Below, piece by piece: positions 1 to 64,000 of a DNA stretch of 64,000 bases; the first letter of the stretch is position 1; each line of letters begins with the position of its first letter. The notes below the pieces were generated by a model, which saw nothing but the letters and a program-made list of their open reading frames with translations, did no database searches and was not told the origin of the DNA. This DNA is from Rhodospirillaceae bacterium. GTDB taxonomy: Bacteria; Pseudomonadota; Alphaproteobacteria; UBA6615. The position numbers and the translations under genes were made by a program. The DNA lies in assembly GCA_018667335.1 (NCBI GenBank), contig JABIVD010000052.1, positions 62,001-126,000 on the forward strand. Direction: 5' to 3'.

Positions 1-446
1 CCGAACACACCGATGTCGCCCGCTCGCGGCTCCTGGGATCGCCGGAGAACGATGCGTGGCAGGAATTCGTCATGGTGATGAACGGGTTCGACACCAACTT
101 CGACGATGAGAACGACGTCTACGCGGCCAACACCGTCGCCCACGAGTATATGAAGCGGCCGATCCGCGTGGACCGTGACCGCCCGATCCGGATCTATCTG
201 GTGAACGTCACCGAGTTCGACCCGATCAACTCGTTCCATATCCATGGCAACTTCTTCGACTATTACGACCACGGCACCACGCTGACGCCGACCCTGAAGA
301 CGGTCGACACCATCATGCAATGCCAGGCCCAGCGCGGGATCATCGAGATGTCCTTCGCCGACCATGAGCCCGGACGCTACATGTTCCATGCCCATCAGGC
401 CGAGTTCGCTGAACTCGGCTGGATGAGCGTGTTCGAGGTGGTGTGA
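1..446 (+). CDS. Multicopper oxidase, C-terminal part (5' end outside window)
   Basis: Frame 3 is open from the window edge and encodes the last 147 residues of a multicopper oxidase, an enzyme class that oxidises metal ions or organics with reduction of O2, usually outside the cytoplasm. Two copper-binding signatures are visible: FHIHGN (near base 238) and FHAHQAEFAELGWM (near base 385). The second corresponds to the usual HCHxxxH motif, but Ala replaces the type 1 Cys and Phe replaces the following His, so this domain cannot hold a type 1 copper. That site may lie in an earlier domain, as in two-domain oxidases and nitrite reductases. The stop overlaps the start of the ZIP permease (TGATG). 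Family is secure; substrate is unknown. Confidence 0.85.
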   Translation, partial: EHTDVARSRLLGSPENDAWQEFVMVMNGFDTNFDDENDVYAANTVAHEYMKRPIRVDRDRPIRIYLVNVTEFDPINSFHIHGNFFDYYDHGTTLTPTLKTVDTIMQCQAQRGIIEMSFADHEPGRYMFHAHQAEFAELGWMSVFEVV

Positions 447-1603
447 TGCGCAAGGGTATGGCCTTCGGCTTTCCGATGTTCCTGCTGGCGCTGGTCGCGC
501 TGGCGGTCACCATCTTCGACCCCCTCGCCCGGTTCGGCACCGGCCTGCCGCCCGACGAGGGCCTGGCAATCGAGCGCGGCACGACCGAGCCGAACGGCAT
601 CGAGGTCTGGGTGCGCGGCGACGGACGCGACGACGTCACCATCGCCCAGGTGCAGGTCGACGGTGCCTACTGGAATTTCAAGCAGACCCCCGACGGACCA
701 CTCGGCCGCTTCGAGAATGCGCTGATCGAGATTCCCTATCCGTGGGTCGCGGGCGACGCCCACCATCTGACTTTCGTGACCAGCACCGGCACCACCTTCG
801 GCTATTCGATCGACGTCGCGCGATCCCGGACAGTGCTGGGTCTCGGCGCGTTGTTCGACCTGGCGCTGCTGGGACTCTTCGTGGGCCTCGTGCCCGTCGC
901 CCTCGGGCTCGCCGCGCTGCCGATCCTGCGCCGCATGGGCACCGAGGGCATGGTCTTCACCATGGCGCTGACCGTCGGCCTGCTCGCCTTCCTGCTGGTG
1001 GACACGTTGGCCGAAGGGCTTGAGCTGGCCAGCGAGGCAGCCGGCGCCTATCAGACCGACGTTCTGATCTGGGTGATCGCCGCACTGACATTTGCCGCAC
1101 TGATGGCCGCCGGACGGATCGGTGCGCGCGGCAGGCCCACAACCGGGGCATATCTCGCGCTGTGGATGGCAATCGGTATCGGGCTGCACAATTTCGGCGA
1201 AGGCCTGTCGATCGGCGCCGCCCTGACCCTGGGCAATGCCGCGCTCGGCAGCCTGCTGATCGTTGGCTTCACCGTGCACAATCTGACCGAAGGCATCGCG
1301 ATCGCAGCACCGCTGACCAAGCGCACCCCATCGATCGCGGTCCTCGTCGGCCTCGCGGCACTGGCCGGGCTCCCGGCGGTCGGCGGCACCATGATCGGCG
1401 CGTTCGCGGTTCTCCCGCACTGGGGCGCGATCTTCTTTGGAATCGCGGCGGGTGCCATCCTGCAGGTCATGGTCGAGGTGATCCGCTTCATCCTCTCGCT
1501 TCGTGGCCAGACGTCGGACAGCCTGTCGGGCGGCACCGCATTCGCCGGCTTCGGCACCGGCGTGCTGGCCATGTATGCCACCGCCTTCCTGGTGCAGATC
1601 TGA
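446..1603 (+). CDS. ZIP-family divalent metal permease with N-terminal extracytoplasmic domain
   Basis: This 385-residue protein starts at an ATG overlapping the oxidase stop; a GTG three bases earlier is possible. A hydrophobic segment at residues 5-25 is followed by about 100 soluble residues rich in beta-forming sequence (35-125), then about eight membrane segments. Two ZIP metal signatures are present, HNxxEG at 248-253 and HNxxEG at 278-283, in the positions of ZIP helices 4 and 5. ZIP proteins carry Zn, Fe or Mn into the cytoplasm. Translational coupling to a copper oxidase before and an MntR-type regulator after suggests a metal-homeostasis operon, perhaps coupling metal oxidation to uptake. 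The extra N-terminal domain is not part of the usual ZIP fold. Confidence 0.85.
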   Translation: MRKGMAFGFPMFLLALVALAVTIFDPLARFGTGLPPDEGLAIERGTTEPNGIEVWVRGDGRDDVTIAQVQVDGAYWNFKQTPDGPLGRFENALIEIPYPWVAGDAHHLTFVTSTGTTFGYSIDVARSRTVLGLGALFDLALLGLFVGLVPVALGLAALPILRRMGTEGMVFTMALTVGLLAFLLVDTLAEGLELASEAAGAYQTDVLIWVIAALTFAALMAAGRIGARGRPTTGAYLALWMAIGIGLHNFGEGLSIGAALTLGNAALGSLLIVGFTVHNLTEGIAIAAPLTKRTPSIAVLVGLAALAGLPAVGGTMIGAFAVLPHWGAIFFGIAAGAILQVMVEVIRFILSLRGQTSDSLSGGTAFAGFGTGVLAMYATAFLVQI

Positions 1604-2082
1604 TGGCCGAGCGCGACAAGCTTCACCCCACGGACGACGCCTCCCCGGATCCCGGCGACGAGCTGATGGATGCGGATCGCCAGGCCGCCCAGTTCGAGCG
1701 GGTCCGCAACGCCCAGCAGACCGAGAAGGCCGAGGATTACGTCGAGATGATCGACGACCTGATCAACGCCTATGGCGAGGCGCGGGTCACGGATCTGGCC
1801 CAGCGGTTCGGCGTCTCCCATGCCACGGTCAACAAGATCGTCAAGCGGCTGCAGCGCGACGGGCTGGTCACGTCACGCCCCTACCGTTCGATCTTCCTCA
1901 CGGAACAAGGCAGCGCACTGGCCGCCGCGTCACGCAAGCGCCATCAGATCGTTTTGAATTTCCTGCGCGCCATCGGCGTCAGCGCCCGCAACGCCGAGCT
2001 CGACGCCGAGGGCATCGAGCATTATGTGAGCGCCGAGACCCTCGCCGCCTTCGAGAAAATCACCTCTGAGAAAGACGGCTAG
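1603..2082 (+). CDS. mntR: MntR/DtxR-family metal-dependent transcriptional regulator
   Basis: A 159-residue protein whose ATG overlaps the ZIP stop codon (ATGA), so it is the third gene of the oxidase-permease operon. A winged helix-turn-helix occupies about residues 48-105, with the recognition helix in VSHATVNKIVKRL (71-83). The E-x-x-E-H motif at 136-140, used for Mn ligands in MntR, is present (EGIEHYVS). Like other proteobacterial MntR it has the dimerisation domain but no SH3 domain. It probably represses the operon, and perhaps other manganese genes, when metal is plentiful. No operator can be tested because the operon promoter lies outside the window. Confidence 0.85.
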   Translation: MAERDKLHPTDDASPDPGDELMDADRQAAQFERVRNAQQTEKAEDYVEMIDDLINAYGEARVTDLAQRFGVSHATVNKIVKRLQRDGLVTSRPYRSIFLTEQGSALAAASRKRHQIVLNFLRAIGVSARNAELDAEGIEHYVSAETLAAFEKITSEKDG

Positions 2083-2103
2083 GCGGCCACACCAACAAAG
2101 CCC

Positions 2104-2190
2104 CGTCATGCCCGGACTTGATCCGGGTATCTCGTCATGATTTCAGCAGCACATCGCACAAGATACGCGGGTCGAGCCCGCGTATGACGG
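2104..2190. repeat. Paired palindromic repeats, family A (locus 1)
   Basis: Two short stem-forming units in opposite orientation: one with core CCCGGACTTGATCCGGG (2104-2132) and one with core CGCGGGTCGAGCCCGCG (2160-2190). The outer ends CGTCATG and CATGACG-like mirror each other. They fill the gap between the converging mntR and hydrolase genes and could act as a bidirectional transcription end or mRNA stabiliser. Confidence 0.85.
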
Positions 2191-2206
2191 TCGGTGGGAT
2201 AGCTTC

Positions 2207-3205
2207 CTAACCCGCCAGCAGGAACGGCAGCGCCTTGGCCAGCGTGCCGGCCGGGTTCTCCTCGACATAAAAATGCCCACCATCGACGAGCTCGACCTGC
2301 GCGTCGGGTAGATACGCCTCAAGGCCTTCGTAATTCTCGACCGGCATCGGCGGCTCGTCCGAGCCCTGCAGGATCAGCATCGGCGCTTTCCAGGCCGGGA
2401 TCAGCCGGGTGCGCCGGTCGATCCAGTCCTTGCGGAATGTCGAGGACTGGAAGTAGCGCTCGACCGCGAGCCCGGTTCCGGGCCGCGAGAACTCCTGGAT
2501 CGCGCGCACGACGCCCGGCTTTGCGATCGGGTGTTTGCACAACCGGCCATAGCCCCATTGGAACATCTTGACCGGGTCCTGCAGGATCCCGCGGGTCTCC
2601 AGATCGGAAAACAACAATTCCTGGGGCGCCAGATCCGGATGGAAATGGATCAGATGCTGGGAGCCCCGCACCCAGCGGATGACCCGGTCGGCATGCTTGG
2701 CCGCGACGAAGTCCGCCTGCACCGTACCCCGGTCATGGCTGAACAGGTTGAACCGGTCGATGTCCAGTACATCCAGCAACGCGACGACCTGTTCGGCCAC
2801 ACCTTCGTGGCGGTAATCGCCCCGGCCCTGGTCCGACTGGCCATAGCCCTTGAGGTCGATGGCGATGCAGCGGAAATGTTTGGCCAGCTCCGCCAGGATC
2901 GGCTGCCACATGTACCAGGATTGCGGAATCCCGTGCATCAGCAGCAGCACCGGCCCCTCACCCGCCTCGACGAAATGCCAGCGGATGCTCTCGCTCTCCC
3001 CCGGCGCCTCGACGAACCGATGGGTGACCTCCAGCCCGCCGATATCCTCGGTCTCGCCGTCGGTATTCTCGGGCGCCGGCGGCACGCCCCCTGCCCCAAA
3101 ATCGGAAACGATCTCCGCGAGGGTCGCGACCATGTCGGGATGGTTGTGCCCTTCGCGCATCAGCGCGAGGGCGGCGCCACTCACCGGGCGATATTCGAGA
3201 TCCAT
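2207..3205 (-). CDS. Alpha/beta hydrolase, epoxide hydrolase-like
   Basis: A 332-residue alpha/beta hydrolase. The oxyanion motif HGIP is at 91-94, the nucleophile elbow is S-H-D-R-G with Asp158 (Asp, as in epoxide hydrolases and haloalkane dehalogenases, rather than Ser), and the catalytic His is H311 in DGGHF near the C-terminus. Such enzymes open epoxides or remove halides by an ester intermediate. The first 60-70 residues precede the usual core and are unassigned. I chose the ATG at 3205, which has GAGG 11 bases upstream; a longer start at 3259 would overlap the preceding gene. It follows the quinone reductase gene by 11 bases and is probably cotranscribed with it. Substrate unknown. Confidence 0.8.
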   Translation of the reverse strand: MDLEYRPVSGAALALMREGHNHPDMVATLAEIVSDFGAGGVPPAPENTDGETEDIGGLEVTHRFVEAPGESESIRWHFVEAGEGPVLLLMHGIPQSWYMWQPILAELAKHFRCIAIDLKGYGQSDQGRGDYRHEGVAEQVVALLDVLDIDRFNLFSHDRGTVQADFVAAKHADRVIRWVRGSQHLIHFHPDLAPQELLFSDLETRGILQDPVKMFQWGYGRLCKHPIAKPGVVRAIQEFSRPGTGLAVERYFQSSTFRKDWIDRRTRLIPAWKAPMLILQGSDEPPMPVENYEGLEAYLPDAQVELVDGGHFYVEENPAGTLAKALPFLLAG

Positions 3206-3216
3206 GATGGTGCGCC

Positions 3217-4197
3217 TCAAACCGACAGAACGGTCGAGCCCGTCGTCTTGCCGTCCCACACGTCGATATGCGCCTGGGCGGCATCCGCCAGCGCATAGGT
3301 CTGGCCGATGAATGGTTTGACCGCGCCCGAGCCGATCGCGTCGAACAGGGTGGCCGCGCTGTTCTCCAGCTCCGCGCGGGACAGCTGATAGAAGCGCATC
3401 GAGGCCTTGGTGAAGAACAGCGAGCCCTTCACGTTCAGCTCCACCGCGTCGATCGGCGGAACAGGTCCCGAGGCATTGCCGAAGTTGATCATCATGCCGC
3501 GCCGGCGCAGGGAATCGATCGAGCCCTGATAGTGATCCTTGCCCACGCTGTCATAGACCACATGGACGCCCTCGCCCCCGGTCACGTCGCGCGCGGCCTC
3601 GGTGAAGTTCTCGGTCTTGTAGTTCACGGCATGGGCCGCACCATTGGCCAGGATCGTCTCCTTCTTGGCGTCCGACCCGACCGTGCCGATCACGGTCACA
3701 CCCTTGGCGGCCAGCCACTGGCACAGGAACAGCCCGACTCCGCCGGCCGCGGCATGCACCAGTGCGGTCTGGCCCGACTGGGCGGCGAACGTGCGGTGGA
3801 TCAGGTATTCCGCCGTCATGCCCTTGAGCATACTCGCGGCCGCCAAATCGTCGGCGATCCCGTCGGGAATGGCGACCACCTGGGTGGCGTCTATCAGTCG
3901 CGCCTCGGCATACGCGCCCGGCATGGTCGCGGCATAGACAACCCGCTGGCCGACGGAAAAGCCGTCCACGCCGGCGCCGACCGCCTCGATGACGGCCGCA
4001 GCCTCCGTGCCCAAGACCGACGGCAGCTCCGGCAGCACCGGGTAGAGCCCCTTGCGGACCATGATGTCGAGGAAGTTGAAGCCACTGACCGTGTGGCGCA
4101 GGCGCAGCTGGCCCGGGCCCGGATCACCGACCTCGATATCCTCCCATTTCAGGACGTCGGGGCCGCCGAATTCGTGGATGCGGATTGCTTTCACCAT
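3217..4197 (-). CDS. Zinc-free quinone oxidoreductase (MDR family)
   Basis: A 326-residue medium-chain reductase of the NADPH:quinone oxidoreductase type. The N-terminal GroES-like domain begins VKAIRIHEFGGPDVLKW; the nucleotide-binding motif AAAGGVG lies near residue 150. The cysteine cluster of zinc alcohol dehydrogenases is absent, so a zinc-free enoyl or quinone reductase is expected. Start ATG at 4197 is preceded by GAGGA; an in-frame ATG seven codons earlier is possible. It lies directly upstream of the epoxide-hydrolase-like gene. It is one of three MDR genes in the window (also 25714-26724 and 31790-32806). The substrate cannot be told. Confidence 0.8.
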   Translation of the reverse strand: MVKAIRIHEFGGPDVLKWEDIEVGDPGPGQLRLRHTVSGFNFLDIMVRKGLYPVLPELPSVLGTEAAAVIEAVGAGVDGFSVGQRVVYAATMPGAYAEARLIDATQVVAIPDGIADDLAAASMLKGMTAEYLIHRTFAAQSGQTALVHAAAGGVGLFLCQWLAAKGVTVIGTVGSDAKKETILANGAAHAVNYKTENFTEAARDVTGGEGVHVVYDSVGKDHYQGSIDSLRRRGMMINFGNASGPVPPIDAVELNVKGSLFFTKASMRFYQLSRAELENSAATLFDAIGSGAVKPFIGQTYALADAAQAHIDVWDGKTTGSTVLSV

Positions 4198-4286
4198 CAC
4201 AGGTTCCTCGTTTTGCAAACTGAATGTGCCATGCCCGCCGTCCCGGCGGCTGCTGCTGATCTAATCCTTCTTATCGAGAAAGGAAA

Positions 4287-4874
4287 TCAGCCGGTCTCGA
4301 TTTCTTCCATGCCCTCGGGCATCGCGAAATTCTCTAGCCGGACCAGCTTGCCGTCCTCCACACCGAGACCGGTGTGTTTGGCGCGCGCGAGCACCTCGGG
4401 ATGCCAGGTCACCGGCCCACCGCCGTCCTGCTGGCCGACCATGGCGAGGATCACGACCTCTTCGTCGTTCGGGTTGCGGAAGCCGCGCATCACGCCCTCA
4501 GGCACCGAAATCGTGTCCCAGGGTTCGAGGGTCAGCTCCTCCTCGCCATCATCGCCCCAATAGACGATCAGACTGCCGTTGAGCGGCATGAAGACCTCGG
4601 CGGTCTCGTGGCTGTGCAGCGCGGCGCCGGTGTTGGCCTCGCAGGTGATGAAGGCGACCGTGAAGCCGTGGTCCTCGGCGATTGGCGGGCTCATACGCGG
4701 ATCCTCGACCACGCCCCGGCCGATCACCTTGAGGTTTTTCTTGCGATGCTCGGGCAGCAGGGAATCGACGAACGCGACGTTGAACTTCTTGAGATCCTTG
4801 AAACGGGCGACCCGGGTCGCTTCCATTTCCGCGCTCGAAACCTTGGGCGAGACATGTTCGGCGGCATTGCTCAT
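4287..4874 (-). CDS. Cupin-domain protein
   Basis: A 195-residue protein with a single cupin barrel in its second half. The metal-binding H-x-H-x3-E pattern is visible in LHSHETAEVFM (about residues 85-95), followed by the glycine-rich turn and VPEGVMRGFRN, the second cupin motif. Single-domain cupins of this kind bind Fe, Mn or Zn and act as dioxygenases, isomerases or small-molecule sensors. It is divergent from the beta-keto acid cleavage gene (97 bases apart), so the two may share a control region. The similar cupin at 46309-46881 belongs to another cluster. No specific reaction can be assigned. Confidence 0.7.
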   Translation of the reverse strand: MSNAAEHVSPKVSSAEMEATRVARFKDLKKFNVAFVDSLLPEHRKKNLKVIGRGVVEDPRMSPPIAEDHGFTVAFITCEANTGAALHSHETAEVFMPLNGSLIVYWGDDGEEELTLEPWDTISVPEGVMRGFRNPNDEEVVILAMVGQQDGGGPVTWHPEVLARAKHTGLGVEDGKLVRLENFAMPEGMEEIETG

Positions 4875-4971
4875 CTTGTGTCTTCCTCCTCTTGTTTGCA
4901 GCCATCAGGCTGTCTAGGCTTTGCGCCAATGTGCCGACAAGGCACACGGACACCAAGGGGGAATATCCATC

Positions 4972-5847
4972 ATGTCTCGACCCGTGATCATCAGTTGTGC
5001 CGTCACCGGCGCCGCCGACAGCAAGGGTGCCAACCCGGCCGTGCCGGTCACGCCCGTGGAGATCGCCAACGAGGCGATCGCCGCCAACAAGGCCGGCGCC
5101 GCCATCGCGCATATTCATGTGCGCAATGTCGAGACGGGCAAGGCGAGCATGGACACCAGGCTCTACAAGGAAGTGGTCGACCGCATCCGGGATTCGGGCT
5201 CGCCCGTGATCATCAACCTGACGACCGGCCCCGGCGGGCGCTTCTCGCCGGACCGGGACGACCCGATGCAGGCCGCCCCCGGCTCGGTCATGAAGACCGC
5301 GGTCGAGCGTGTCGCCCATGTGGTCGAGAACAAGCCCGACATCTGCTCGCTGGACGTCGCGACGATGAACTTCGGTGATCGCCCGATGATCAACACGCCG
5401 GAGATGCTCAACGAGATGGCGGTGCTGATCCAGGAGGCCGGCGTGAAGCCCGAGCTCGAGGTCTTCGACACGGGCCATGTGCGCCTCGCCAACCACATGC
5501 TCGAGACGGGCGCGATCAAGGACGATAAGCCGCTGTATCAGCTGTGCCTGGGCATCCCCTGGGGCGCGCCGGCCAACGCCGAGACGATGATGCTGATGCG
5601 CGACATGCTGCCCGCGGGTGCCAACTGGATGTCCTTCGGCATCTCCCGCTTCGAGTTCCCCATGGTGGCCTCGGCCGTCCTGCTCGGCGGCCATGCCCGC
5701 GTGGGCCTGGAGGACAATCTCTACATCGCACGCGGCGAGCTCGCCTCGGGCAACGCCCAGCTGGTCGAACGGGCCGCGCAGATCGTCGAGAGCACCGGCG
5801 ACACGGTCGCGACGCCGGCAGAGGCGCGGGAGATTTTGGGGCTTTAA
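4972..5847 (+). CDS. Beta-keto acid cleavage enzyme (BKACE family)
   Basis: A 291-residue TIM-barrel protein of the BKACE (formerly DUF849) family, whose members condense a beta-keto acid with acetyl-CoA and split it into an acetoacetyl product and a new CoA thioester; the founding member cleaves 3-keto-5-aminohexanoate in lysine fermentation. Diagnostic stretches include AHIHVRN (zinc-binding His pair), LTTGPGGRF and VGLEDNLYI near the C-terminus. The ATG at 4972 follows AAGGGGGAAT; an earlier in-frame ATG at 4921 lacks support. It stands alone on the plus strand, divergent from a cupin gene. The keto acid used cannot be predicted here. Confidence 0.85.
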   Translation: MSRPVIISCAVTGAADSKGANPAVPVTPVEIANEAIAANKAGAAIAHIHVRNVETGKASMDTRLYKEVVDRIRDSGSPVIINLTTGPGGRFSPDRDDPMQAAPGSVMKTAVERVAHVVENKPDICSLDVATMNFGDRPMINTPEMLNEMAVLIQEAGVKPELEVFDTGHVRLANHMLETGAIKDDKPLYQLCLGIPWGAPANAETMMLMRDMLPAGANWMSFGISRFEFPMVASAVLLGGHARVGLEDNLYIARGELASGNAQLVERAAQIVESTGDTVATPAEAREILGL

Positions 5848-5911
5848 TCCCGGCAGCGAGAAGGTCTGCCTGACGTTCCAGCGTATATGGGATCAAGTCG
5901 CCGTCGAGAAC

Positions 5912-6439
5912 ATGTTAGAAAAAGCCGCAATACGCGAAGGCCTTCCGACCGATACCGTCGCAATCGAGAGGCTGTATTCCGAAGCTTTCCCGGATGAAGA
6001 TCTGCTGCCGCTCGTGAGAGACCTGCACGGGGAATTATCGGGCGTGATGTCGTTCATCGCGCACGCCGACGAGGCCGTGCTGGGGCATGTCGTCTTCACG
6101 ACATGCGGCGTTGCCGGACAAACCGTGAAGGTCGCGCTCCTGGGGCCGCTCGCCGTCGCACCGGCTCAGCAACGACGGGGAATAGGCACCGCCATTGTGC
6201 GAGCGGGCCTCCACCACCTTGAAATCGCCGGCACGACCCAAGTCTTCGTGCTCGGTGATCCCGCCTATTACGGGCGTTTCGGTTTCGAACCCGACGATCA
6301 TGTCACGCCACCCTATCCCCTTCCGGAGGCGTGGCACGGCGCGTGGCAATCGCTCGGCCTTCGCAACGTCGATCCGCCACTCCACGGGGATCTCCTGGTG
6401 CCGCAACCCTGGCGCCAACCGGCCCTGTGGGCGCCCTGA
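5912..6439 (+). CDS. GNAT-family N-acetyltransferase
   Basis: A 175-residue acetyltransferase of the YhbS-like branch. The acetyl-CoA binding motif is clear in VAPAQQRRGIGTAIV (Q/R-x-x-G-x-G), and VFVLGDPAYYGRFGF is a characteristic motif of this branch. The ATG at 5912 is the first in-frame Met giving a complete domain; its ribosome binding site is weak. It follows the BKACE gene by 64 bases on the same strand and is AT-richer than its neighbours at its 5' end. The acetylated substrate is unknown. Confidence 0.75.
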   Translation: MLEKAAIREGLPTDTVAIERLYSEAFPDEDLLPLVRDLHGELSGVMSFIAHADEAVLGHVVFTTCGVAGQTVKVALLGPLAVAPAQQRRGIGTAIVRAGLHHLEIAGTTQVFVLGDPAYYGRFGFEPDDHVTPPYPLPEAWHGAWQSLGLRNVDPPLHGDLLVPQPWRQPALWAP

Positions 6440-6475
6440 TTCAATTGCCGCAAATCAACGGTGGGCGGCTAGTGG

Positions 6476-7930
6476 TCAGCCAATCCCGCCCAGGCAGAGA
6501 TATTTGATCTCCACATAATCGTCGATGCCGTAGTGGCTGCCCTCGCGGCCCACACCGCTCTCCTTGACCCCGCCGAAGGGCGCGACCTCGGTCGAGATCA
6601 GGCCCGTGTTGATGCCGACGATACCGGATTCGAGACCCTCCGCGACCTTCCACACCCGCTTCAGATCATTGGCGTAGAAATACGCCGCCAGCCCGAACTC
6701 CGTGTCGTTGGCCATGGCGATGCCTTCATCGTCGCTGCCGAACCGATACAGCGGTGCCAGCGGCCCAAAGGTCTCCTCGTGGCTGACGTCCATGGCCGGC
6801 GTCACGTCGACCAGGATCGTCGGCTGGAAGAAGGTGCCGCCCAGATCGTGGCGCGCGCCGCCGACGGCAACCTTTGCGCCCTTGGCGACGGCGTCGGCGA
6901 TATGCTGCTCGACCTTCTCCACCGCGGCCATGTCGATCAGCGGGCCCTGCTGGACATCGTCCGACAGGCCATCGCCCACCTTCAGCGCGCGCACGGCGGC
7001 CGACAGCTTCTCGGTGAAGGCGTCATACACCCCGTCCTGCACCAGGATCCGGTTGGCGCAGACACAGGTCTGGCCGGTATTGCGGTATTTGGAGGCGATG
7101 GCGCCGACCACTGCGGCGTCCAGGTCGGCGTCGTCGAACACCATGAACGGCGCATTGCCGCCCAGCTCCATGGATACTTTTTTGACGTTCTGGGCGCTCT
7201 GGGCCATCAGCACCTTGCCGACCTCGGTCGAGCCGGTGAAGGTCAGCTTGCGCACGATCGGGTTGGACGTGATCTCCTCGCCGATCTCGCGCGACGCCCC
7301 GGTGATCACCGACAGCACGCCTGCGGGCACGCCGGCGCGTGCCGCGAGCTCGGCCATGGCGAGTGCCGAATAGGGCGTCGAGGTCGCGGGCTTCACCACC
7401 ATCGAGCAGCCGGCGGCCAGTGCCGGGCCCGCCTTGCGGGTGATCATCGCGGCCGGGAAGTTCCACGGCGTGATCGCCGCCGTCACCCCGATCGGCTCCT
7501 TCAGGACGACGATCCGCGTGTCGCGGGTGTGGCCGGGAATGGTGTCGCCATAGACCCGCTTGCCCTCTTCGGCGAACCACTCGATGAACGCGGCCGCATA
7601 GGCGATCTCGCCACGGCTCTCGGCGATCGGCTTGCCTTGTTCTGTGGTCATCAGGACCGCCAGGTCTTCCTGATGCTCCATCATCAGCTCGAACCATTTG
7701 CGCAGGATCGCGGCGCGCTCCTTGCCGGTGAGCAACTTCCATTCCTTCTGCGCGGTCTCGGCTGCCTCGATGGCGCGGCGGGTCTCGGCGGCGCCCATCT
7801 TCGGGATGGTGCCGATCACGTCGCCATTGGCCGGGTTGGTGACGTCGATGGTCTCGCCGCTGTCGGCGTCGGCCCACTGGCCGTCGACATAGCATTGCTG
7901 GCGGAAAAGCTTGCTGTCTGAGAGTTTCAT
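6476..7930 (-). CDS. gabD: NAD(P)-dependent succinate-semialdehyde dehydrogenase
   Basis: A 484-residue aldehyde dehydrogenase closely resembling GabD, which oxidises succinate semialdehyde to succinate at the end of the GABA shunt. The catalytic Glu is in MELGGNAPFMVF, the nucleophilic Cys in NTGQTCVCANR, and the C-terminal KESGVGREGSHYG is typical of the succinate/glutarate semialdehyde group. Start ATG at 7930 matches family starts; the longer frame to 8038 is non-coding in character. No GABA aminotransferase is nearby, so the aldehyde may come from another route, and glutarate semialdehyde is an alternative substrate. Confidence 0.88.
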   Translation of the reverse strand: MKLSDSKLFRQQCYVDGQWADADSGETIDVTNPANGDVIGTIPKMGAAETRRAIEAAETAQKEWKLLTGKERAAILRKWFELMMEHQEDLAVLMTTEQGKPIAESRGEIAYAAAFIEWFAEEGKRVYGDTIPGHTRDTRIVVLKEPIGVTAAITPWNFPAAMITRKAGPALAAGCSMVVKPATSTPYSALAMAELAARAGVPAGVLSVITGASREIGEEITSNPIVRKLTFTGSTEVGKVLMAQSAQNVKKVSMELGGNAPFMVFDDADLDAAVVGAIASKYRNTGQTCVCANRILVQDGVYDAFTEKLSAAVRALKVGDGLSDDVQQGPLIDMAAVEKVEQHIADAVAKGAKVAVGGARHDLGGTFFQPTILVDVTPAMDVSHEETFGPLAPLYRFGSDDEGIAMANDTEFGLAAYFYANDLKRVWKVAEGLESGIVGINTGLISTEVAPFGGVKESGVGREGSHYGIDDYVEIKYLCLGGIG

Positions 7931-8043
7931 GATCTCGATCCCTGTGGGTATTGGCTTGTTGCCCGCGAGTGTAGGCCCCATGGGACAGGGCGGACAACCG
8001 GCGGCAATTTCACTTCTATGGTGGCGATATCGCCACACAAAGC

Positions 8044-8192
8044 CGTCACACGCGGGCGCGACCCGCGTATCTCACCTCGGCCTGTGAAGAGAGGAGAAGA
8101 TGCCCGGATCAAGTCCGGGCATGACCCGGGTGGGAAGCGCCAAACCCCAAATCCGTCATACGCGGGCTTGATCCGCGTATCTCTTTCACCGA
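8044..8192. repeat. Paired palindromic repeats, family A (locus 2)
   Basis: Three family A units: a CGCGGGCGCGACCCGCG core (from 8044), a CCCGGATCAAGTCCGGG core in opposite orientation (near 8099-8124), and a CGCGGGCTTGATCCGCG core (8153-8181), followed by a decayed copy near 8199. They fill much of the 408-base gap between gabD and the monooxygenase gene, where no gene was found. Confidence 0.85.
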
Positions 8193-8233
8193 GCCGGAGA
8201 TGCCCGGATCCGGCGCTGCATGATGACAACACG

Positions 8234-8337
8234 AAGGCGGGCGGGTCACAGACCCGCCCCTACGACCGAATTTGATTTGTCCTGGACCGGCGACCTGCAC
8301 ACCCACCGTAGGGGCGGGTTTCAAACCCGCCCGCGTG
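8234..8337. repeat. Paired palindromic repeats, family B (locus 1)
   Basis: A second repeat type. One unit (8234-8270) reads GGCGGGTCACAGACCCGCC followed by CCTACG; the other (8307-8337), in opposite orientation, begins CGTAGGGGCGGG and continues TTTCAAACCCGCCC. The cores GGCGGGTTTNAAACCCGCC and flanking GTAGGGG differ from family A. The second unit ends at the stop codon of the monooxygenase gene. The same family recurs at 24798-24890. Confidence 0.85.
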
Positions 8338-8338
8338 T

Positions 8339-9682
8339 CTAATCCGGGAAGAACCGGCTCTTCGGGCGGTCGAGACCCAAATTCTCGCGCAGGGTGCTGC
8401 CCTCATACTCGGTGCGGAACAGGCCGCGCTTCTGCAGGAGCGGCACCACCTCGTCGATGAACGGGTCCATCAGCGCGGGGATCACCGGCGGCATGTAGTT
8501 GAAGCCGTCGGCCGCCGGCCCGCCCGCCGCGTCCGGGTCGCACCAGTCCTGAATAAGGTCGGCGATCTGCTCGGGCGTGCCCGCCGTCGTGTAGTGGCCG
8601 CGCCCGCCCGCGAACCGCGCCAGCAGCTCGCGCAGGGTCAGGCCTTCCTTGTCGACAATCCGCACGATCAGCGCCGCCCGGCTCTTCATCGTCTCGAGCC
8701 CCTCGGGCTCGGGAAAATCAGAGACCTTGAGGGGCTGGTCGAGGTCGAGATGGTTGAAATCGTGCCCGGCGAAGCGCTGAGACAAGGTACGTCGGCCGAC
8801 CTCCGGATCCATCCGGGCGTTCAGCGCCATCAGATTCTCTTTCGCCTCGGCCTCGGTGCCGCCGATCACCGGGTTCAGGCCCGGCAGGACCACCACCTGG
8901 TCGGCGTTGCGGCCGAAATCGCCCGCCCGCTTCTTGATGTCGGCGTAGAATTCCTGCGCCGTTTCCTTCTCCAGATGCGCCGTAAAGATCGCCTCGGCGT
9001 GGAGTGCGGCGAAGTCCCGCCCGCGGTCCGACGCGCCGGCCTGCACCAGCACCGGCCGACCCTGAGGACTGCGCGGCACGTTCAACGGGCCTTTGACCTG
9101 ATAATACTCGCCCTTGAAGTCGATCGGCGTGATCCGCGAGAGATCGCCGCTCACGCCGCCGCCGGACCGGTCATCCACCAGCGCGTCATCGGCCCAGCTG
9201 TCCCACAAATCCTTCACCGCGGCGACGAACTCCTCGCCCATCTCGTAGCGGTCCCCGTGGGCCGTGTGTTCGCGCCCGTAATTGGCCGCGACCGCCTCGA
9301 CCCAGGTGGTGACGATGTTCCACGCCGCCCGGCCGCCGGAGATGTGGTCGATGGAGGCGAACTGGCGCGCCAGGTTGTAGGGCTCGGAATAGGTGCAGGA
9401 CCCCGTGGCGATCAGCCCGATGCGGTCGGTCTGCATGGCGATCGCGGCGAGCATGATGACCGGGTCGGGCCAGAAGCGGCCGGATTCCATGGCGTCGTTG
9501 GTCATCATCAAAACGTCGGCGAAGAAGATGGAATCGAGCTTCGCCGCCTCGGCCTGCCTGGCCAAGTCGACATAGTAGGAGATGTCCATCAGCGAGCGCT
9601 TGTCGGCGCCGGGATGGTCCCACGCGGTTTCGTGATGACCGCGCGACTGGATGAAGAGGTTGATGTGGATGGGTTTGGGCAT
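8339..9682 (-). CDS. LLM-class flavin-dependent monooxygenase (NtaA/SnaA/DszA type)
   Basis: A 447-residue bacterial-luciferase-like monooxygenase of the nitrilotriacetate / dibenzothiophene-sulfone type, which uses FMNH2 from a separate reductase to oxidise organic substrates. Family features include the N-terminal MPKPIHINLFIQSRGHHETAW, the FFADVLMM strand, and the segment GRPVLVQAGASDRGRDFAA; the length is typical (440-460). No partner flavin reductase is encoded within the window, so one must be supplied in trans. Its 3' end abuts a family B repeat. The substrate is unknown; class members use polyaminocarboxylates, sulfones and long alkanes. Confidence 0.85.
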   Translation of the reverse strand: MPKPIHINLFIQSRGHHETAWDHPGADKRSLMDISYYVDLARQAEAAKLDSIFFADVLMMTNDAMESGRFWPDPVIMLAAIAMQTDRIGLIATGSCTYSEPYNLARQFASIDHISGGRAAWNIVTTWVEAVAANYGREHTAHGDRYEMGEEFVAAVKDLWDSWADDALVDDRSGGGVSGDLSRITPIDFKGEYYQVKGPLNVPRSPQGRPVLVQAGASDRGRDFAALHAEAIFTAHLEKETAQEFYADIKKRAGDFGRNADQVVVLPGLNPVIGGTEAEAKENLMALNARMDPEVGRRTLSQRFAGHDFNHLDLDQPLKVSDFPEPEGLETMKSRAALIVRIVDKEGLTLRELLARFAGGRGHYTTAGTPEQIADLIQDWCDPDAAGGPAADGFNYMPPVIPALMDPFIDEVVPLLQKRGLFRTEYEGSTLRENLGLDRPKSRFFPD

Positions 9683-9895
9683 GGGGGAACTTCTATAGGT
9701 GGAAATCAGATGCCTCTATTCTGCCATGCCCGTGCTTCATCAAGCCATCCACTATGCGCCGAAGATCTCTCATTACCGCTTTAGGCCAAGCAACGCACAG
9801 ATACACCCAGTCAGAAAACCGTATGAACTGAAATTTTCAAGGGACGGTGGCGACCAAGACGGATCTGCATTATTACGGGAACCAGGGGATGCAGT

Positions 9896-11260
9896 ATGCC
9901 GGTCTCGACGATCAAAGATCTAACCGACCAATTTCGAGCACTGGGAGTCTCGACAGTCTATGTGAAGCACCTCTCAAAAAAACAGGATAACGAGAAAAAC
10001 CAAATCTACTTTGGTAGCGGCCTGAATAGCGTAACCAACATTTTCCCGGCCACGATCGACGCTCGCTCCCCAAGCGAAAGTACGCTCAAACGCAAATCAG
10101 ATAAGGGAAAACCCAAGCTCGAGGCCCAAATCGACCTCGCATGGCTCAGTGACAATGGAGCTCTGCACCCTGCACCCAACACACGAATAATCGACTACTT
10201 CCAGTATCCCGAAGTCAGAATGTCGGGCTTTCTCTCAGGATGTAATTTCGCGCCCGACGCTCTTCGTCGACGTTTTCAGGCTGGGTTCGGGAAACGCATT
10301 CTTGCGCTTGGACTAGCTCCATCCGGTCAGGTCATCGGGCGCGTACTCACCGAGCGCGACGATCCTCTTGTTTCTGAGTTTCCCAACCTGCCTGTCCTAG
10401 CCGCCGCACCAATCTTCCAAGTTCTGATTGTCGACAGACCGATCGGGTCATCGCCCCTGGAACTCCTCAAAACAGAACTCGGCAGAATAATCGCTAGCGG
10501 GTGGCATTCATCGAGGATACTGAAACCCAATTCAGCGGGACCTATACCGTTCAGAGGTGCGCAAGGTGCCGGTTATACACTCGAAGCCCTACTGGGGGTT
10601 GTCGCCAACGCGAAAAAGGCACCAGACAAACACGGGTTCGAAATCAAATCACATGGAGGAGCCCGTATCAGCTTGATGACTCCGACCCCTGACAGAGGCT
10701 TTCAGGGCGACCATACATTCCGCGAGTTCATGGAGCGTTTCGGAAGACCAGGTCAGAAGGCTGACGGAAGCATTCGTTTTACCGGTATCCACAGATGTGG
10801 AACACCGAACGAAAAGACCGGGATGATATTGAGGGTTTCCGGTTATGACCCGGAAACAGGAAGTTTCGTCGATGAACCAGATAACGTCTGTGTCGAACTC
10901 GCACTCACTTCTACAGGAGAGATTGTTGCTGCATGGTCGCTCGCGCATTTGGCAAACGCCTGGAACAATAAACACGCTTCGGCTGCCTACGTTCCGAGTT
11001 CAAAAAGGGCAGCCTTCGCCGGAGCTGACGACGACAGAGAGTACAAATTCGGGCCCTCGATACTCGTCGGCCAAGGCACCGATGTCTGGAAACTGCTGAA
11101 GGCGATCCACGCCGGAGTCGTCTACTATGATCCGGCTGACTCCATTTATGCCGACAACACAGCCAAAGTTCGGCCGCAATGGCGGATCAATGCAAACCGA
11201 CTGAAAGAAGCGCTTACCCCGCTCTACAATTCAGTCGAGGAAATTGATCTCTCAACCTGA
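9896..11260 (+). CDS. MvaI/BcnI-family type II restriction endonuclease
   Basis: A 454-residue protein with the signature of the MvaI/BcnI restriction family: GAGYTLEALLGV (about residues 222-233), followed by HGFEIKSH where E249 and K251 form the E-x-K catalytic pair. These enzymes act as monomers and cut CCWGG (MvaI) or CCSGG (BcnI). The ATG at 9896 follows AGGGGATGCAGT. The gene faces vsr and dcm, ending four bases from vsr. The roughly 190 residues before the catalytic region are longer than in MvaI and may form an extra DNA-binding domain. Codon use is AT-richer than in flanking genes, suggesting horizontal gain. The CCWGG specificity is inferred from the Dcm-like partner. Confidence 0.85.
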   Translation: MPVSTIKDLTDQFRALGVSTVYVKHLSKKQDNEKNQIYFGSGLNSVTNIFPATIDARSPSESTLKRKSDKGKPKLEAQIDLAWLSDNGALHPAPNTRIIDYFQYPEVRMSGFLSGCNFAPDALRRRFQAGFGKRILALGLAPSGQVIGRVLTERDDPLVSEFPNLPVLAAAPIFQVLIVDRPIGSSPLELLKTELGRIIASGWHSSRILKPNSAGPIPFRGAQGAGYTLEALLGVVANAKKAPDKHGFEIKSHGGARISLMTPTPDRGFQGDHTFREFMERFGRPGQKADGSIRFTGIHRCGTPNEKTGMILRVSGYDPETGSFVDEPDNVCVELALTSTGEIVAAWSLAHLANAWNNKHASAAYVPSSKRAAFAGADDDREYKFGPSILVGQGTDVWKLLKAIHAGVVYYDPADSIYADNTAKVRPQWRINANRLKEALTPLYNSVEEIDLST

Positions 11261-11264
11261 ACAA

Positions 11265-11720
11265 TCAATCGGCTCCCCTGATCTCGAGAAACACCGAGCC
11301 GCTTTCCAGCCAGTTAGACGCCTGAATCACAGGATCTCCAACCGGCAGTCTCGTTTTTCCTTTCAGCGCACACTCCCAAACAACCAGAACTCGCCATCCA
11401 GCCTCTCGAAGTGAGGCGATATGTTTCTCATCATTGACTTGATTGGCTGTGATTTTCTCACGCCAGAAATCAGGACGGGACTTCGGCCACTTAAAAAGAT
11501 GGCAGTCGTGATGGTGCCAGAAACAACCATGCACAAATATCAACGCCTTACGTCCCTGGAAGACGATATCTGGCTTTCCAGGCAAAGCTCTATCATGAAG
11601 CCTATAGCGGTAGCCCAGCGCATGAAGTCCAGTGCGCATAGTCAGTTCAGGTTTGGTGTCTTTCCCGCGAATGCCGGACATCATCCGGCTTCGCACTGCC
11701 GGAGAAACGACGTCAGGCAA
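11265..11720 (-). CDS. vsr: Very short patch repair endonuclease (Vsr)
   Basis: Vsr nicks beside T in T:G mismatches created by deamination of 5-methylcytosine in Dcm-type sites. Starting at TTG (11720), which overlaps the dcm stop by eight bases, gives 151 residues in which D51, H64 and H69 (catalytic) and C66, H71 and C73 (zinc) take the same numbers as in E. coli Vsr, supporting this start. Motifs PGKPDIVF and FVHGCFWHHHDC are clear. A longer TTG start at 11774 would add 18 residues read from the dcm shadow frame. It is translated after dcm as one unit. Its presence implies that the partner methyltransferase makes 5-methylcytosine. Confidence 0.92.
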   Translation of the reverse strand: MPDVVSPAVRSRMMSGIRGKDTKPELTMRTGLHALGYRYRLHDRALPGKPDIVFQGRKALIFVHGCFWHHHDCHLFKWPKSRPDFWREKITANQVNDEKHIASLREAGWRVLVVWECALKGKTRLPVGDPVIQASNWLESGSVFLEIRGAD

Positions 11721-13044
11721 TTGCGTGTGGCGCCGCTTCTGGCACTGAAGTCGGAGGTGGCGTTGGGGCCTCAAAAAGCTCCCCGGGATCCTTTATCCGC
11801 ATTATGTGAGGAAGCATATATCGGGCAACCTCCGCAACGACCGGAACCGCAACTGCGTTGCCAAACTGCTTGTAGGCCCGTGTATCTGAGACCGGAATTT
11901 CCATTCGCGTTTCACGATCAGGATCAAACCCCATCAACCGCGCGCATTCGCGTGGCGTTAGGCGGCGGGGATTGGAGCCTGATTGCTTGATCAGAATTTC
12001 GCTACCGTCCTTATAGTAGCGCGCAGAGAGGGTTCGAGATCTCATGTCTGGCGTATTCAGGCCAAAGCCAAAGCCGTTACCCGCAGCCTTGTGCTTGGCG
12101 GCGTAGGCCTGCAGGTAATTCCAGAGCTTGTCCGAAAGCGTGTACTTGGTATTCAGAACCGAGCTTGCGTTTGCGCCTTCTGCATCTGCTGAAAGTGTGA
12201 AATGACTTTCAGGTTCCTCGTCTGGCGAATGAAGAATGCTTTCCAGGGACGGGCCCGCCTTGGGATCGCGGAACTCCAACTTGCCGAAATCAAAGCCGGT
12301 ATCTTCGCGAAATCCGACGATGAATATCCGTTCGCGATGCTGGGGCACATAGCCGGCAGCATCAACGACATGCGCGCTCACATGATAACCGAGGTCGTCC
12401 CTGAGAGCCCCCAGGATCGTTTCAAACGTGTCGCCCTTATTGTGACTCTTCAGATTTTTCACATTCTCCAAAAGAAACGCCGCCGGCCTGCGCGCTTTCA
12501 GTATTCGAAGCACTTCGAAAAACAGCGTGCCCTGGGTCTTGTTCATGAACCCGTGTTCACGCCCAAGCGAATTCAGCTTGGAAACACCAGCGATCGAAAA
12601 TGGCTGGCAGGGAAAACCCGCGAGCAGAACGTCATGTTCCGGGATGTCGTCCGCATCGACCTGAGTTATGTCGCCAGCGATTTCGTGGTCATCGGGGAAA
12701 TTCGCGCGGTAGGTTCGTTGCGCGTACTCGTCCCACTCGCTAGTGAATATGCATCTACCTCCGACGGCCTCAAACCCCCGGCGCATACCGCCGATACCCG
12801 CAAAAAGGTCAATAAAGGTGAAAGCCGCTGCTTCCGGAATAGATGCTTTTCGACCTTCCAGCCTATATTTCAGGACTTCCACAGCAGCCTTTTGCGGTTT
12901 CGCCTGACCGTTTTCCCAGCGCCGAATGGTTCGCGAACCGAAACCGACCACATGAGCAGCTTCATCGATAGAAAGCCCGTTAAGCTCTCTGAGTGTCTGA
13001 AATTCCTCGGCGTCCACTGCAAATCCCCCTGTGCCCTGGGACAT
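11713..13044 (-). CDS. dcm: Dcm-like DNA (cytosine-5-)-methyltransferase with N-terminal HTH
   Basis: A 443-residue C5 methyltransferase. SAM motif I is FAGIGG (81-86), the catalytic Cys is C146 in GFPCQPFS, and ENV is at 193-195; QxRxR is present as PQHRERIF. Stretches such as PEHDVLLAGFPCQPFSIAGV and ARRPAAFLLENVKNLKS closely match E. coli Dcm, which methylates the inner C of CCWGG. Residues about 18-50 form a helix-turn-helix (LSIDEAAHVVGFGSRTIRRWENG), as in methyltransferases that also regulate their own promoter. Upstream lies a 9-bp inverted repeat (13050-13071). It protects host sites from the nuclease at 9896-11260. Sequence is AT-richer than neighbours. Confidence 0.93.
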   Translation of the reverse strand: MSQGTGGFAVDAEEFQTLRELNGLSIDEAAHVVGFGSRTIRRWENGQAKPQKAAVEVLKYRLEGRKASIPEAAAFTFIDLFAGIGGMRRGFEAVGGRCIFTSEWDEYAQRTYRANFPDDHEIAGDITQVDADDIPEHDVLLAGFPCQPFSIAGVSKLNSLGREHGFMNKTQGTLFFEVLRILKARRPAAFLLENVKNLKSHNKGDTFETILGALRDDLGYHVSAHVVDAAGYVPQHRERIFIVGFREDTGFDFGKLEFRDPKAGPSLESILHSPDEEPESHFTLSADAEGANASSVLNTKYTLSDKLWNYLQAYAAKHKAAGNGFGFGLNTPDMRSRTLSARYYKDGSEILIKQSGSNPRRLTPRECARLMGFDPDRETRMEIPVSDTRAYKQFGNAVAVPVVAEVARYMLPHIMRIKDPGELFEAPTPPPTSVPEAAPHAIA

Positions 13045-13049
13045 ATTTT

Positions 13050-13071
13050 GACGAATAAGCCATTATTCGTC
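13050..13071. promoter_or_regulatory. Inverted repeat at dcm start, candidate operator
   Basis: Perfect 9-bp arms GACGAATAA and TTATTCGTC are separated by GCCA, only five bases before the dcm ATG. A second nested pair, CTGGGAC/GTCCCAG, partly surrounds it. The site would cover the ribosome-binding region, where no clear Shine-Dalgarno is visible. The methyltransferase has its own HTH domain, so autorepression is a reasonable inference. Confidence 0.55.
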
Positions 13072-13227
13072 CCAGACAAGCAAGAAAAATTAACATATGT
13101 TCCCATTTTGTTCACGTTAATAATGTGCAAAAGCAGATTCTTCAAGACTGGAGTGCAGGCTCAAGGAGCCCGCTGACGCAGCCATGTAGGCGTGCGAACC
13201 AAGTCCGCCCGTGACACCTACAACCCC

Positions 13228-14835
13228 CTACCCCACAATCACCCCCGGGTTGAGCACACCCTTCGGGTCCAGCCGCTTCTTCGCATCGCCGATCACATCG
13301 CCGAACAGCGCCGGGCGCTGCTGCGCGTACCATTTCTGGTGATCGCGCCCCACCGCGTGATGGTGGGTAATCGTGCCGCCGTTGGCGATCAGCGCGTCCG
13401 AGCAGCGGTTCTTGATCTCCTGCCACTGCGCCAGCATCGCCTTGGGATCAGCATCCCCCGGCGCATGAAACGCGAAATAGGGCGCCGGCCCGTCCGGGTA
13501 GGCGTGGCTGAAGCGGCATGACACCGCCCCGTCATGGCCCGTCACGTCGCGGATGGCGGCCTGGGTGGCGCCCTTGATGGCGTTGTAGAATTCCTCGAAC
13601 CGGTCCCAGGTGATCGCGGTCTCGAAGGTGTCGGAGATGATGCCCCGCGGTGTGAGCTGCTCGCGGTTGTAGGGCATGCGGATGAAAGCCGTGCGCCAGG
13701 CGCCGACCGCGCCCTGCAGGTGCGCCTCGGGGTTGTCGCGCCACGGCACGTCCACCTCCGCACCATGGTCGAGGCAGCATTCCTCGGCGCGTTCCATCCA
13801 CGTGTCCACCGGGTGATCCGCGCTCTCGAACGAGACGACCATCAGGGTGAAACTGCCGTCGCCCGCGCCGTTCACCTTGAGTTCCGTGCCGTCGACGATG
13901 CGGACGTTGGCGGGGTACAGCCCGGCCTGGGAGACCGCACGGACGGCCCGGGCGGCATCGAAGAAGTCGGCGAAGCGGAACCCCGCCGTCGCCTTGAAGG
14001 TCGGCCGGCCCTGCAGCCGGGCCCAGCCCTCGGTGATGATGCCCAGCGCGCCCTCGCTGCCCAGAGCGACGAACCGGTCCGGGCTCGGCCCCGCGCCTGA
14101 TCCGGGCAGGCGGCGGCTCACGATGTCGCCGGCGGGGGTGACGGTCGTCGTCGCCTCCACCAGATCGTCGATATGGGTATAGAGCGTCGCGAAATGGCCG
14201 CCCGATCGCGTGGCGACCCAGCCGCCGAAGGTCGAATGCTCGAAGGATTGGGGGAAATGCCGCAGGGTCAGGCCGTGGGGCTTGAGCTGGGCCTCCAGCT
14301 CCGGGCCCTTGGCCCCGCCCTGGATGCGCGCGGCGCGGGACACCGTGTCCACCTCGAGCACCTTGTTCATGCGCCCCATATCGACGGAGATTGTGCCGCT
14401 GAAGCCTGATCCGACGTCGGACGTGACACCGCCCACCACCGAAGAGCCCGCGCCCCAGGGGATGACGGCCGCATTGGCCTTGCCCGCCCACTCATAGATC
14501 TCGGCGATGTGCCGGTCTGTCTCGGGAAACGCCACGAAGTCGGGCGCATGATCGAAATCCCCGGCATAGGTGCACAGGGAGTCCGGCTGGGACTGGCCGA
14601 ACGCGTGGTAGACCCGCTCGAACTTGTCGTCTGTGCAGATGTCTTCGAGGCTCGAGGGGGCCTCGAGCCGGCATTTCGGCAGATCGATCGCATCGAGGGT
14701 GGGGAATGCGCCGTCGCGGGACGGCTGGATGCCGAACCCGTCGGCGAAGGTCGCCAGCAGGGCCGTCGTCTGATCCCCGTCGAGGCCGGCGTCTTCGTAG
14801 CCCCAGCCCCAGTATTTAAGTTTCCGGTCTGCCAT
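13228..14835 (-). CDS. FAD-binding oxidase, alkyldihydroxyacetonephosphate synthase-like
   Basis: A 535-residue vanillyl-alcohol-oxidase-type flavoprotein. The FAD-binding domain includes VIPWGAGSSVVGG and RHFPQSFEHSTFGGWVATRSGG; the catalytic half has SDTFETAITWDR and the triple histidine HHH at 491-493 (THHHAVGRDH), a hallmark of alkyldihydroxyacetonephosphate synthase (AGPS). AGPS exchanges an acyl for an alkyl group in ether-lipid synthesis, but bacterial homologues may instead be 2-hydroxyacid oxidases. Three ATGs are stacked; the third (14835) has the best spacing from AGGAG. A TGATATATCT site 40 bases upstream resembles the operator of the adjacent GntR gene, suggesting joint control. 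The true substrate is uncertain. Confidence 0.78.
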   Translation of the reverse strand: MADRKLKYWGWGYEDAGLDGDQTTALLATFADGFGIQPSRDGAFPTLDAIDLPKCRLEAPSSLEDICTDDKFERVYHAFGQSQPDSLCTYAGDFDHAPDFVAFPETDRHIAEIYEWAGKANAAVIPWGAGSSVVGGVTSDVGSGFSGTISVDMGRMNKVLEVDTVSRAARIQGGAKGPELEAQLKPHGLTLRHFPQSFEHSTFGGWVATRSGGHFATLYTHIDDLVEATTTVTPAGDIVSRRLPGSGAGPSPDRFVALGSEGALGIITEGWARLQGRPTFKATAGFRFADFFDAARAVRAVSQAGLYPANVRIVDGTELKVNGAGDGSFTLMVVSFESADHPVDTWMERAEECCLDHGAEVDVPWRDNPEAHLQGAVGAWRTAFIRMPYNREQLTPRGIISDTFETAITWDRFEEFYNAIKGATQAAIRDVTGHDGAVSCRFSHAYPDGPAPYFAFHAPGDADPKAMLAQWQEIKNRCSDALIANGGTITHHHAVGRDHQKWYAQQRPALFGDVIGDAKKRLDPKGVLNPGVIVG

Positions 14836-14874
14836 CATCATCTCCTGCGGCCGCTACGGCCTGTCATCCAGTAC

Positions 14875-14884
14875 TGATATATCT
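14875..14884. promoter_or_regulatory. Candidate GntR operator upstream of AGPS-like gene
   Basis: TGATATATCT differs by one base from the palindrome TGATATATCA found upstream of the GntR gene. It lies about 40 bases before the flavoenzyme start, the same distance at which the other site sits before the GntR start. Confidence 0.5.
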
Positions 14885-14913
14885 GTTGTGTATTAATCAG
14901 TTTTCTGCGGGTC

Positions 14914-15573
14914 TCACGCGTGTTCGGCGTCCAGCGCCGCGCGGGTGAATCCCGCCAGATAGTTGATCATAAGATCACAGGCCTCGGCCGCGGCCGCCTC
15001 GTCCCCGCCGCCGATCGCCCAGGCGATATCGGCATGCAACGTGGCCATGCGCGAGAGGTCGCCCGCCATCTGGTGGTGCTGATACCAGAACCGGCGCGAC
15101 AACGGGTTCCACTGTTCCATGGATGTCTGGGCGAATGGGTTCCGGCAGGTCCGGCCGACCAGTTCGTTGAAGGTTTTATCAAGGGCCAGGAACCCATCCT
15201 CGTCGCCGGCCTCGGCGGCCCGCTCCATGGCACTGGCGATCTCGCCGAACTGGAAGCGTTCCTCCTCGGTCCGCCGACGCGCCGCGAGCCGGACCATCAA
15301 CCGTTCGACCTCCCGGCGCAGCTCCAGCAGGTAGAGCTGGGTCTCGACATTGATCTCGGTGACGAACATGCCCCGGCGCGGCAGGATGTTGATCAGCCGC
15401 TGCCCGGAGAGACGCTGCAGGGCCTCGCGAACGGGCGTCCGGCCGAAGCCCGTTTGGGCGCACAACTCGCTCTCGGACACCGCGCCGCCGGGCGGCAACT
15501 GGAGGGTGACGATCAATTCCTCGATCTGCGTGTAGGCCTGATCGGTGAGACTAATGCCCGGAATTCTGCCCAT
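14914..15573 (-). CDS. GntR-family transcriptional regulator (FadR/FCD subgroup)
   Basis: A 219-residue regulator with a winged HTH at residues 1-70 (ISLTDQAYTQIEELIV, then ETGFGRTPVREAL-like recognition segment TGFGRTPVREALQRLSGQRLI) and a helical FCD ligand-binding domain at 80-215, where Asp and His residues typically hold a metal near the organic-acid effector. The ATG at 15573 has GGGAG upstream; an earlier ATG at 15606 is possible but overlaps the operator region. A perfect 16-bp palindrome lies 36-51 bases upstream, suggesting autoregulation. The gene precedes the AGPS-like gene on the same strand with a 78-base gap carrying a second candidate site. The effector is unknown. Confidence 0.85.
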   Translation of the reverse strand: MGRIPGISLTDQAYTQIEELIVTLQLPPGGAVSESELCAQTGFGRTPVREALQRLSGQRLINILPRRGMFVTEINVETQLYLLELRREVERLMVRLAARRRTEEERFQFGEIASAMERAAEAGDEDGFLALDKTFNELVGRTCRNPFAQTSMEQWNPLSRRFWYQHHQMAGDLSRMATLHADIAWAIGGGDEAAAAEACDLMINYLAGFTRAALDAEHA

Positions 15574-15608
15574 TTTTCGCACTCCCGTGTGTTCGATCCC
15601 TGACATAC

Positions 15609-15624
15609 TATTGATATATCAATA
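15609..15624. promoter_or_regulatory. Palindromic operator upstream of GntR gene
   Basis: TATTGATATATCAATA is a perfect 16-bp palindrome 36-51 bases upstream of the GntR start. FCD-type GntR proteins bind palindromes of this size. The core TGATATATCA recurs exactly at 15759-15768, 16607-16616 and 29598-29607. Confidence 0.65.
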
Positions 15625-15765
15625 ATATGCCAAGCTAAAGTTGGATCGAAGGACAGGATCACATGAAAGATGGAAGTGTGGGACCCTGGTCGGGCCAACT
15701 GACAACAGAATTGCGCCGGTGGGGTGCGTCCGTGACCTGCCTCGGCGACCATCACCCATGATATA

Positions 15766-16194
15766 TCAGGGACTATTCCGGAACAGCTCGTAGTGGTGGG
15801 CCTGGCTCTCGGAGTCGAATACGCCGGTCACGATTCCGACCGCGGGGAACGCCGCGCGCGCCTTAACGCCTGTGAAGCGTATGCCGGCCGACAGGCGCCA
15901 TGTGCGGGTGTCCGGCTCATGCTCGGAATAACCCAATATCTCGAAAGCTTGCTCACCTCCGCTTCCGTCGGCTTCCCCGTCCACGCCCCCTGCCTCCCTA
16001 ATCGTCCCTACCAGGGTGAAATCACACACATCGGGCGCCTGGTTCTCGAACAGGCTCCACGTCACACTGCCGGACAGGGCTTCCCCCGTCACGGTGCCAG
16101 TACCGCTGCCGATATAGGTGCCGAGCTTGGTTTCGGGCACCCAGATGGTCTCCCCCTGATACTGGAGCTCCATATCGGCGAATTTCTCGAGCAT
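15766..16194 (-). CDS. Hypothetical protein, possible DUF3237-like beta-barrel
   Basis: A 142-residue minus-strand frame. It has regular alternating hydrophobics and a glycine-rich stretch (YIGSGTGTVTGEALSGSVTWSLFEN, residues about 27-50 in part) that recalls small beta-barrel proteins of the DUF3237 kind, though I cannot confirm membership. There is no signal peptide or membrane segment. Codon character favours this frame over a longer plus-strand frame covering the same bases. It lies upstream of the GntR gene, separated by 192 bases, and diverges from the reductase operon. Its stop codon is part of a TGATATATCA element. Function unknown. Confidence 0.5.
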   Translation of the reverse strand: MLEKFADMELQYQGETIWVPETKLGTYIGSGTGTVTGEALSGSVTWSLFENQAPDVCDFTLVGTIREAGGVDGEADGSGGEQAFEILGYSEHEPDTRTWRLSAGIRFTGVKARAAFPAVGIVTGVFDSESQAHHYELFRNSP

Positions 16195-16282
16195 GGCCTG
16201 ATCCCTGTCTCATATGAGCAAACGCGATATCGGTTCGCGGTCCGCACTGATACTATCGCGCGGTTCTGGTGCCATCCAGAAG

Positions 16283-16389
16283 GAGATGGCCGGGTCAGGC
16301 CCGGCCATGACAGTGGAATACAGGTGAACGTGAGACGCACAAAACGAAAGAGCCCAACTCCGTCATGCCCGGACTTGATCCGGGTATCC
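16283..16389. repeat. Paired palindromic repeats, family A (locus 3)
   Basis: One unit with core GGCCGGGTCAGGCCCGGCC (16283-16313) and one with CCCGGACTTGATCCGGG (16360-16389), in opposite orientation. They occupy the 224-base divergent gap between the small hypothetical gene and the reductase operon, ending about 30 bases before the reductase start. A promoter for the plus-strand operon must lie within or around them. Confidence 0.85.
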
Positions 16390-16418
16390 AATGGGCTCAC
16401 GGGCAGGAAGAGACGAGC

Positions 16419-17474
16419 ATGACCGGAAACAAGGCATTGATCGCAGGCGCACTGGGCGTCGTCGGCCGCGCGCTGGTCGAACATCTGGAAGACGACCCGG
16501 ACTGGGAGGTCGTGGGCCTGTCGCGGCGTGCGCCCGACTTCGAGACCAGCGCGACCTTCCTCTCCCTGGATCTGCTCGACCGGGCGGCGACGCTATCAAC
16601 GCTCGGTGATATATCAGATGTCACCCACGTGTTCTTCACACCCTACGCGCCGCGCGAAACCTTCGCCGCCGAGGTCGCTCCCAACCTGGCCATGCTGGTC
16701 AACCTGATGGACGCGCTGGAGCCCGCCGCAAAGGGCCTCGCCCACGTCCAGCTGATGCAGGGCGCCAAATGGTACGGCGTACAGTTCGGCAAGCCCTACA
16801 AGACGCCTGCGAAAGAAGACGACCCGCGCCACATGCCGCCGAACTTCTACTACGACCAACAGGATTGGCTCGTCGAGCGACAGAAGGGCAAGGACTGGAC
16901 CTGGTCCGCACTGCGCCCCCACGGGGTCTGGGGCTTCTCGGTCGGCAGTGCCATGAACATGATGACGTCCCTGGCGGTTTACGCCTCGGTGTCCAGGCAT
17001 CTCGGCCTGCCCCTGCGCTGGCCCGGCAACCCGGCCCTGCTGGAGTGCGTCTACCAGATCGTCGACGTGGCCCTGCTCGCCCGCGCCATGGTCTGGGCTG
17101 CGACCACGCCCATGGCGGCCAACCAGCCCTTCAACATCACCAATGGCGACTACACCCGCTGGAAGCTGCTGTGGCCGAAGCTGGCCGACTTCTTCGACAT
17201 GGAGCTCGGCCCCGTACAATCCGTGAAGACGCAAGACATCATGGCCGACAAGGAGCCGGTCTGGGCCCAGATCGCCGAGGCGCATCAGCTGCGCAAGTAC
17301 GCCATGTCGGACATCGTCACCTGGCCGTTCCTCGACTACGCCTTCGCCAACGGCTTCGACCAGATGTCGAGCCTGACCAACATCCGCCAGGCGGGCTGGA
17401 CCGAGGTGCTGGATACGGAAGCCACCGTCACCGACCAGCTGCAGAAGCTGCGCGACAACCGGATCATCCCCTGA
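16419..17474 (+). CDS. Progesterone 5-beta-reductase-like (PRISE) enone reductase, copy 1
   Basis: A 351-residue atypical short-chain reductase of the PRISE group (progesterone 5-beta-reductase / iridoid synthase), which reduces conjugated enones with NADPH. The nucleotide-binding loop is ALIAGALGVVGRAL (6-19). The conserved Lys is K117 in GAKWYG, and NFYYDQQDWL (142-151) carries the family tyrosine pair Y144/Y145. RPHGVWGFSVGSAMN and FNITNGDYTRWKLLW are further family stretches. The ATG at 16419 follows AGGAAGAGACG. It overlaps copy 2 by one base (TGATG) and begins a three-gene operon. A TGATATATCA element lies inside the gene at 16607. Substrate unknown; probably a cyclic or linear enone. 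Confidence 0.82.
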   Translation: MTGNKALIAGALGVVGRALVEHLEDDPDWEVVGLSRRAPDFETSATFLSLDLLDRAATLSTLGDISDVTHVFFTPYAPRETFAAEVAPNLAMLVNLMDALEPAAKGLAHVQLMQGAKWYGVQFGKPYKTPAKEDDPRHMPPNFYYDQQDWLVERQKGKDWTWSALRPHGVWGFSVGSAMNMMTSLAVYASVSRHLGLPLRWPGNPALLECVYQIVDVALLARAMVWAATTPMAANQPFNITNGDYTRWKLLWPKLADFFDMELGPVQSVKTQDIMADKEPVWAQIAEAHQLRKYAMSDIVTWPFLDYAFANGFDQMSSLTNIRQAGWTEVLDTEATVTDQLQKLRDNRIIP

Positions 17475-18544
17475 TGGCCCCCAGTACAGACAGGCACACC
17501 GCATTGATCGTCGGGGCGCTGGGCGTCACCGGCCGCGCCCTCGTCGAATATCTCGAGGACAAGCCCGACTGGGACATCATCGCCCTGTCGCGCCGCGCGC
17601 CGGATTTCGCGACCCGCGCGAAATTCCTCTCGGTTGACCTGACCGACGCGGCCGATTGCCGGACGAAACTGTCCGAACATACTGAAATCACACATGTTTT
17701 CTATACCGCCTACAGCCAGCAGGCGTCGGTCACGGCCGAAATACCGGTCAATGTGGGCATGCTCGCCAACCTGATGGACGCGCTGGAACCCGCTGGCCTG
17801 CGCCATGTGCAGCTGATGCATGGTGCGAAATGGTACGGCACCTATCTGGGCTCCTACAAGACGCCCGCCAGGGAGGACGACCCGCGTCCCCTGCCCGTGA
17901 ACTTCTATCACGCCCAACAGGACTGGCTGGTCGAGCGTCACGCCGCGCAATCATCCCCGTCTGGCTGGTCATGGTCTGCGATGCGCCCCCACGGGGTCTG
18001 GGGCTTCTCGACCGGCAGTGCGATGAACCTGATGACCGGCATCGCGTGTTATGCCGCGATTTCGAAGCAACTCGGCCTGCCCCTGCGCTGGCCGGGCAGT
18101 GCGGGCTTCTACGACCGGCTTTACCAGCTGATCGACGTGGAATTGCTCGCCGAGGCCATGGTCTGGACCGCGACGACGCCCACCGCGGCCAACGAGGCCT
18201 ACAACATCACCAATGGTGACCTGTTCCGCTGGCGCCAGATGTGGCCGCGCATCGCGGAATTCTTCGACATGGAGGTGGCCGAGCCCCAGACGATCCCGGT
18301 TGCGGCCTCCATGGCCGACAAGGGAGCGCTGTGGGACCAGATGGTCGCCGAACACGGGCTCCAGCCCTACGCACTGGACGACATCGTCAACTGGGCCTAT
18401 CTCGACATGGCGCTCAACAACGACATCGACCAGATGTCGAGCCTGACGAAGATATTCAAGGCCGGCTGGACCAATGTCTGGGACAGCGAGGCGACCATCA
18501 CCCGCCAGCTCCAGCGGCTGCGCGACAACAAGATCATCCCCTAA
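17474..18544 (+). CDS. Progesterone 5-beta-reductase-like (PRISE) enone reductase, copy 2
   Basis: A 356-residue paralogue of the preceding gene, alike over its whole length including the C-terminal RQLQRLRDNKIIP, so the pair arose by tandem duplication and then diverged. The nucleotide loop is LIVGALGVTGRAL (11-23), and the conserved Lys is K119 (GAKWYG). The tyrosine pair of copy 1 is changed to Y145-H146 (NFYHAQQDWL), which could alter catalysis if the lost residue is the one used. The start overlaps the upstream stop, so translation is coupled. Two paralogues may act on different enones or form a hetero-oligomer. It is followed after nine bases by the M14 peptidase gene. Confidence 0.8.
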   Translation: MAPSTDRHTALIVGALGVTGRALVEYLEDKPDWDIIALSRRAPDFATRAKFLSVDLTDAADCRTKLSEHTEITHVFYTAYSQQASVTAEIPVNVGMLANLMDALEPAGLRHVQLMHGAKWYGTYLGSYKTPAREDDPRPLPVNFYHAQQDWLVERHAAQSSPSGWSWSAMRPHGVWGFSTGSAMNLMTGIACYAAISKQLGLPLRWPGSAGFYDRLYQLIDVELLAEAMVWTATTPTAANEAYNITNGDLFRWRQMWPRIAEFFDMEVAEPQTIPVAASMADKGALWDQMVAEHGLQPYALDDIVNWAYLDMALNNDIDQMSSLTKIFKAGWTNVWDSEATITRQLQRLRDNKIIP

Positions 18545-18553
18545 AGGACTTCC

Positions 18554-19681
18554 ATGCCCCTCCACATCTCCAGCAATTTCGACAGCGGCAACATCGTCTG
18601 CCAGGACGCCTCCGACCCGGGCGACATCCGGCTGGAGATCTCCAAGGACAACAATTCCGACTTCTACATGTGGTTCCACTTCCGCCTGACCGGCGCGAAG
18701 GACACGGCCTGCACCCTGAAGATCATGAACGCGGGCGCCGCAGCCTATCCCAAGGGCTGGGAGGGGTATCAGGCCGTCGCCTCGACCGACCGCGAGACCT
18801 GGATCCGCGTACCCAGCAGCTACGCCAACGGCGTGCTGACCATCGAGCACACGCCGGCTACCGACAGCGTCTGGTTCGCCTACTTCGCGCCGTATTCGAT
18901 GGAGCGCCATGCCGACTTGCTCGCCCGCGCGCAGCTGGATGACCGGGTCAGCCTCGACGTCCTCGGCGAGACCCTCGACGGCCAGACGATGGACCTCGTG
19001 CGCATCGGCGAGCCGAGCCCGGACAAACAGAATTTCTGGGCCATCGCCCGCCAGCACCCGGGCGAGAGCATGGCCGAATGGTGGATGGAGGGCTTCCTAG
19101 CGCGTCTTCTTGAGCCCTCAGACAGAACAGCGAAGGCGTTGCTCGAGCGCGCCGTGTTCCACCTCGTCCCGAACATGAACCCGGACGGGTCGCGGCGCGG
19201 CCACCTGCGCACCAACGCCGCCGGGGCGAACCTCAACCGGGAATGGTCCGAGCCCGCGATGGACCGCAGCCCCGAGGTGTATCTCGTGCGCCAACGCATG
19301 CAGGAAACGGGTGCGGATTTCTGCCTCGACGTCCACGGCGACGAGGCGCTGCCGTATAATTTCCTCGCCGGCATGATGGGCATTCCGTCGCTCAGCGAGC
19401 GCCAGAAGACGCTGCAGGAGGTCTTCTCGGGCGCACTTTTGACCGCCAGCCCCGACTTCCAGACCAAGTACGGCTACCCCGACGCCAAGCCGGGCAAGGG
19501 CAACATGACGTTGTGCTCGAACTGGGTGGCGGAAGAGTTCGGCTGCCTCGCGCTCACCCTGGAGATGCCCTTCAAGGACAATGCCGACCGGCCCGACGCG
19601 ACCTTCGGCTGGTCACCGGCGCGCACCAAGGCGTTCGGCGCGGCCCATCTGGACGCGATGCTGGCGGTGCTGGACGCGTAA
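18554..19681 (+). CDS. M14-family metallocarboxypeptidase (cytosolic carboxypeptidase-like)
   Basis: A 375-residue zinc peptidase resembling cytosolic carboxypeptidases (M14D). Residues 1-115 form the beta-rich N-terminal domain of that group; the catalytic domain follows, with zinc ligands H168 and E171 in RQHPGES, H261 in DVHGDE, and a general-base Glu in LTLEMPFKD near 337. There is no signal peptide, so it is cytoplasmic. Eukaryotic relatives remove C-terminal Glu from proteins; bacterial roles are largely undefined. The start ATG has AAAGGA upstream. The nine-base spacing from two enone reductase genes suggests it removes an amino-acid-like moiety from the same pathway intermediate, which is inference only. 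Confidence 0.85.
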   Translation: MPLHISSNFDSGNIVCQDASDPGDIRLEISKDNNSDFYMWFHFRLTGAKDTACTLKIMNAGAAAYPKGWEGYQAVASTDRETWIRVPSSYANGVLTIEHTPATDSVWFAYFAPYSMERHADLLARAQLDDRVSLDVLGETLDGQTMDLVRIGEPSPDKQNFWAIARQHPGESMAEWWMEGFLARLLEPSDRTAKALLERAVFHLVPNMNPDGSRRGHLRTNAAGANLNREWSEPAMDRSPEVYLVRQRMQETGADFCLDVHGDEALPYNFLAGMMGIPSLSERQKTLQEVFSGALLTASPDFQTKYGYPDAKPGKGNMTLCSNWVAEEFGCLALTLEMPFKDNADRPDATFGWSPARTKAFGAAHLDAMLAVLDA

Positions 19682-19698
19682 CGGTCACACCACTTTTC

Positions 19699-19790
19699 GT
19701 CATGGCCGGACTTGATCCGGCCATCTCAGCACATCCCGCCAGCTAGAGGGGAATGCCAGCAGGATGCCCGGATCAAGTCCGGGCATGACA
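19699..19790. repeat. Paired palindromic repeats, family A (locus 4)
   Basis: Units with cores GGCCGGACTTGATCCGGCC (19699-19727) and GCCCGGATCAAGTCCGGGC (19762-19790) in opposite orientation, filling the space between the converging M14 and VOC genes. The first core carries a compensated change (GCC/GGC), keeping the stem paired. Confidence 0.85.
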
Positions 19791-19813
19791 CCAGTTGAAA
19801 CAGGCATTCTGCC

Positions 19814-20716
19814 CTAGGCCATCGACGCGTCGTCGAGGGACCAGAGCGAGAAGCCCGGGCTCTCGTCCCAGATACGCGGCTCCCAGCTATCGTCCATGCG
19901 GTCCATGTCGGCGAAATACTCGGTCCGCCCGCCGCACGGGTTGTTGAAATACCAGTAATAGTTCGAACCGAGGATGTGGCGGCCCGGCATCGTGTCCTGC
20001 TCCCAGCCCTTCTGCTTCACGTACAGGCCACCCATCATCACCATGTCGAAATTCTCGACCTCGAAGGAGGCGTGATCGAAGGCGTTGCGGTCGGCCCGGC
20101 TGATCAGGAACAGATTGTGATGGTCGTGGCCGCCCTCGCAGCGCATGAAATCGCCACCGGTCTTGGTGCTGTCCGACAGGCGGAAGCGCAGCCGGTCGAG
20201 ATAGAAGCTGACAGCCTTCTCCCGGTCGGCCATCTCGATCATGTAGACCACATGGCCGATCCGGATCGGGTTCGCCTGAGCCGCCGGCGAGATCACGGCG
20301 TTCATCCGCGGCTCGACCGTGTTGACGTTGTGGGGAATGACCTCGACGTCGGTCTCGGCGGGGGACGCCAGCATCAGGCCCAGCCCGTTGCCGCTCTCAT
20401 CGGCAAAACACAGCGTGCCGTCCTCATCCACGACATCCCGGTCGCGGGCGAGGTCCGCGCCCATCTCCTTGAGGCCGGACGGGTCGGCCACGCCCCAGAT
20501 CGCACGGCGCAGGGTCGATTTCGCCGGATCCGGGGTTCCCGGCAGGGACGGATCGTCTGCCCGGCGCAGCTCGATGAGCTGGTTCGTGCGGGTCTTGAAG
20601 ACGGTCCGCTCGGGGCCGCTCTCGACTTCGGCCACGCCCCAGTCCCGGTAATAGTTGGCGCCGGTTTCCATATCTTCGACGCCGTAGATCAGTTTTTCGA
20701 CACGCGTGATGGTCAT
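19814..20716 (-). CDS. VOC-superfamily protein, extradiol dioxygenase-like
   Basis: A 300-residue protein with two vicinal-oxygen-chelate modules (about 1-125 and 145-285), the architecture of type I extradiol dioxygenases. Candidate Fe(II) ligands in the second module are the His in IRIGHVVYM, the His in FDHASFEVEN and the Glu in GRTEYFADMD. Such enzymes cleave catechols, giving products hydrolysed by FAH-type enzymes, two of which are encoded immediately upstream on the same strand (32 bases away). This fits a meta-cleavage-type aromatic pathway. The lyase/isomerase branch of the superfamily is a less likely alternative. Confidence 0.78.
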   Translation of the reverse strand: MTITRVEKLIYGVEDMETGANYYRDWGVAEVESGPERTVFKTRTNQLIELRRADDPSLPGTPDPAKSTLRRAIWGVADPSGLKEMGADLARDRDVVDEDGTLCFADESGNGLGLMLASPAETDVEVIPHNVNTVEPRMNAVISPAAQANPIRIGHVVYMIEMADREKAVSFYLDRLRFRLSDSTKTGGDFMRCEGGHDHHNLFLISRADRNAFDHASFEVENFDMVMMGGLYVKQKGWEQDTMPGRHILGSNYYWYFNNPCGGRTEYFADMDRMDDSWEPRIWDESPGFSLWSLDDASMA

Positions 20717-20748
20717 GACTGGATTCTCCTGCTTAAGCTTCGTCCGCT

Positions 20749-21591
20749 CTATTCATCAACGACATCGGCCCAAAGGGTGCCGATCTTCGAAAATTCGACC
20801 TCGATCCGGTCGCCCGCCTTCATCCAAAGCGGCGGGTTGCGCCTGGCACCCACGCCGCTCGGCGTCCCCGTCGCAATCACGTCACCCGGCTCCAGCGGCG
20901 TGAACCGCGAGATGTAGGCGATGATGTAGGGCACGCTAAAGATCAACATATCGGTCGTGGAATGCTGCACCACCTCGCCGTTCAGGCGGGTCGTCAGCTC
21001 CATCGTGGCGGGGTCGGGAATCTCGTCCGCGCTCACCATCCACGGGCCGAGCGGGCCGGACTTGTAGAAATTCTTGCCCGCCGTCACCGAATGCTTCTGG
21101 TAATCACGCACACTGCCGTCGATGAAGATGGTGTAGCCCGCAACATGATCGAGCGCGTCTGCCTCGCTGATATGGCGGCCACCCTTGCCGATGATCGCCG
21201 TCAGCTCGCCCTCGAAATCATAATTGTCCGAGACCTTCGGCCGCTCCATCTCGCCGCAATGGCCGACCAGCGTGTTGGTCGAACGCATGAACAGCTGGAG
21301 TTCGGCCGGCAGGGTGTTGGCGGTCTCCGTCACATGGTCCTTGTAGTTGAGGCCCGCGCAGAGAATCTTGTCCGGATTGGTGATCACCGGCAGGAAGGTC
21401 ACGTCGGGCAGGACCGTGTCCGGATCGCCCGACATGCCGGCCTCGCCGAGCGACATCAGATCCCCCGCCGCGATCGCATCGCGCATGGTCCCGTGTGGCC
21501 CGCGCGCACCCAGATCGACGACCCCGTCCTCGCGGACCAGGCCCCAGGTCTCGCCGCCGTCAGCGCCCAGCTTGTAACTGATGAACTTCAT
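20749..21591 (-). CDS. Fumarylacetoacetate hydrolase (FAH) family protein, copy 1
   Basis: A 280-residue FAH-fold hydrolase or hydratase. The core signature LCAGLNYKDHV and the metal-binding acidic cluster DNYDFEGELTAIIG (about residues 112-125) are present, followed by GYTIFIDGSVRDYQKHS and PGDVIATGTPSGVG, all typical of the family. Members cleave C-C bonds in acylpyruvates or hydrate 2-oxo-dienoates using Mg. It shares the operon with a paralogue 12 bases upstream and the VOC gene downstream. It is about as similar to the paralogue as expected after an old duplication. Exact substrate unknown. Confidence 0.85.
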   Translation of the reverse strand: MKFISYKLGADGGETWGLVREDGVVDLGARGPHGTMRDAIAAGDLMSLGEAGMSGDPDTVLPDVTFLPVITNPDKILCAGLNYKDHVTETANTLPAELQLFMRSTNTLVGHCGEMERPKVSDNYDFEGELTAIIGKGGRHISEADALDHVAGYTIFIDGSVRDYQKHSVTAGKNFYKSGPLGPWMVSADEIPDPATMELTTRLNGEVVQHSTTDMLIFSVPYIIAYISRFTPLEPGDVIATGTPSGVGARRNPPLWMKAGDRIEVEFSKIGTLWADVVDE

Positions 21592-21603
21592 GAGTTTGTC
21601 CTT

Positions 21604-22443
21604 CTAAGTCTCGTCAACAATATCTACCGCCAGCGTGCCGATCCGCGGCACCTCGACCTCGAGTTTGTCGCCGCCCTTCATCCAGAGCAACGGTTCGCGG
21701 CCCGCACCCGAGCCGGCAGGTGATCCCGTCGCGACAACGTCGCCGGGCTGCAGCGGCGTGATCTTCGACAGGTAGGAGATGATATACGGAATGTCGAAGA
21801 TCAGCATGTTCGCCGAACAATCCTGCACGACATCGCCGTTGAGCCGGGTGGTGACATGCAGGGTCGACGGGTCGGGAATCTCGTCCGCCGTGGTCATCAC
21901 CGGCCCCAAGGGCCCGGTGGCCACGAAGTTCTTCCCCGCCGTCACGGAATGCTTCTGAAAGTCCCGCACGCTGCCGTCGACCATGATTGTGTATCCGGCG
22001 ATGCAATCGAGCGCCTCGGCCTCGGACACGTGGCGGGTCTCGCGGCCGATGACCGCGCAAATCTCGCCCTCGAAGTCGAGGCATTCCGACACTTTCGGCC
22101 GGATCATCTGTCCCTGATGGGGCACCAGCGTGCTGTTCGCCTTGATGAACAAGGTGAGATGGTCGGGCATCTCGAAGCCCATCTCCTCGACATGATCCTT
22201 GTAGTTCTTGCCGGCGCAGAAAATCTGCTCGGGGTCGGGGATGGTCGGCAGATAGGCGATGTCCGCGAGCGCCGCATCCGGGCTCTCGCTTTGCGCCGCA
22301 GCGCCGATATCCATCAGATCCCCGGCGGCAATCGCCGCCTTCAGGCTCCCGTGGGGGCCGCGCGCACCAAGATCAACCACGCCGTCTCCGACAACGAGGC
22401 CCCAGGTCGCGCCGCTGGCGCCAATATAACTGACAAACTGCAT
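21604..22443 (-). CDS. Fumarylacetoacetate hydrolase (FAH) family protein, copy 2
   Basis: A 279-residue paralogue of copy 1, with the same markers: FCAGKNYKDHV, CLDFEGEICAVIG, GYTIMVDGSVRDFQKHS and PGDVVATGSPAGSG. The latter motif varies (SPAGSG for TPSGVG), which may affect the loop closing the active site. It starts at 22443 and is followed after 12 bases by copy 1. Two adjacent FAH enzymes suggest successive steps, for example hydration then cleavage, or hydrolysis of two related acylpyruvates. It lies 45 bases downstream of an acyl-CoA dehydrogenase gene. Confidence 0.85.
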   Translation of the reverse strand: MQFVSYIGASGATWGLVVGDGVVDLGARGPHGSLKAAIAAGDLMDIGAAAQSESPDAALADIAYLPTIPDPEQIFCAGKNYKDHVEEMGFEMPDHLTLFIKANSTLVPHQGQMIRPKVSECLDFEGEICAVIGRETRHVSEAEALDCIAGYTIMVDGSVRDFQKHSVTAGKNFVATGPLGPVMTTADEIPDPSTLHVTTRLNGDVVQDCSANMLIFDIPYIISYLSKITPLQPGDVVATGSPAGSGAGREPLLWMKGGDKLEVEVPRIGTLAVDIVDET

Positions 22444-22488
22444 ATGATTTCCCCGGGAAGGTGTGTTGCGCCGACGTGAACTCGGCCG

Positions 22489-23463
22489 TCAGCCGTCTGT
22501 CAGGTCAGGCCAGAGTTTATCGGCTCCGCGCGCGGCCACCAAGCGGCCGAGCAGTCCGGCCCAGTTGCTCTCCGCCCCGAATTCGGATCGCCAGGCCCAT
22601 AACCGCCGGGTCAGGTGATGCAGCCGGTATTCATCGGTGAAGCCGATCGCGCCATGTACCTGGTGGGCGATGTTGGCCGCCTTGCCCGCCGCCTCGCCGG
22701 TGCGGATCTTGGCCGTGGCCGCCGCCGCGATGATATTGCCCCCGGCATCGACCATCCGGCACGCTGCACGCGCCGCAACCCCTGCCGCCGCCGCCTCGCC
22801 GGCCATCACCGCCAGCTGCTGCTGGATCGCCTGAAACCGGCCGATCGGCCGGCCGAACTGCACCCGTTCGTTGGTGTAGGTGACACACAGGTCGAGCACG
22901 GCCGAGACTGCGCCGGCCATCTGGCAGGACCGCACGAGCGCGCCGGCCGCGTGGACCTGGTCCACGCCCATGTTCCCGGTCACCAGACCTTCCACGACCA
23001 CGCCGTCCCGCGGATCGCGGCCGATATTCCGGTCTCGCGTGATCGCGGCGCCATCCAGGCTCACACAGCGCAAACCGTCATCCGCATCCGAGACCAGCAT
23101 ATGTCCCGCATCCCGGCCCCAGGGCACCCGCACCATCTCCGGATCTGCACCCGAAGTCCCAAGTGTGACAATCCCATCGGGCAACTGTCCCAGCAGCCCG
23201 CCCGCGGCGATTGCCTCGGCCAGGGGCACTGGTGCGGCGTGCCGTCCGGCGGCGAGCAACACCACATGGGCATCCTCCCAGCCGAGCCCGCTGCCACCCT
23301 GTGCCTCGGGAACGAGAATCCGGTCGAGCCCGTTCTCGGTGATTGCGTCCCACAGGCCGTGCGGAAATCTCCCTGCCTCGGCAGTGCGGAACACCTCCGC
23401 GTCGAGATGTGCCGCGAACAAGCGCTCGCAGGTCTCCGCGATCATGATGCGTTCTTCGTTCAT
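22489..23463 (-). CDS. Acyl-CoA dehydrogenase, short form
   Basis: A 324-residue acyl-CoA dehydrogenase, shorter than the usual 380 because parts of the middle beta domain are compact. The N-terminal helical domain has VPEAQGGSGLGWEDAHVVL, and the C-terminal domain has NERVQFGRPIGRFQAIQQQLA and HQVHGAIGFTDEYRLHHLTRR, typical of the family. Short ACADs often pair with a full-length partner as heteromers in steroid side-chain or cyclic acyl-CoA oxidation; the neighbouring gene at 23585-24742 is a candidate partner. A repeat pair lies between the two genes, so separate control is possible. The acyl substrate is unknown. Confidence 0.82.
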   Translation of the reverse strand: MNEERIMIAETCERLFAAHLDAEVFRTAEAGRFPHGLWDAITENGLDRILVPEAQGGSGLGWEDAHVVLLAAGRHAAPVPLAEAIAAGGLLGQLPDGIVTLGTSGADPEMVRVPWGRDAGHMLVSDADDGLRCVSLDGAAITRDRNIGRDPRDGVVVEGLVTGNMGVDQVHAAGALVRSCQMAGAVSAVLDLCVTYTNERVQFGRPIGRFQAIQQQLAVMAGEAAAAGVAARAACRMVDAGGNIIAAAATAKIRTGEAAGKAANIAHQVHGAIGFTDEYRLHHLTRRLWAWRSEFGAESNWAGLLGRLVAARGADKLWPDLTDG

Positions 23464-23483
23464 GACCGAACACCTTCAACAAC

Positions 23484-23560
23484 CGTCATGCCCGGACTTG
23501 ATCCGGGCATCCCTTGTCCGCATCGAGCTTGAGATACGCGGGTCGAGCCCGCGTATGACG
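23484..23560. repeat. Paired palindromic repeats, family A (locus 5)
   Basis: Cores CCCGGACTTGATCCGGG (23484-23512) and CGCGGGTCGAGCCCGCG (23531-23560) in opposite orientation, placed between two acyl-CoA dehydrogenase genes on the same strand. Here the pair would sit inside a possible operon message. Confidence 0.85.
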
Positions 23561-23584
23561 AATACAGGTTTTGCTCCGTTAGTA

Positions 23585-24742
23585 TCATCGCAGACCCAAC
23601 CCCCGCGCGATGACTCCGCGCATGATCTCGGTGGTGCCACCCCGCAACGAAAACGACACGCAAGCCTGCTGCACATAGGCCAACACCTGTTCGAAATCGT
23701 CTCCATGGTCGATCCGCGGCGACGCGCCGATCACCTGATGGGCGATCTCGGGGATGGATTGCTCGAACATGACCCCCAGATCCTTGACGAACGCCGCCTC
23801 CAGCGCCGGCTCCGCCCCCGCATCCAGCTGTGCGGCCACCGACAGGGACATCGCCCGCAGGGTGGTGAGATGCGCATGCAGCCGGCCGATCGCCGCGGCG
23901 GCCATGTCGGACGGGTTTTCCCCGGCCACGTGCACCAGCGCCTTGAGCAGCGCGAAGGCGCTCAAGAACCGGTCCGGCCCGCTGCGCTCGAAGGAGAGCT
24001 CGGCCGTCACCTGGCGCCAACCATTGCCTTCCTCGCCCACCAGCATGCCCGCGGGCACGAACACATCGTCGAAGGTGACCTCGTTGAATTCCTCGTCGCC
24101 GATCATGTTGCGGATCGGCTGCACGGTCACGCCGGGTGTTGCCAGATCGATGACGAACTGCGTGGTCCCGCCGTGGCGGTTCTCCCCCGCCTCGCCCGTG
24201 CGCAGCAGCGCGATCATGTAATGGGAATGCTGGGCATAAGTCGTCCAGACCTTGCGGCCGTTGACGACCCAGCCCTTCTCGCCCCCCACCTCGGCAGGTT
24301 CGGCCTTCGAACGGATCGAGGCCAGGTCCGATCCCGAATCCGGCTCGCTCATACCGATACAGAAATACGTCTCGCCCGCCGCGATGCCCGGCAACAGCTG
24401 CGCGCGTTGTTCGTCGGTGCCAAACCGCAAAATCAGCGGCCCGCTCTGGCGCTCGGCGATCCAATGGGCGGCCACAGGCGCACCGGCGGCCAACAGCTCC
24501 TCGATCACCACGTATCGTTCCAGCGCGCTGCGGTCCTGGCCCCAGGGTTCCGGCCAGGTCATGCCCAGCCATCCGCGATCGCCCAGTTTCCGCGAGAACT
24601 CCGCGTCGAACCCGACCCAGGACCGGGCCCGCGCCGGAACCAGGATATCCGCGGCCTCGGCGTCCAGGAACGCGCGCACCTCGGTTCGCAGCGCATCGGC
24701 GCCCGGCGGCAGTTCGCATGGCTCGAAGGCAAAGGCCTGCAT
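23585..24742 (-). CDS. Acyl-CoA dehydrogenase, full length
   Basis: A 385-residue acyl-CoA dehydrogenase with the three-domain layout of the family. The flavin/substrate loop ETYFCIGMSEPDSGSDLASI (split between about 120 and 140), GWVVNGRKVWTTYAQHSHY and the C-terminal SFSLRGGTTEIMRGVIARGLGL are clear. The last resembles members that act on branched or cyclic acyl-CoAs. The ATG at 24742 follows GAGGTGAT. It lies upstream of the short ACAD on the same strand and is divergent from an enoyl-CoA hydratase gene, which would take the next beta-oxidation step. Confidence 0.88.
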   Translation of the reverse strand: MQAFAFEPCELPPGADALRTEVRAFLDAEAADILVPARARSWVGFDAEFSRKLGDRGWLGMTWPEPWGQDRSALERYVVIEELLAAGAPVAAHWIAERQSGPLILRFGTDEQRAQLLPGIAAGETYFCIGMSEPDSGSDLASIRSKAEPAEVGGEKGWVVNGRKVWTTYAQHSHYMIALLRTGEAGENRHGGTTQFVIDLATPGVTVQPIRNMIGDEEFNEVTFDDVFVPAGMLVGEEGNGWRQVTAELSFERSGPDRFLSAFALLKALVHVAGENPSDMAAAAIGRLHAHLTTLRAMSLSVAAQLDAGAEPALEAAFVKDLGVMFEQSIPEIAHQVIGASPRIDHGDDFEQVLAYVQQACVSFSLRGGTTEIMRGVIARGLGLR

Positions 24743-24797
24743 GGGATCACCTCGGTTGGGCGATCAGTTTACCGGATACAACCGGCCCGCGTCGCCC

Positions 24798-24890
24798 CGT
24801 AGGGGCGGGTTTAAAACCCGCCCGCCCGCCACGCCAGCACCGACGGTGCTTTCCTCAAACATCGGGCGGGTTTAAAACCCGCCCCTACGG
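24798..24890. repeat. Paired palindromic repeats, family B (locus 2)
   Basis: Two units in opposite orientation: CGTAGGGGCGGGTTTAAAAC and following CCGCCCG (24798-24830), and GGGCGGGTTTAAAACCCGCC followed by CCTACGG (24863-24890). The core includes TTTAAA flanked by GGCGGG/CCCGCC. They lie in the divergent gap between acyl-CoA dehydrogenase and enoyl-CoA hydratase genes. Confidence 0.85.
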
Positions 24891-24918
24891 CCCCAACATG
24901 GCCCAACGGAGGAAACCA

Positions 24919-25707
24919 ATGAGCGATTTTCTGATCTACGAACAGGACGGCGCGGTCGTCACCCTGACGATGAACCAGCCCGATGCGCGCAATCCGCTGT
25001 CCGGCGAGAGCCAGTATGAGGCCTTCCTCGCCGCGACCGACCGGATCAGCCGCGACGACGGCGTGAAATGCGTGATCCTCACCGGCGCGGGCAGCGCGTT
25101 TTCGGCCGGCGGCAACGTCAAGGACATGCGCGACCGCAAGGGCCTGTCGGAAGGCAGCCCCTATCAGATCCGCAACAACTACAAGCGCGACATCCACAAC
25201 ATCCCGCTCACCCTCTACAATCTCGAGGTGCCGACCATCGCCGCCGTCAATGGTGCTGCCGTGGGCGCGGGCTGCGATCTGGCCTGCATGTGCGACATCC
25301 GCATCGCCTCGGAGAAGGCGCGCTTCGCCGAGAGCTTCGCCAAGCTGGGCATCATCTCGGGCGACGGCGGCGCGTTCCTGCTGCCCAAGCTGGTCGGCAT
25401 GTCCAAGGCCGCCGAGATGACCTTCACGGGCGACATGATCGGCGCCGACGAGGCGCTCGAATGCGGCCTGGTCTCACGCGTCGTGCCCCATGACAGCCTG
25501 ATGGACGAGGCCCATATCCTGGCGGGCAAGATCGCCGCCAATCCGGGCCATTCGCTGCGCATGTCCAAGAAGCTGCTGCGCGAGGGCGTGCACTCACGCC
25601 TCGAGACGGTGCTCGACATGGCCGCCGCCTTCCAGGCGCTGGCCCATCACACGCCCGAGCATGACGACGCGGTGAACGCGCTGATCAAGGCGATGGAGAA
25701 GAAGTAG
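24919..25707 (+). CDS. Enoyl-CoA hydratase/isomerase (crotonase) family protein
   Basis: A 262-residue crotonase-fold protein. The oxyanion-hole segments ILTGAGSAFSAGGNVKDM (about 54-71) and AAVNGAAVGAGCDLACMCD (about 108-126) are present, followed by KARFAESFAKLGIISGDGGA. Such enzymes add water to enoyl-CoA or shift its double bond. The ATG at 24919 has a strong GGAGGAAACC site. It is divergent from a full-length acyl-CoA dehydrogenase, so the pair probably supplies consecutive beta-oxidation steps. Whether it is a hydratase or isomerase cannot be told from the sequence. Confidence 0.88.
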   Translation: MSDFLIYEQDGAVVTLTMNQPDARNPLSGESQYEAFLAATDRISRDDGVKCVILTGAGSAFSAGGNVKDMRDRKGLSEGSPYQIRNNYKRDIHNIPLTLYNLEVPTIAAVNGAAVGAGCDLACMCDIRIASEKARFAESFAKLGIISGDGGAFLLPKLVGMSKAAEMTFTGDMIGADEALECGLVSRVVPHDSLMDEAHILAGKIAANPGHSLRMSKKLLREGVHSRLETVLDMAAAFQALAHHTPEHDDAVNALIKAMEKK

Positions 25708-25713
25708 GCCCGC

Positions 25714-26724
25714 TCAGAACCCCTCGAGAACGATCTTGCCCTTTGCCGTCCCGGTCTCGATGAGCGCGTGGGCGGCGCGCATGGTCTCGGCGTTGATCGG
25801 GCCCATCACCTCGTTGAGGGTCGTGCGGATGCGCCCGGCGTCGATTTCGCCGGAGACATAGGTCAGCAGATTGTGCTGCTCGATCATGTCGGGCGTCTCG
25901 AACATCGAGCGCGTGTACATGAATTCCCAGTGCAGGCTGGCGGACTTGATCTTCATCGCGTCCATCGGCATCGGCAGGTTGGTCGCATCGATCGAGACGA
26001 TCGCGCCCTGGGGCCGGATCAGCTCGACCGCCGTCTCCCAGTGGCGCATGTCGTTGAAGATCGCGATGTGATCCACATGCTGCATGCCCAGCGCACGCAC
26101 CTGCTCCACCATCGGCTCACGATGATTGACCACATGGTCCGCGCCCAGTTCCCGAACCCAGCTGTCCGTCTCCGGACGTGAGGCCGTGGCGATGATCACG
26201 AGGCCGGCCGCCTTGGCGAGCTGAATGCCGATCGAGCCGACGCCGCCGCCCGCACCAATGATCAGGATCGACTGGCCGGAATCCGCGCCATCGCGGTCGA
26301 TGCCGAGATGATCGAAGAAACTCTCATACGCGGTGATCGTCGTCAGCGGCAGGGCCGCGGCCTCGGCGAAGCTCAGGCTCGTCGGCTTGGGCCCGACGAT
26401 GCGTTCGTCGATCAGCTGGAATTCCGAGTTGGAGCCGGGACGGGTCAGGTCGCCGGCGTAGAACACCTCGTCCCCCACCTTGAAGAGGGTGACGTCCGGG
26501 CCGACGGCCTCGACGACGCCGCTGGCATCCCAGCCGAGGACCTTGGGCGGATCCTCGACGCCATCCTTGGGTGCGCGGATCTTGGTGTCGACCGGGTTCA
26601 CCGACACGGCCTTCACGGCCACGAGCAGATCACGTCCTGCGGCTTCGGGCTTGGGCAGGTCCACATCAAGGAACGAATTCGGGTCCTCGATCGGCAGGTA
26701 ATGGGTCAGGGCGACGGCTTTCAT
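25714..26724 (-). CDS. Zinc-type alcohol dehydrogenase-like protein (MDR family)
   Basis: A 336-residue medium-chain reductase of the subgroup annotated as zinc-binding alcohol dehydrogenase-like. It starts MKAVALTHYLPIEDPNSF; VSVNPVDTKIRAP, LGWDASGVVEAVG and the NADPH loop IIGAGGGVGSIGIQLAK (about 152-168) mark the group. Cys ligands for catalytic or structural zinc are absent despite the family name. It converges with the enoyl-CoA hydratase gene, six bases between stops. It probably reduces quinones or alkenals; it is not clearly part of the neighbouring beta-oxidation operon. Confidence 0.82.
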   Translation of the reverse strand: MKAVALTHYLPIEDPNSFLDVDLPKPEAAGRDLLVAVKAVSVNPVDTKIRAPKDGVEDPPKVLGWDASGVVEAVGPDVTLFKVGDEVFYAGDLTRPGSNSEFQLIDERIVGPKPTSLSFAEAAALPLTTITAYESFFDHLGIDRDGADSGQSILIIGAGGGVGSIGIQLAKAAGLVIIATASRPETDSWVRELGADHVVNHREPMVEQVRALGMQHVDHIAIFNDMRHWETAVELIRPQGAIVSIDATNLPMPMDAMKIKSASLHWEFMYTRSMFETPDMIEQHNLLTYVSGEIDAGRIRTTLNEVMGPINAETMRAAHALIETGTAKGKIVLEGF

Positions 26725-26832
26725 GGATGTTCTCCGGGTAAGCAGGAATTCAGCTGTGCGTTAGCTGATATGGGTCATTTCGCAAACTTCTGTAGGGGGT
26801 CACCGGTCTGCGTCACGGCTCACCCGATCCCG

Positions 26833-27615
26833 TTAGCCAATCCCGTACGGCTTGGCCCAGCCCAGCCCAGCGACGGTGTCGCCGCGCGGCTTGTATTCCG
26901 CGCCGACCCAGCCGTCATACCCGGCGGCCTCCAGCATCCCGAACAGGAATGTGTAGTTCATCTCGCCGTCGTCGGGCTCGTGGCGGCCGGGCACGCCGGC
27001 GAACTGCACATAGCCGGACTTGGCAAGGTAGCGCTCGATCTTGTCGGCGATGAAACCCTCCGACATCTGGGCGTGATACAGGTCGAACTGCACCTTCACA
27101 TTGTCCATCCCGGCCTCCTCGACGATCGAATGGCCCATCGCCTGGCCGATCAGGAAGTAGCCGGGATTGTCGGTGAGGTTCAGCGGCTCGATGTGCAGCG
27201 TCATCCCCCGCGCCGAGGCCGCCACCGCGCCCGCGCGCAGGTTCGACAGCAGCGTCTGGCGGTGCGCCATGGGGTCGCCGCCCGCCGGCACCGTGCCCGA
27301 CATCACATGGATGCGGGTGCAGCCCAGCGCCTCGGCGCTGTCCATGGCGAGCTTGAGGTCCACGGCGAAGGCCGCCTCCTCACCGGGGATCGATGCGCGG
27401 CCGAACTTGGTCGCCTCGGTGTCGCCATAGGGCGTGTTGAGCAGGGTGCACTCCACCCCGGCCCGCTCCAGGCGCTTGGCGAGTTCGTCGAGGTCCTCGC
27501 CATAGGGACGCTGGATCTCGACGCCGGTGAAGCCCACATCCGCGGCCGCGGTGATGCGCTCGGCCAGCGGCAGGTCGGTGAACATCATCATGATGCAGGA
27601 AGAGAATTTGAGCAT
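26833..27615 (-). CDS. hyi: Hydroxypyruvate isomerase-like TIM-barrel protein
   Basis: A 260-residue xylose-isomerase-like TIM barrel matching the length and order of hydroxypyruvate isomerase: N-terminal MLKFSSCIMMMFTDLPLAER, GVEIQRPYGEDLDELA, MTLHIEPLN with a metal-binding Glu, and VQFDLYHAQMSEG plus VGAEYKPRGDT near the C-terminus. Hyi interconverts hydroxypyruvate and tartronate semialdehyde in glyoxylate metabolism; the related OtnI acts on 2-oxo-tetronate. The ATG at 27615 gives the family length; the longer frame to 27678 is not supported. No glyoxylate carboligase is nearby, so OtnI-type activity remains an alternative. Confidence 0.8.
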   Translation of the reverse strand: MLKFSSCIMMMFTDLPLAERITAAADVGFTGVEIQRPYGEDLDELAKRLERAGVECTLLNTPYGDTEATKFGRASIPGEEAAFAVDLKLAMDSAEALGCTRIHVMSGTVPAGGDPMAHRQTLLSNLRAGAVAASARGMTLHIEPLNLTDNPGYFLIGQAMGHSIVEEAGMDNVKVQFDLYHAQMSEGFIADKIERYLAKSGYVQFAGVPGRHEPDDGEMNYTFLFGMLEAAGYDGWVGAEYKPRGDTVAGLGWAKPYGIG

Positions 27616-27688
27616 GGGGTGTGGTCCTTGGCGGGCGTTATAAGCGCCATTTATCGCGGGTTCGAAGGCGGCGGACAAGATCGTGATG

Positions 27689-27778
27689 AGATGCGCGGAT
27701 CAAGTCCGCGCATGACGGCTTACTAAAATTCCCGACCGAACCCTAATTCGTCATGCCCGGACTTGATCCGGGCATCTC
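27689..27778. repeat. Paired palindromic repeats, family A (locus 6)
   Basis: Cores GCGCGGATCAAGTCCGCGC (27689-27717) and CCCGGACTTGATCCGGG (27749-27778) in opposite orientation, between the hyi start and the end of the OsmC gene, both on the minus strand. Confidence 0.85.
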
Positions 27779-27787
27779 AAACAGCGG

Positions 27788-28282
27788 TTAGCAGTCGACC
27801 CAGCCGTCGGCTGTCTTGAGCCGATGCGTAATAGTGTTCTGGGGCGTCAGCATCGCCTCGATGAAGCAGCCCTTCTTGGCCGCCTCGATCAGGCGCAGCT
27901 GGTCCTCCACCGACGCGTCGCTGTCCATGGAGATGTCCATGTGGATGCTCTTGGGCGCGGACTCATACGGCGCGCGGCCCTTCTGGGTCGCAACCCACTC
28001 GCAGCGGCAGGAAATCTTCGCATTCTCGATATCGACCCGCAGGCGCTTCGAGAAGGCGCGCATCTGGGTCATCAGGCAGGAGGTCAGCCCGGCGATGAAA
28101 TAGGCGATCGGCAGGGGTGCCGACCCGTCGCCGCCATGGAAGCCATACTCGTCCGACGCCATCTGCCATTCGATGACTTCGGGCACCATCAGGCGAACGT
28201 CCATCTCGCAGCGCATCTTTCCCACACCCGTGGCATCGCACTCGAACGCCACATCGAAACTCTTGATATCGTCTTCTGCCAT
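27788..28282 (-). CDS. OsmC/Ohr-family protein
   Basis: A 164-residue OsmC-fold protein. It has the typical order of an N-terminal beta sheet and a long helix with a cysteine in IAYFIAGLTSCLMTQMRAF (about residues 60-78) and a second in KISCRCEW. In peroxidase members two conserved cysteines reduce organic hydroperoxides; here the helix Cys fits, while the second one, expected about 60 residues later, may be in KKGCFIEAML. The ATG at 28282 is the first that gives a normal N-terminus. It is divergent from an SDR gene. Peroxide defence is likely but not proven. Confidence 0.75.
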   Translation of the reverse strand: MAEDDIKSFDVAFECDATGVGKMRCEMDVRLMVPEVIEWQMASDEYGFHGGDGSAPLPIAYFIAGLTSCLMTQMRAFSKRLRVDIENAKISCRCEWVATQKGRAPYESAPKSIHMDISMDSDASVEDQLRLIEAAKKGCFIEAMLTPQNTITHRLKTADGWVDC

Positions 28283-28442
28283 CGTTCCCGTTCCATGCAT
28301 CGAATTGTTGTGTTGCGGCGGGATTGTGCCGCACGCGTTCCGGTCGCGAAAGGGGCCGCAGACCAAATGGCGCGATTGAACCAAATGCCCCGAAGCGCTA
28401 TGCACGAGGGAACATCAAAAAGACCAACCCGGGGGAATTTCC

Positions 28443-29183
28443 ATGTCCAGAGTATTGATCGTGACCGGCGGCAGCCGGGGCCTTGGCGCCGCCACCTGCA
28501 TTGGTGCGGCCGAACAGGGCTATGAGGCCATCTGCGTCAACTATGTGGGCAACAAGGCGCGCGCCGACCAGGTCGTCGCCGCCTGCGAAGCCGCCGGGGC
28601 GAAGGCCATCGCGGTCCAGGCCGACATCACCAAGGAAGCCGATATCAACCGGATGTTCGAGACCGTGGACAAGGAGCTCGGCACCGTCACCCATCTGGTC
28701 AACAGCGCGGGCATCGTCGGCCCCTACGCGCGCGTCGACGAGCTCGACAACTGGAATGCACTGCAGGATCTCTGGACCATCAACATCACTTCGACGCTGG
28801 TGTGCGCGCGCGAGGCCATCAAGCGCATGTCCACCAAGCATGGCGGCAAGGGCGGCGCGATCGTCAACCTGTCGTCCGCAGCCTCTCACTTGGGCGGCGC
28901 GGGGGTGAACGTGCCCTACGCGGCCTCCAAGGGCGCGGTCGATTCCATGAACTGGGGCATGGCCCAGGAAGTGGCGGCCGAGGGCATCCGCGTGAATGCG
29001 GTCAGCCCGGGCGTCATCGACACGGAGATCCAGCCCGAGGGCCGGGTCGAGGCCGTCGGCCCGAACCTGCCGATGAAGCGCGTTGGGCAGGCACCGGAAG
29101 TCGCCGCCGCGATCCTGTTCCTGCTGTCGGACGACGCGTCCTACATCTCGGGCACCAAGGTCAACGTCTCGGGCGCGCGCTAG
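28443..29183 (+). CDS. SDR-family NAD(P)-dependent oxidoreductase (FabG-like)
   Basis: A 246-residue classical short-chain dehydrogenase. The cofactor motif TGGSRGLG is at 8-15, NSAG at about 89-92, the catalytic Ser in VNLSSAAS and the Y-x-x-x-K pair in YAASKGAVDS (about 160-164). The closing stretch VNAVSPGVIDTEI and FLLSDDASYISGTKVNVSGAR match FabG-like 3-oxoacyl reductases. The start follows GGGGGAATTTCC. It is monocistronic between an OsmC gene (divergent) and a repeat pair. With beta-oxidation genes nearby it could reduce or oxidise 3-hydroxyacyl intermediates, but substrate is unknown. Confidence 0.85.
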   Translation: MSRVLIVTGGSRGLGAATCIGAAEQGYEAICVNYVGNKARADQVVAACEAAGAKAIAVQADITKEADINRMFETVDKELGTVTHLVNSAGIVGPYARVDELDNWNALQDLWTINITSTLVCAREAIKRMSTKHGGKGGAIVNLSSAASHLGGAGVNVPYAASKGAVDSMNWGMAQEVAAEGIRVNAVSPGVIDTEIQPEGRVEAVGPNLPMKRVGQAPEVAAAILFLLSDDASYISGTKVNVSGAR

Positions 29184-29203
29184 GGGCACCCTATAACCCT
29201 AGG

Positions 29204-29277
29204 CCGTCATGCGCGGACTTGATCCGCGCATCTATTCTCCTGACGCAGGAGATGCCCGGGTCGAGCCCGGGCACGAC
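29204..29277. repeat. Paired palindromic repeats, family A (locus 7)
   Basis: Cores GCGCGGACTTGATCCGCGC (29204-29232) and GCCCGGGTCGAGCCCGGGC (29250-29277), opposite orientation, between the converging SDR gene and the small secreted-protein gene. This is the rightmost repeat of either family seen in the window. Confidence 0.85.
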
Positions 29278-29332
29278 GTGGAATATTGATCCGGCGTTTA
29301 CATGACCGCGGCACGCGCGGTCAGTAGACCTT

Positions 29333-29734
29333 TCACGTGTAGGGCAGCTTGTTGCCCTCGGCCATGACAGCGTTCGCCGTGCGGTCGGGTGCGATCATCT
29401 GCACCTGCAAGCCGTCGGGACCCTCACGGGGTGCGAGCCGGAGGGTCTGGGCCGCGAAATCCGTGTTGTCGTAGGTCAGGCTGAGGACGTTATCGGCATC
29501 GAGGGCCCAGCTGCCGCTCTCGATCGTGCAGGGGAAGTACCAGTCGAAGTTTCCGAACCGGCCGAAATGGATCAGGTTCTCCTGCCCGTCCGCACCGTGA
29601 TATATCAGCGTGTTCTCGGTCAGGAAGTTGGCCGCAGGCAGCCCGGATTCCCCGTTCACGGGACCGGGCAACAGCAGAAAACCCGCCGCAAACAGGAGCG
29701 ATACCCCGCGTAATGTCCGCCTTAAACCATTCAT
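29333..29734 (-). CDS. Hypothetical secreted protein
   Basis: A 133-residue protein with an N-terminal signal peptide: basic MNGLRRTLRG, a hydrophobic run GVSLLFAAGFLLLPG, then a likely cleavage around VNGES (residue 28-30). The mature part is a small beta-rich domain with one Cys (WYFPCTIE), aromatic-rich, without a recognised motif. The ATG at 29734 places the signal peptide at the start; the longer frame to 29782 would not. It lies 65 bases downstream of the AhpD-like gene on the same strand and may share its transcript. A TGATATATCA element lies within it. Function unknown. Confidence 0.6.
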   Translation of the reverse strand: MNGLRRTLRGVSLLFAAGFLLLPGPVNGESGLPAANFLTENTLIYHGADGQENLIHFGRFGNFDWYFPCTIESGSWALDADNVLSLTYDNTDFAAQTLRLAPREGPDGLQVQMIAPDRTANAVMAEGNKLPYT

Positions 29735-29799
29735 AATTGCAGTCTCGGCTCGTGGCCTCGCGCCCGCCTTGATCCGGATCAATCCGGACCCGCGACGGA

Positions 29800-30891
29800 T
29801 TACATATGCCGGAACGTGTTCTCCGCCGACTTGTAGGCATTGAGGCCGAGCTGCTCACGCAGTTCCTCTGTGCCCTGCAAAACCGGCGGGCCCACGGGAA
29901 TGCCCAGGCCATTGGCGACCCGGTCATTCTTGGTGAAATTGCCCGCGATGGCGGACGCACCGGCGATGGCTTCGGGGCCGAGCGCGTCGACGAGAGCTGC
30001 ACGGGCCGCGTCCAGCGCCGCCCGGTCGGTGCCAATGATCGTCTCGGCGAAGACCAGCAGCAGGTCGCCATGGGGCACGCCGATATCCAGTTCCGGGCGC
30101 ACCAGGGCTTCCGGGTTCACGTTCAGGTTTGTCGCTTGTCCACTCTCACGGAGGAACCGGGCATGCCCGGTGGTTCAGTAGAAGCAGTCGTTGAGCGCAG
30201 ACACCCGCCCGGCGACGACCTCCGCCTGGGGCCGCGTCAGTCCGTCATGATGGTTGAATTCGAAATCCATGATCTTTTCGAGCGGCAGATACTGGGCACG
30301 TTCGAGCGCGATATGGTCGTTGAACTCCTCGGGCACCAGGCTCATGGCCCGCATGATGTAGGGCTTGAACGGGCCGTACATCGCCTTGGCCACCTCGCCA
30401 CCCTCGGGCGGGTTCGGGATGGTCGGCACGAAGGCCTGCTCCTGCACCGCCTCGGGGGGCCGCACGCGTGACGGCTCGCCGGGCTGGGGCTCCGGCAAGG
30501 GCCGCAGCGGGACGCCGATGCCGCGGGCGAACACGTCGAGATTGGTGATGAACGACACCAGACCGACGATCTCGGTGTATTCCGCGTCGCTCAGGCCGCT
30601 GCCGATCGCCGCGTCGTAGAAGTCCAGATCCACATCCTTGGGCGACACCGCGACCTTGGCGATGATGTCCCGCACCACTTTGGGAAGCTCCACATCGCTG
30701 GTCGCACCGCCGTCCTCGGGGGCTTCGAGCACGCCGGCGTCGATCCCCGCCTGGCGGGCCGCCGAAATCACCGCGATGCGCTGGGCGCCGCTGCCCCAGG
30801 TGCCGGTCTGGCCGAACCGGTCGAACTGGGCCTGATGGGCGGCTTCCAGGTCCGCGCGGACCGGCAGGGCCGAATCTTCATAGAGACTCAT
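29800..30891 (-). CDS. AhpD-like peroxidase-fold protein, probable selenoprotein with in-frame TGA
   Basis: Two open segments share one frame: 238 codons ending ALNDCFY, a single TGA at 30175-30177, then 124 further codons to a stop at 29800. Reading TGA as selenocysteine gives 363 residues and the motif C236-F-Y-U239-T-T-G-H243, which matches the C-x-x-C-x-x-x-H redox site of AhpD/carboxymuconolactone-decarboxylase-fold proteins with Sec in place of the second, reactive Cys. The part after TGA (GDLLLVFAETIIG, FTKNDRVANGLGIP) reads as normal coding sequence. AhpD proteins reduce hydroperoxides or serve as disulfide reductants. Start ATG at 30891. A palindrome follows the TGA. A nonsense mutation is the alternative; no selA/B/C/D lies in the window. 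Confidence 0.75.
30137..30177 (-). promoter_or_regulatory. Candidate bacterial SECIS element after the in-frame TGA
   Basis: Beginning three bases after the TGA, ACCGGGCATGCCCGGT (30156-30171) is a perfect palindrome able to form a 6-bp stem. An alternative longer fold pairs CCAC just after TGA with GUGG about 30 bases on, enclosing a CGGG/CCCG-type helix. Bacterial SECIS hairpins lie in this position within the coding region, though the loop of the short stem is nearer to the TGA than usual. Identification is tentative. Confidence 0.45.
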
Positions 30892-30996
30892 CGAGATCAC
30901 CGTTCGTTCGTTTGGTTGTTGGCACAATTTTTAACAGAAAAAGGCGCCGGCTCACGCCCGCGCCCTCTTCAAATTCAGGTGTTCAATGCCGGCGGA

Positions 30997-31650
30997 TCAG
31001 ACGACCCAGCCCATGGCCTGGAACACGAGGCCTTCGGCGTTCTCGAGCGTCAGGAACACCCCGACACCCGCGACGACCGCGCCCGCGATACGCGCCTGTA
31101 CGGCGGTCGCCTCGGTGGCCTTCAGGACCGTGCCGACGAGCCAGCCAGCCGACAGTGCGAGCAGATACTGGGTGACGCCGAGCCCGATCAGATAACCGAC
31201 CAGGACCGCGTTGCCGACACCGGCCTCCTGGGCGGCAATCGAGCCGCCGAACGCCGAGCCGTGGAACAGGCCGAACAGCGCGAACAGCACAACCGCCGGT
31301 CCGATGGACATTGCCCGTCCGGACAGGACGATCCCGCCGAGGACCAGCAGCGACAGGCCGATGATGATTTCCGTGGCCGGCAGAGCCGTACCGAGGCTCA
31401 TCACCAGCGTGCCGACAAGCATCGCCACGATATACACGCCCGGCGCCGCAAAGCGGCGGCCGGTGTAGAGCGCTGCGATACCAACCAGGGCAATGAAGAA
31501 GAGATGGTCGAAGCCGAGGATCGGATGACCGATGCCCGACAGGACACCATGGGCGAATGTCTCCATCGGCAATCCGCCGAGCGGGTGATGCGCCAGAGCG
31601 GGTGTCGACATCGACAGCAAGGCACCGGCGGCAAACAGGAATTTCTTCAT
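30997..31650 (-). CDS. HupE/UreJ-family membrane protein (Ni/Co permease type)
   Basis: A 217-residue protein with a signal-like N-terminus (MKKFLFAAGALLSMSTPALA) directly followed by HH, then about six membrane helices. The conserved first-helix motif HPILGFDHLFFI, a metal-binding HxxxxxDH pattern of HupE/UreJ nickel permeases, is present near residues 42-53, with LFGLFHGSAFG further on. The start ATG at 31650 follows GAGGGGAAAACC. Upstream of hydrogenase or urease genes such proteins import nickel; no such genes are here, so nickel or cobalt uptake is inferred from family only. It lies 105 bases upstream of the AhpD-like selenoprotein candidate. Confidence 0.85.
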   Translation of the reverse strand: MKKFLFAAGALLSMSTPALAHHPLGGLPMETFAHGVLSGIGHPILGFDHLFFIALVGIAALYTGRRFAAPGVYIVAMLVGTLVMSLGTALPATEIIIGLSLLVLGGIVLSGRAMSIGPAVVLFALFGLFHGSAFGGSIAAQEAGVGNAVLVGYLIGLGVTQYLLALSAGWLVGTVLKATEATAVQARIAGAVVAGVGVFLTLENAEGLVFQAMGWVV

Positions 31651-31789
31651 GGTTTTCCCCTCAAGAATTTCGTCCCGGCCTGCGAACATGCGTGCGCGCC
31701 AGAATCTGCACTTCCGTTGGAACAAGCATTCGCGAAAACGGGCTCGATGGCAACTGCTTTCACCCGAATTTACACACCGGCGGTCGTGG

Positions 31790-32806
31790 CTATTGGATTT
31801 CGACGACGACCTTGCCGAAATGGCGGCCTTCACGCAGATGCGCCAGCGCCGCAGGCAGTTGGTCGAGATCAAACCGCTGATCGTCCAATGCCGGCCTGAG
31901 GCCGTTCTGGTCCACCGCGCGGAGCATCGCCTCGAACTGCTCGCGCGAGCCGCAGGTCACGCCTTCGAGCCGGATCTTGCGGGTCACCACCAGCGGCAGC
32001 CGGAACTCGTGGTTGGCGCCGGACAAAACGCCGATCAGCATGACCGCACCGCCCAGGCGCACCGCCTTGATGGATTGCTCAAGGGTGCCCGCGCCGCCGA
32101 CCTCGACGACCAAATCCAGGCCGCGTCCACCAGAGATTTCGCGGGCCGGACGCGCCCATTCGGGCGTGTCGACGTAATTTATCAAATGATCACTACCGAG
32201 GTCGCGCAAACGCTCCAGCTTTGCATCCGACGACGAAGTGGAGATCACCTCGGCGCCCGCCAGCTTGGCGAATTGCAGCGCGAAGGCCGAAACTCCGCCG
32301 GAACCTTGGGTTAGAACCAGATCGCCGGGCTTCACACCGCCCTGATCGAACACCGCGCTCCACGCTGTCAGTCCCGCGCAGGGCAGCGCGGCAGCTTCGG
32401 CGTCCGTCAGGTGCCCGGGTGTGTGGCAGAGGCCGTATTCGGGCAGCACACGCAGCTCGCAGGCCATGCCGTCGACTTGCCCGCCCAGCCCGGAGTGGAG
32501 CCCGGCCTCGTCGGGCTCGCCCGACAACCATTCCTGGAAGAAATTGGCCACCACTCGATCGCCGGCGGCGAAACGGGTGACGCCCTCACCGACGGCGACC
32601 ACATCGCCCGCGCCGTCAGACACCGGGATCAAATTCTCGGTCCGCTGGCGCGAGCCGTAGCCACCCTCGACGGTCAGCAGGTCACGGTAGTTGAGCGTCG
32701 CGGCCCGCACCCGAACGAGAACTTCGCCCGGGCCCGGTTCAGGGTCCGGCAGATCGACAACCGACAGATTGTCGATACCCGCCTTCGAGAGGACCGCCGC
32801 GCGCAT
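31790..32806 (-). CDS. Zinc-binding dehydrogenase / quinone oxidoreductase (MDR family)
   Basis: A 338-residue medium-chain reductase starting MRAAVLSKAGIDNLSV. Substrate-side motif ATLNYRDLLTVEGGYG, VSDGAGDVVAVGEGV, and NADPH loop LVLTQGSGGVSAFALQFAKLAG (about 160-178) are family features. Neither zinc site is complete, so it is probably a zinc-free NADPH-dependent enone or quinone reductase. Shine-Dalgarno is weak. The gene is 9 bases downstream of the MscS gene stop, on the same strand; its 3' end is 140 bases from the hupE start. No pathway assignment from context. Confidence 0.82.
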   Translation of the reverse strand: MRAAVLSKAGIDNLSVVDLPDPEPGPGEVLVRVRAATLNYRDLLTVEGGYGSRQRTENLIPVSDGAGDVVAVGEGVTRFAAGDRVVANFFQEWLSGEPDEAGLHSGLGGQVDGMACELRVLPEYGLCHTPGHLTDAEAAALPCAGLTAWSAVFDQGGVKPGDLVLTQGSGGVSAFALQFAKLAGAEVISTSSSDAKLERLRDLGSDHLINYVDTPEWARPAREISGGRGLDLVVEVGGAGTLEQSIKAVRLGGAVMLIGVLSGANHEFRLPLVVTRKIRLEGVTCGSREQFEAMLRAVDQNGLRPALDDQRFDLDQLPAALAHLREGRHFGKVVVEIQ

Positions 32807-32815
32807 GTGTGACCG

Positions 32816-33646
32816 CTACTCTGCGGCGTTAACGTGGTGGACGACCTGCTGCGGGTACGGAATGGAGATACCGTCCGCCTCAAGCTGTTCCTTGAGCTTC
32901 TTGGTGATGTCCCAGCGCACACCCCAGTAATCAGCGGCGTTCACCCAGACCCGAACCACAATATTCACCGAGCTGTCGGCCAATTCGGCAACGGCGACGA
33001 CCGATTCCGGGTCCTTGAGGGCGCGTGCCTCCTCACCGATCACGCGATTGATGGTGGCCATCGCGGTGTCGATGTTGTCCCCGTAATCGATGCCCATCAT
33101 CAGATCGACGCGACGGGTTGTGTGGCCGCTGAAGTTCTGGATCGCCGAACCCCAGATCTGACCGTTCGGCACGATGATCTTCACATTGTCGCCGGTCGCC
33201 ATTTCGGTGGTGAACAGGCCGATCTCCTTGACCGTGCCTGTCTGGCCGCCCGCAGAGATGAAATCACCGATCTTGAAGGGCCGGAACATCAGCAGCATCA
33301 CGCCGGCCGCGACATTGCTGAGCGTGCCCTGCAGGGCAAGGCCGATGGCCAGGCCCGCGGCACCAAAGACCGCCACAAGGCTGGTCGCCTGGACACCGAA
33401 TTGCTGCAGCGCGGCGATGATCACGAAGGCGATGATCGCGTAGCGCAGGAGACTGCCGAAGAAGCGGACCAGCGTCGTATCGATACGACCGCTGCGGCTC
33501 AGCGCGCGCTCAAGCGAACGGCGCGCCCAACCGGCGGCCATGAAGCCGATGATGATAATGGCCAACGCGCCGAGCACGTTCAGGCCATAGCTCACCAGTA
33601 CGGCGTAGACCTGTTCGAGCAGGTTCTGGATGTCTTCATTGTTCAT
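32816..33646 (-). CDS. mscS: Small-conductance mechanosensitive channel (MscS family)
   Basis: A 276-residue channel of the E. coli MscS size class. Three membrane helices (about 18-40, 60-82, 88-110) precede the pore-lining glycine/alanine helix AAGLAIGLALQGTLSNVAAG, followed by the beta-domain signature MLLMFRPFKIGDFI and IIVPNGQIWGSAIQNFS. It releases solutes on hypo-osmotic shock at the inner membrane. The ATG at 33646 has CAGGAG eight bases upstream. It is preceded by a small DUF6460-like membrane protein gene on the same strand (77 bases). Confidence 0.92.
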   Translation of the reverse strand: MNNEDIQNLLEQVYAVLVSYGLNVLGALAIIIIGFMAAGWARRSLERALSRSGRIDTTLVRFFGSLLRYAIIAFVIIAALQQFGVQATSLVAVFGAAGLAIGLALQGTLSNVAAGVMLLMFRPFKIGDFISAGGQTGTVKEIGLFTTEMATGDNVKIIVPNGQIWGSAIQNFSGHTTRRVDLMMGIDYGDNIDTAMATINRVIGEEARALKDPESVVAVAELADSSVNIVVRVWVNAADYWGVRWDITKKLKEQLEADGISIPYPQQVVHHVNAAE

Positions 33647-33723
33647 TGTGCTTGCTCCTGATTCATTTTTTCTGGCTGCGCGCCTCCCCAGGTTCGCGAA
33701 CCAGCTTGTTAACTGGGTTTCCC

Positions 33724-33972
33724 TTAACGTCGCCGCGCGATCCGGATGGCCGAAAGGATCAACCAGATCGGGATCACCACGACCGCGCCGATCAAGACGA
33801 ACGGCACAGCCCACTCGACGGTGTCGGCGACCACATTGAAAATACTCTCGACAGTCCCGCCCACGGCACCGAGCAGAGATTCCGGCCGGATATCGAACGC
33901 CGACAGGACGAGCCCGATGATCAGGGACAGGATAAACAGCCGCAACAATGTGGAGCCGAGATTGCGAGGCAT
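33724..33972 (-). CDS. Small membrane protein, DUF6460-like
   Basis: An 82-residue protein with two membrane helices (about 10-25 and 55-76), an N-terminal MPRNLGSTLLRLFILSL and a basic C-terminal tail IRIARRR. The pattern LRLFILSLIIGLVLSAFDIRP recalls the small alphaproteobacterial DUF6460 family of unknown function; that assignment is from memory of the family's look. It precedes the mscS gene and could be cotranscribed. The 138-base stretch before it, up to the aldolase gene, shows no further gene. Confidence 0.65.
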   Translation of the reverse strand: MPRNLGSTLLRLFILSLIIGLVLSAFDIRPESLLGAVGGTVESIFNVVADTVEWAVPFVLIGAVVVIPIWLILSAIRIARRR

Positions 33973-34110
33973 CTACGTATCAATATGTAGTGGAAACCCG
34001 TGGGTTTTAGGCGACTGCGCGTGCGCCGTCGATAACTTTTCCACTTCTGGAAAGTTCCGAATCCCGCCGCCTGCCTAAAAAATGGCGACGACGGCGAAGA
34101 ACGCGGGTCT

Positions 34111-34890
34111 TTAAGTCCGGTAACTCGGATCCAAAGCATCGAGGCGGCGGATGTGGCCCGCCCAATCTCGCGTGGCCACCGGCAGCGCATTCTCGAAGAG
34201 TTGCGCCGACTTTTCACAAACCTCGTCGGAGGGATAGACAAGCGCATCGGGCCCGCCCGCCGAAAGCGCCTGGATCTGGCTCTTGCCGCATTTCTCCAGA
34301 TAGAACATCACCGAAAATGCCTCGGAGATCGATCCACCGGCGGCGAGAAACCCGTGGTTGCGCAGGATCATGGCGAGGTTGTCGCCGAGATCGGCGACCA
34401 ATCGCGCGCGCTCGTCCAGGTCGAGCGCCGGCCCTTCATAGTCGTGATACGAAATCCGGTTGTAGAAGCGCATCGAATGCTGGGTGATGAACAGCAGCCC
34501 GCACTTCATCGCCGACAGGGCCATGCCGGCGTCCGAATGGGTGTGCATCACGCACGCGACCTCGGGCCGCGCTTCGTGCACCGCGCTGTGGATCGTGAAT
34601 CCCGCCCGGTTGATCTTGTAGGGGCCATTGTTCTCGATCTCGTTGCCTTCCAGATCGGTCTTGATCAGGCTCGACGCGGTGATTTCGTTGAACATCAGGC
34701 CATAGGGGTTGAGCAGGAAAGTTTCCTCCCCGGGCACCCGCGCCGAAATATGGGTCCGCGTCATGTCGGTCATGTCGTAGAGGTCGGCGAGCCGGTAGGC
34801 CGCAGCGAGATCGACGCGCGTTTGCCATTCCTCCGGGCTGACCTGATCTTCGACGCTCGGATAAAGATCAACGATTTCTGCGTTTGCCAT
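34111..34890 (-). CDS. Class II aldolase/adducin-family protein
   Basis: A 259-residue class II aldolase. Zinc ligands are expected in MHTHSDAGMAL (His pair near residues 112-114) and LRNHGFLAAG (His near 177); RTHISARVPGEETFLLNPYG near the start matches the family's phosphate/oxyanion region. Members cleave sugar phosphates or decarboxylate small oxo acids. The ATG at 34890 excludes an upstream low-quality extension. It is the last gene of a seven-gene minus-strand operon beginning with the TAXI binding protein gene at 42825 and follows the FAH gene by 34 bases, so it probably acts late in that pathway. Confidence 0.85.
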   Translation of the reverse strand: MANAEIVDLYPSVEDQVSPEEWQTRVDLAAAYRLADLYDMTDMTRTHISARVPGEETFLLNPYGLMFNEITASSLIKTDLEGNEIENNGPYKINRAGFTIHSAVHEARPEVACVMHTHSDAGMALSAMKCGLLFITQHSMRFYNRISYHDYEGPALDLDERARLVADLGDNLAMILRNHGFLAAGGSISEAFSVMFYLEKCGKSQIQALSAGGPDALVYPSDEVCEKSAQLFENALPVATRDWAGHIRRLDALDPSYRT

Positions 34891-34924
34891 CACAATCTTC
34901 CTTTGTTCAGTCCAAGACTGACGT

Positions 34925-35920
34925 TCAATCGACGATTTCCGCAACGACATTGTTGCGCTGGGCGCCCAGCCCTTCAACCTCGGTTTCGACCACATCACCG
35001 GCCTTCAGATAGGTACCGGACGCATGTCCAACACCCTCCGGAGTGCCGGTGGACAGGATATCGCCCGGATCCAGCGTGATCAGCGTCGAGGCATGCTCGA
35101 TTTGTTCTTCAGCCGAGAACACCATATCGCCGGTGATCCCGTCCTGCTTGGTCTCGCCACTGACCTTCAGGGTCAGCCGCAGCTTGGTGTGGTCCGGCAC
35201 GAAGGCGCGCGGGACGAAATACGGCCCCATCGGCGCGAACGTGTCGTGGCTCTTGCCGCCGAACCAGTCGGTCCGCAGGGTCGGCCAGTCCTCGCGCATG
35301 TTCCAGTCGCGCGCCGAGACATCGTTGGTGGTCATGAAACCGGCCACGTAGTCCATCGCCTTTTCAGCGGGAATCCGCTTGCCCGACCGGCCCATCGCCA
35401 GGGCCAGTTCGACCTCCCAGTCCACCTTGGTGGTGTCCGGCGGAATGACGATATCGTCATAGGCACCCGACAGCGCGCTCGCCGCTTTCAGGAAGGTATA
35501 GGGCCGAACCCGCCCCTTGTCCCGGTCGAGCATGTTGTCACGCTCTTCGTCGGTCTTGGCCGTGCCCGCCGCGACCATCTCGCGGATGTGCCCGCCATAG
35601 TTCGCCGCCGCATACATCATCTTGCCCGGGTTCAGGATCGGCGGGAGATAGCGAACCGCGCCCAGATCAACCGCCACCTCCGGCCCGGCGTTTCCGGTCG
35701 CCGCAAATGTCGCCATCTCGCAGAGCGCCTCGAAGTTCGGATCCCAGTCGTCGAGCAGGAGCCGAATACTGCTAACCCCGAGCAGCGCGCCACCGCGCTT
35801 TCCCTGCCGCCACGCCTTGTAGAGCTCGTCGAGCGACCACCCATGGTCGCCGATCACCATCATCACAAAAGGCGCGTTCCGCGTCTGGACAGTCGCCAGC
35901 TTGAACGGTGTATCCGTCAT
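34925..35920 (-). CDS. Fumarylacetoacetate hydrolase family protein (large form)
   Basis: A 331-residue FAH-fold protein, longer than the two at 20.7-22.4 kb because of an N-terminal domain (residues 1-100). The metal site lies in KVDWEVELALAMG (E-x-E, about 165-175), then GYVAGFMTTNDVSARDW and LDPGDILSTGTPEGVGHA. This resembles FAH proteins of the ring-cleavage type (e.g. acylpyruvate or 2-oxohepta-diene-dioate hydrolases). The ATG at 35920 follows GGAAAGGACC. It lies 48 bases downstream of the GST pair in the TRAP-linked operon, upstream of the class II aldolase; hydrolysis followed by aldol cleavage is a plausible sequence of steps. Confidence 0.85.
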   Translation of the reverse strand: MTDTPFKLATVQTRNAPFVMMVIGDHGWSLDELYKAWRQGKRGGALLGVSSIRLLLDDWDPNFEALCEMATFAATGNAGPEVAVDLGAVRYLPPILNPGKMMYAAANYGGHIREMVAAGTAKTDEERDNMLDRDKGRVRPYTFLKAASALSGAYDDIVIPPDTTKVDWEVELALAMGRSGKRIPAEKAMDYVAGFMTTNDVSARDWNMREDWPTLRTDWFGGKSHDTFAPMGPYFVPRAFVPDHTKLRLTLKVSGETKQDGITGDMVFSAEEQIEHASTLITLDPGDILSTGTPEGVGHASGTYLKAGDVVETEVEGLGAQRNNVVAEIVD

Positions 35921-35968
35921 GTTCCGGGTCCTTTCCCGCATATTCTGTTGTGGAGCGCTACAGCGCTC

Positions 35969-36661
35969 CTACCAATTGTAACCGACGCCGCGCTGACCCA
36001 ACCCATCATAGAGATCAAGACAGCGATGCATCCAGTCGTAGATGGGGTCGTCAGATACGAACAGCGGATAAGAACTCATCCTCCGAGCGCCGATGATCGA
36101 CCCCATGACGATGTGGTCCGCATATGATGGTTCACTTCCGCACATGAACGGCTGCGCCGCAACAACCCGGCGAAGCGGCTCCAATCGGTCGCGATATTCG
36201 ATGACCCGCTCATCGCGGCCGGACTGGACTTCCTCAAGCGGACGGCCAAAACGCTGCGGTCGGGTCCCATTGAAATATTCGACATCCTCGGGCGCAAGGT
36301 GCGCCTGAATGTCGAGTATGATCAGGGTCATCATCAACGGATGAATTCGGCTCTCGCACCAGCGCTGGACGTAACGAGCATATTCGCGGCCCCCGGCTCC
36401 GCCAAACAGCGAGGGGCCATCCGGGCAACTCTCCTCGAGATGCTCCGCTATGGCCCAGCTGTCGTCGACCCAGATACCGTCAAACTCAACCACCGGAACG
36501 GTCGAATAGGAACCATCGCCGATGCTCGGGATCTCGGTGAACTTGGTCGGAACAGTTTCGAACCGGCAACCCTTGTGGGCGAGCGCAAGGCTCGTTTTCC
36601 AACAGTTCGAACTGAACCGGCGGTCATCTCGTCCGACCAGGTCATACAGAACAATGGTCAC
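35969..36661 (-). CDS. Glutathione S-transferase family protein, copy 1 (LigE-like)
   Basis: A 230-residue GST-fold protein. The thioredoxin-like domain (1-80) has LVGRDDRRFSSNCWKTSLAL, in which S-S-N-C takes the glutathione-activating position, and VPVVEFDGIWVDDSW as the cis-Pro glutathione-binding loop; a helical domain follows. The overall look is of the LigE/LigF branch, which cleaves beta-aryl ethers or similar bonds. It is paralogous to the next gene (same length, 6 bases between). It belongs to the TRAP-TAXI linked operon. Substrate unknown. Confidence 0.82.
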   Translation of the reverse strand: MTIVLYDLVGRDDRRFSSNCWKTSLALAHKGCRFETVPTKFTEIPSIGDGSYSTVPVVEFDGIWVDDSWAIAEHLEESCPDGPSLFGGAGGREYARYVQRWCESRIHPLMMTLIILDIQAHLAPEDVEYFNGTRPQRFGRPLEEVQSGRDERVIEYRDRLEPLRRVVAAQPFMCGSEPSYADHIVMGSIIGARRMSSYPLFVSDDPIYDWMHRCLDLYDGLGQRGVGYNW

Positions 36662-36667
36662 GTCACG

Positions 36668-37360
36668 TTACCAATCGTAATCCGTATCCTGGCGCAGCAG
36701 CCCACCGTAAAGGTCGAGACAACGATGCATCCAAGCATGCACCGGATCGCCGGCATCGACCAGTGCAAACGGGCTCGTCTTGCGCGCCCAGATGAACGAC
36801 GCCATGGCGACATAGTCGGCATAGATCGGAGACGTCCCACCCAGGAACAACTGATCCGCGACGATGCGGCGTATCGGCTCGAGCCGTGCCCGCAATTCAG
36901 GCAACCGATCCTCGCGACCCACCGGCACTTCATCAATAGGCCGGCCCAGCCGCTTTGTCCGACTCTCCCAGAAATACGGCTGGTCTGCCGGGTCGAGACC
37001 CTCGTAGATGTCATGAACAATCATCGTCATAACGAGTGGATGGGTCCGTGTTTCGACCCAGCGGGCGATAAACCGGGCATATTCGATCCCCGCCGCCCCG
37101 CCAAAAAGCGACGGCGCGTCCGGATAGGTCGCCTCGAGATACATGGCGATCTCCCAGCTGTCGCCGAGACGCGTATCGCCATCCTCGATGACCGGTATGG
37201 TCGAGAATGATCCATCACCGATTGAAGATATATCGGTAAACCGGGTCGGGACCGTCTCGCAGGCGAGGCCCTTGTGGGCGAGCGCGTAGAGGGTCTTGCA
37301 GCAGTTCGAACTGAACCGCCGGTCGTCCCGCCCTACCAGATCATAGAGCCTGATCGTCAC
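36668..37360 (-). CDS. Glutathione S-transferase family protein, copy 2 (LigE-like)
   Basis: A 230-residue paralogue of the preceding GST when started at GTG 37360 (GGGAG upstream); an ATG at 37390 would add ten residues with no counterpart in copy 1. The active-site segment is DDRRFSSNCCKTLYAL and the cis-Pro loop IPVIEDGDTRLGDSW. Differences in the C-terminal helix set (FIWARKTSPFALVD) suggest a different substrate pocket. Tandem GSTs of LigE/LigF type are known to act on opposite stereoisomers of one substrate, which would fit this pair but is inference. Confidence 0.82.
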   Translation of the reverse strand: MTIRLYDLVGRDDRRFSSNCCKTLYALAHKGLACETVPTRFTDISSIGDGSFSTIPVIEDGDTRLGDSWEIAMYLEATYPDAPSLFGGAAGIEYARFIARWVETRTHPLVMTMIVHDIYEGLDPADQPYFWESRTKRLGRPIDEVPVGREDRLPELRARLEPIRRIVADQLFLGGTSPIYADYVAMASFIWARKTSPFALVDAGDPVHAWMHRCLDLYGGLLRQDTDYDW

Positions 37361-37397
37361 AGGCGGCTCCCACGCTCGCCCCGCACCCACGCGGGCG

Positions 37398-39080
37398 TCA
37401 GCTGACCGCGAGCGGCGCCAGTGCTTCCAGATCGCTGGTAACGTCGAGGATCACCGGACGCGTCTTGGCCGCCTCGAAGGCCTGCTGGATCGCACCTGCG
37501 AGCTCGCCCGGCTTCTCGACGCGGATACCGACCGCGCCCATTTCCTCGGCAATCCGCGCGAAGTTCACGTCGGTGAACTGCCACAACTTGCGCGCCTCAT
37601 CCGTCTGCTCACCGCCATAGACCCGGTCGAAGCCGCGTTTGGACTGGTTGCCCGAAGAGTTGTTGTTGACCAGCGTCACCGTGTTGATCCCCCAGCGGGC
37701 CGCCGTCTCGACGTCGCCAATGTGGTACCAGAAGCCCGCATCGCCGGTGAAACAGAAGACCGGACGATCCGGCGCACCGCACTTGGCGCCCAGCGCCGCC
37801 GAGAAGGCCCAGCCCAGATGGCCGGCAGATCGCATGTAACTCTGGTTTGGTGACGTCAGATCGAACATCCCGCCCATCCACATGCCCGTGTGGCCGGTGT
37901 CGGCCACAACGATCGCGTCGCTGGGAAGATGATCCGACAGCTCCTTGCACATGCGCTCGGGACGCATCGGCTCGGCGTCTGACGTCAGCAGGTCGTTGTA
38001 CTTGTCGCGCCACTGCTGATCGGCCTCTGCGGCGCGCGCGGCCCAGCCGACACGGCGTCCGGCAGACTCGGCATTGGTCATCGCCAGCAACCGTGTCACG
38101 GCGACTTTCGCATCGCCCTGCACCCCGGCGACGACCGGATAGTTGCGGCCAATTTCCTGGGGCTCGATGTCGATATGCACGACCTTACGGCCGATCTCGG
38201 GCACAGCCCAGAAATGGGTCACCATGCCGCCCGTGGTCGAGCCGATGTAGATGACGAGGTCGGCCTCGTTGACGATGATGTTTGCACTCTCGCGCGAATA
38301 GGTACCGACGACGCCAACCGAAAGCGGATGCGTGGCGGGGATCGTGTCCTTGCCGTTGAGCGAGGTCGCGACGGGAATATTCAGCCGCTCGGCCAGCGCG
38401 ACCACTTCGGCCGCCGCACCGGACGCGCGCACACCGCCACCCGCGACAATCACCGGGCGTTCGGCGGCTTCAATCGCAGCCATGGCTGCCCGAAGAGACT
38501 CTTCGGAAGGCTCCGGGCGATAGGCCGGCAGCTGGGCGAAGGCTTCTTCGATCAACGGCTCCATATCGGCTTCTTCGGCGTCGATCTGGCCTTCGTTGCC
38601 GCGGAACTGCAGGTGTACCGGCCCCGGCGTGCCCGACGTTGCGGCGCGGAATGCCTGGCGCACCATATCCGGGAAACGCGAGACGTCGTCCACGGTCGCG
38701 TTGAATTTGGTCACCGGCTCGAAGGCCGGGACGTCGTCGACTTCCTGATAGACGTTGCGGAACTTGGTCTTGGGGTCGCGACCGCCGGTCATCGCAATCA
38801 CCGGCGCATTGGCGAGATACGGGTCACGCAAGCCTGCCGCGAGATTGAGGGCGCCGATCACCTGGGCCATGCAGATTCCTGGCTTGCCGCTGGCGCGGGC
38901 ATAACCGTCGGCCATGTAGGCCGCCGTGGCCTCGGAATGGACGTGCAGACGCTTGATGTCGGTGCGTTTCTCGAGTTCCACCATGGTGGTGCGCAACACC
39001 GCCGGAACGTGAAATATATGCGTGACGCCGTAGCCCTTGAGCATATCGGCCATCACCTGTGCGCCGGTCATTTTCGCCAT
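37398..39080 (-). CDS. Thiamine-pyrophosphate-dependent enzyme, acetolactate synthase-like
   Basis: A 560-residue TPP enzyme with the three-domain layout of the acetohydroxyacid synthase family. The activating Glu lies in HVHSEATAAYMADGYARAS (about residue 50), the FAD/ADP-like middle domain spans 190-330, and the TPP-Mg motif is GDAGFWYHIGDVETAARWGI with N-N-N following (about 430-460). It is not accompanied by a small regulatory subunit, so it is likely a catabolic lyase or carboligase (e.g. oxalyl-CoA, benzoylformate or sulfoacetaldehyde-type). It follows the TRAP permease gene by 137 bases and precedes the GST pair. Confidence 0.85.
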   Translation of the reverse strand: MAKMTGAQVMADMLKGYGVTHIFHVPAVLRTTMVELEKRTDIKRLHVHSEATAAYMADGYARASGKPGICMAQVIGALNLAAGLRDPYLANAPVIAMTGGRDPKTKFRNVYQEVDDVPAFEPVTKFNATVDDVSRFPDMVRQAFRAATSGTPGPVHLQFRGNEGQIDAEEADMEPLIEEAFAQLPAYRPEPSEESLRAAMAAIEAAERPVIVAGGGVRASGAAAEVVALAERLNIPVATSLNGKDTIPATHPLSVGVVGTYSRESANIIVNEADLVIYIGSTTGGMVTHFWAVPEIGRKVVHIDIEPQEIGRNYPVVAGVQGDAKVAVTRLLAMTNAESAGRRVGWAARAAEADQQWRDKYNDLLTSDAEPMRPERMCKELSDHLPSDAIVVADTGHTGMWMGGMFDLTSPNQSYMRSAGHLGWAFSAALGAKCGAPDRPVFCFTGDAGFWYHIGDVETAARWGINTVTLVNNNSSGNQSKRGFDRVYGGEQTDEARKLWQFTDVNFARIAEEMGAVGIRVEKPGELAGAIQQAFEAAKTRPVILDVTSDLEALAPLAVS

Positions 39081-39217
39081 GTCATCGTTCCCCTGAATGT
39101 TCCATCGGTCCCTTGTTTCGGGATCGTTTGTGGTTGTTACCGATTAAAATTCTAGCCAGCCGCAGCCAACAGGACAACGCCCGCCAATGCATACCCGCCC
39201 GGCGTGCGAAGACTTCC

Positions 39218-41707
39218 TCAGGCGTCGGACGCCATCGCCTTGTCACGAAACAGCATCACCAGCAGGATCACCGTCAGCACCGCACCAACGGCATACAACT
39301 CGTGCAGCAACGGGCTTTCGAAGCCGAATATCAGCGAGATGATGGCCCCCGTCGGCAGCAACAGGCAGGCCGAAACCAGCCCGGCCAACGGCCGGATCAG
39401 ACGACCTTCCCCGAAGCCTTCGAGGAAGATCGCCCAGCCAATCACGCCGAAGATACAAGCGACCGCCGTAATCGTGATCTCGAGGGTCGTGCCATCAAGC
39501 AACAGGGGCGTGTAGACGAACAGGAACGGCATGATCAGGATGGTCGAGGCCATCTTGAAGGCCTGATTCCCCGTTGCCACCGGATCCGACCGGGCGATCG
39601 AGCTGGCCGCGAACGCAGCTAACGCGACAGGCGGCGTGACAGCGCTCACCACGGCCACCCAGTAGCTGATCATGTGCGCAGCCAAGGGTGGCACGCCCAG
39701 ATCAACCAGGGCACCCACCGCGAAGATTGCAAGCAGCACGTAGCTGGCCACGATGGGCAGGCCCATGCCGATGACGTAACCGGCGATAATGATCAAAACA
39801 ATCGTGATCGGCAGGATGCCGCCACTCGCCGAGATCAGAACGCCGCCGATCGTGCTCGGCAGGTCCGTCTTGGTCGCCGCCGACAGCAGGATGCCCAGAA
39901 CGCCGGCGATGCAGCTCACAACCAGCGTGTTACGCGCGCCTGCCTCAAGCGAAACCCATGTGGTGCGCACCATCTCAACGAGAACATCGCGCAGACCGGT
40001 CATCGGCGCGTCGTCCATCGAGACGCCGATCATGTTCTCATTCGTAGGCGATTTCGCCGCTTCTGCAGCCGCGGCTTCGTCGCGTCCAAGGATCGCAATT
40101 TCGCCGAGCTTCAGCACGATGAAGCTGAACACAACCCAATAGGCCGCGTCGCCGAAACCAATGCCCACATAGTCCACAACGAACCAGGAGAACGGTGCCC
40201 CGATCTTCATACCGAAGAAATAGACAAAGACGCCCACGGCCACAGAAATGGCCACATAAAGCTTCCATGACGTCTTTGACTTCGACGTCGGAATAGATAC
40301 CAGCAAGTCGACCAACTTGAGCATCATGATCAGCAGGATCGTCTTGGCCGCTGCCAGGAATGGTGAATCTCCGATCAACAGGAAGAACACCATCGCCGGT
40401 ATCGGCAACAGCAGATGCAGGCGTGGCACGATATCGATCCAGCGCGGCAGCTCCTCCACCGGCACGCCGTGCAGGCGATCGCGCTTGGCGCGGAAATAGA
40501 CGATCAACCCGACCGACAGATAATACAGGATGGCCGGAATCACCGCGATTTTGACGATTTCGAAATAAGGCGTTTCGGTCAGTTCAGCCAACAGGAATGC
40601 GCCCGCGCCCATGATCGGTGGCATATACGCGCCGCCTGTCGAGGCGGCCGCCTCAACACCACCGGCGAAGGCGGGCCTGTAGCCGACACGCTTCATCAGC
40701 GGAATTGTGAGGGTGCCCGTGGTCATGACGTTGGCCACGCCGCTGCCAGAGATCATGCCGAACAGGCCCGAACTGACAACAGCGGCCAAGCCGGGACCGC
40801 CGGTTTTCGCGCCGGTCAAGCGATAGGCGGTATTGATGATGACAGCGCCGAGCCCGGTTTTCTCCAGGAACGCGCCGAGAATGACGAAGATCACGATGAA
40901 CGTCGCAAACACATTCGTGATCAGGCCAAACATGCCTTCGGTCGACGCGACCAGGAAGTCCATGACTTCCTCGGCTGGGAAGCCAGGATGGTTCAGAATG
41001 CCCGGCATTACCTGCGCGATACTCTCGAACGCATAGATGAAAAAAAGGAAACCAATCATCGGGATCAGCGGGCCGACAATGCGGCGCGCGATCTCAAAGC
41101 TGACCGACACCATCATAACGGCATAGATAAACAGCAGCGCCGGAATTGGGCGTCCCGAGGCGACCCGTAGGTCCTGCACATTCGACACCCACCAGAGGAC
41201 AGACAAAATGATGCAGATGATGAAGAGAATGTCAGAAATCGAAAACCCATCGCCGGCATTCTTGCGAAAACCCTCAAAGAAATAGAGGGCAATGCCGAAC
41301 GCAGCACCGATGAACCCGATCAACTGGACCGTCCCGTCAAAATACTGGTCCCATCTTTTCGGAGAGTCAGAGACTTGCCAGTGAATCCAGATGGCGATCG
41401 CCGCGCCGAGCATTGCCAGGTTGACTACGCTGAACAGTTCATCGAGCCAGACCGCTTTATCGCGGAAAGAGTAATGTCGGTTCTTGAAGGCGAGCAGCGA
41501 CATGACGGCGGTACCGAGGATAAATGTACCCCGGAATACTTCCTCAACCGGAGGCCCGAAAAACGAGATGTGAATAAAGAAATAGGCATATGCGACAGCA
41601 ATAACCGAAAAGGCCGGCCGGACAATTCCCGCCAGACTGCGCGGCGGTGTCATCTCATCGGCGATAATTCCGATTTTGCTTAATACGGAAACTGTGGTGA
41701 TAGCCAT
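39218..41707 (-). CDS. TRAP transporter fused permease (4TM/12TM), TAXI-type
   Basis: An 829-residue inner-membrane protein with about 16-18 predicted helices. The N-terminal third corresponds to the small (DctQ-like) and the rest to the large (DctM-like) subunit, as in fused TAXI-TRAP permeases. The stretch GLFGMISGSGVANVMTTGTLTIPLMK and GAYMPPIMGAGAFLLAELT, each typical of the TRAP large subunit, lie in the middle; residues AAFAASSIARSDP near the end are also conserved. It imports a substrate with Na+ or H+ using the TAXI binding protein encoded 128 bases upstream. A long stem-loop lies between the two genes. The likely substrate is an organic acid. Confidence 0.92.
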   Translation of the reverse strand: MAITTVSVLSKIGIIADEMTPPRSLAGIVRPAFSVIAVAYAYFFIHISFFGPPVEEVFRGTFILGTAVMSLLAFKNRHYSFRDKAVWLDELFSVVNLAMLGAAIAIWIHWQVSDSPKRWDQYFDGTVQLIGFIGAAFGIALYFFEGFRKNAGDGFSISDILFIICIILSVLWWVSNVQDLRVASGRPIPALLFIYAVMMVSVSFEIARRIVGPLIPMIGFLFFIYAFESIAQVMPGILNHPGFPAEEVMDFLVASTEGMFGLITNVFATFIVIFVILGAFLEKTGLGAVIINTAYRLTGAKTGGPGLAAVVSSGLFGMISGSGVANVMTTGTLTIPLMKRVGYRPAFAGGVEAAASTGGAYMPPIMGAGAFLLAELTETPYFEIVKIAVIPAILYYLSVGLIVYFRAKRDRLHGVPVEELPRWIDIVPRLHLLLPIPAMVFFLLIGDSPFLAAAKTILLIMMLKLVDLLVSIPTSKSKTSWKLYVAISVAVGVFVYFFGMKIGAPFSWFVVDYVGIGFGDAAYWVVFSFIVLKLGEIAILGRDEAAAAEAAKSPTNENMIGVSMDDAPMTGLRDVLVEMVRTTWVSLEAGARNTLVVSCIAGVLGILLSAATKTDLPSTIGGVLISASGGILPITIVLIIIAGYVIGMGLPIVASYVLLAIFAVGALVDLGVPPLAAHMISYWVAVVSAVTPPVALAAFAASSIARSDPVATGNQAFKMASTILIMPFLFVYTPLLLDGTTLEITITAVACIFGVIGWAIFLEGFGEGRLIRPLAGLVSACLLLPTGAIISLIFGFESPLLHELYAVGAVLTVILLVMLFRDKAMASDA

Positions 41708-41764
41708 AGCCTATACTTTCCAAGACGGCAGTTTGCCTGTCATTCGCGGCACATAATGAAACTA

Positions 41765-41796
41765 GGGCGTGAAGTAAGGTTACCTACTTCACGCCC
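41765..41796 (-). terminator. Strong stem-loop between TAXI and TRAP permease genes
   Basis: GGGCGTGAAGTA and TACTTCACGCCC form a perfect 12-bp stem with an eight-base loop, just after the binding-protein gene. No long U-run follows, so it may be an mRNA-stabilising or partial-termination element that raises binding-protein levels over the permease, as often seen in such transporter operons. Confidence 0.6.
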
Positions 41797-41835
41797 CGTC
41801 GCATTTAACAAATTCAGTGTTCGGAAATTACCCGA

Positions 41836-42825
41836 CTAGAATGCCGCGACCGGAACACCAGAAATGTCGAAGCCGCGTGACTCCCAATACTTGGCAGCTG
41901 ACGGATGCAGCGGAATACCAAGCGCCTTAAGATTGGCGAAGTTACCGTTCAGGGTCTTCCAGTAGCCAGCAACTGCAGCAAGCTTCTTCAGGTTTGCCGG
42001 ATCAGCTGTGGTTTCCAGCATCGCGGTAATGGCCCCATCCGACATGGACTTGTTGGCGAGCCAATACACGTCATAGGAGATCGAACGCGCCGGCTCGGTC
42101 ATGCCCTTCACGTCGCCCTGCACCGGAATAGTGACGGCGGCATAGAACGGGCTCTTCTTGATAACCGCAGCCTGCTCTTCAGCCGTCAGGCTGATGTAAC
42201 GCACCGGCTTGGTGATCGACAGCTGCGTCAGCGCCGGGATCAGGAACGGCGCACCGGCCGAGCAGAACACGTCGATCTGACGATCGCCGAGCGCACGCGC
42301 GGAGTCGGAGAAGCCGAGGTTACGGGTTTCGATATCGCCGCCGATACCAGCACCATTCATGATGTTGCGGCAGTTGACGTTCGAGCCCGAACCCTTGTTC
42401 AGCAGGTTCACGATCTTGCCCTTCATGTCCGAGTAGGACTTGATCGGGCTGTCGGCGAGCACCGCAATGATCTGCGACTGCTTACGCACGTTCGCGATAA
42501 TACGGAAATCCTGAAGCTTGCCGTCTTCCTTGAACAGGCCCACGCCATTCCAGGCTTGGAAGACCTGACCGACATGACCCCAGGCCGTGTCGAATTTGCC
42601 GTAAGCGGTGCGGCGGACGTTATCGACCGAACCGTTCGAGGGCGAATAGTTGAACTTGTAGTTGTCGCCAAGCTCAGAGTTGAGCATCTGTGCACCAGCA
42701 CTGACCGACGGATGCCAACCACCACCGGCGGGACCACCGCCGATACGATAGGATTCTTCGGCCTGCGCCGCGGCGCTGAACGCAACCACACTGGCTGCAG
42801 CAATAAGGGTCGTTACGAGTTTCAT
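41836..42825 (-). CDS. TAXI-family TRAP transporter solute-binding protein
   Basis: A 329-residue periplasmic binding protein. The signal peptide is MKLVTTLIAAASVVAFSAAA with cleavage near AQA-EE (residue 22). The mature part begins YRIGGGPAGGGWHPSVSAGA, typical of TAXI proteins, and contains LLNKGSGSNVNCRNIMNG and DRQIDVFCSAGAPF. It delivers solute to the fused TRAP permease encoded next. It is the first gene of the minus-strand operon running to 34111 and is divergent from the 2-oxoglutarate dioxygenase gene; two inverted repeats lie in the shared upstream region. TAXI ligands include glutamate and aromatic or dicarboxylic acids; the ligand here is unknown. Confidence 0.92.
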   Translation of the reverse strand: MKLVTTLIAAASVVAFSAAAQAEESYRIGGGPAGGGWHPSVSAGAQMLNSELGDNYKFNYSPSNGSVDNVRRTAYGKFDTAWGHVGQVFQAWNGVGLFKEDGKLQDFRIIANVRKQSQIIAVLADSPIKSYSDMKGKIVNLLNKGSGSNVNCRNIMNGAGIGGDIETRNLGFSDSARALGDRQIDVFCSAGAPFLIPALTQLSITKPVRYISLTAEEQAAVIKKSPFYAAVTIPVQGDVKGMTEPARSISYDVYWLANKSMSDGAITAMLETTADPANLKKLAAVAGYWKTLNGNFANLKALGIPLHPSAAKYWESRGFDISGVPVAAF

Positions 42826-42855
42826 AAATCCCTCCCAGATCGGAATTTTATGTGA

Positions 42856-42872
42856 AGTGACTTAACGTCACT
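42856..42872. promoter_or_regulatory. Inverted repeat upstream of TAXI gene
   Basis: AGTGAC and GTCACT arms with a five-base spacer, 31-47 bases before the TAXI start, in the 268-base divergent region shared with the dioxygenase gene. A candidate operator; no regulator gene is adjacent. Confidence 0.4.
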
Positions 42873-42884
42873 GATTAGCCCGCA

Positions 42885-42900
42885 CCGCACAGTTGTGCGG
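42885..42900. promoter_or_regulatory. Second inverted repeat in the divergent promoter region
   Basis: CCGCAC-AGTT-GTGCGG, 6-bp arms, 12 bases beyond the first inverted repeat. The rest of the 42826-43093 gap contains no gene and shows an AT-rich stretch around 42950-43005 that may hold the dioxygenase promoter. Confidence 0.35.
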
Positions 42901-43093
42901 ACGGATATTTGAGATCAAACGATGGCAGTGAGATCAGTCGAAGGCAAGAGCATTTGTCCCGACAAATTCACAAAACGACACTTTTTTTCATAAAAGAAAA
43001 TTTCGTGCCCCGCGTTTGCGTCGCGGCCGGATTTCCCGATAGGTTTCGAAACCTTAGTCAAACGCCGCCAACGACAGCTTCGGGACGAAAAAC

Positions 43094-44128
43094 ATGGTTG
43101 AAATCATCCACGAACCAATCACGAGCCCTGACGCCTGGCTCGGCCCGGACATTCAGAACGACGCCCGGTGGCTTTACGAACTGACGCGTGACGATGTCGC
43201 CGAACTCGATGCGGCGCTGGAAGGCGTCAAATCGGCCGGCGCCGAGATTCCGTTCTCCGCCGAAATCTTTCCGATCCCCACCTTCGGCACAAAGCTGGAC
43301 GAGTTGGTTTCCCGCGTCAGCGACGGGCTCGGTGTCATCCTGATCCGCGGCCTGCCGCGCGAACGCTATTCGGACGAGGAATGCGCCCTTATCTACTGGG
43401 GAATCGGCACCCATGCCGGCCGACCCGTCTCGCAGAACTCCCGGGGCCACCTGCTCGGCCACGTCACCGATGAAGGCAAGACGCTCAACGACCCGAACGC
43501 GCGTGGTTACCAGACACGCAACAAGCTGGACTTCCACTGCGACCAACTTCCCGTAGACCTGCTTGGCCTGCTCTGCTTACGCAAATCGAAGTCGGGTGGT
43601 GCGAGCTATCTCGTCAGTGCGCCGGCCGTCCACAATGTTCTGGGTGCGGAACGGCCCGACCTGCTGGAGGCGCTTTACAACCCCTTCCACATAGACTGGC
43701 GCGGCGACCATCCCGACGGCGGACAGCCCTGGTACGACAGCCCGATGTTCAGCGCACACAAGGGCCGCCTGACCGCGCGGATCACCAGCCGCGAGTTCAT
43801 GGAATCGGCGGCGCGATACGGCGATGAACTCGCACTGACCGACGTCCAGCGCGAGGCGCTCAATCTTCTGCAGGAAATCTCGAACCGCGAGGAGATGCGC
43901 CTGCAGATGCATTTTCAGGAAGGCGACATGCAGTTCATCAACAACCACGCGATCCTGCACGCCCGGGAGGCCTATGAGGATTACGACGATCCGAAGCTGA
44001 AACGGCACCTGCTGCGCGTGTGGATCGCGTTCAGGGACGATCGCCGGCGCGAACTTGCGCCGATCCTCGCCGAACGCGACGCCTTTGTTCGGCAGGGCGG
44101 CATCCCGAAACAGGCCGCCGCGGCCTGA
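43094..44128 (+). CDS. TauD/TfdA-family 2-oxoglutarate-dependent dioxygenase
   Basis: A 344-residue Fe(II)/2-oxoglutarate oxygenase. The facial triad starts with H-x-D in LDFHCDQLPVD (about 152-154); the distal His is in the NNHAILHAREAYEDY segment (near 284-290), followed by LLRVWIAF where an Arg binds 2-oxoglutarate. Family members hydroxylate small molecules, releasing sulfite, phenol or other groups. The ATG at 43094 is the first that gives the complete N-terminus. It is divergent from the TAXI gene, so it is likely coregulated with the importer, supplying an initial oxidative attack on the imported compound. Taurine is not implied, since the best match is to a longer, SyrP/clavaminate-type shape. 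Confidence 0.82.
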   Translation: MVEIIHEPITSPDAWLGPDIQNDARWLYELTRDDVAELDAALEGVKSAGAEIPFSAEIFPIPTFGTKLDELVSRVSDGLGVILIRGLPRERYSDEECALIYWGIGTHAGRPVSQNSRGHLLGHVTDEGKTLNDPNARGYQTRNKLDFHCDQLPVDLLGLLCLRKSKSGGASYLVSAPAVHNVLGAERPDLLEALYNPFHIDWRGDHPDGGQPWYDSPMFSAHKGRLTARITSREFMESAARYGDELALTDVQREALNLLQEISNREEMRLQMHFQEGDMQFINNHAILHAREAYEDYDDPKLKRHLLRVWIAFRDDRRRELAPILAERDAFVRQGGIPKQAAAA

Positions 44129-44147
44129 CGGGTCCTATTCGCAGGGC

Positions 44148-45551
44148 CTATTCGTAGCCGCTGAGGTTGTAGCCGGGCGGCTGCATGCGCTCGACGAAGG
44201 CCGCCGCGCGGACCACCGACGCCTCATCCAGATACCGACCCACCACCTGAAGCCCAACCGGCATGCCATCACTGGCGATCCCGGCGCAGACCGACGCCGC
44301 AGGCTGGCCCGTCAGGTTGAACGGGTAAGTGTAATAGACCCAGGACACGAGGTTCCTGTCGCCATGGCTTTCCGGGACGTTAACCCCCACATCGACGGAA
44401 CTCACGGGCAGGACCGGTGAGATCAGCGCGTCATACTTCTCGAACATCGCCGCCATCCGGTCGCGCAGCACATAACGCTCGAACACCTTGGTGTAATAGT
44501 CGCGCATCTCCTGACCGAGCGCGGGCTCGAGAATGTCGGCCACCGCCGGATCGAGCATATCGCGCTGGTTCTCCAGCACGGCGCGGAGCTTGATGCCGAC
44601 GCCGGCATAGAATTCCGCAGACCAGAGATCCGCAGGGTCTTCATCGAATACGTCGTCGACCTGCTCCACATGAGCGCCCGCATCCTCGAACTTGCGGACC
44701 GCAGCCTCGACGATCTCCACCACCTCGGGGTCGGGCCGGGCATAGCCCAGTGTCGGGCTCCAGGCGATGCGCATGCCCTCGACCGACTGATCGCAGGCGG
44801 CGACCACATCGGGCACGTCTCCGGCGATGCCGAACGGGTCGCGCGCGTCGTAGCCGGCAATCGCCGAGAACAACAACGCCGCGTCGCGCATGTTTCGCGC
44901 CATCGGGCCGACATGAGCGAGCGTCGGCGTCGCCGTGGTCGGCCAGACCGGCACGCGGGCGAAGCTGCCCTTGATTCCGGCGAGCCCGGTCAGCGAACAC
45001 GGGATGCGGATCGAGCCGCCGCCGTCGGTCCCCAGACCGAACGGTGTGACACCGGCGGCGATCGACGCGCCTGCCCCCGCACTCGACCCGCCCGGGGTCT
45101 TGTCCCGGTTCCAGGGGTTGCGGGTGATCCCGGTGAGCGGCGAATCGCCGACCGGCTTGCAGCCGAATTCGCTGGTCGTGGTCTTGCCGATGACGATGGC
45201 GCCGGCCGCCCGCGCACGCTCCACCGCGGGTGCGTCGGCATCGGCGATGTTGTCGGCCATGACCTTCGACCCGAAGGCAAACGGCGCGTCGCCCACCGCG
45301 ATCAGGTCCTTCACGGACATCGGCAGCCCATGCAGCGCACCGAGTGCGGCACCGGACATCAACGCGTCCTCGGCCACCTGTGCGGCAGCCAGCGCCTCGT
45401 CGTGAAACAGGACGAAGAACGGGTTCAGGTCTGCCTGCACCGCCTCGGCTCGTTCCAGCGACCGCCGGGTCAGCTCGACCGGCGAGATGTCCTTGCGGCC
45501 GATGCGCAGGCGCAGCTCGCTCGCGCTCATATAGTCGAATTCATGTGCCAT
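44148..45551 (-). CDS. Amidase (amidase signature family)
   Basis: A 467-residue Ser-cisSer-Lys hydrolase. The catalytic Lys is in PMSVKDLIAVGD (about residue 80), and the signature region contains PGGSSAGAGASIAAG and GTDGGGSIRIPCSLTG, giving cis-Ser and nucleophilic Ser (about 155 and 179). It hydrolyses carboxylic amides to acids and ammonia in the cytoplasm. It is the third gene of a minus-strand operon (cupin, cyclase, amidase; spacings 29 and 26 bases) and converges with the dioxygenase gene. Opening and then deamidating a cyclic amide is a possible joint role with the cyclase-family protein; substrate unknown. Confidence 0.88.
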   Translation of the reverse strand: MAHEFDYMSASELRLRIGRKDISPVELTRRSLERAEAVQADLNPFFVLFHDEALAAAQVAEDALMSGAALGALHGLPMSVKDLIAVGDAPFAFGSKVMADNIADADAPAVERARAAGAIVIGKTTTSEFGCKPVGDSPLTGITRNPWNRDKTPGGSSAGAGASIAAGVTPFGLGTDGGGSIRIPCSLTGLAGIKGSFARVPVWPTTATPTLAHVGPMARNMRDAALLFSAIAGYDARDPFGIAGDVPDVVAACDQSVEGMRIAWSPTLGYARPDPEVVEIVEAAVRKFEDAGAHVEQVDDVFDEDPADLWSAEFYAGVGIKLRAVLENQRDMLDPAVADILEPALGQEMRDYYTKVFERYVLRDRMAAMFEKYDALISPVLPVSSVDVGVNVPESHGDRNLVSWVYYTYPFNLTGQPAASVCAGIASDGMPVGLQVVGRYLDEASVVRAAAFVERMQPPGYNLSGYE

Positions 45552-45577
45552 ATCGGCGTCTCTCGTCCGTTCAGGGT

Positions 45578-46279
45578 TTAGTCATCGACGACAGCAAAGG
45601 CGCGGATCGGCGATCCGGACCCGCCCTTGAAGCGGAGCGGCACGCCGAAAAACTCAAACTCACCCAGCCCGATCATATCCTCGAGATTGACCAGCCACTC
45701 CATGTGGCTGATGCCGAGCTCCCGGCAGATCCGGTGCTGGGCGAACAGGCTGTCCGACGGCTTGTCGGTCGACGGACCCTCGACCCCATGCAGGCGCGAT
45801 CCCCGGTCATACATCCACTGGGTGGCGGCAACGGTGATGCCTGCATTCGACAGCACCACCTCGCGGTCCGGGTAATGGCGTTTGTGCAGGCCCGTGCACA
45901 GCAGGATGATGTGGCCATCGATCGTCACGCCGGATTCGGCCTCGGCCTTCTCCATGTCGGCCACGTCGATGTCGCCCAGGTCGCCGACATGGCGCATGTC
46001 GAAGCACACGGCCTTGCCGAAGAAGCGGTCGATCGGCATCTCGTCGATCGAAGCGCCGTTCGGGTCGAAGTGGCGCAGCGCGTCCACATGGGTGCCCACG
46101 TGATCCAGGGTGCTGATGAAGTTGGTCTGGAAGGTGATCGGGTCGTCCGGCGTACCGAGCTCCAGCGCCTTGGTGTTCTCATGGGTCATCGCCTTGAGAT
46201 AGACCGGGCTCTGGAACAGCTTGTGGGACGGCATGTTGTCCTCGATGTCGAGGCTCAGATCGATGATGCGTCGGGCCAT
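45578..46279 (-). CDS. Cyclase-family (kynurenine formamidase-like) hydrolase
   Basis: A 233-residue protein of the PF04199 type. The metal-binding motif H-x-G-T-H-x-D-x-x-x-H-F is complete in DHVGTHVDALRHF (about residues 50-62). Members hydrolyse N-formyl groups, cyclic imides or lactone-like bonds, or act as isatin hydrolases. The ATG at 46279 follows GGGGAGCCATC; the longer frame to 46474 overlaps the upstream cupin gene. It lies between the cupin and amidase genes with short spacings, so the three probably act on one compound. Confidence 0.85.
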   Translation of the reverse strand: MARRIIDLSLDIEDNMPSHKLFQSPVYLKAMTHENTKALELGTPDDPITFQTNFISTLDHVGTHVDALRHFDPNGASIDEMPIDRFFGKAVCFDMRHVGDLGDIDVADMEKAEAESGVTIDGHIILLCTGLHKRHYPDREVVLSNAGITVAATQWMYDRGSRLHGVEGPSTDKPSDSLFAQHRICRELGISHMEWLVNLEDMIGLGEFEFFGVPLRFKGGSGSPIRAFAVVDD

Positions 46280-46308
46280 GATGGCTCCCCTTTTGTTTTG
46301 GTTTGCGG

Positions 46309-46881
46309 TTATTCGTTTTTCAGATGGCCGTCGCGATTGGCGTACAGATTGTCGTCGGCATAGCCCATCGTCTCTGGCTTGCCCCGGCCCAGCATCACCT
46401 GGAACCAGACCGGCTCCAGGCTGTTGTTGTCGTAACCGTGGATCACGCCGGGCGGGCAGGTGATGCATTCCCATGGACCCAGCCGCGTCTCCAGACGACG
46501 GCCGTCCTCGTCCTCGACGAACACATCGAGCAGGCCCTTCAACACGAAGAACGTCTCCTCCACCTCGTGGGTGTGGGCGGCGTTCCCCTGCCCCGGGTTC
46601 ACGTACATGATGGAAAGCGTGTGAGCGCGTGCGGGGATCGCGTTGTCGTCGTCATGCTTGCCCGAGCCGCCGGCACCGATGAAGCGGTGCTGGGCGCGGC
46701 GATAACCCTCGATCTTGGCGTCCTCGAATGCCTCCCAGTCGGGCACCCGGTCGCGGTAGCGCGCGACATACGTGTCCATGATTTCCTCGAGCGAGGTATC
46801 AACGAGTTCGGGTGGGCGCGGATGGCGTGCGACGGACAAGGTTACTCTCCCCGGATGAATCAACGGTTCGAAACGAAGCAT
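46309..46881 (-). CDS. Cupin-domain protein
   Basis: A 190-residue cupin. The first motif is NAAHTHEVEETFFVLKG (H-x-H-x4-E, about residues 112-128) and the second CPPGVIHGYDNNS (about 153-165). The N-terminal 90 residues form a helical extension. The ATG at 46881 lies 60 bases from the tRNA-Phe 3' end; a longer frame would run into the tRNA. It begins the operon continuing with the cyclase and amidase genes. Possible role: dioxygenase or metal-dependent isomerase of the same pathway. It is unrelated in sequence detail to the cupin at 4287-4874. Confidence 0.75.
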   Translation of the reverse strand: MLRFEPLIHPGRVTLSVARHPRPPELVDTSLEEIMDTYVARYRDRVPDWEAFEDAKIEGYRRAQHRFIGAGGSGKHDDDNAIPARAHTLSIMYVNPGQGNAAHTHEVEETFFVLKGLLDVFVEDEDGRRLETRLGPWECITCPPGVIHGYDNNSLEPVWFQVMLGRGKPETMGYADDNLYANRDGHLKNE

Positions 46882-46941
46882 GGCGGGGGGATCGGCGTCA
46901 AACGCCGGGCGCTTCGTCACTGCAATGGAGATCGGGAGAAG

Positions 46942-47017
46942 TGGTGCCCGGGGGCGGATTCGAACCACCGACACCGCGATTTTCAGTCGCGTGCTCTACC
47001 AACTGAGCTACCCGGGC
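46942..47017 (-). tRNA. tRNA-Phe (GAA)
   Basis: A 76-base tRNA with encoded CCA. Acceptor stem GCCCGGG/CCCGGGC, anticodon stem CGCGA/TCGCG with loop CTGAAAA (anticodon GAA), and T-arm GGTGG TTCGAAT CCGCC. It lies 54 bases after yacG on the same strand, a known alphaproteobacterial arrangement. Confidence 0.97.
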
Positions 47018-47071
47018 ACATGTCCAGTTGGAGGCGGGGATATACGTAAATTCACCCGGCCTGTCCAGCAC

Positions 47072-47254
47072 TCACCCCTGATCTTCGTCGCCGTCGTTCA
47101 ACCCACCCTCATAGACGGTGGGCGCTTCGTCGGTCGGGATGCGGTAGTTGCCCCCCAGCCAGCGCGACAGATCGACATTGGCGCAGCGCTGAGAACAGAA
47201 CGGCCGATCCTTCTCGGACGCCGGGTTCGAACAGATCGGACAGGATTTGGCCAT
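47072..47254 (-). CDS. yacG: DNA gyrase inhibitor YacG
   Basis: A 60-residue zinc protein. Four cysteines in the pattern C-x2-C-x15-C-x3-C (CPICSNP ... FCSQRCANVDL) form the zinc finger, and DLSRWLGG follows as in other YacG proteins. YacG binds GyrB and inhibits DNA gyrase. The acidic tail after residue 45 is variable in the family. It follows the RNase E/G gene by 38 bases and precedes tRNA-Phe, the usual order in alphaproteobacteria. Confidence 0.93.
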   Translation of the reverse strand: MAKSCPICSNPASEKDRPFCSQRCANVDLSRWLGGNYRIPTDEAPTVYEGGLNDGDEDQG

Positions 47255-47292
47255 CGCGGGTGGGAACGCTGTTGTTGGACTCTGGACGGGTT

Positions 47293-48513
47293 TCAGGCGG
47301 ACCCTAGCATGACCTCGAATCGGTCATTCGCCCGGTCATCCTCGGCGATAATGTCCAACCGTCCGACGGTCTGCGCCGCCTGGTCGCGCGCGCCCTGCAG
47401 CCGACCCCCGAGCGCCTCTGCGACGGGTTGGGAGACCAACAGACGATAGCCGCCCGACGGTTTGGCCGCGGCCGCGCGCACCACCGCGCGCAGCCCGGCA
47501 TAGGCCACCGCATCGACTGAGAGCCCCGGCGCCGAGGCCAGAGCGAGCATCCGATCGGCCAGCGACAGGCCGGTCCGGGTGCGGGTCATCTCGATCAGCC
47601 CGAGATTGGTGATCCCCAGCACATGGCACGCGCCCGGGTCGTCCTTCAGCGCGTTGCGCAGGGCGGACAGGACCCGGTTGCGGTCGTCGCGCGCGCTCAT
47701 CTTCAACGCGTCGATGACGATCGCGCCGGCGATGTTACGCAGGCGCAGCTGCCGGGCGATTTCAGGCATCGCCTTCTGGTTCACGTCGCGCGACGCGCGA
47801 CCGGACTTGCCGACCGCCCCCGCCGAGTTGATGTCGATCACACACATGGCCTCGGCCATGTCGATCACGAGTTCGGCGCCGCCGGGAATCCGAACGCGCC
47901 GCGACAGCGCCGCTTCGATTTCGTCCTCGATGTCATGCTTGGCGAACAGATCGCCGGATCCGCGGGTGATCCCCGATGCGATGTCCGGATGCTCACCGGT
48001 GGCAACCCAGGCGCGCGCCGCGTTCTCGATCGCGGCATCGCCACAGATGATTTGCTCCGTGTCGCTGCTTACAAAGCGCTCGAGAATCAGATCGACCGCA
48101 GACGGCGGTGACAGCAGACAGTCGGGAGCAGGCCTGTCCGCATGGGCCGGATCCGGCGTGACCCGTGAAATACGTGGACCCTTGGCGGCGAACCCGTCAG
48201 CGACGACGCGCACATCGATCTTCATGCCTTCGTTCACCCGCTCGCCGATGCGCGCGTTGCGCGGCATCTTGTCGGCCGGGTCGGAGGCATCGCGCGCGCG
48301 CAGATAGGCCTCGGGGCCTTGCCCGATCTCGACGAAGGCGCCGTTCAGGCCGTGATCGACCTTGCGCACACGCCCGCGATAGACCGCACCCACGAGGCTC
48401 GGCTCCGCGTCGCGATGATGGACGACATCCCAGGCCACACCGGCGCGTAGCAGCGCACCACGCGTCTCGCCGGGTCCGCTGTCGATGATGATGGTGGTGG
48501 AGTACTTGCTCAC
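47293..48513 (-). CDS. rng: Ribonuclease E/G-family protein (short form)
   Basis: A 406-residue RNase E/G-type endoribonuclease. The S1 RNA-binding domain lies around residues 35-110 (YRGRVRKVDHGLNGAFVEIG). The catalytic Asp residues are in VIDINSAGAVG (E. coli D303 region) and GAIVIDALKM (D346 region). The zinc-link CPxCxG and the scaffold tail of full RNase E are missing, so it is much shorter than RNase G; this short form is typical for this operon position. Start is GTG at 48513, overlapping the maf stop (GTGA); the longer frame is a shadow. It processes structured RNAs such as rRNA precursors. Confidence 0.88.
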   Translation of the reverse strand: MSKYSTTIIIDSGPGETRGALLRAGVAWDVVHHRDAEPSLVGAVYRGRVRKVDHGLNGAFVEIGQGPEAYLRARDASDPADKMPRNARIGERVNEGMKIDVRVVADGFAAKGPRISRVTPDPAHADRPAPDCLLSPPSAVDLILERFVSSDTEQIICGDAAIENAARAWVATGEHPDIASGITRGSGDLFAKHDIEDEIEAALSRRVRIPGGAELVIDMAEAMCVIDINSAGAVGKSGRASRDVNQKAMPEIARQLRLRNIAGAIVIDALKMSARDDRNRVLSALRNALKDDPGACHVLGITNLGLIEMTRTRTGLSLADRMLALASAPGLSVDAVAYAGLRAVVRAAAAKPSGGYRLLVSQPVAEALGGRLQGARDQAAQTVGRLDIIAEDDRANDRFEVMLGSA

Positions 48514-49091
48514 GCGTTTTCTTTCCAGCCCAGCCCCAAAAGCATGGCCTTCGTCAGGGCCAGATCGAGGCCGACGATGTTGGTGTAGGAGCCGTTGATC
48601 GCCGGGACGAATGCCCCGGCCAGGCCCTGGATCGCATAACCGCCGGCCTTGCCCTGCCACTCATCGGTGGCGAGATATGCTGCGATGTCGGCATCGGCCA
48701 AGCGCTTGAAGCGGACACTGGTGGTCGACAGCCGGTTCGACCGGCGCCCGTCGGGCGCGATCACGGAAATGCCGCCGAGCACCCGATGTCGACGCCCCGA
48801 GAGCATCTTGAGGAACGCCCGCGCCTCGCCCACATCTGCCGGCTTGCCGAGCTGACGTCGACCGACCGCGACGACCGTGTCGGCCGCCAGCACGAAGGCA
48901 TCGGGTTCCTGTTGGGCGACCGCGGTCGCCTTCAGCACGGAAAGACGCTTCGCCGTCGCGAGGGGCACCTCGCCGGACTGTGGTGTCTCGTCGATGTCGG
49001 CGGGAACGACAGCATCGGGAACGATGCCGATCTGCGCCAGCAGGTCGCGCCGACGCGGCGAGGCGGATGCCAGTACAAGGCGCTGGCTCAC
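48510..49091 (-). CDS. maf: Maf-like nucleoside triphosphate pyrophosphatase
   Basis: A 193-residue Maf/HAM1-like enzyme that hydrolyses non-standard or pyrimidine nucleotides to monophosphates. The N-terminal motif LVLASASPRRRDLL (3-16) and DAFVLAADTVV (63-73), GRRHRVLGGI and GKAGGYAIQGLAG are diagnostic. It lies between infA and rng; its stop overlaps the rng start by four bases, so translation is coupled. Which of the Maf subfamilies (dTTP/UTP or m7GTP) it belongs to cannot be told with confidence. Confidence 0.95.
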   Translation of the reverse strand: MSQRLVLASASPRRRDLLAQIGIVPDAVVPADIDETPQSGEVPLATAKRLSVLKATAVAQQEPDAFVLAADTVVAVGRRQLGKPADVGEARAFLKMLSGRRHRVLGGISVIAPDGRRSNRLSTTSVRFKRLADADIAAYLATDEWQGKAGGYAIQGLAGAFVPAINGSYTNIVGLDLALTKAMLLGLGWKENA

Positions 49092-49172
49092 GGCGTGCCC
49101 CCAGGGTCTTTGAACATTTTCAGAATTCGGAGTCCCACCGTCGCTTGCGGCAGGCCGGGAATAATCACGCGC

Positions 49173-49391
49173 TTACTTAAAGCGGAACGTGATGCGCCCC
49201 TTGCTAAGATCATACGGCGTCATTTCCACGTTCACCTTGTCACCGGCGAGAACGCGAATACGATGCTTGCGCATTTTGCCCGCGGTGTGCGCGAGGACTT
49301 CATGGCCATTGTCGAGCTCTACGCGGAACATCGCGTTGGGCAGGATTTCGGTCACGGTGCCGGAAAATTCGAGTAGGTCTTCTTTGGCCAT
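49173..49391 (-). CDS. infA: Translation initiation factor IF-1
   Basis: A 72-residue OB-fold protein, the exact usual length: starts [20 protein letters not shown] and ends [14 protein letters not shown], with [19 protein letters not shown] in between. It binds the ribosomal A site during initiation. The ATG at 49391 is chosen from the invariant MAKED start; an upstream extension in frame is not protein-like. An imperfect leader hairpin lies at 49414-49442. It begins the infA-maf-rng-yacG operon. Confidence 0.97.
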
Positions 49392-49413
49392 ACGCATCGT
49401 CGCATTGTTGAAG

Positions 49414-49442
49414 TTGCCCCGCATTGTCGCGGGATGGGGCAA
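49414..49442 (-). promoter_or_regulatory. Hairpin between phosphatase and infA genes
   Basis: TTGCCCC and GGGGCAA arms (7 bp) enclose 15 bases with a further CGC/GCG pairing, 23 bases upstream of infA. It could end transcription from the phosphatase gene or act as an infA leader. No U-run follows it. Confidence 0.4.
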
Positions 49443-49501
49443 GCAACCCGAAAACCACCGCAAATTCAAGCGTTTTCGGGTAAATCGCGAGCGTCATTCG
49501 G

Positions 49502-49951
49502 TCAAACGACCCTATCGGGGGTCGGAAACCGGGCCTTGATCCGCTCGAAAAGCGTGTCGCGCGCCTCCCGATAAGCCTCCAGCCGAACCTCGCGCGGGCC
49601 GGTGACATCCGCCGGATGCATCAGGGGCCAATACTCAAGCGCGCAGGCAATCGTGCGTGTGAACTCGACGGCACGGTGTTGTGCCTGAGGACTGAAGGTG
49701 ATGATCAGGTCCACGGAATCATCTGGCAGATCCTCGAAGCTCTTGGCCCGATGGCCAGAGATATCGAGGCCGATCTCCTGCATCGCGGCGATCGCAAATG
49801 GGTCGGCCTCCTCCCCCGTCAGGCGCACGCCGGCACTGTCGACGTAAACCCGATGTCCGACCAGATGCTTCATGATCGCCTCGGCCATGACCGAGCGAAT
49901 GGTGTTGCGGTCGCATGCGAACAAGACGCTTCCTGGCAGTCCGTTGGTCAT
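49502..49951 (-). CDS. Low-molecular-weight phosphotyrosine phosphatase family protein
   Basis: A 149-residue LMW-PTP fold protein. The C-x5-R-S loop is CDRNTIRS at 13-20 (Cys13, Arg19), and the general-acid Asp would be in HPADVTGP (about 118). The loop departs from the common CxGNxCRS form. Relatives include arsenate reductases, but the second and third arsenate-reductase cysteines are absent, so a phosphatase is preferred. It lies between the UPF0262 gene (2 bases) and infA in the conserved block. Confidence 0.85.
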   Translation of the reverse strand: MTNGLPGSVLFACDRNTIRSVMAEAIMKHLVGHRVYVDSAGVRLTGEEADPFAIAAMQEIGLDISGHRAKSFEDLPDDSVDLIITFSPQAQHRAVEFTRTIACALEYWPLMHPADVTGPREVRLEAYREARDTLFERIKARFPTPDRVV

Positions 49952-49953
49952 GG

Positions 49954-50445
49954 TCAGGCTCGGATATGCAGCGCGCAGATCAGCGTGAACAGCCGCCGCG
50001 ACGTGTTGTGATCGAGGGTGATGCGGCCGTCCAACAGGTCGCGGAGTTGTTCTGAGCCTTCATTGTGGAGACCGCGTCGACCCATATCGAGCGCCTCAAT
50101 TTGCGCCGGGGACGATGCGCGGATCGCTTCGTAATAACTTTCGCAAACCGTGAAGTAGTCCTTGATGATTTTGCGGAACGGGGTCAGCGGCAGGGGCAAT
50201 GTTCCGACAGACGCACCAGTTTCGTTCGAGATATCGAATTGAAGCTGGCGCCCCTGCGCACGCAGGATCAGCACAAAGGGTCCGTCGGGCACATCACCGA
50301 AATGGGCCGGATCGGGCGTGAAAATATTGCTCTCGACCAGATCGTAGATCGCGACTTCGATCTCGCGCTCCACGTCGGGGTGGTAGCGAACAACGCCGGG
50401 GTTATCGATTTCGACCCGCGCGATCCTGTTCCCGGCTTCACCCAT
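49954..50445 (-). CDS. UPF0262 family protein
   Basis: A 163-residue conserved alphaproteobacterial protein. It begins MGEAGNRIARVEIDNPGVVRYHPDVE and contains TPFRKIIKDYFTVCESYYEAIR and GRRGLHNEGSEQLRDLL, which are the recognisable UPF0262 stretches. It is soluble, with no membrane segments. It lies 18 bases after hisD and two bases before the phosphatase gene, the standard neighbourhood. Function is undetermined. Confidence 0.88.
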   Translation of the reverse strand: MGEAGNRIARVEIDNPGVVRYHPDVEREIEVAIYDLVESNIFTPDPAHFGDVPDGPFVLILRAQGRQLQFDISNETGASVGTLPLPLTPFRKIIKDYFTVCESYYEAIRASSPAQIEALDMGRRGLHNEGSEQLRDLLDGRITLDHNTSRRLFTLICALHIRA

Positions 50446-50463
50446 TGCAGGCCCGGCGCAAAC

Positions 50464-51783
50464 TCAGCCGTCGCCCGATTGGTCGGTCGGCTCATCCGTC
50501 AGGCGCACTTCGACCGCCCGTGCATGCGCCTCGAGACCCTCGGCGCGGGCCAGGGTCATGGTAGGAGCGGCGAGCGCGCGGAAGCTTTCCTCGTTTGCCT
50601 GGAACATCGAGCTGCGCTTCATGAAGTCGAGCACACCCAGGCCGGACGAGAAACGCGCCGTACGTGCGGTGGGCAGCACATGGTTCGGCCCCGCCACATA
50701 ATCACCCAGCACTTCGGGCGCATAGGCGCCGAGGAAGATCGATCCGGCATTCCGGATCTCGCCCTCCAGCGCTTCTGCGCGTGGCCCGATCAATTCCAGA
50801 TGCTCGGGCGCCATGCGGTCGATCAACGCCACGGCATCGGCCAGATCGGGCAAAACGATCGTCGCGCCGAACGTCTCCCAGCTTTCGCGCGCAATCTCGT
50901 GGCGCGGCAATTCTTGGAGCTGGCGCAGGACCTCGGCTTCGACCGCGTCGGCGAAAGACGCATCGTCGGTCATCAGCACCGACTGGGCGCTTGTGTCGTG
51001 TTCGGCCTGGCTCAGGAGATCGGCCGCGACCCAGATGGGGTTCGCGGAGGCCTCGGCCACCACCAGTATCTCGGACGGACCGGCAATCATGTCGATCCCG
51101 ACCACGCCGAAAACCTGGCGCTTGGCCTCGGCCACGTACGCGTTGCCCGGGCCGACGATCTTGTCGACCGGCATGATGGTCTCGGTCCCATAAGCCAGCG
51201 CGGCGACCGCCTGGGCCCCGCCCACGCGATAGACCTCATCCACACCGGCGATGTCGGCGGCGGCAAGCACCAGCGGGTTCAGGATTCCATCCGGTGAAGG
51301 CACGACCATGACGATGCGGTCCACGCCGGCGACCCGTGCCGGAACGGCGTTCATCAGGACGGACGACGGATAGGCCGCGGTGCCGCCGGGAACATAAAGT
51401 CCGGCCGCCGCAACAGGCCGCCAGCGGCTGACAAGCCGGACACCCAGATCATCGACATAGTCGAATTCAACCGGGTGCTGATTTTCGTGATAGGCGACAA
51501 TCCGCGCACGCGCCGTCTCGAGCGCCGCCAGTGCATCGGCGTCACAGGCCGCACGTGCCGCCGCGATTTCCTCGGCGGTGACGCGCAGGCCATCCGCAGT
51601 CAGGCGCAGGCGATCAAATTTTTCGGTCAGCGCCAGGAGTGCTGAATCACCATCCGCCTTCACCTGGGCGACGATGGCCTCGACGTCGCCGCGCACATCG
51701 ACGCCGGCCTCACGCCGCTCAGCCAGCAGCGCCGCGAACAACGTGTTGAAGTCTGCATGCGCGGCGTCGAGCCTACGCGACAT
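50464..51783 (-). CDS. hisD: Histidinol dehydrogenase
   Basis: A 439-residue enzyme that oxidises L-histidinol to histidine in two NAD-linked steps. Family features: [23 protein letters not shown]-type NAD loop ([14 protein letters not shown]), [39 protein letters not shown] with zinc-binding and catalytic residues (Gln, His), and MAPEHLEL. The ATG at 51783 lies within the 3' end of hisG (11-base overlap), so both are cotranslated. The rest of the his genes are not in the window. Confidence 0.96.
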
Positions 51784-52450
51784 CTCGGGCTTCCTGGGCC
51801 GCATCGCGGAATCGGTCGATCCACCCCGTCATCTCCGTCGCACGGGTCTTCAGGGCCGCGCGGTTGACCACGAGCCGCGAGCTGATCTCGGCGATCGTCT
51901 CGATTTCCACGAGCCCGTTGGCCTTGAGCGTGGAACCGGTCGAGACGAGATCGACGATCCGCCGGCAAAGGCCGAGGGACGGCGCCAGTTCGATCGCGCC
52001 GTTCAGCTTGATGCATTCGGCCTGAACGCCGCGGCGCGCAAAGTAGCGCTCGGTCATGTTGGGGTATTTGGTGGCAACGCGGACATGGCTCCAGCGCGCC
52101 GGATCATCAACCGCGACAACCGACTGCGGTGCGGCAACGGCCAACCGACACGCGCCGATGCCCAGGTCGATCGGGGCGTAGAGCTCGGGGTAATCGAACT
52201 CCATGATCACATCGCTGCCGGCGACGCCGAAATGCGCCGCGCCGAAGGCCACGAAGGTCGCAACATCGAACGCACGCACACGGATGATGTCCACGTCCGG
52301 CACCGACGTCTCGAAACGCAGAAGTCGCGACTTCGGATCGTTAAACGCTGCCTCAGGCTCGATGCCCACATGGGCGAGCAACGGCATCACTTCGCCCAGA
52401 ATCCGGCCTTTCGGCAGGGCAAGGATCAGTTTTTCGGTCTTTGTCGCCAC
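51773..52450 (-). CDS. hisG: ATP phosphoribosyltransferase, short form
   Basis: A 225-residue HisG short form lacking the regulatory C-terminal domain. It catalyses the first step of histidine synthesis and in this form needs HisZ, which is not encoded in the window. Motifs: [24 protein letters not shown] and the PRPP-binding [17 protein letters not shown]. The GTG start at 52450 with GGAAGGTG upstream gives the usual N-terminus ([15 protein letters not shown]); no ATG fits. Confidence 0.93.
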
Positions 52451-52525
52451 GTCACACCTTCCATGGACCGCAAAACGATACTGCCGGCTGCCGGAGGCTC
52501 GCACCTCGCGACTATTCGGCGGCTG

Positions 52526-52981
52526 TTATTGGTCCGCGTGCTCCGGCCGCCACTGGGTCGGCCATGCTTCGCCGAAATCCTCCAGATGGCAGAGAAGTCC
52601 GGTTGTTTGCAGCCGAATAGCCGTATCTCCGGAGAAGGTCAATTGTACGGTCGGGCCATCGCCCCCGGCATCGGGCTCGCAGGAGATGGCGAGGAGATTC
52701 AAAAATGTGCCACGCGCGGCGAAATCGATGCCCCGGCGCTTCACATCCACAACGTTGGAGAACGACACGCCCGCATTGACGCGCTCGTCCGGTTCGCGCG
52801 CTGTGGCCCGGGCAGCTGCCTCCCAGCAGAACCGGTTGGCGACGAGTACAAATGTGTTTGTCTCGGGCTGGAAGCTGATGTCTCCGATGGGCACGATCGC
52901 ATCCTGCAGCGCGCCCGAGACGACCGCCAAATCCTTTTCATCGGTGGCGACGAGCTTCAGCAGGGATGCATCGGTCGGCAT
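52526..52981 (-). CDS. DUF2948 family protein
   Basis: A 151-residue protein starting [28 protein letters not shown], a pattern typical of DUF2948, an alphaproteobacterial family of unknown function usually found between murA and hisG. It overlaps the murA stop by one base (TGATG). It is acidic with no signal or membrane segment, and ends with a WPTQWRPEHADQ tail. Confidence 0.88.
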   Translation of the reverse strand: MPTDASLLKLVATDEKDLAVVSGALQDAIVPIGDISFQPETNTFVLVANRFCWEAAARATAREPDERVNAGVSFSNVVDVKRRGIDFAARGTFLNLLAISCEPDAGGDGPTVQLTFSGDTAIRLQTTGLLCHLEDFGEAWPTQWRPEHADQ

Positions 52982-54270
52982 CAGCTGTCCTCGACCCTTT
53001 CAATGTCGGCGCCGACGAGACGCAGCTTTTCCTCGAGGCGTTCGTAGCCGCGGTCGAGATGATAAATCCGCCGCACCTCCGTCACGCCCTCGGCGGCAAG
53101 GCCCGCCAGGACCAGCGACGCGCTGGCGCGCAGATCAGAGGCCATCACCGGCGCGCCGTTGAGCTGATCGACCCCGCGAACGATCGCAACGCTGCCCTGT
53201 AGCGTGACGTCGGCACCCATCCGCTGCAGCTCCGGCACATGCATGAACCGGTTCTCGAAGATTGTCTCGGTGATCACCGAGGCCCCCTTCGCGGTCGTCA
53301 TCAGCGCCAGGAACTGGGCCTGCAGATCGGTCGGAAAACCGGGATAGGGATCGGTCGCGACGTCGACGGCCAACAAATCCGTGTTGGCGCGGCTGACGAA
53401 GATGCCGCCATTGCGGGATTCGATGGTCGTCCCGGTTTTGCGCAGTTGCGCCGCCGCCGCCTCGATATGATCGAGCCGCGCACCCTCGAGCTCGACCGTG
53501 CCGCCGGTGATCGCAGCAGCCATGGCATAGGTGCCGGCCTCGATCCGGTCGGGCATGATCGAATGCTCTGCCCCGTGCAGGCGATCGACGCCTTGTACGG
53601 TCAGCGTGGCGGTGCCGACCCCATCGATCTTCGCACCCATGGCGATCAGGCATTCACAAAGATCGGTGATCTCAGGTTCGCGCGCGGCGTTCTCGAAAAT
53701 GGTCTCACCCTTCGCCAGCGATGCGGCGAGGAGCAAATTCTCGGTCGCGCCGACAGAGACCTTGGGGAACACATATCGCGCGCCACGCAGCCCCTTCGGC
53801 GCGCGCGCGCGGATGTAGCCGGCCTCAACTTCGATCTCCGCGCCCAGCGCCTCCAGCCCAGACAGGTGAATATCGACAGGCCGGGTGCCGATCGCGCAGC
53901 CGCCCGGCAGGGACACGGTCGCCACGCCTTCGCGCGCCACGATGGGGCCAAGGACAAGCACGGAGGCGCGCATCCGGCGCACGAGGTCATAGGGTGCGGT
54001 GGTGCTGGTGATCTTGCCGGCGGTCAGGGACATGACCCGGCCCACATGACCGCCATTCCCCGCCTGCCCATCGAGGGACACCAGCACGCCATGCTGGCCC
54101 AGCAGGTTGGCCATGGTGGTGATGTCGGCCAGATGGGGCACGTTCGACAGCACCAGTGCCTCGTCGGACAACAGGCTCGCGGCCATCAGCGGCAGGGCCG
54201 CATTCTTGGCGCCGCCGATCCGGATAACCCCGTTCAGCGTCTGACCACCCCGGATCCTGATCTTGTCCAT
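52981..54270 (-). CDS. murA: UDP-N-acetylglucosamine 1-carboxyvinyltransferase
   Basis: A 429-residue enzyme that transfers enolpyruvate from PEP to UDP-GlcNAc, the first committed step of peptidoglycan synthesis. Substrate-binding [19 protein letters not shown] (17-35), the active-site Cys C125 in [14 protein letters not shown], and [13 protein letters not shown] are all present. With Cys rather than Asp at 125, it is expected to be sensitive to fosfomycin. The ATG at 54270 is the canonical start (MDKIRIRGG). It heads the block murA-DUF2948-hisG-hisD. Confidence 0.97.
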
Positions 54271-54380
54271 GAAGTTCCGTTACCAGCTGCGAATGTTGAA
54301 TGAATGCCGGATAGACAGGGAATACGGCATTTGCGTGTCGTTACGCCGACCGCGTGAAATCCTGCGGCCGGACATCACCA

Positions 54381-54935
54381 TCAGAGTTTTGGCACCGTGA
54401 TGCCGCGTTGGTGCATGTACTTGCCCTTGCGGTCCGCATAGGACACATCGGGCGGACCCTCACCCTTCAGGAACAGGAACTGGCATGCACCTTCGTTGGC
54501 GTAAATTTTGGCCGGCAGCGGCGTGGTGTTCGAGAATTCCAGGGTCACATGGCCTTCCCACTCGGGCTCCAGCGGGGTCACGTTCACGATGATGCCGCAA
54601 CGCGCGTAGGTGGACTTGCCGAGGCAGATCACCAGCACGTCCCGCGGAATGCGGAAATACTCGACCGTGCGCGCGAGCGCGAAGGAATTGGGCGGGATGA
54701 CGCAGACGTCCGTCTCCCGGTCGACGAAACTCTCTTCATCGAAATTCTTCGGATCGACCGTGACCGAATGGACGTTGGTGAAAATCTTGAACTCACCCGA
54801 CACGCGCGCATCATATCCATAGGACGACAACCCGTAGGATATGACCCCTTCGCGTGTCTGCTCATCGACGAAAGGATCGATCATGCCGGTGTCCTGAGAC
54901 ATCTTGCGGATCCAGCTATCTGGCATGATCGGCAT
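54381..54935 (-). CDS. dcd: dCTP deaminase
   Basis: A 184-residue enzyme converting dCTP to dUTP. Starts [19 protein letters not shown]; catalytic region [41 protein letters not shown] (in part) with Ser, Arg and Glu used in deamination, and [19 protein letters not shown]. The ATG at 54935 matches the usual 184-residue length; GGGGGG lies upstream. It supplies dUTP for thymidylate synthesis in bacteria of this group. Divergence from neighbouring 67-residue protein is by a 129-base gap without any gene. Confidence 0.96.
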
Positions 54936-55064
54936 GAAACGAACCCCCCAAGGACGCCCAACGGGCGCGAATTGACCTGATATCGCTTGTAGCCGATGGC
55001 CCACGCGCCCTCAAGCGGACCCGGTGGATAACAATTACACCATTAATATCAGTGGATTAGGGAC

Positions 55065-55268
55065 CTATGCGCCGTCGCCATCCGGCCCTGAGTCGGGCGC
55101 AGTGGACTGACGCTCCCGGCGCTGGGCGGTGCGCTTGCGCAGGTTCTCACGCAGGGCCGCCGCCTGGCGCACCTCTCGGGCCCGCTCGCTTTCCGCCTGG
55201 GCGGTCTTTTTCCCACCCTGTTTGCCCCTATCGTGGGAGGGGGGCTCGTCGGGAGTCTCTTCAGTCAT
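55065..55268 (-). CDS. Small basic hypothetical protein
   Basis: A 67-residue, highly charged protein starting MTEETPDEPPSHDRGKQGGK and containing one predicted helix RAREVRQAAALRENLRKRTAQRRERQ. Similar small proteins of this look are found in alphaproteobacteria. It starts ten bases after the RidA stop and is probably in one transcript with it. No signal or known domain; function unknown. Confidence 0.55.
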   Translation of the reverse strand: MTEETPDEPPSHDRGKQGGKKTAQAESERAREVRQAAALRENLRKRTAQRRERQSTAPDSGPDGDGA

Positions 55269-55278
55269 GGGCGCGCGG

Positions 55279-55668
55279 TTATTTGCTGTGGGAGGCGACG
55301 ACTTCGATCTCGACCTTCCAGTTCGGCGCGGCAAGGGCCGGTACCATCACGAGGGTCGATGCCGCCGCATGGCCCTCCATCCACCTGTCGCGGATGTCGC
55401 GGAAGCCGCCGACGTCGCCCGCATCGGTCAGATAGGCATTCAGGCGGACCAGATCGGACATCTGCATGTCCATGGCGGTGAGCGCCGCCTTGATGTTCGC
55501 GAACGTCTGGTCGCACTGGCCAGCGAAATCGTCGGCGCAGTTGCCGTCCGTATCGAGGCCGACCTGCCCCGAGACAAACACCAGCCGGGTGCCTTCGGGC
55601 ACTTCGACGATATGGCTGTAGTCGCTGGCCGGTGCGGGCAGCGTGTCGGGATTCACGAGATTCAGCAT
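55279..55668 (-). CDS. RidA family protein (copy 1)
   Basis: A 129-residue RidA/YjgF-type protein. RidA destroys reactive enamine/imine intermediates. The fold motifs RLVFVSGQVGLDTDG and FANIKAALTAMDMQMSDLVRLNAYLTDAGD (in part) fit; the canonical catalytic Arg expected in the VRVNAY-like strand corresponds to VRLNAY. The substrate may differ from the archetype. It follows the TerB-like gene by 40 bases on the same strand. A second RidA-like gene is at 62952-63377. Confidence 0.85.
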   Translation of the reverse strand: MLNLVNPDTLPAPASDYSHIVEVPEGTRLVFVSGQVGLDTDGNCADDFAGQCDQTFANIKAALTAMDMQMSDLVRLNAYLTDAGDVGGFRDIRDRWMEGHAAASTLVMVPALAAPNWKVEIEVVASHSK

Positions 55669-55708
55669 GGCGCTCTCCGTTTGGGTTGTTCGTTGAAATG
55701 CTCTGCGG

Positions 55709-56233
55709 TTACTCGGCGAGCGCGTCGAACGCGGCGGCCGCCGCTGTGGGCGCGAGGCCGAGGGCGGCGCAAATCTGATCGATGACCTTGTGTTCGTCGG
55801 CGCTGTCGCGCCCGTCGGCGAGGCTCATGGCCACGCTGATGCGCAACAGCAGATCCGCCGCACCCTCTTTGCCGGTGCCCGACGTGATCCTCTTCAGCAT
55901 CTTGTTGTGTCCGCCGTCGGCGTCCTCGGACAGGACGGCGACATGTTCATCGAACGCATCGACCACTTCATGGGGATCGAACAAACTCAGTTCCGACAGA
56001 CTCTCGACCACGGCGTCGAGGCGCGCGCGTTCGGAAAAGCTCACATCGCCGTCGGCCGTGGCGACCAAAGCACAAGCGGCCGCGACGGCCTCGAGAAAAG
56101 GCCGCTGGCGGTGACGCTGGAGTTCCTTGCGAAAACGGTCGAACAAAGTGGATGCCTCGGTGGGGATCGCAATCGAATACCGGGCGGATTTTTGCACGCC
56201 GGGTTTCACACGCCAACCACGGCCTTGCTGCAT
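55709..56233 (-). CDS. TerB-like tellurite-resistance family protein
   Basis: A 174-residue helical protein. The calcium/metal-binding-like loop VATADGDVSFSERARL (about residues 63-78) and a second ISVAMSLADGRDSADEHKVI are typical of the TerB fold. TerB proteins are linked to stress and membrane-associated functions; tellurite resistance itself needs further ter genes, which are absent here. Start ATG at 56233 is preferred; the next upstream ATG (56272) reaches the tRNA-Thr region. It diverges from tRNA-Thr and lies upstream of RidA. Confidence 0.65.
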   Translation of the reverse strand: MQQGRGWRVKPGVQKSARYSIAIPTEASTLFDRFRKELQRHRQRPFLEAVAAACALVATADGDVSFSERARLDAVVESLSELSLFDPHEVVDAFDEHVAVLSEDADGGHNKMLKRITSGTGKEGAADLLLRISVAMSLADGRDSADEHKVIDQICAALGLAPTAAAAAFDALAE

Positions 56234-56275
56234 ACGAACACCCGTGGCATAACCCGCGCGTTTTTCGACCATCGT

Positions 56276-56350
56276 GCCGCCGTAGCTCAGGGGTAGAGCG
56301 CGCCATTGGTAATGGCGAGGTCGAGTGTTCAATTCACTCCGGCGGCACCA
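56276..56350 (+). tRNA. tRNA-Thr (GGT)
   Basis: A 75-base tRNA with encoded CCA. Acceptor stem GCCGCCG/CGGCGGC, anticodon stem CGCCA/TGGCG with loop TTGGTAA (anticodon GGT), T-arm GAGTG TTCAATT CACTC. It stands alone between the divergent TerB-like gene and the FIST gene. Confidence 0.97.
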
Positions 56351-56452
56351 GTCGATCAACTCCTCTCTCCCGACCCAATTCGTTCCATTTCCGTGCGCTG
56401 AAACGCCGGTTGTGTTAGCGTTTCTGGTCAACGATCTGTGGGGGAACCGGTG

Positions 56453-57658
56453 ATGCTTGAGTTTTTTTCTGGTAGCAGCAGCGCCGTTAACTCGAAATCG
56501 GCGGTCCGTGAATGCCTCGATCTGGCGTTCGGCGAAGACGGCGGAGGCGATGCAAGCATCGTGTTCGTCCATTCCACGATGGGCCACAACATGCCCCAGT
56601 CACATGCCGCAATCCGGGAGTATTGCCCGAACGCAGAGATCGTCGGCTGCACCGGCAGTGGCGTGATCGGCCGCGAGGGTGTCAGCGAGAACATGCGCGC
56701 CCTGGCCGTGATGGCAGTCGTGGGCGACGAATGCGCGGTCGTCCAGAATGCCGGACTGACCGGTTCAAACTCCCAGCAGCTGGCCACCGAAACAGCACAA
56801 GCCCTGCAGGCAAAGCTCGACGGCATCAACATGATCTATGTGATCACCGCCGGCATGGACGTGGCCGGCGACCAGGTGATCGCCGGCATCGAGAGCGTTT
56901 TCGGACCCGAGATCATGTTGTTCGGCGCGTCGGCCGGCGATAACGGCAAGGCCGCCCGCACTTTCCAGTTTCATAGCGATAAAGTGCTGGAAGACGGCAT
57001 CACAATGGTCGGCTTCTCCGATCCCACGCTGGAACTTTTGACTGGTGTGCATCACGGCTCCCTGCCAATCGAAGGCATGACCTTCGAGGTGACGAAGTCC
57101 GACGGCAACCAGATCGTCGAGCTTGACGGCAAGCCCGCCTGGCCGACGCTGCTCGGCCGGCTCGGACTGCCACCGGAAACGGAACCGGGCTCGGTCATGG
57201 GGATCACCGGCCTCGGAGAGGATCTGGGCCCGGATGAAGCCGCCGAATACGACAACACACAAATTCTGCGCGTGCCGATCCGGGTCTCCGACGATCACCA
57301 GACATTCTTCGTGCACTCGACTTGCCTGGAGGGCACCAGGCTGACCCTCATGCAGCGCGACGAGAAACATATCTTCGACGGCGTGGACCGTCTGATGGCG
57401 CGCATGACCGACGCGCTCGACGGGCGCGAGCCGGTCGCGGTCTTCCATGCAGATTGTATGGCGCGCGGGCGCATGACCTTCAACAAGATCCTGAAGGACG
57501 AAATCATCGCCAAGATTCAGTATCCGCTGGCTGGCGATGACGGTGTGCCGTGGCTGGGTGTCTATGGGTTTGCGGAGTTCAGCCGGTTATCCGGCCGCAA
57601 CCGATTTCACAACTACACGACATCGCTCTACCCGCTCGTGCGTCGCAAATCCGCCTAA
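56453..57658 (+). CDS. FIST signal-transduction protein
   Basis: A 401-residue protein with the FIST_N and FIST_C domains, a predicted cytoplasmic sensor module in bacterial signalling; it has no membrane segment. Markers include VGCTGSGVIG near residue 65, MLFGASAGDNGKAARTFQF at about 160 and C-terminal VFHADCMARGRMTF and WLGVYGFAEFSRLSGRNRFHNYTT. The ATG at 56453 follows GGGGGAACC. FIST proteins are thought to bind small ligands such as amino acids. It is followed after 29 bases by a nucleotide cyclase gene, a likely partner. Confidence 0.88.
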   Translation: MLEFFSGSSSAVNSKSAVRECLDLAFGEDGGGDASIVFVHSTMGHNMPQSHAAIREYCPNAEIVGCTGSGVIGREGVSENMRALAVMAVVGDECAVVQNAGLTGSNSQQLATETAQALQAKLDGINMIYVITAGMDVAGDQVIAGIESVFGPEIMLFGASAGDNGKAARTFQFHSDKVLEDGITMVGFSDPTLELLTGVHHGSLPIEGMTFEVTKSDGNQIVELDGKPAWPTLLGRLGLPPETEPGSVMGITGLGEDLGPDEAAEYDNTQILRVPIRVSDDHQTFFVHSTCLEGTRLTLMQRDEKHIFDGVDRLMARMTDALDGREPVAVFHADCMARGRMTFNKILKDEIIAKIQYPLAGDDGVPWLGVYGFAEFSRLSGRNRFHNYTTSLYPLVRRKSA

Positions 57659-57687
57659 CGCCATTCGCATTGCCCGGCGGACGTTAG

Positions 57688-59763
57688 ATGGCAGTTTCCG
57701 ACGACAAGCCAAGCTACGAAGAACTCCTCGCGATGTGCACGCGCCTGGAGGCCGAGTCCGGCCGCCGCCTCGTGGTGCAGAACGACCTGAACCGGGCGAA
57801 AGACCAGGTCGACGAGGAGTTGGCGCGGTTCCAGACCATCCAACGCTATATCGCCGATGGCCTGAAAATCGAAACCGAAGCGGCGTTCTGCGAACTGACA
57901 CTCGAATCGGTGATCGAGGCCTTCGAGGTTGAGGTCGCGTTGTTCCTGCGCGTGGAGGACGGTGGCGAAAATCTTCGGCTGCTGGGCCAGTTCGGCTTCG
58001 AGGAGGTGCCGGAATCCCTCCCCTACGATCCCGACTGGTTCGCAGCCCCGGGAAGCCAGATTGCCGAGGCCGGCAGCGAACTGCTCACGCAGTGGCGCGC
58101 ACTGCCATTCGAGCAGGCGATCGCCTGCCCCTTCCACAACAAGGACCAGTCCATTGCCGGCATCATCGTTGCCGGCGTGACCCGTGAAGGATCGGGTTAC
58201 TACGCCGATCTTTCCGACGGACTGGCATCCGCCTTCACCGTGATGGTCGGGCAGGCCGGCGCGATGCTGACCAACCGCAATCTCAACGGTGAACTGGTCC
58301 AGCAGAATGCGCGGCTCGAGAAAGAAGTCGGACAGCACATCGTCACCCAGCAGGGTCTCATTGTCGCGAAACGCCATGTCGATGAGGAACTGACCCGGTT
58401 CCAGGCGATCCAGCGCTACATCTCCGGTGCCCTGGACTCCGACAGCGAAACCGACTTCTCGACCCGAACCCTGGAGGCCATCATCGAGGCCTTCGAACTG
58501 GAGGTGGCGGTGTTCCTCAGATACGCACCCGACAATGACACGCTGTCGGTGGTCGATCAGTTCGGATTCGAGGACGTCCCGGAGCATCTGCCGCACAACG
58601 CAAACTGGTTCTCCACGAGCGACAGCCGGATCGTCTCTGCCGGTGAGGCCGTATTCGATGCCTGGTCCGACCTCGGCTTTAACCAAGCGTTCCTGTGCCC
58701 CTATTACGACAAGAACGGCGCTTTTGCCGGTGCCATCGCAGCCGGCATTACCGATGAGGGTGCGGACTTCTTCGAACCGCTCGCCGATACCCATTTGTCA
58801 GCATTCACGGTGATGGTGCAGCAGGCCGGTGCGCTGTTCATCAATCGGCAGCTCAATGCGGAGATACTCGAACACAACCGGGCGCTGGCCAACCTGACCG
58901 ATTCCTACAGCCGCTTCGTGCCCTTCCAGTTCCTCGAACTGCTGGGACGTTCGACGATCCAGGAGATCGACACCGGCGACAGCACCGCGCTGGATATGAG
59001 CGTGCTGTTCGTCGATATCCGCGGCTTCACTGCATTGTCCGAACGTCTCGGGCCCGCGGATATTTTTGCCTCCCTGAACGCCTTCCTCGAGGTCGTCGAG
59101 CCTTTGGTCACCCGCGAAGGAGGCTTTATCAACCAGTATCTCGGAGATGCCGTCATGGCGCTGTTTCCGAAGAATGCCGACGCCGCGCTCGGCTGCGCGG
59201 CGGCCATCAGCGGTGCCGCACGACCATTCAACGAAGCCCGTCTGGCGGCGGGAGACCTGCCCATCAACTTCGGGCTCGGGATCAGCAGCGGGCCGTTGAT
59301 GCTCGGCGCGCTCGGCGGCGGCAAGCGGCTGGATTCCAACGTCATCGGCGACACCGCGAACCTGGCCTCGCGCACCGAGGGCCTGACCCGGCAATATGGG
59401 GTGGAAGCACTGTGCACCGAGCACACATTGTCGCGCCTGGAGCGGCCTGACGCGGTCGACTTGCGCGAGATAGACCGGGTCGTGGTCAAGGGCCGCGCAG
59501 CGCCAGTGTCCATCCATGAGTTGCTGGCGTGCGACACCGAGGCGACAGCCGATCAGAAACGCACCACCCGCAACGCCTTCGCGGCCGCGCTCGCACTTTA
59601 TAGAGACGGTCAGTTCGCCAAAGCGCGCAGCGCCTTCGCGGAATGCGCAGCCCAGGCACCGGACGACAATGTTTCTGCGCTATACGTCGCGCGCTGCCAG
59701 AGCCTCATCGACACGCCGCCGGAAGGCGAATGGCAGGGCGTCTGGGTTCTGGACAGCAAGTAG
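57688..59763 (+). CDS. Class III adenylate/guanylate cyclase with tandem GAF-like repeats
   Basis: A 691-residue soluble protein. Residues about 30-205 and 220-395 are homologous GAF-like sensory units; repeated phrases are ELARFQTIQRYI / ELTRFQAIQRYI and VIEAFEVEVALFLR / IIEAFELEVAVFLR. The cyclase domain follows (430-610), with metal-binding D443 in FVDIRGFT and D487 in LGDAVMALF, and GDTANLASRTEGL. At the base-recognising Lys position it has Gln (Q483, INQYLGD), so ATP or GTP cannot be decided. Residues 620-680 look TPR-like. It lies 29 bases after the FIST gene and probably receives its signal. Confidence 0.85.
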   Translation: MAVSDDKPSYEELLAMCTRLEAESGRRLVVQNDLNRAKDQVDEELARFQTIQRYIADGLKIETEAAFCELTLESVIEAFEVEVALFLRVEDGGENLRLLGQFGFEEVPESLPYDPDWFAAPGSQIAEAGSELLTQWRALPFEQAIACPFHNKDQSIAGIIVAGVTREGSGYYADLSDGLASAFTVMVGQAGAMLTNRNLNGELVQQNARLEKEVGQHIVTQQGLIVAKRHVDEELTRFQAIQRYISGALDSDSETDFSTRTLEAIIEAFELEVAVFLRYAPDNDTLSVVDQFGFEDVPEHLPHNANWFSTSDSRIVSAGEAVFDAWSDLGFNQAFLCPYYDKNGAFAGAIAAGITDEGADFFEPLADTHLSAFTVMVQQAGALFINRQLNAEILEHNRALANLTDSYSRFVPFQFLELLGRSTIQEIDTGDSTALDMSVLFVDIRGFTALSERLGPADIFASLNAFLEVVEPLVTREGGFINQYLGDAVMALFPKNADAALGCAAAISGAARPFNEARLAAGDLPINFGLGISSGPLMLGALGGGKRLDSNVIGDTANLASRTEGLTRQYGVEALCTEHTLSRLERPDAVDLREIDRVVVKGRAAPVSIHELLACDTEATADQKRTTRNAFAAALALYRDGQFAKARSAFAECAAQAPDDNVSALYVARCQSLIDTPPEGEWQGVWVLDSK

Positions 59764-59777
59764 CCGCGCACCTTCGC

Positions 59778-61508
59778 CTAGAAAATCTCCGGCTCGGGGA
59801 TCGCCGCACCGGCGTGCAGGAAGTCGAAGTCGCAGCCCCGGTTCGCCTGGGTTACATGCTCGGCATACATCGACACATAGCCGCGCTCGGGGAGCTTCTT
59901 GCGCGGCGTCCAGTCCGCCCGGCGTCGGGCCAGTTCCTCGGCATCCACATCCAGATCGATCCGGCGGCCCTCCACGTCGAGCGTGATCATGTCCCCATCG
60001 CGCACCAGGGCCAGTGGCCCGCCGATATGGGCTTCGGGCGCCACATGCAGCACACACGTACCGTAGCTGGTGCCCGACATGCGGGCGTCGGAGATGCGCA
60101 CCATGTCGCGCACGCCGGCCTCAAGCAGTTTCTTGGGGATCGGCAGTTGTCCCCATTCGGGCATGCCCGGCGCGCCCACCGGCCCGGCATTCTGCAGCAC
60201 CAGCACAGACTCCGCCGTGACCGGCAGATCGGGGTCGTCGATGCGCGCATCCAGATCGGCGCGGTCGGCGAACACCACCGCGGGGCCGGTGTGTTTGAGC
60301 AATGACGGGTCGGCCGCGGACTGCTTGATCACAGCGCCGTCGGGCGCCAGCGTGCCGGTCAGCACGACGGTGCCGCCGTCCGCGCTCAACGCATTGTCGC
60401 GGCGGCGAATGACGTCGTCATTATGGAGCGGTGCTTCGGCGTAGGATTCGCCCAGCGGCCGGCCCGAAACGGTCGCCGCGTCGCCGTCCAGCAGATCACC
60501 CAGTTCGCGCATCAGTGCGCGCAGCCCGCCCGCATAGTAGAAGTCCTCCATCAGAAATTCGCCCGACGGCCGAATGTTGGCGAGCCAGGGCGTGCGTCTG
60601 GACAGCTCGTCAAAGCGCGACAGCGGGATTTCGATATGGGCCCGCCCGGCCATGGCGACCAGATGGATGATCGCGTTGGTCGAGCCGCCGATCGCCATGT
60701 CGACCGTGATCGCGTTGTCGAAGGAGGCGGCGGTGAGGATGTCCGCCGGCTTCAAATCTTCCCAGACCATGTCGACGACGCGCCGCCCGGTCGCGGCCGC
60801 CATGACGCCGTGGTTGGAGTCCGGTGCGGGGATCGACGACGCGCCCGGCAGGGTCAGGCCGAGTGCCTCGGTGATCGACATCATGGTCGCCGCCGTGCCC
60901 ATGGTCATGCAGGTGCCCGCCGAGCGCGACGAACCCGCCAGCACCTCGTCCACCACCGAGGCATCCAGGTTACCGGCGCGATACTCGGCGTAATATTTCC
61001 AGTGGTCCGTGCCGCTGCCCAGGGTCTCACCGTTCCAGAAGCCGCGCAGCATCGTGCCCGCCGGCATGTAGATCAACGGCACGCCCGCCGAGATCGCGCC
61101 CATGATCAACGCAGGGGTGGTCTTGTCGCAGCCGCCCATCAGCACCACGCCATCGATCGGGTAGGAACGGATCAGCTCCTCCGTCTCCATCGCCAGCAGG
61201 TTGCGATACAGCATGGTGGTCGGCTTCATCAGGATCTCGCCCAGCGTGATCGCCGGCATCTCGACCGGGAAACCGCCCGCCTGGAGCACCCCGCGCTTGA
61301 TCTGCTCGGCGCGCTCGGGGAAATGGCCGTGGCAGGTGTTCAGGTCGGACCAGGTGTTGACGATGCCGATGACCGGCTTTCCGTCGAAATCATCCGGGCT
61401 AAAGCCGAGCTGGCGCAGGCGCCCGCGATGGCTGAAGGCGCGCATGGTCTCGCCGTCGAGCCAGCGGCGGCTGCGGAGTTGGTCGGGGGAGATGCGGCTA
61501 CCGGTCAT
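59778..61508 (-). CDS. IlvD/Edd-family dehydratase, L-arabinonate dehydratase-like
   Basis: A 576-residue Fe-S dehydratase. Cluster cysteines lie in NTWSDLNTCHGHF, VLMGGCDKTTPA and SRSAGTCMTMGTAATM. The size, N-terminal MTGSRISPDQLRSRRW and C-terminal features (SDARMSGTSYGTCVLH, ANRGCDFDFLH) place it with sugar-acid dehydratases such as L-arabinonate dehydratase rather than IlvD of valine synthesis. It makes 2-oxo-3-deoxy sugar acids. The ATG at 61508 gives the normal start. It converges with the cyclase gene (14 bases) and is divergent from the MFS gene. Confidence 0.88.
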   Translation of the reverse strand: MTGSRISPDQLRSRRWLDGETMRAFSHRGRLRQLGFSPDDFDGKPVIGIVNTWSDLNTCHGHFPERAEQIKRGVLQAGGFPVEMPAITLGEILMKPTTMLYRNLLAMETEELIRSYPIDGVVLMGGCDKTTPALIMGAISAGVPLIYMPAGTMLRGFWNGETLGSGTDHWKYYAEYRAGNLDASVVDEVLAGSSRSAGTCMTMGTAATMMSITEALGLTLPGASSIPAPDSNHGVMAAATGRRVVDMVWEDLKPADILTAASFDNAITVDMAIGGSTNAIIHLVAMAGRAHIEIPLSRFDELSRRTPWLANIRPSGEFLMEDFYYAGGLRALMRELGDLLDGDAATVSGRPLGESYAEAPLHNDDVIRRRDNALSADGGTVVLTGTLAPDGAVIKQSAADPSLLKHTGPAVVFADRADLDARIDDPDLPVTAESVLVLQNAGPVGAPGMPEWGQLPIPKKLLEAGVRDMVRISDARMSGTSYGTCVLHVAPEAHIGGPLALVRDGDMITLDVEGRRIDLDVDAEELARRRADWTPRKKLPERGYVSMYAEHVTQANRGCDFDFLHAGAAIPEPEIF

Positions 61509-61647
61509 GCTGAGCTCGTGCGGTTGGGACGTGAGGTCGAGACAATCAGGATAGCCACGGGAGCGCCGCTTTGACACGCGAAACCCGCGCCGCTACGTAG
61601 GTCAGGCAATCAGCCACCGTCCGGCCCAACCCATCCCCCCGGGGACC

Positions 61648-62955
61648 ATGTCCACAACCGACAGCCCACCACCGCGCAGTGCACTCGCCGGCGCGCGCGC
61701 GTTTCGCCATCGCGATTTCCGTTACTTCTGGGCGACCCGCGTGGCGGGCATCCTGGCGACGGAAATGCTGGTCACCACGGTCGGCTGGCAGGTCTATCGC
61801 CTGACGTCGAGCGAACTGAATCTAGGCTTGATCGGGTTCGCCCAGTTCGCCCCCTTCGCGCTTCTGTTCCTGGTCTCGGGCGTTGCCGCCGACAGGCTGC
61901 CGCGGATGCGGATCATCTTCGCCTGCGTGTCGCTGCAGACCGTCTGCGCCGCGGCGCTGCTGTGGGGCACCTGGACGGGCGGCATCGATTTTGGCGTGAT
62001 CCTCGCGATCCTCGCGCTGTTCGGCGTGGCGCGCGCATTCCAGGCACCCGCGCAGATGGCGATCGTGCCGAATCTGGTGCCGAAGGACGACCTCGCCAAC
62101 GCCATCGCCTGGTCGGCGACGGGATTCCAGATGGCGCGGATCATCGGGCCGACCATCTCGGGGCTGCTCATCGCATTTGGCGCCGCGCGCGGGCAGGACG
62201 AGCTCTTCGTCTACGTGCTTTCGGTCGTGGTGTTCGTGCTGGCGACAATCCTCGCCGGTATGGTGCGCAAGCCGGTGCAGATCGTCAGCAGCGCGCCGAT
62301 CACCATCAGCAACATTCTCGGCGGATTCAAATTCATCGCCTCGCGGCAGGTGATCTTCGGCGCCATCGCCCTCGACCTGTTCGCGGTGCTGTTCGGCGGC
62401 GCCATCGCCCTGCTACCGGTCTACGCCAAGGACATCCTCAACGTCGGCGCGGACGGCTTCGGACTGCTGCGCTCGGCCTTCACCCTGGGCTCGTTCGTCG
62501 GCGCGCTCTACATGACCCAGCACCCGGTGACGCGCCGCGCCGGCGTGAAGCTGCTGGTCGCGGTCGGCACCTTCGGGCTCGGCGTGATGGTCTTCGGCGT
62601 GTCGGAAATCTTCTGGCTGTCGGCGGCGGCGCTGATCGTGATGGGTCTCGCGGATTCGGTCAGCGTATTCGTGCGCCAGAATCTGGTGCAGATCATCACG
62701 CCGGACGAGATGCGCGGCCGGGTCAGCGCGGTTACGGCCGTGTTCATCGGCGCGTCCAACGAGCTGGGCGAATTCGAGTCCGGCGTCACCGCCCACTGGT
62801 GGGGCACGGTCCCCGCCGTCCTGGTCGGCGGTGCGGCAACCGTGACCGTCGCGGTCAGCTTCGCCTGGCTGTTCCCCAAGCTGCGCCAGGTGGACAGCCT
62901 GGAGCCCGACGAGCTGATCCGGAAGTACCGCGACGCGCCAACCCGTCGGGGCTAG
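61648..62955 (+). CDS. MFS transporter, EntS-like (MFS_3)
   Basis: A 435-residue major-facilitator protein with about 12 helices. FRHRDFRYFWATRVAGILATEM at the start and LFLVSGVAADRLPRMR, the loop-2 motif of the family, are diagnostic; a middle loop separates the halves. MFS_3 members export siderophores, macrolides or other compounds by proton antiport. It stops four bases inside the 3' end of the convergent RidA gene. Substrate unknown. Confidence 0.88.
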   Translation: MSTTDSPPPRSALAGARAFRHRDFRYFWATRVAGILATEMLVTTVGWQVYRLTSSELNLGLIGFAQFAPFALLFLVSGVAADRLPRMRIIFACVSLQTVCAAALLWGTWTGGIDFGVILAILALFGVARAFQAPAQMAIVPNLVPKDDLANAIAWSATGFQMARIIGPTISGLLIAFGAARGQDELFVYVLSVVVFVLATILAGMVRKPVQIVSSAPITISNILGGFKFIASRQVIFGAIALDLFAVLFGGAIALLPVYAKDILNVGADGFGLLRSAFTLGSFVGALYMTQHPVTRRAGVKLLVAVGTFGLGVMVFGVSEIFWLSAAALIVMGLADSVSVFVRQNLVQIITPDEMRGRVSAVTAVFIGASNELGEFESGVTAHWWGTVPAVLVGGAATVTVAVSFAWLFPKLRQVDSLEPDELIRKYRDAPTRRG

Positions 62956-63377
62956 TCGATCACCGCGATCGCGTTGACCTCGAGGATGCAGCGCGGATCG
63001 GTCGCGAGGCGGACGATCTGCACGGTCGTGGTGGCCGGCTTGGCGTCGCCGAAATACTCCGCCCACACCCGGTTGAGATCGTCCTGCTGCTCCATGTCGG
63101 TCAGGAACCGGTCGGCGGTGACGATGTCGTCGAAGGTCGCACCCACCGCATCGAGGCCCTTCCTGACATTCTCGAGCACCGCGCGCGCCTGCCCGTCCAT
63201 GTCGTCCGGCATGTCAGCGAACTCCTCGGGTACATGCGGGTGGCTGTGATAGACAGGCGCCGCCGTGACCCCGGCCAGATAAACCGTGGTGCCGCCGGTC
63301 ACCTTGATCGCCGGCGCGTAGGGCATCCAGATGTCGGGCGCGTCGGGCCAGTGCAGATGTTCGATCTTCTTCGCCAT
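62952..63377 (-). CDS. RidA family protein (copy 2)
   Basis: A 141-residue RidA-like protein, with N-terminal AKKIEHLHWPDAPDIWMPYAPAIKV and the fold core VYLAGVTAAP and DPRCILEVNAIAVI. The canonical active-site Arg is in TADRFLTDME rather than a VRVxxY strand, so it may be a non-archetypal member. It overlaps the MFS gene's end by four bases on the other strand and is divergent from the acyl-CoA synthetase gene. It is clearly not a close duplicate of copy 1. Confidence 0.82.
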   Translation of the reverse strand: MAKKIEHLHWPDAPDIWMPYAPAIKVTGGTTVYLAGVTAAPVYHSHPHVPEEFADMPDDMDGQARAVLENVRKGLDAVGATFDDIVTADRFLTDMEQQDDLNRVWAEYFGDAKPATTTVQIVRLATDPRCILEVNAIAVID

Positions 63378-63513
63378 GCTTTCCTCCCAGAATGTGAGAC
63401 CGCATCACCGCATCCGTTTTGCGGATGGGGAAGCGGCCGTTAGGCTGCCATGCTACGCAACCACGCACCTGCGTGGATAGCCGTTTCAACGTGACTTTTT
63501 TTGGACCCCGCCG

Positions 63514-64000
63514 ATGCTACCCATCGACACGCTCTATCGCGGCCGACAGATCAACCCCGACGGGATCGCGCTGGAAGACGACACGACCCGGCTGACCTAT
63601 CGGGAACTTGTCAGCCAAGTCGAGGCGCTCGCCGCCGCGCTGCAGGACCGCCTGCCCCACAAGCAGGCCAAGGTGGCAGCCTGCGGCTACAACAATCTGC
63701 AGCATGTGATCGCGATCCTCGCCACACATCTCGCCGGGCATATCTGGGTGGCCGTGAATCCGCGCAGCGGCAAGGTTGAGAACAACGCGCTGATGGACCT
63801 TGTCGAGCCGGACATGGTCATCGCCGACGATGCGGCGCGCGACGCGTTTGATATCGGCGACACGCCGTTCATCCTCGCCGCACCCGACGGCAAGAGTAAT
63901 AGTGCCGCCGAAGACAGCGTCGACGGCCTGGTCGAGGCGTTCCGGGGCAAGCGGCCCGCGCGGCCTTTGCTTGATCCGAATACGGACATCCAGGCGATCA
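63514..64000 (+). CDS. AMP-dependent acyl-CoA synthetase, N-terminal part (runs off window)
   Basis: The 5' 487 bases of an ANL-family ligase. The N-terminal subdomain pattern is clear: IDTLYRGRQINPDGIALEDD, LTYRELVSQVEALAAAL and HLAGHIWVAVNPRSGKVENN, as in acyl-CoA and aryl-CoA synthetases. The AMP-binding and hinge motifs are beyond the window edge. It would activate a carboxylic acid to its CoA thioester for the many CoA-dependent enzymes here. Start ATG at 63514 is the first in frame; no strong Shine-Dalgarno is visible. Confidence 0.82.
   Translation, partial: MLPIDTLYRGRQINPDGIALEDDTTRLTYRELVSQVEALAAALQDRLPHKQAKVAACGYNNLQHVIAILATHLAGHIWVAVNPRSGKVENNALMDLVEPDMVIADDAARDAFDIGDTPFILAAPDGKSNSAAEDSVDGLVEAFRGKRPARPLLDPNTDIQAI

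Follow-up and report, generated by a model that had tools for sequence, protein, structure and literature searches.

A predicted AhpD-like selenoprotein with a fused, sestrin-like two-domain architecture in a marine alphaproteobacterium

The closest described counterpart of the protein reported here is the family NF041238.1 (AhpD_rel_CFYUT, "alkylhydroperoxidase-related (seleno)protein"), which a 2026 review equates with "hypothetical protein 1" of the Sargasso Sea selenoproteome (PMC13188914). The latter was reported in 2005 from four CxxU sequences and without functional evidence (PMC1088965), and the tables of that study appear to list cysteine forms of the family. AhpD-like 1 (COG2128) and AhpD-like 2 (PF02627), known from the Global Ocean Sampling data (PMC2398784), belong to the same fold superfamily and also contain a CxxU motif but are listed apart from NF041238 in reviews. 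In AhpD of Mycobacterium tuberculosis, the proton relay is composed of Glu118, Cys130, His132, Cys133, and His137, and a variant with tyrosine has also been described (PMC3141380). Sestrins retain one catalytic cysteine, located in the N-terminal domain; their C-terminal site is gone (PMC4674687), its place being taken by the acidic hinge DDYDY (PMC4674687, PMC11429811). Prokaryotic fused AhpD dimers have been discussed as precursors of the sestrins, and those with a cysteine-free N-terminal domain as sestrin analogues (PMC11429811).

The minus strand of the window, the 64-kb stretch of DNA analyzed here, contains from position 30891 to 29800 a single 363-codon frame (363 residues plus the stop) that is broken only by a TGA. 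The frame opens with an ATG at 30891, runs into the TGA at 30177-30175 (codon 239), continues for 124 sense codons, and closes with a TAA at 29802-29800. The coordinates given in the original prediction are exact, with the strand left unstated. Reading through the TGA yields the proposed motif C236-F-Y-U239-T-T-G-H243, preceded by E224, with selenocysteine (Sec) at the second position of a CxxU redox site. Open reading frame calling with translation table 11 splits the gene into two pieces (30175-30927 and 29800-30120), as had been expected of standard annotation; the annotation of this marine alphaproteobacterial gene is corrected here to one gene instead of two. In a six-frame scan of the window, this was the sole TGA with a long segment on either side whose third-position GC content is typical of protein-coding sequence, and it is therefore more than a chance occurrence.

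The read-through protein scores 361 bits with NF041238.1 (cut-off 175) over model positions 1 to 357 of 357. It carries the eponymous CFYUT motif (C236-F-Y-U239-T240), and all 37 aligned members match the same model, so that membership of the window's gene in this family is virtually certain. The suggestion that this instance may be unreported therefore holds for the window's genome only, as the family itself is already catalogued with the same CFYUT motif. The finding is a well-supported new member of a catalogued selenoprotein family, not a new family, and a solid addition to it from uncultured marine bacteria.

A family-level search of 24 genomes retrieved 22 homologues (the window's gene included) at 32 to 94% identity, each with one TGA, and in 22 of 22 the motif at this codon is C-F-(Y/F)-U-T-x-x-H. 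This bears out the contention that the TGA is no random nonsense codon. At the class level, NF041238 is found in 27 of 385 genomes as 48 copies, all with exactly one in-frame TGA, which lies at the redox motif in every locus whose sequence was read out. The same TGA occurs in three further relatives (two gammaproteobacterial assemblies and one further Rhodospirillales), whose genomes contain a tRNA-Sec above the cut-off. The in-frame TGA occupies a fixed, functional position among homologues, as is expected of a selenoprotein gene. A TGA at varied places, or a decayed downstream part, had been named as evidence that would count against the Sec reading; the place is invariant, and the downstream part is intact and well conserved. 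No cysteine form of NF041238 was found among the class members (27 of 385 genomes, 48 copies) or in the other samples searched. Since all members in the class sample carry the TGA instead of a cysteine codon, selenium appears to be indispensable to these lineages for making the enzyme. Outside its lineages the gene is patchy, given that a phylum-level draw of 398 genomes matched the window's own genome alone, and no relative of the selenoprotein was retrieved from the viral contigs and plasmids searched. One genome of the same genus (G023, C9:214130-216458) holds two tandem selenoprotein copies, L021 and L040, on one strand; these share 91% and 72% identity with the window's gene, and the TGA is present in both. 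The closer copy clusters with that gene, and the second one branches just outside.

The window's genome (3.55 Mb, 96% complete) encodes the full set of Sec genes, and the proposed check for selA, selB, selC, and selD thus came out positive for all four. The gene for selA (C5:153553-154899, 584 bits) is followed immediately by selB (C5:154932-156803, 466 bits), and the tRNA-Sec gene selC (C5:163995-164086, 71 bits; called SeC with anticodon tca by ARAGORN) is located about 7 kb from selAB. The selD gene (C5:165381-166292, 292 bits) forms the C-terminal part of a 745-residue frame (L049, G000:C5:163881-167792) whose N-terminal part resembles, by inspection, an NADH dehydrogenase-type flavoprotein; it looks like a fusion of the Ndh-SelD type described previously (PMC2398784). 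Across the class, selA is present in 27 of 27 genomes with NF041238 versus 29 of 358 without it (Fisher p 3e-26, with genomes counted as independent despite their relatedness). The sequence evidence makes insertion of Sec at codon 239 very highly probable.

A predicted bacterial SECIS hairpin, GUUCCUC-CGUGA-GAG(U)GGAC, is situated at 30138-30157 on the minus strand, 18 to 37 nt past the TGA. The bacterial SECIS model (PMC13188914) specifies a loop of 3 to 9 nt, a stem of 4 to 16 bp, a G among the first two loop nucleotides, a spacing of 16 to 37 nt, and an energy of at most -7.5 kcal/mol. The hairpin agrees with this model, with a 5-nt loop (CGUGA) at 30150-30146, 24 nt past the TGA, a G and a U as its second and third nucleotides, and a stem of 7 bp with one bulged U; the other clade has mostly an unbulged version. 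With the hairpin forced, codons +1 to +13 fold with -11.7 kcal/mol, and the unconstrained minimum-energy fold of the window's sequence, at -12.3 kcal/mol, is slightly unlike the hairpin fold. The 30-nt core alone gives -7.3 kcal/mol, and the hairpins of two relatives are weak (-5.9 for L040 and -5.3 for L079). In a sample of 50 sequences that align without gaps around the TGA, synonymous identity at codons +8 (CTC), +9 (CGT), and +10 (G-x-G) amounts to 1.00, 0.92, and 1.00, compared with at most 0.84 elsewhere (70 codons examined), and the mean 20-nt folding energy is lowest on codons +8 to +10. Covariation shows no significant excess over column shuffles (83.2% paired versus 82.9%) because the inner pairs hardly vary, whereas sliding the partner strand cuts pairing from 83% to between 35 and 54%. 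The predicted SECIS is supported by the frozen synonymous sites, the slid control, and the folding energy. The eukaryotic Rfam model RF00031 (SECIS_1) gave no match, and scanning the gene permissively against Rfam returned only subthreshold chance matches; neither outcome is informative on bacterial SECIS elements.

The predicted structure of the read-through protein (pLDDT 94.9, pTM 0.94) comprises two AhpD-like domains. The N-terminal domain (residues 1 to 149, positions 30445-30891, minus strand) has no cysteine pair, and the C-terminal domain (residues 150 to 363, positions 29803-30444, minus strand) contains the CxxU site. Compared over its full length, the model is structurally most similar to human Sestrin2 (Z 18.8 over 246 residues, rmsd 3.3, 11% identity); its C-terminal half aligns with single AhpD-like proteins (6k40, Z 13.3 over 178 residues, rmsd 3.0). 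Folded alone, residues 1 to 149 reach a pLDDT of 90.5 and match AhpD-like structures with Z scores from 9.6 to 7.2 over 106 to 118 residues in the best 17 matches, the next match having 4.0. Foldseek placed AhpD-like chains on top and sestrin lower. A profile search with sequence only reached AhpD-like structures but not sestrin, so that the link to sestrins rests on structure. Judging from these models, the protein is most likely a fused dimer of two AhpD-like domains. The AhpD-like site of the original prediction stands, but only that single site had been recognized there, whereas the predicted structure has two AhpD domains fused in one protein.

The tree of the family separates two clades. 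A branch with full support divides the 18 of 37 members that have an extra N-terminal CxxC from the side on which the window's gene lies (the root of the tree being arbitrary). The window's clade shares the CFYUT motif and the CxxU site with Sec second but is without the N-terminal CxxC of its sister clade. Within the window's bacterial family, genomes G001 and G009 hold copies of the N-terminal-CxxC clade (L043 and L036), and G001 contains one copy from each clade.

Sestrin2 and the window's protein are alike in having two AhpD-like domains in one chain. In sestrins, however, the surviving cysteine is N-terminal and the second cysteine has been lost, whereas the window's protein has a full pair with Sec in the C-terminal domain. 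The N-terminal cysteine and the DDYDY hinge that together characterize sestrins are not what is found here, as there is no N-terminal CxxC and C236, U239, and H243 are kept. The architecture is sestrin-like, but the protein is not a sestrin; it resembles instead those prokaryotic fused dimers whose N-terminal domain is free of cysteine (PMC11429811). It is somewhat likely that NF041238 represents, among the prokaryotic fused AhpD dimers proposed as sestrin precursors, the branch that uses Sec, with one clade keeping CxxC plus CxxU and the other the C-terminal CxxU only. A literature search found the terms sestrin, selenocysteine, and AhpD together only in one review on p53, and the connection between sestrins and NF041238 thus appears not to have been drawn before. 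Through the fused sestrin-like architecture, a family called hypothetical since 2005 gains a concrete structural framework.

The active site is a helix-turn-helix (30163-30222, minus strand) with predicted helices at residues 220 to 233 and 237 to 253, comprising E224 (30222-30220), C236 (30186-30184), Y238, U239, and H243 (30165-30163). None of the 37 members deviates at E224, C236, U239, or H243, and Y238 is nearly invariant. The two-helix hairpin presents the pattern Glu-(11)-Cys-x-x-Cys-x-x-x-His with Sec for the second cysteine, and the spacing of the five residues equals that of the M. tuberculosis AhpD set. That protein and PA0269 of Pseudomonas aeruginosa (PMC3141380) have the same Glu/Cys/Tyr or His/Cys/His relay with the same spacing; they differ in being single-domain proteins with cysteine, whereas the window's protein has Sec and two domains. 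The alignment of this column that had been called for finds cysteine in the solved AhpD-like proteins (C-V-Y-C and C-Y-Y-C) and the TGA in every close relative.

The explanation favored as a whole, with a probability of roughly 90%, is that of an NF041238 selenoprotein with a SelB-decoded TGA, built as a fused AhpD dimer with a C-terminal redox site. SelB with Sec-tRNA(Sec) would read the TGA at 30177-30175 as Sec, directed by the hairpin downstream. The C-terminal domain would provide the redox site, with Glu224, Cys236, Sec239, and His243 in an AhpD-type proton relay, and the N-terminal domain, which is without the cysteine pair, would probably be structural or substrate binding. By analogy with AhpD, the selenolate of Sec239 may attack a hydroperoxide or a partner disulfide, after which Cys236 would resolve the intermediate as an S-Se bond with Glu224, Tyr238, and His243 relaying protons, and the enzyme would be restored by a cellular thiol reductant. 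Such a role in peroxide or thiol reduction is reasonably probable, and a Sec-dependent hydroperoxide or disulfide reductase is the most likely assignment that this analogy suggests.

A selenoprotein with a different chemistry, either reductive dehalogenation as in the debrominase Bmp8 or a ligand sensing like that of the sestrin C-terminal domain, is rather unlikely. Bmp8 is among the structural matches (6ohi/6ohj, Z 12.5), the full-length match to Sestrin2 has a Z of 18.8, and the gene lies in a catabolic neighborhood, not in an oxidative-stress operon. The set and spacing of Glu, Cys, Cys(Sec), and His are nevertheless those of AhpD, and the C-terminal domain of sestrins has no catalytic residues (PMC4674687), whereas the window's protein keeps them in precisely that domain, which argues for the peroxide or thiol reductase.

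The decoding of the TGA itself admits two other readings. The division of the gene into two pieces by standard calling is what a nonsense mutation or a sequencing error would produce, leaving a broken gene or two genes. The same codon is nonetheless present in the 22 family-level homologues, and the 48 class-level members, from independent assemblies, have one TGA each; with a conserved, intact downstream part and complete Sec machinery, the chance of this reading is negligible, and the relatives' shared TGA refutes it. Translation of the TGA as some other residue, through a code change or leaky readthrough by tryptophan, or its use as a programmed stop for a short regulatory product, is very improbable. 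Nothing specific points to it, and partial termination would be compatible with translation alone. Against it, the window's genome uses TGA as an ordinary stop codon, as at the end of the neighboring HupE gene, and the selenoprotein genes of the relatives L025, L030, and L043 likewise terminate with TGA. Moreover, the codon falls at the redox column that is cysteine in solved homologues, and the gene co-occurs with selA. Decoding as Sec is the reading in whose favor every check that was run came out, and on this point the original prediction is supported overall.

Upstream of the selenoprotein gene, all on the minus strand, lie genes for a HupE/UreJ family protein (30997-31665, with an ordinary TGA stop), a zinc-type medium-chain dehydrogenase/quinone oxidoreductase (MDR, 31790-32806), and an MscS-type channel (32816-33649), the HupE gene being placed between the MDR gene and the selenoprotein. 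Within the genus, all three genes are conserved beside the selenoprotein; in genus g3, this holds for MscS and MDR only. Farther out are an acyl-CoA dehydrogenase, an enoyl-CoA hydratase, a fumarylacetoacetase-type hydrolase, and two glutathione S-transferases. The neighborhood gives a catabolic setting, with no specific substrate indicated. ARAGORN reported a suppressor-type tRNA (anticodon tta) at 24762-24843 and a tRNA-Ile at 25814-25903; both calls are probably false positives, because 25814-25903 sits inside a coding gene (MDR, 25714-26724). The glutathione S-transferase-like genes form a tandem pair on the minus strand (35969-36661 and 36668-37357) and are 58% identical. Directly downstream of the selenoprotein gene, at 29333-29749 on the minus strand, is a gene for a small protein without a Pfam match that is 62 to 80% conserved in several relatives.
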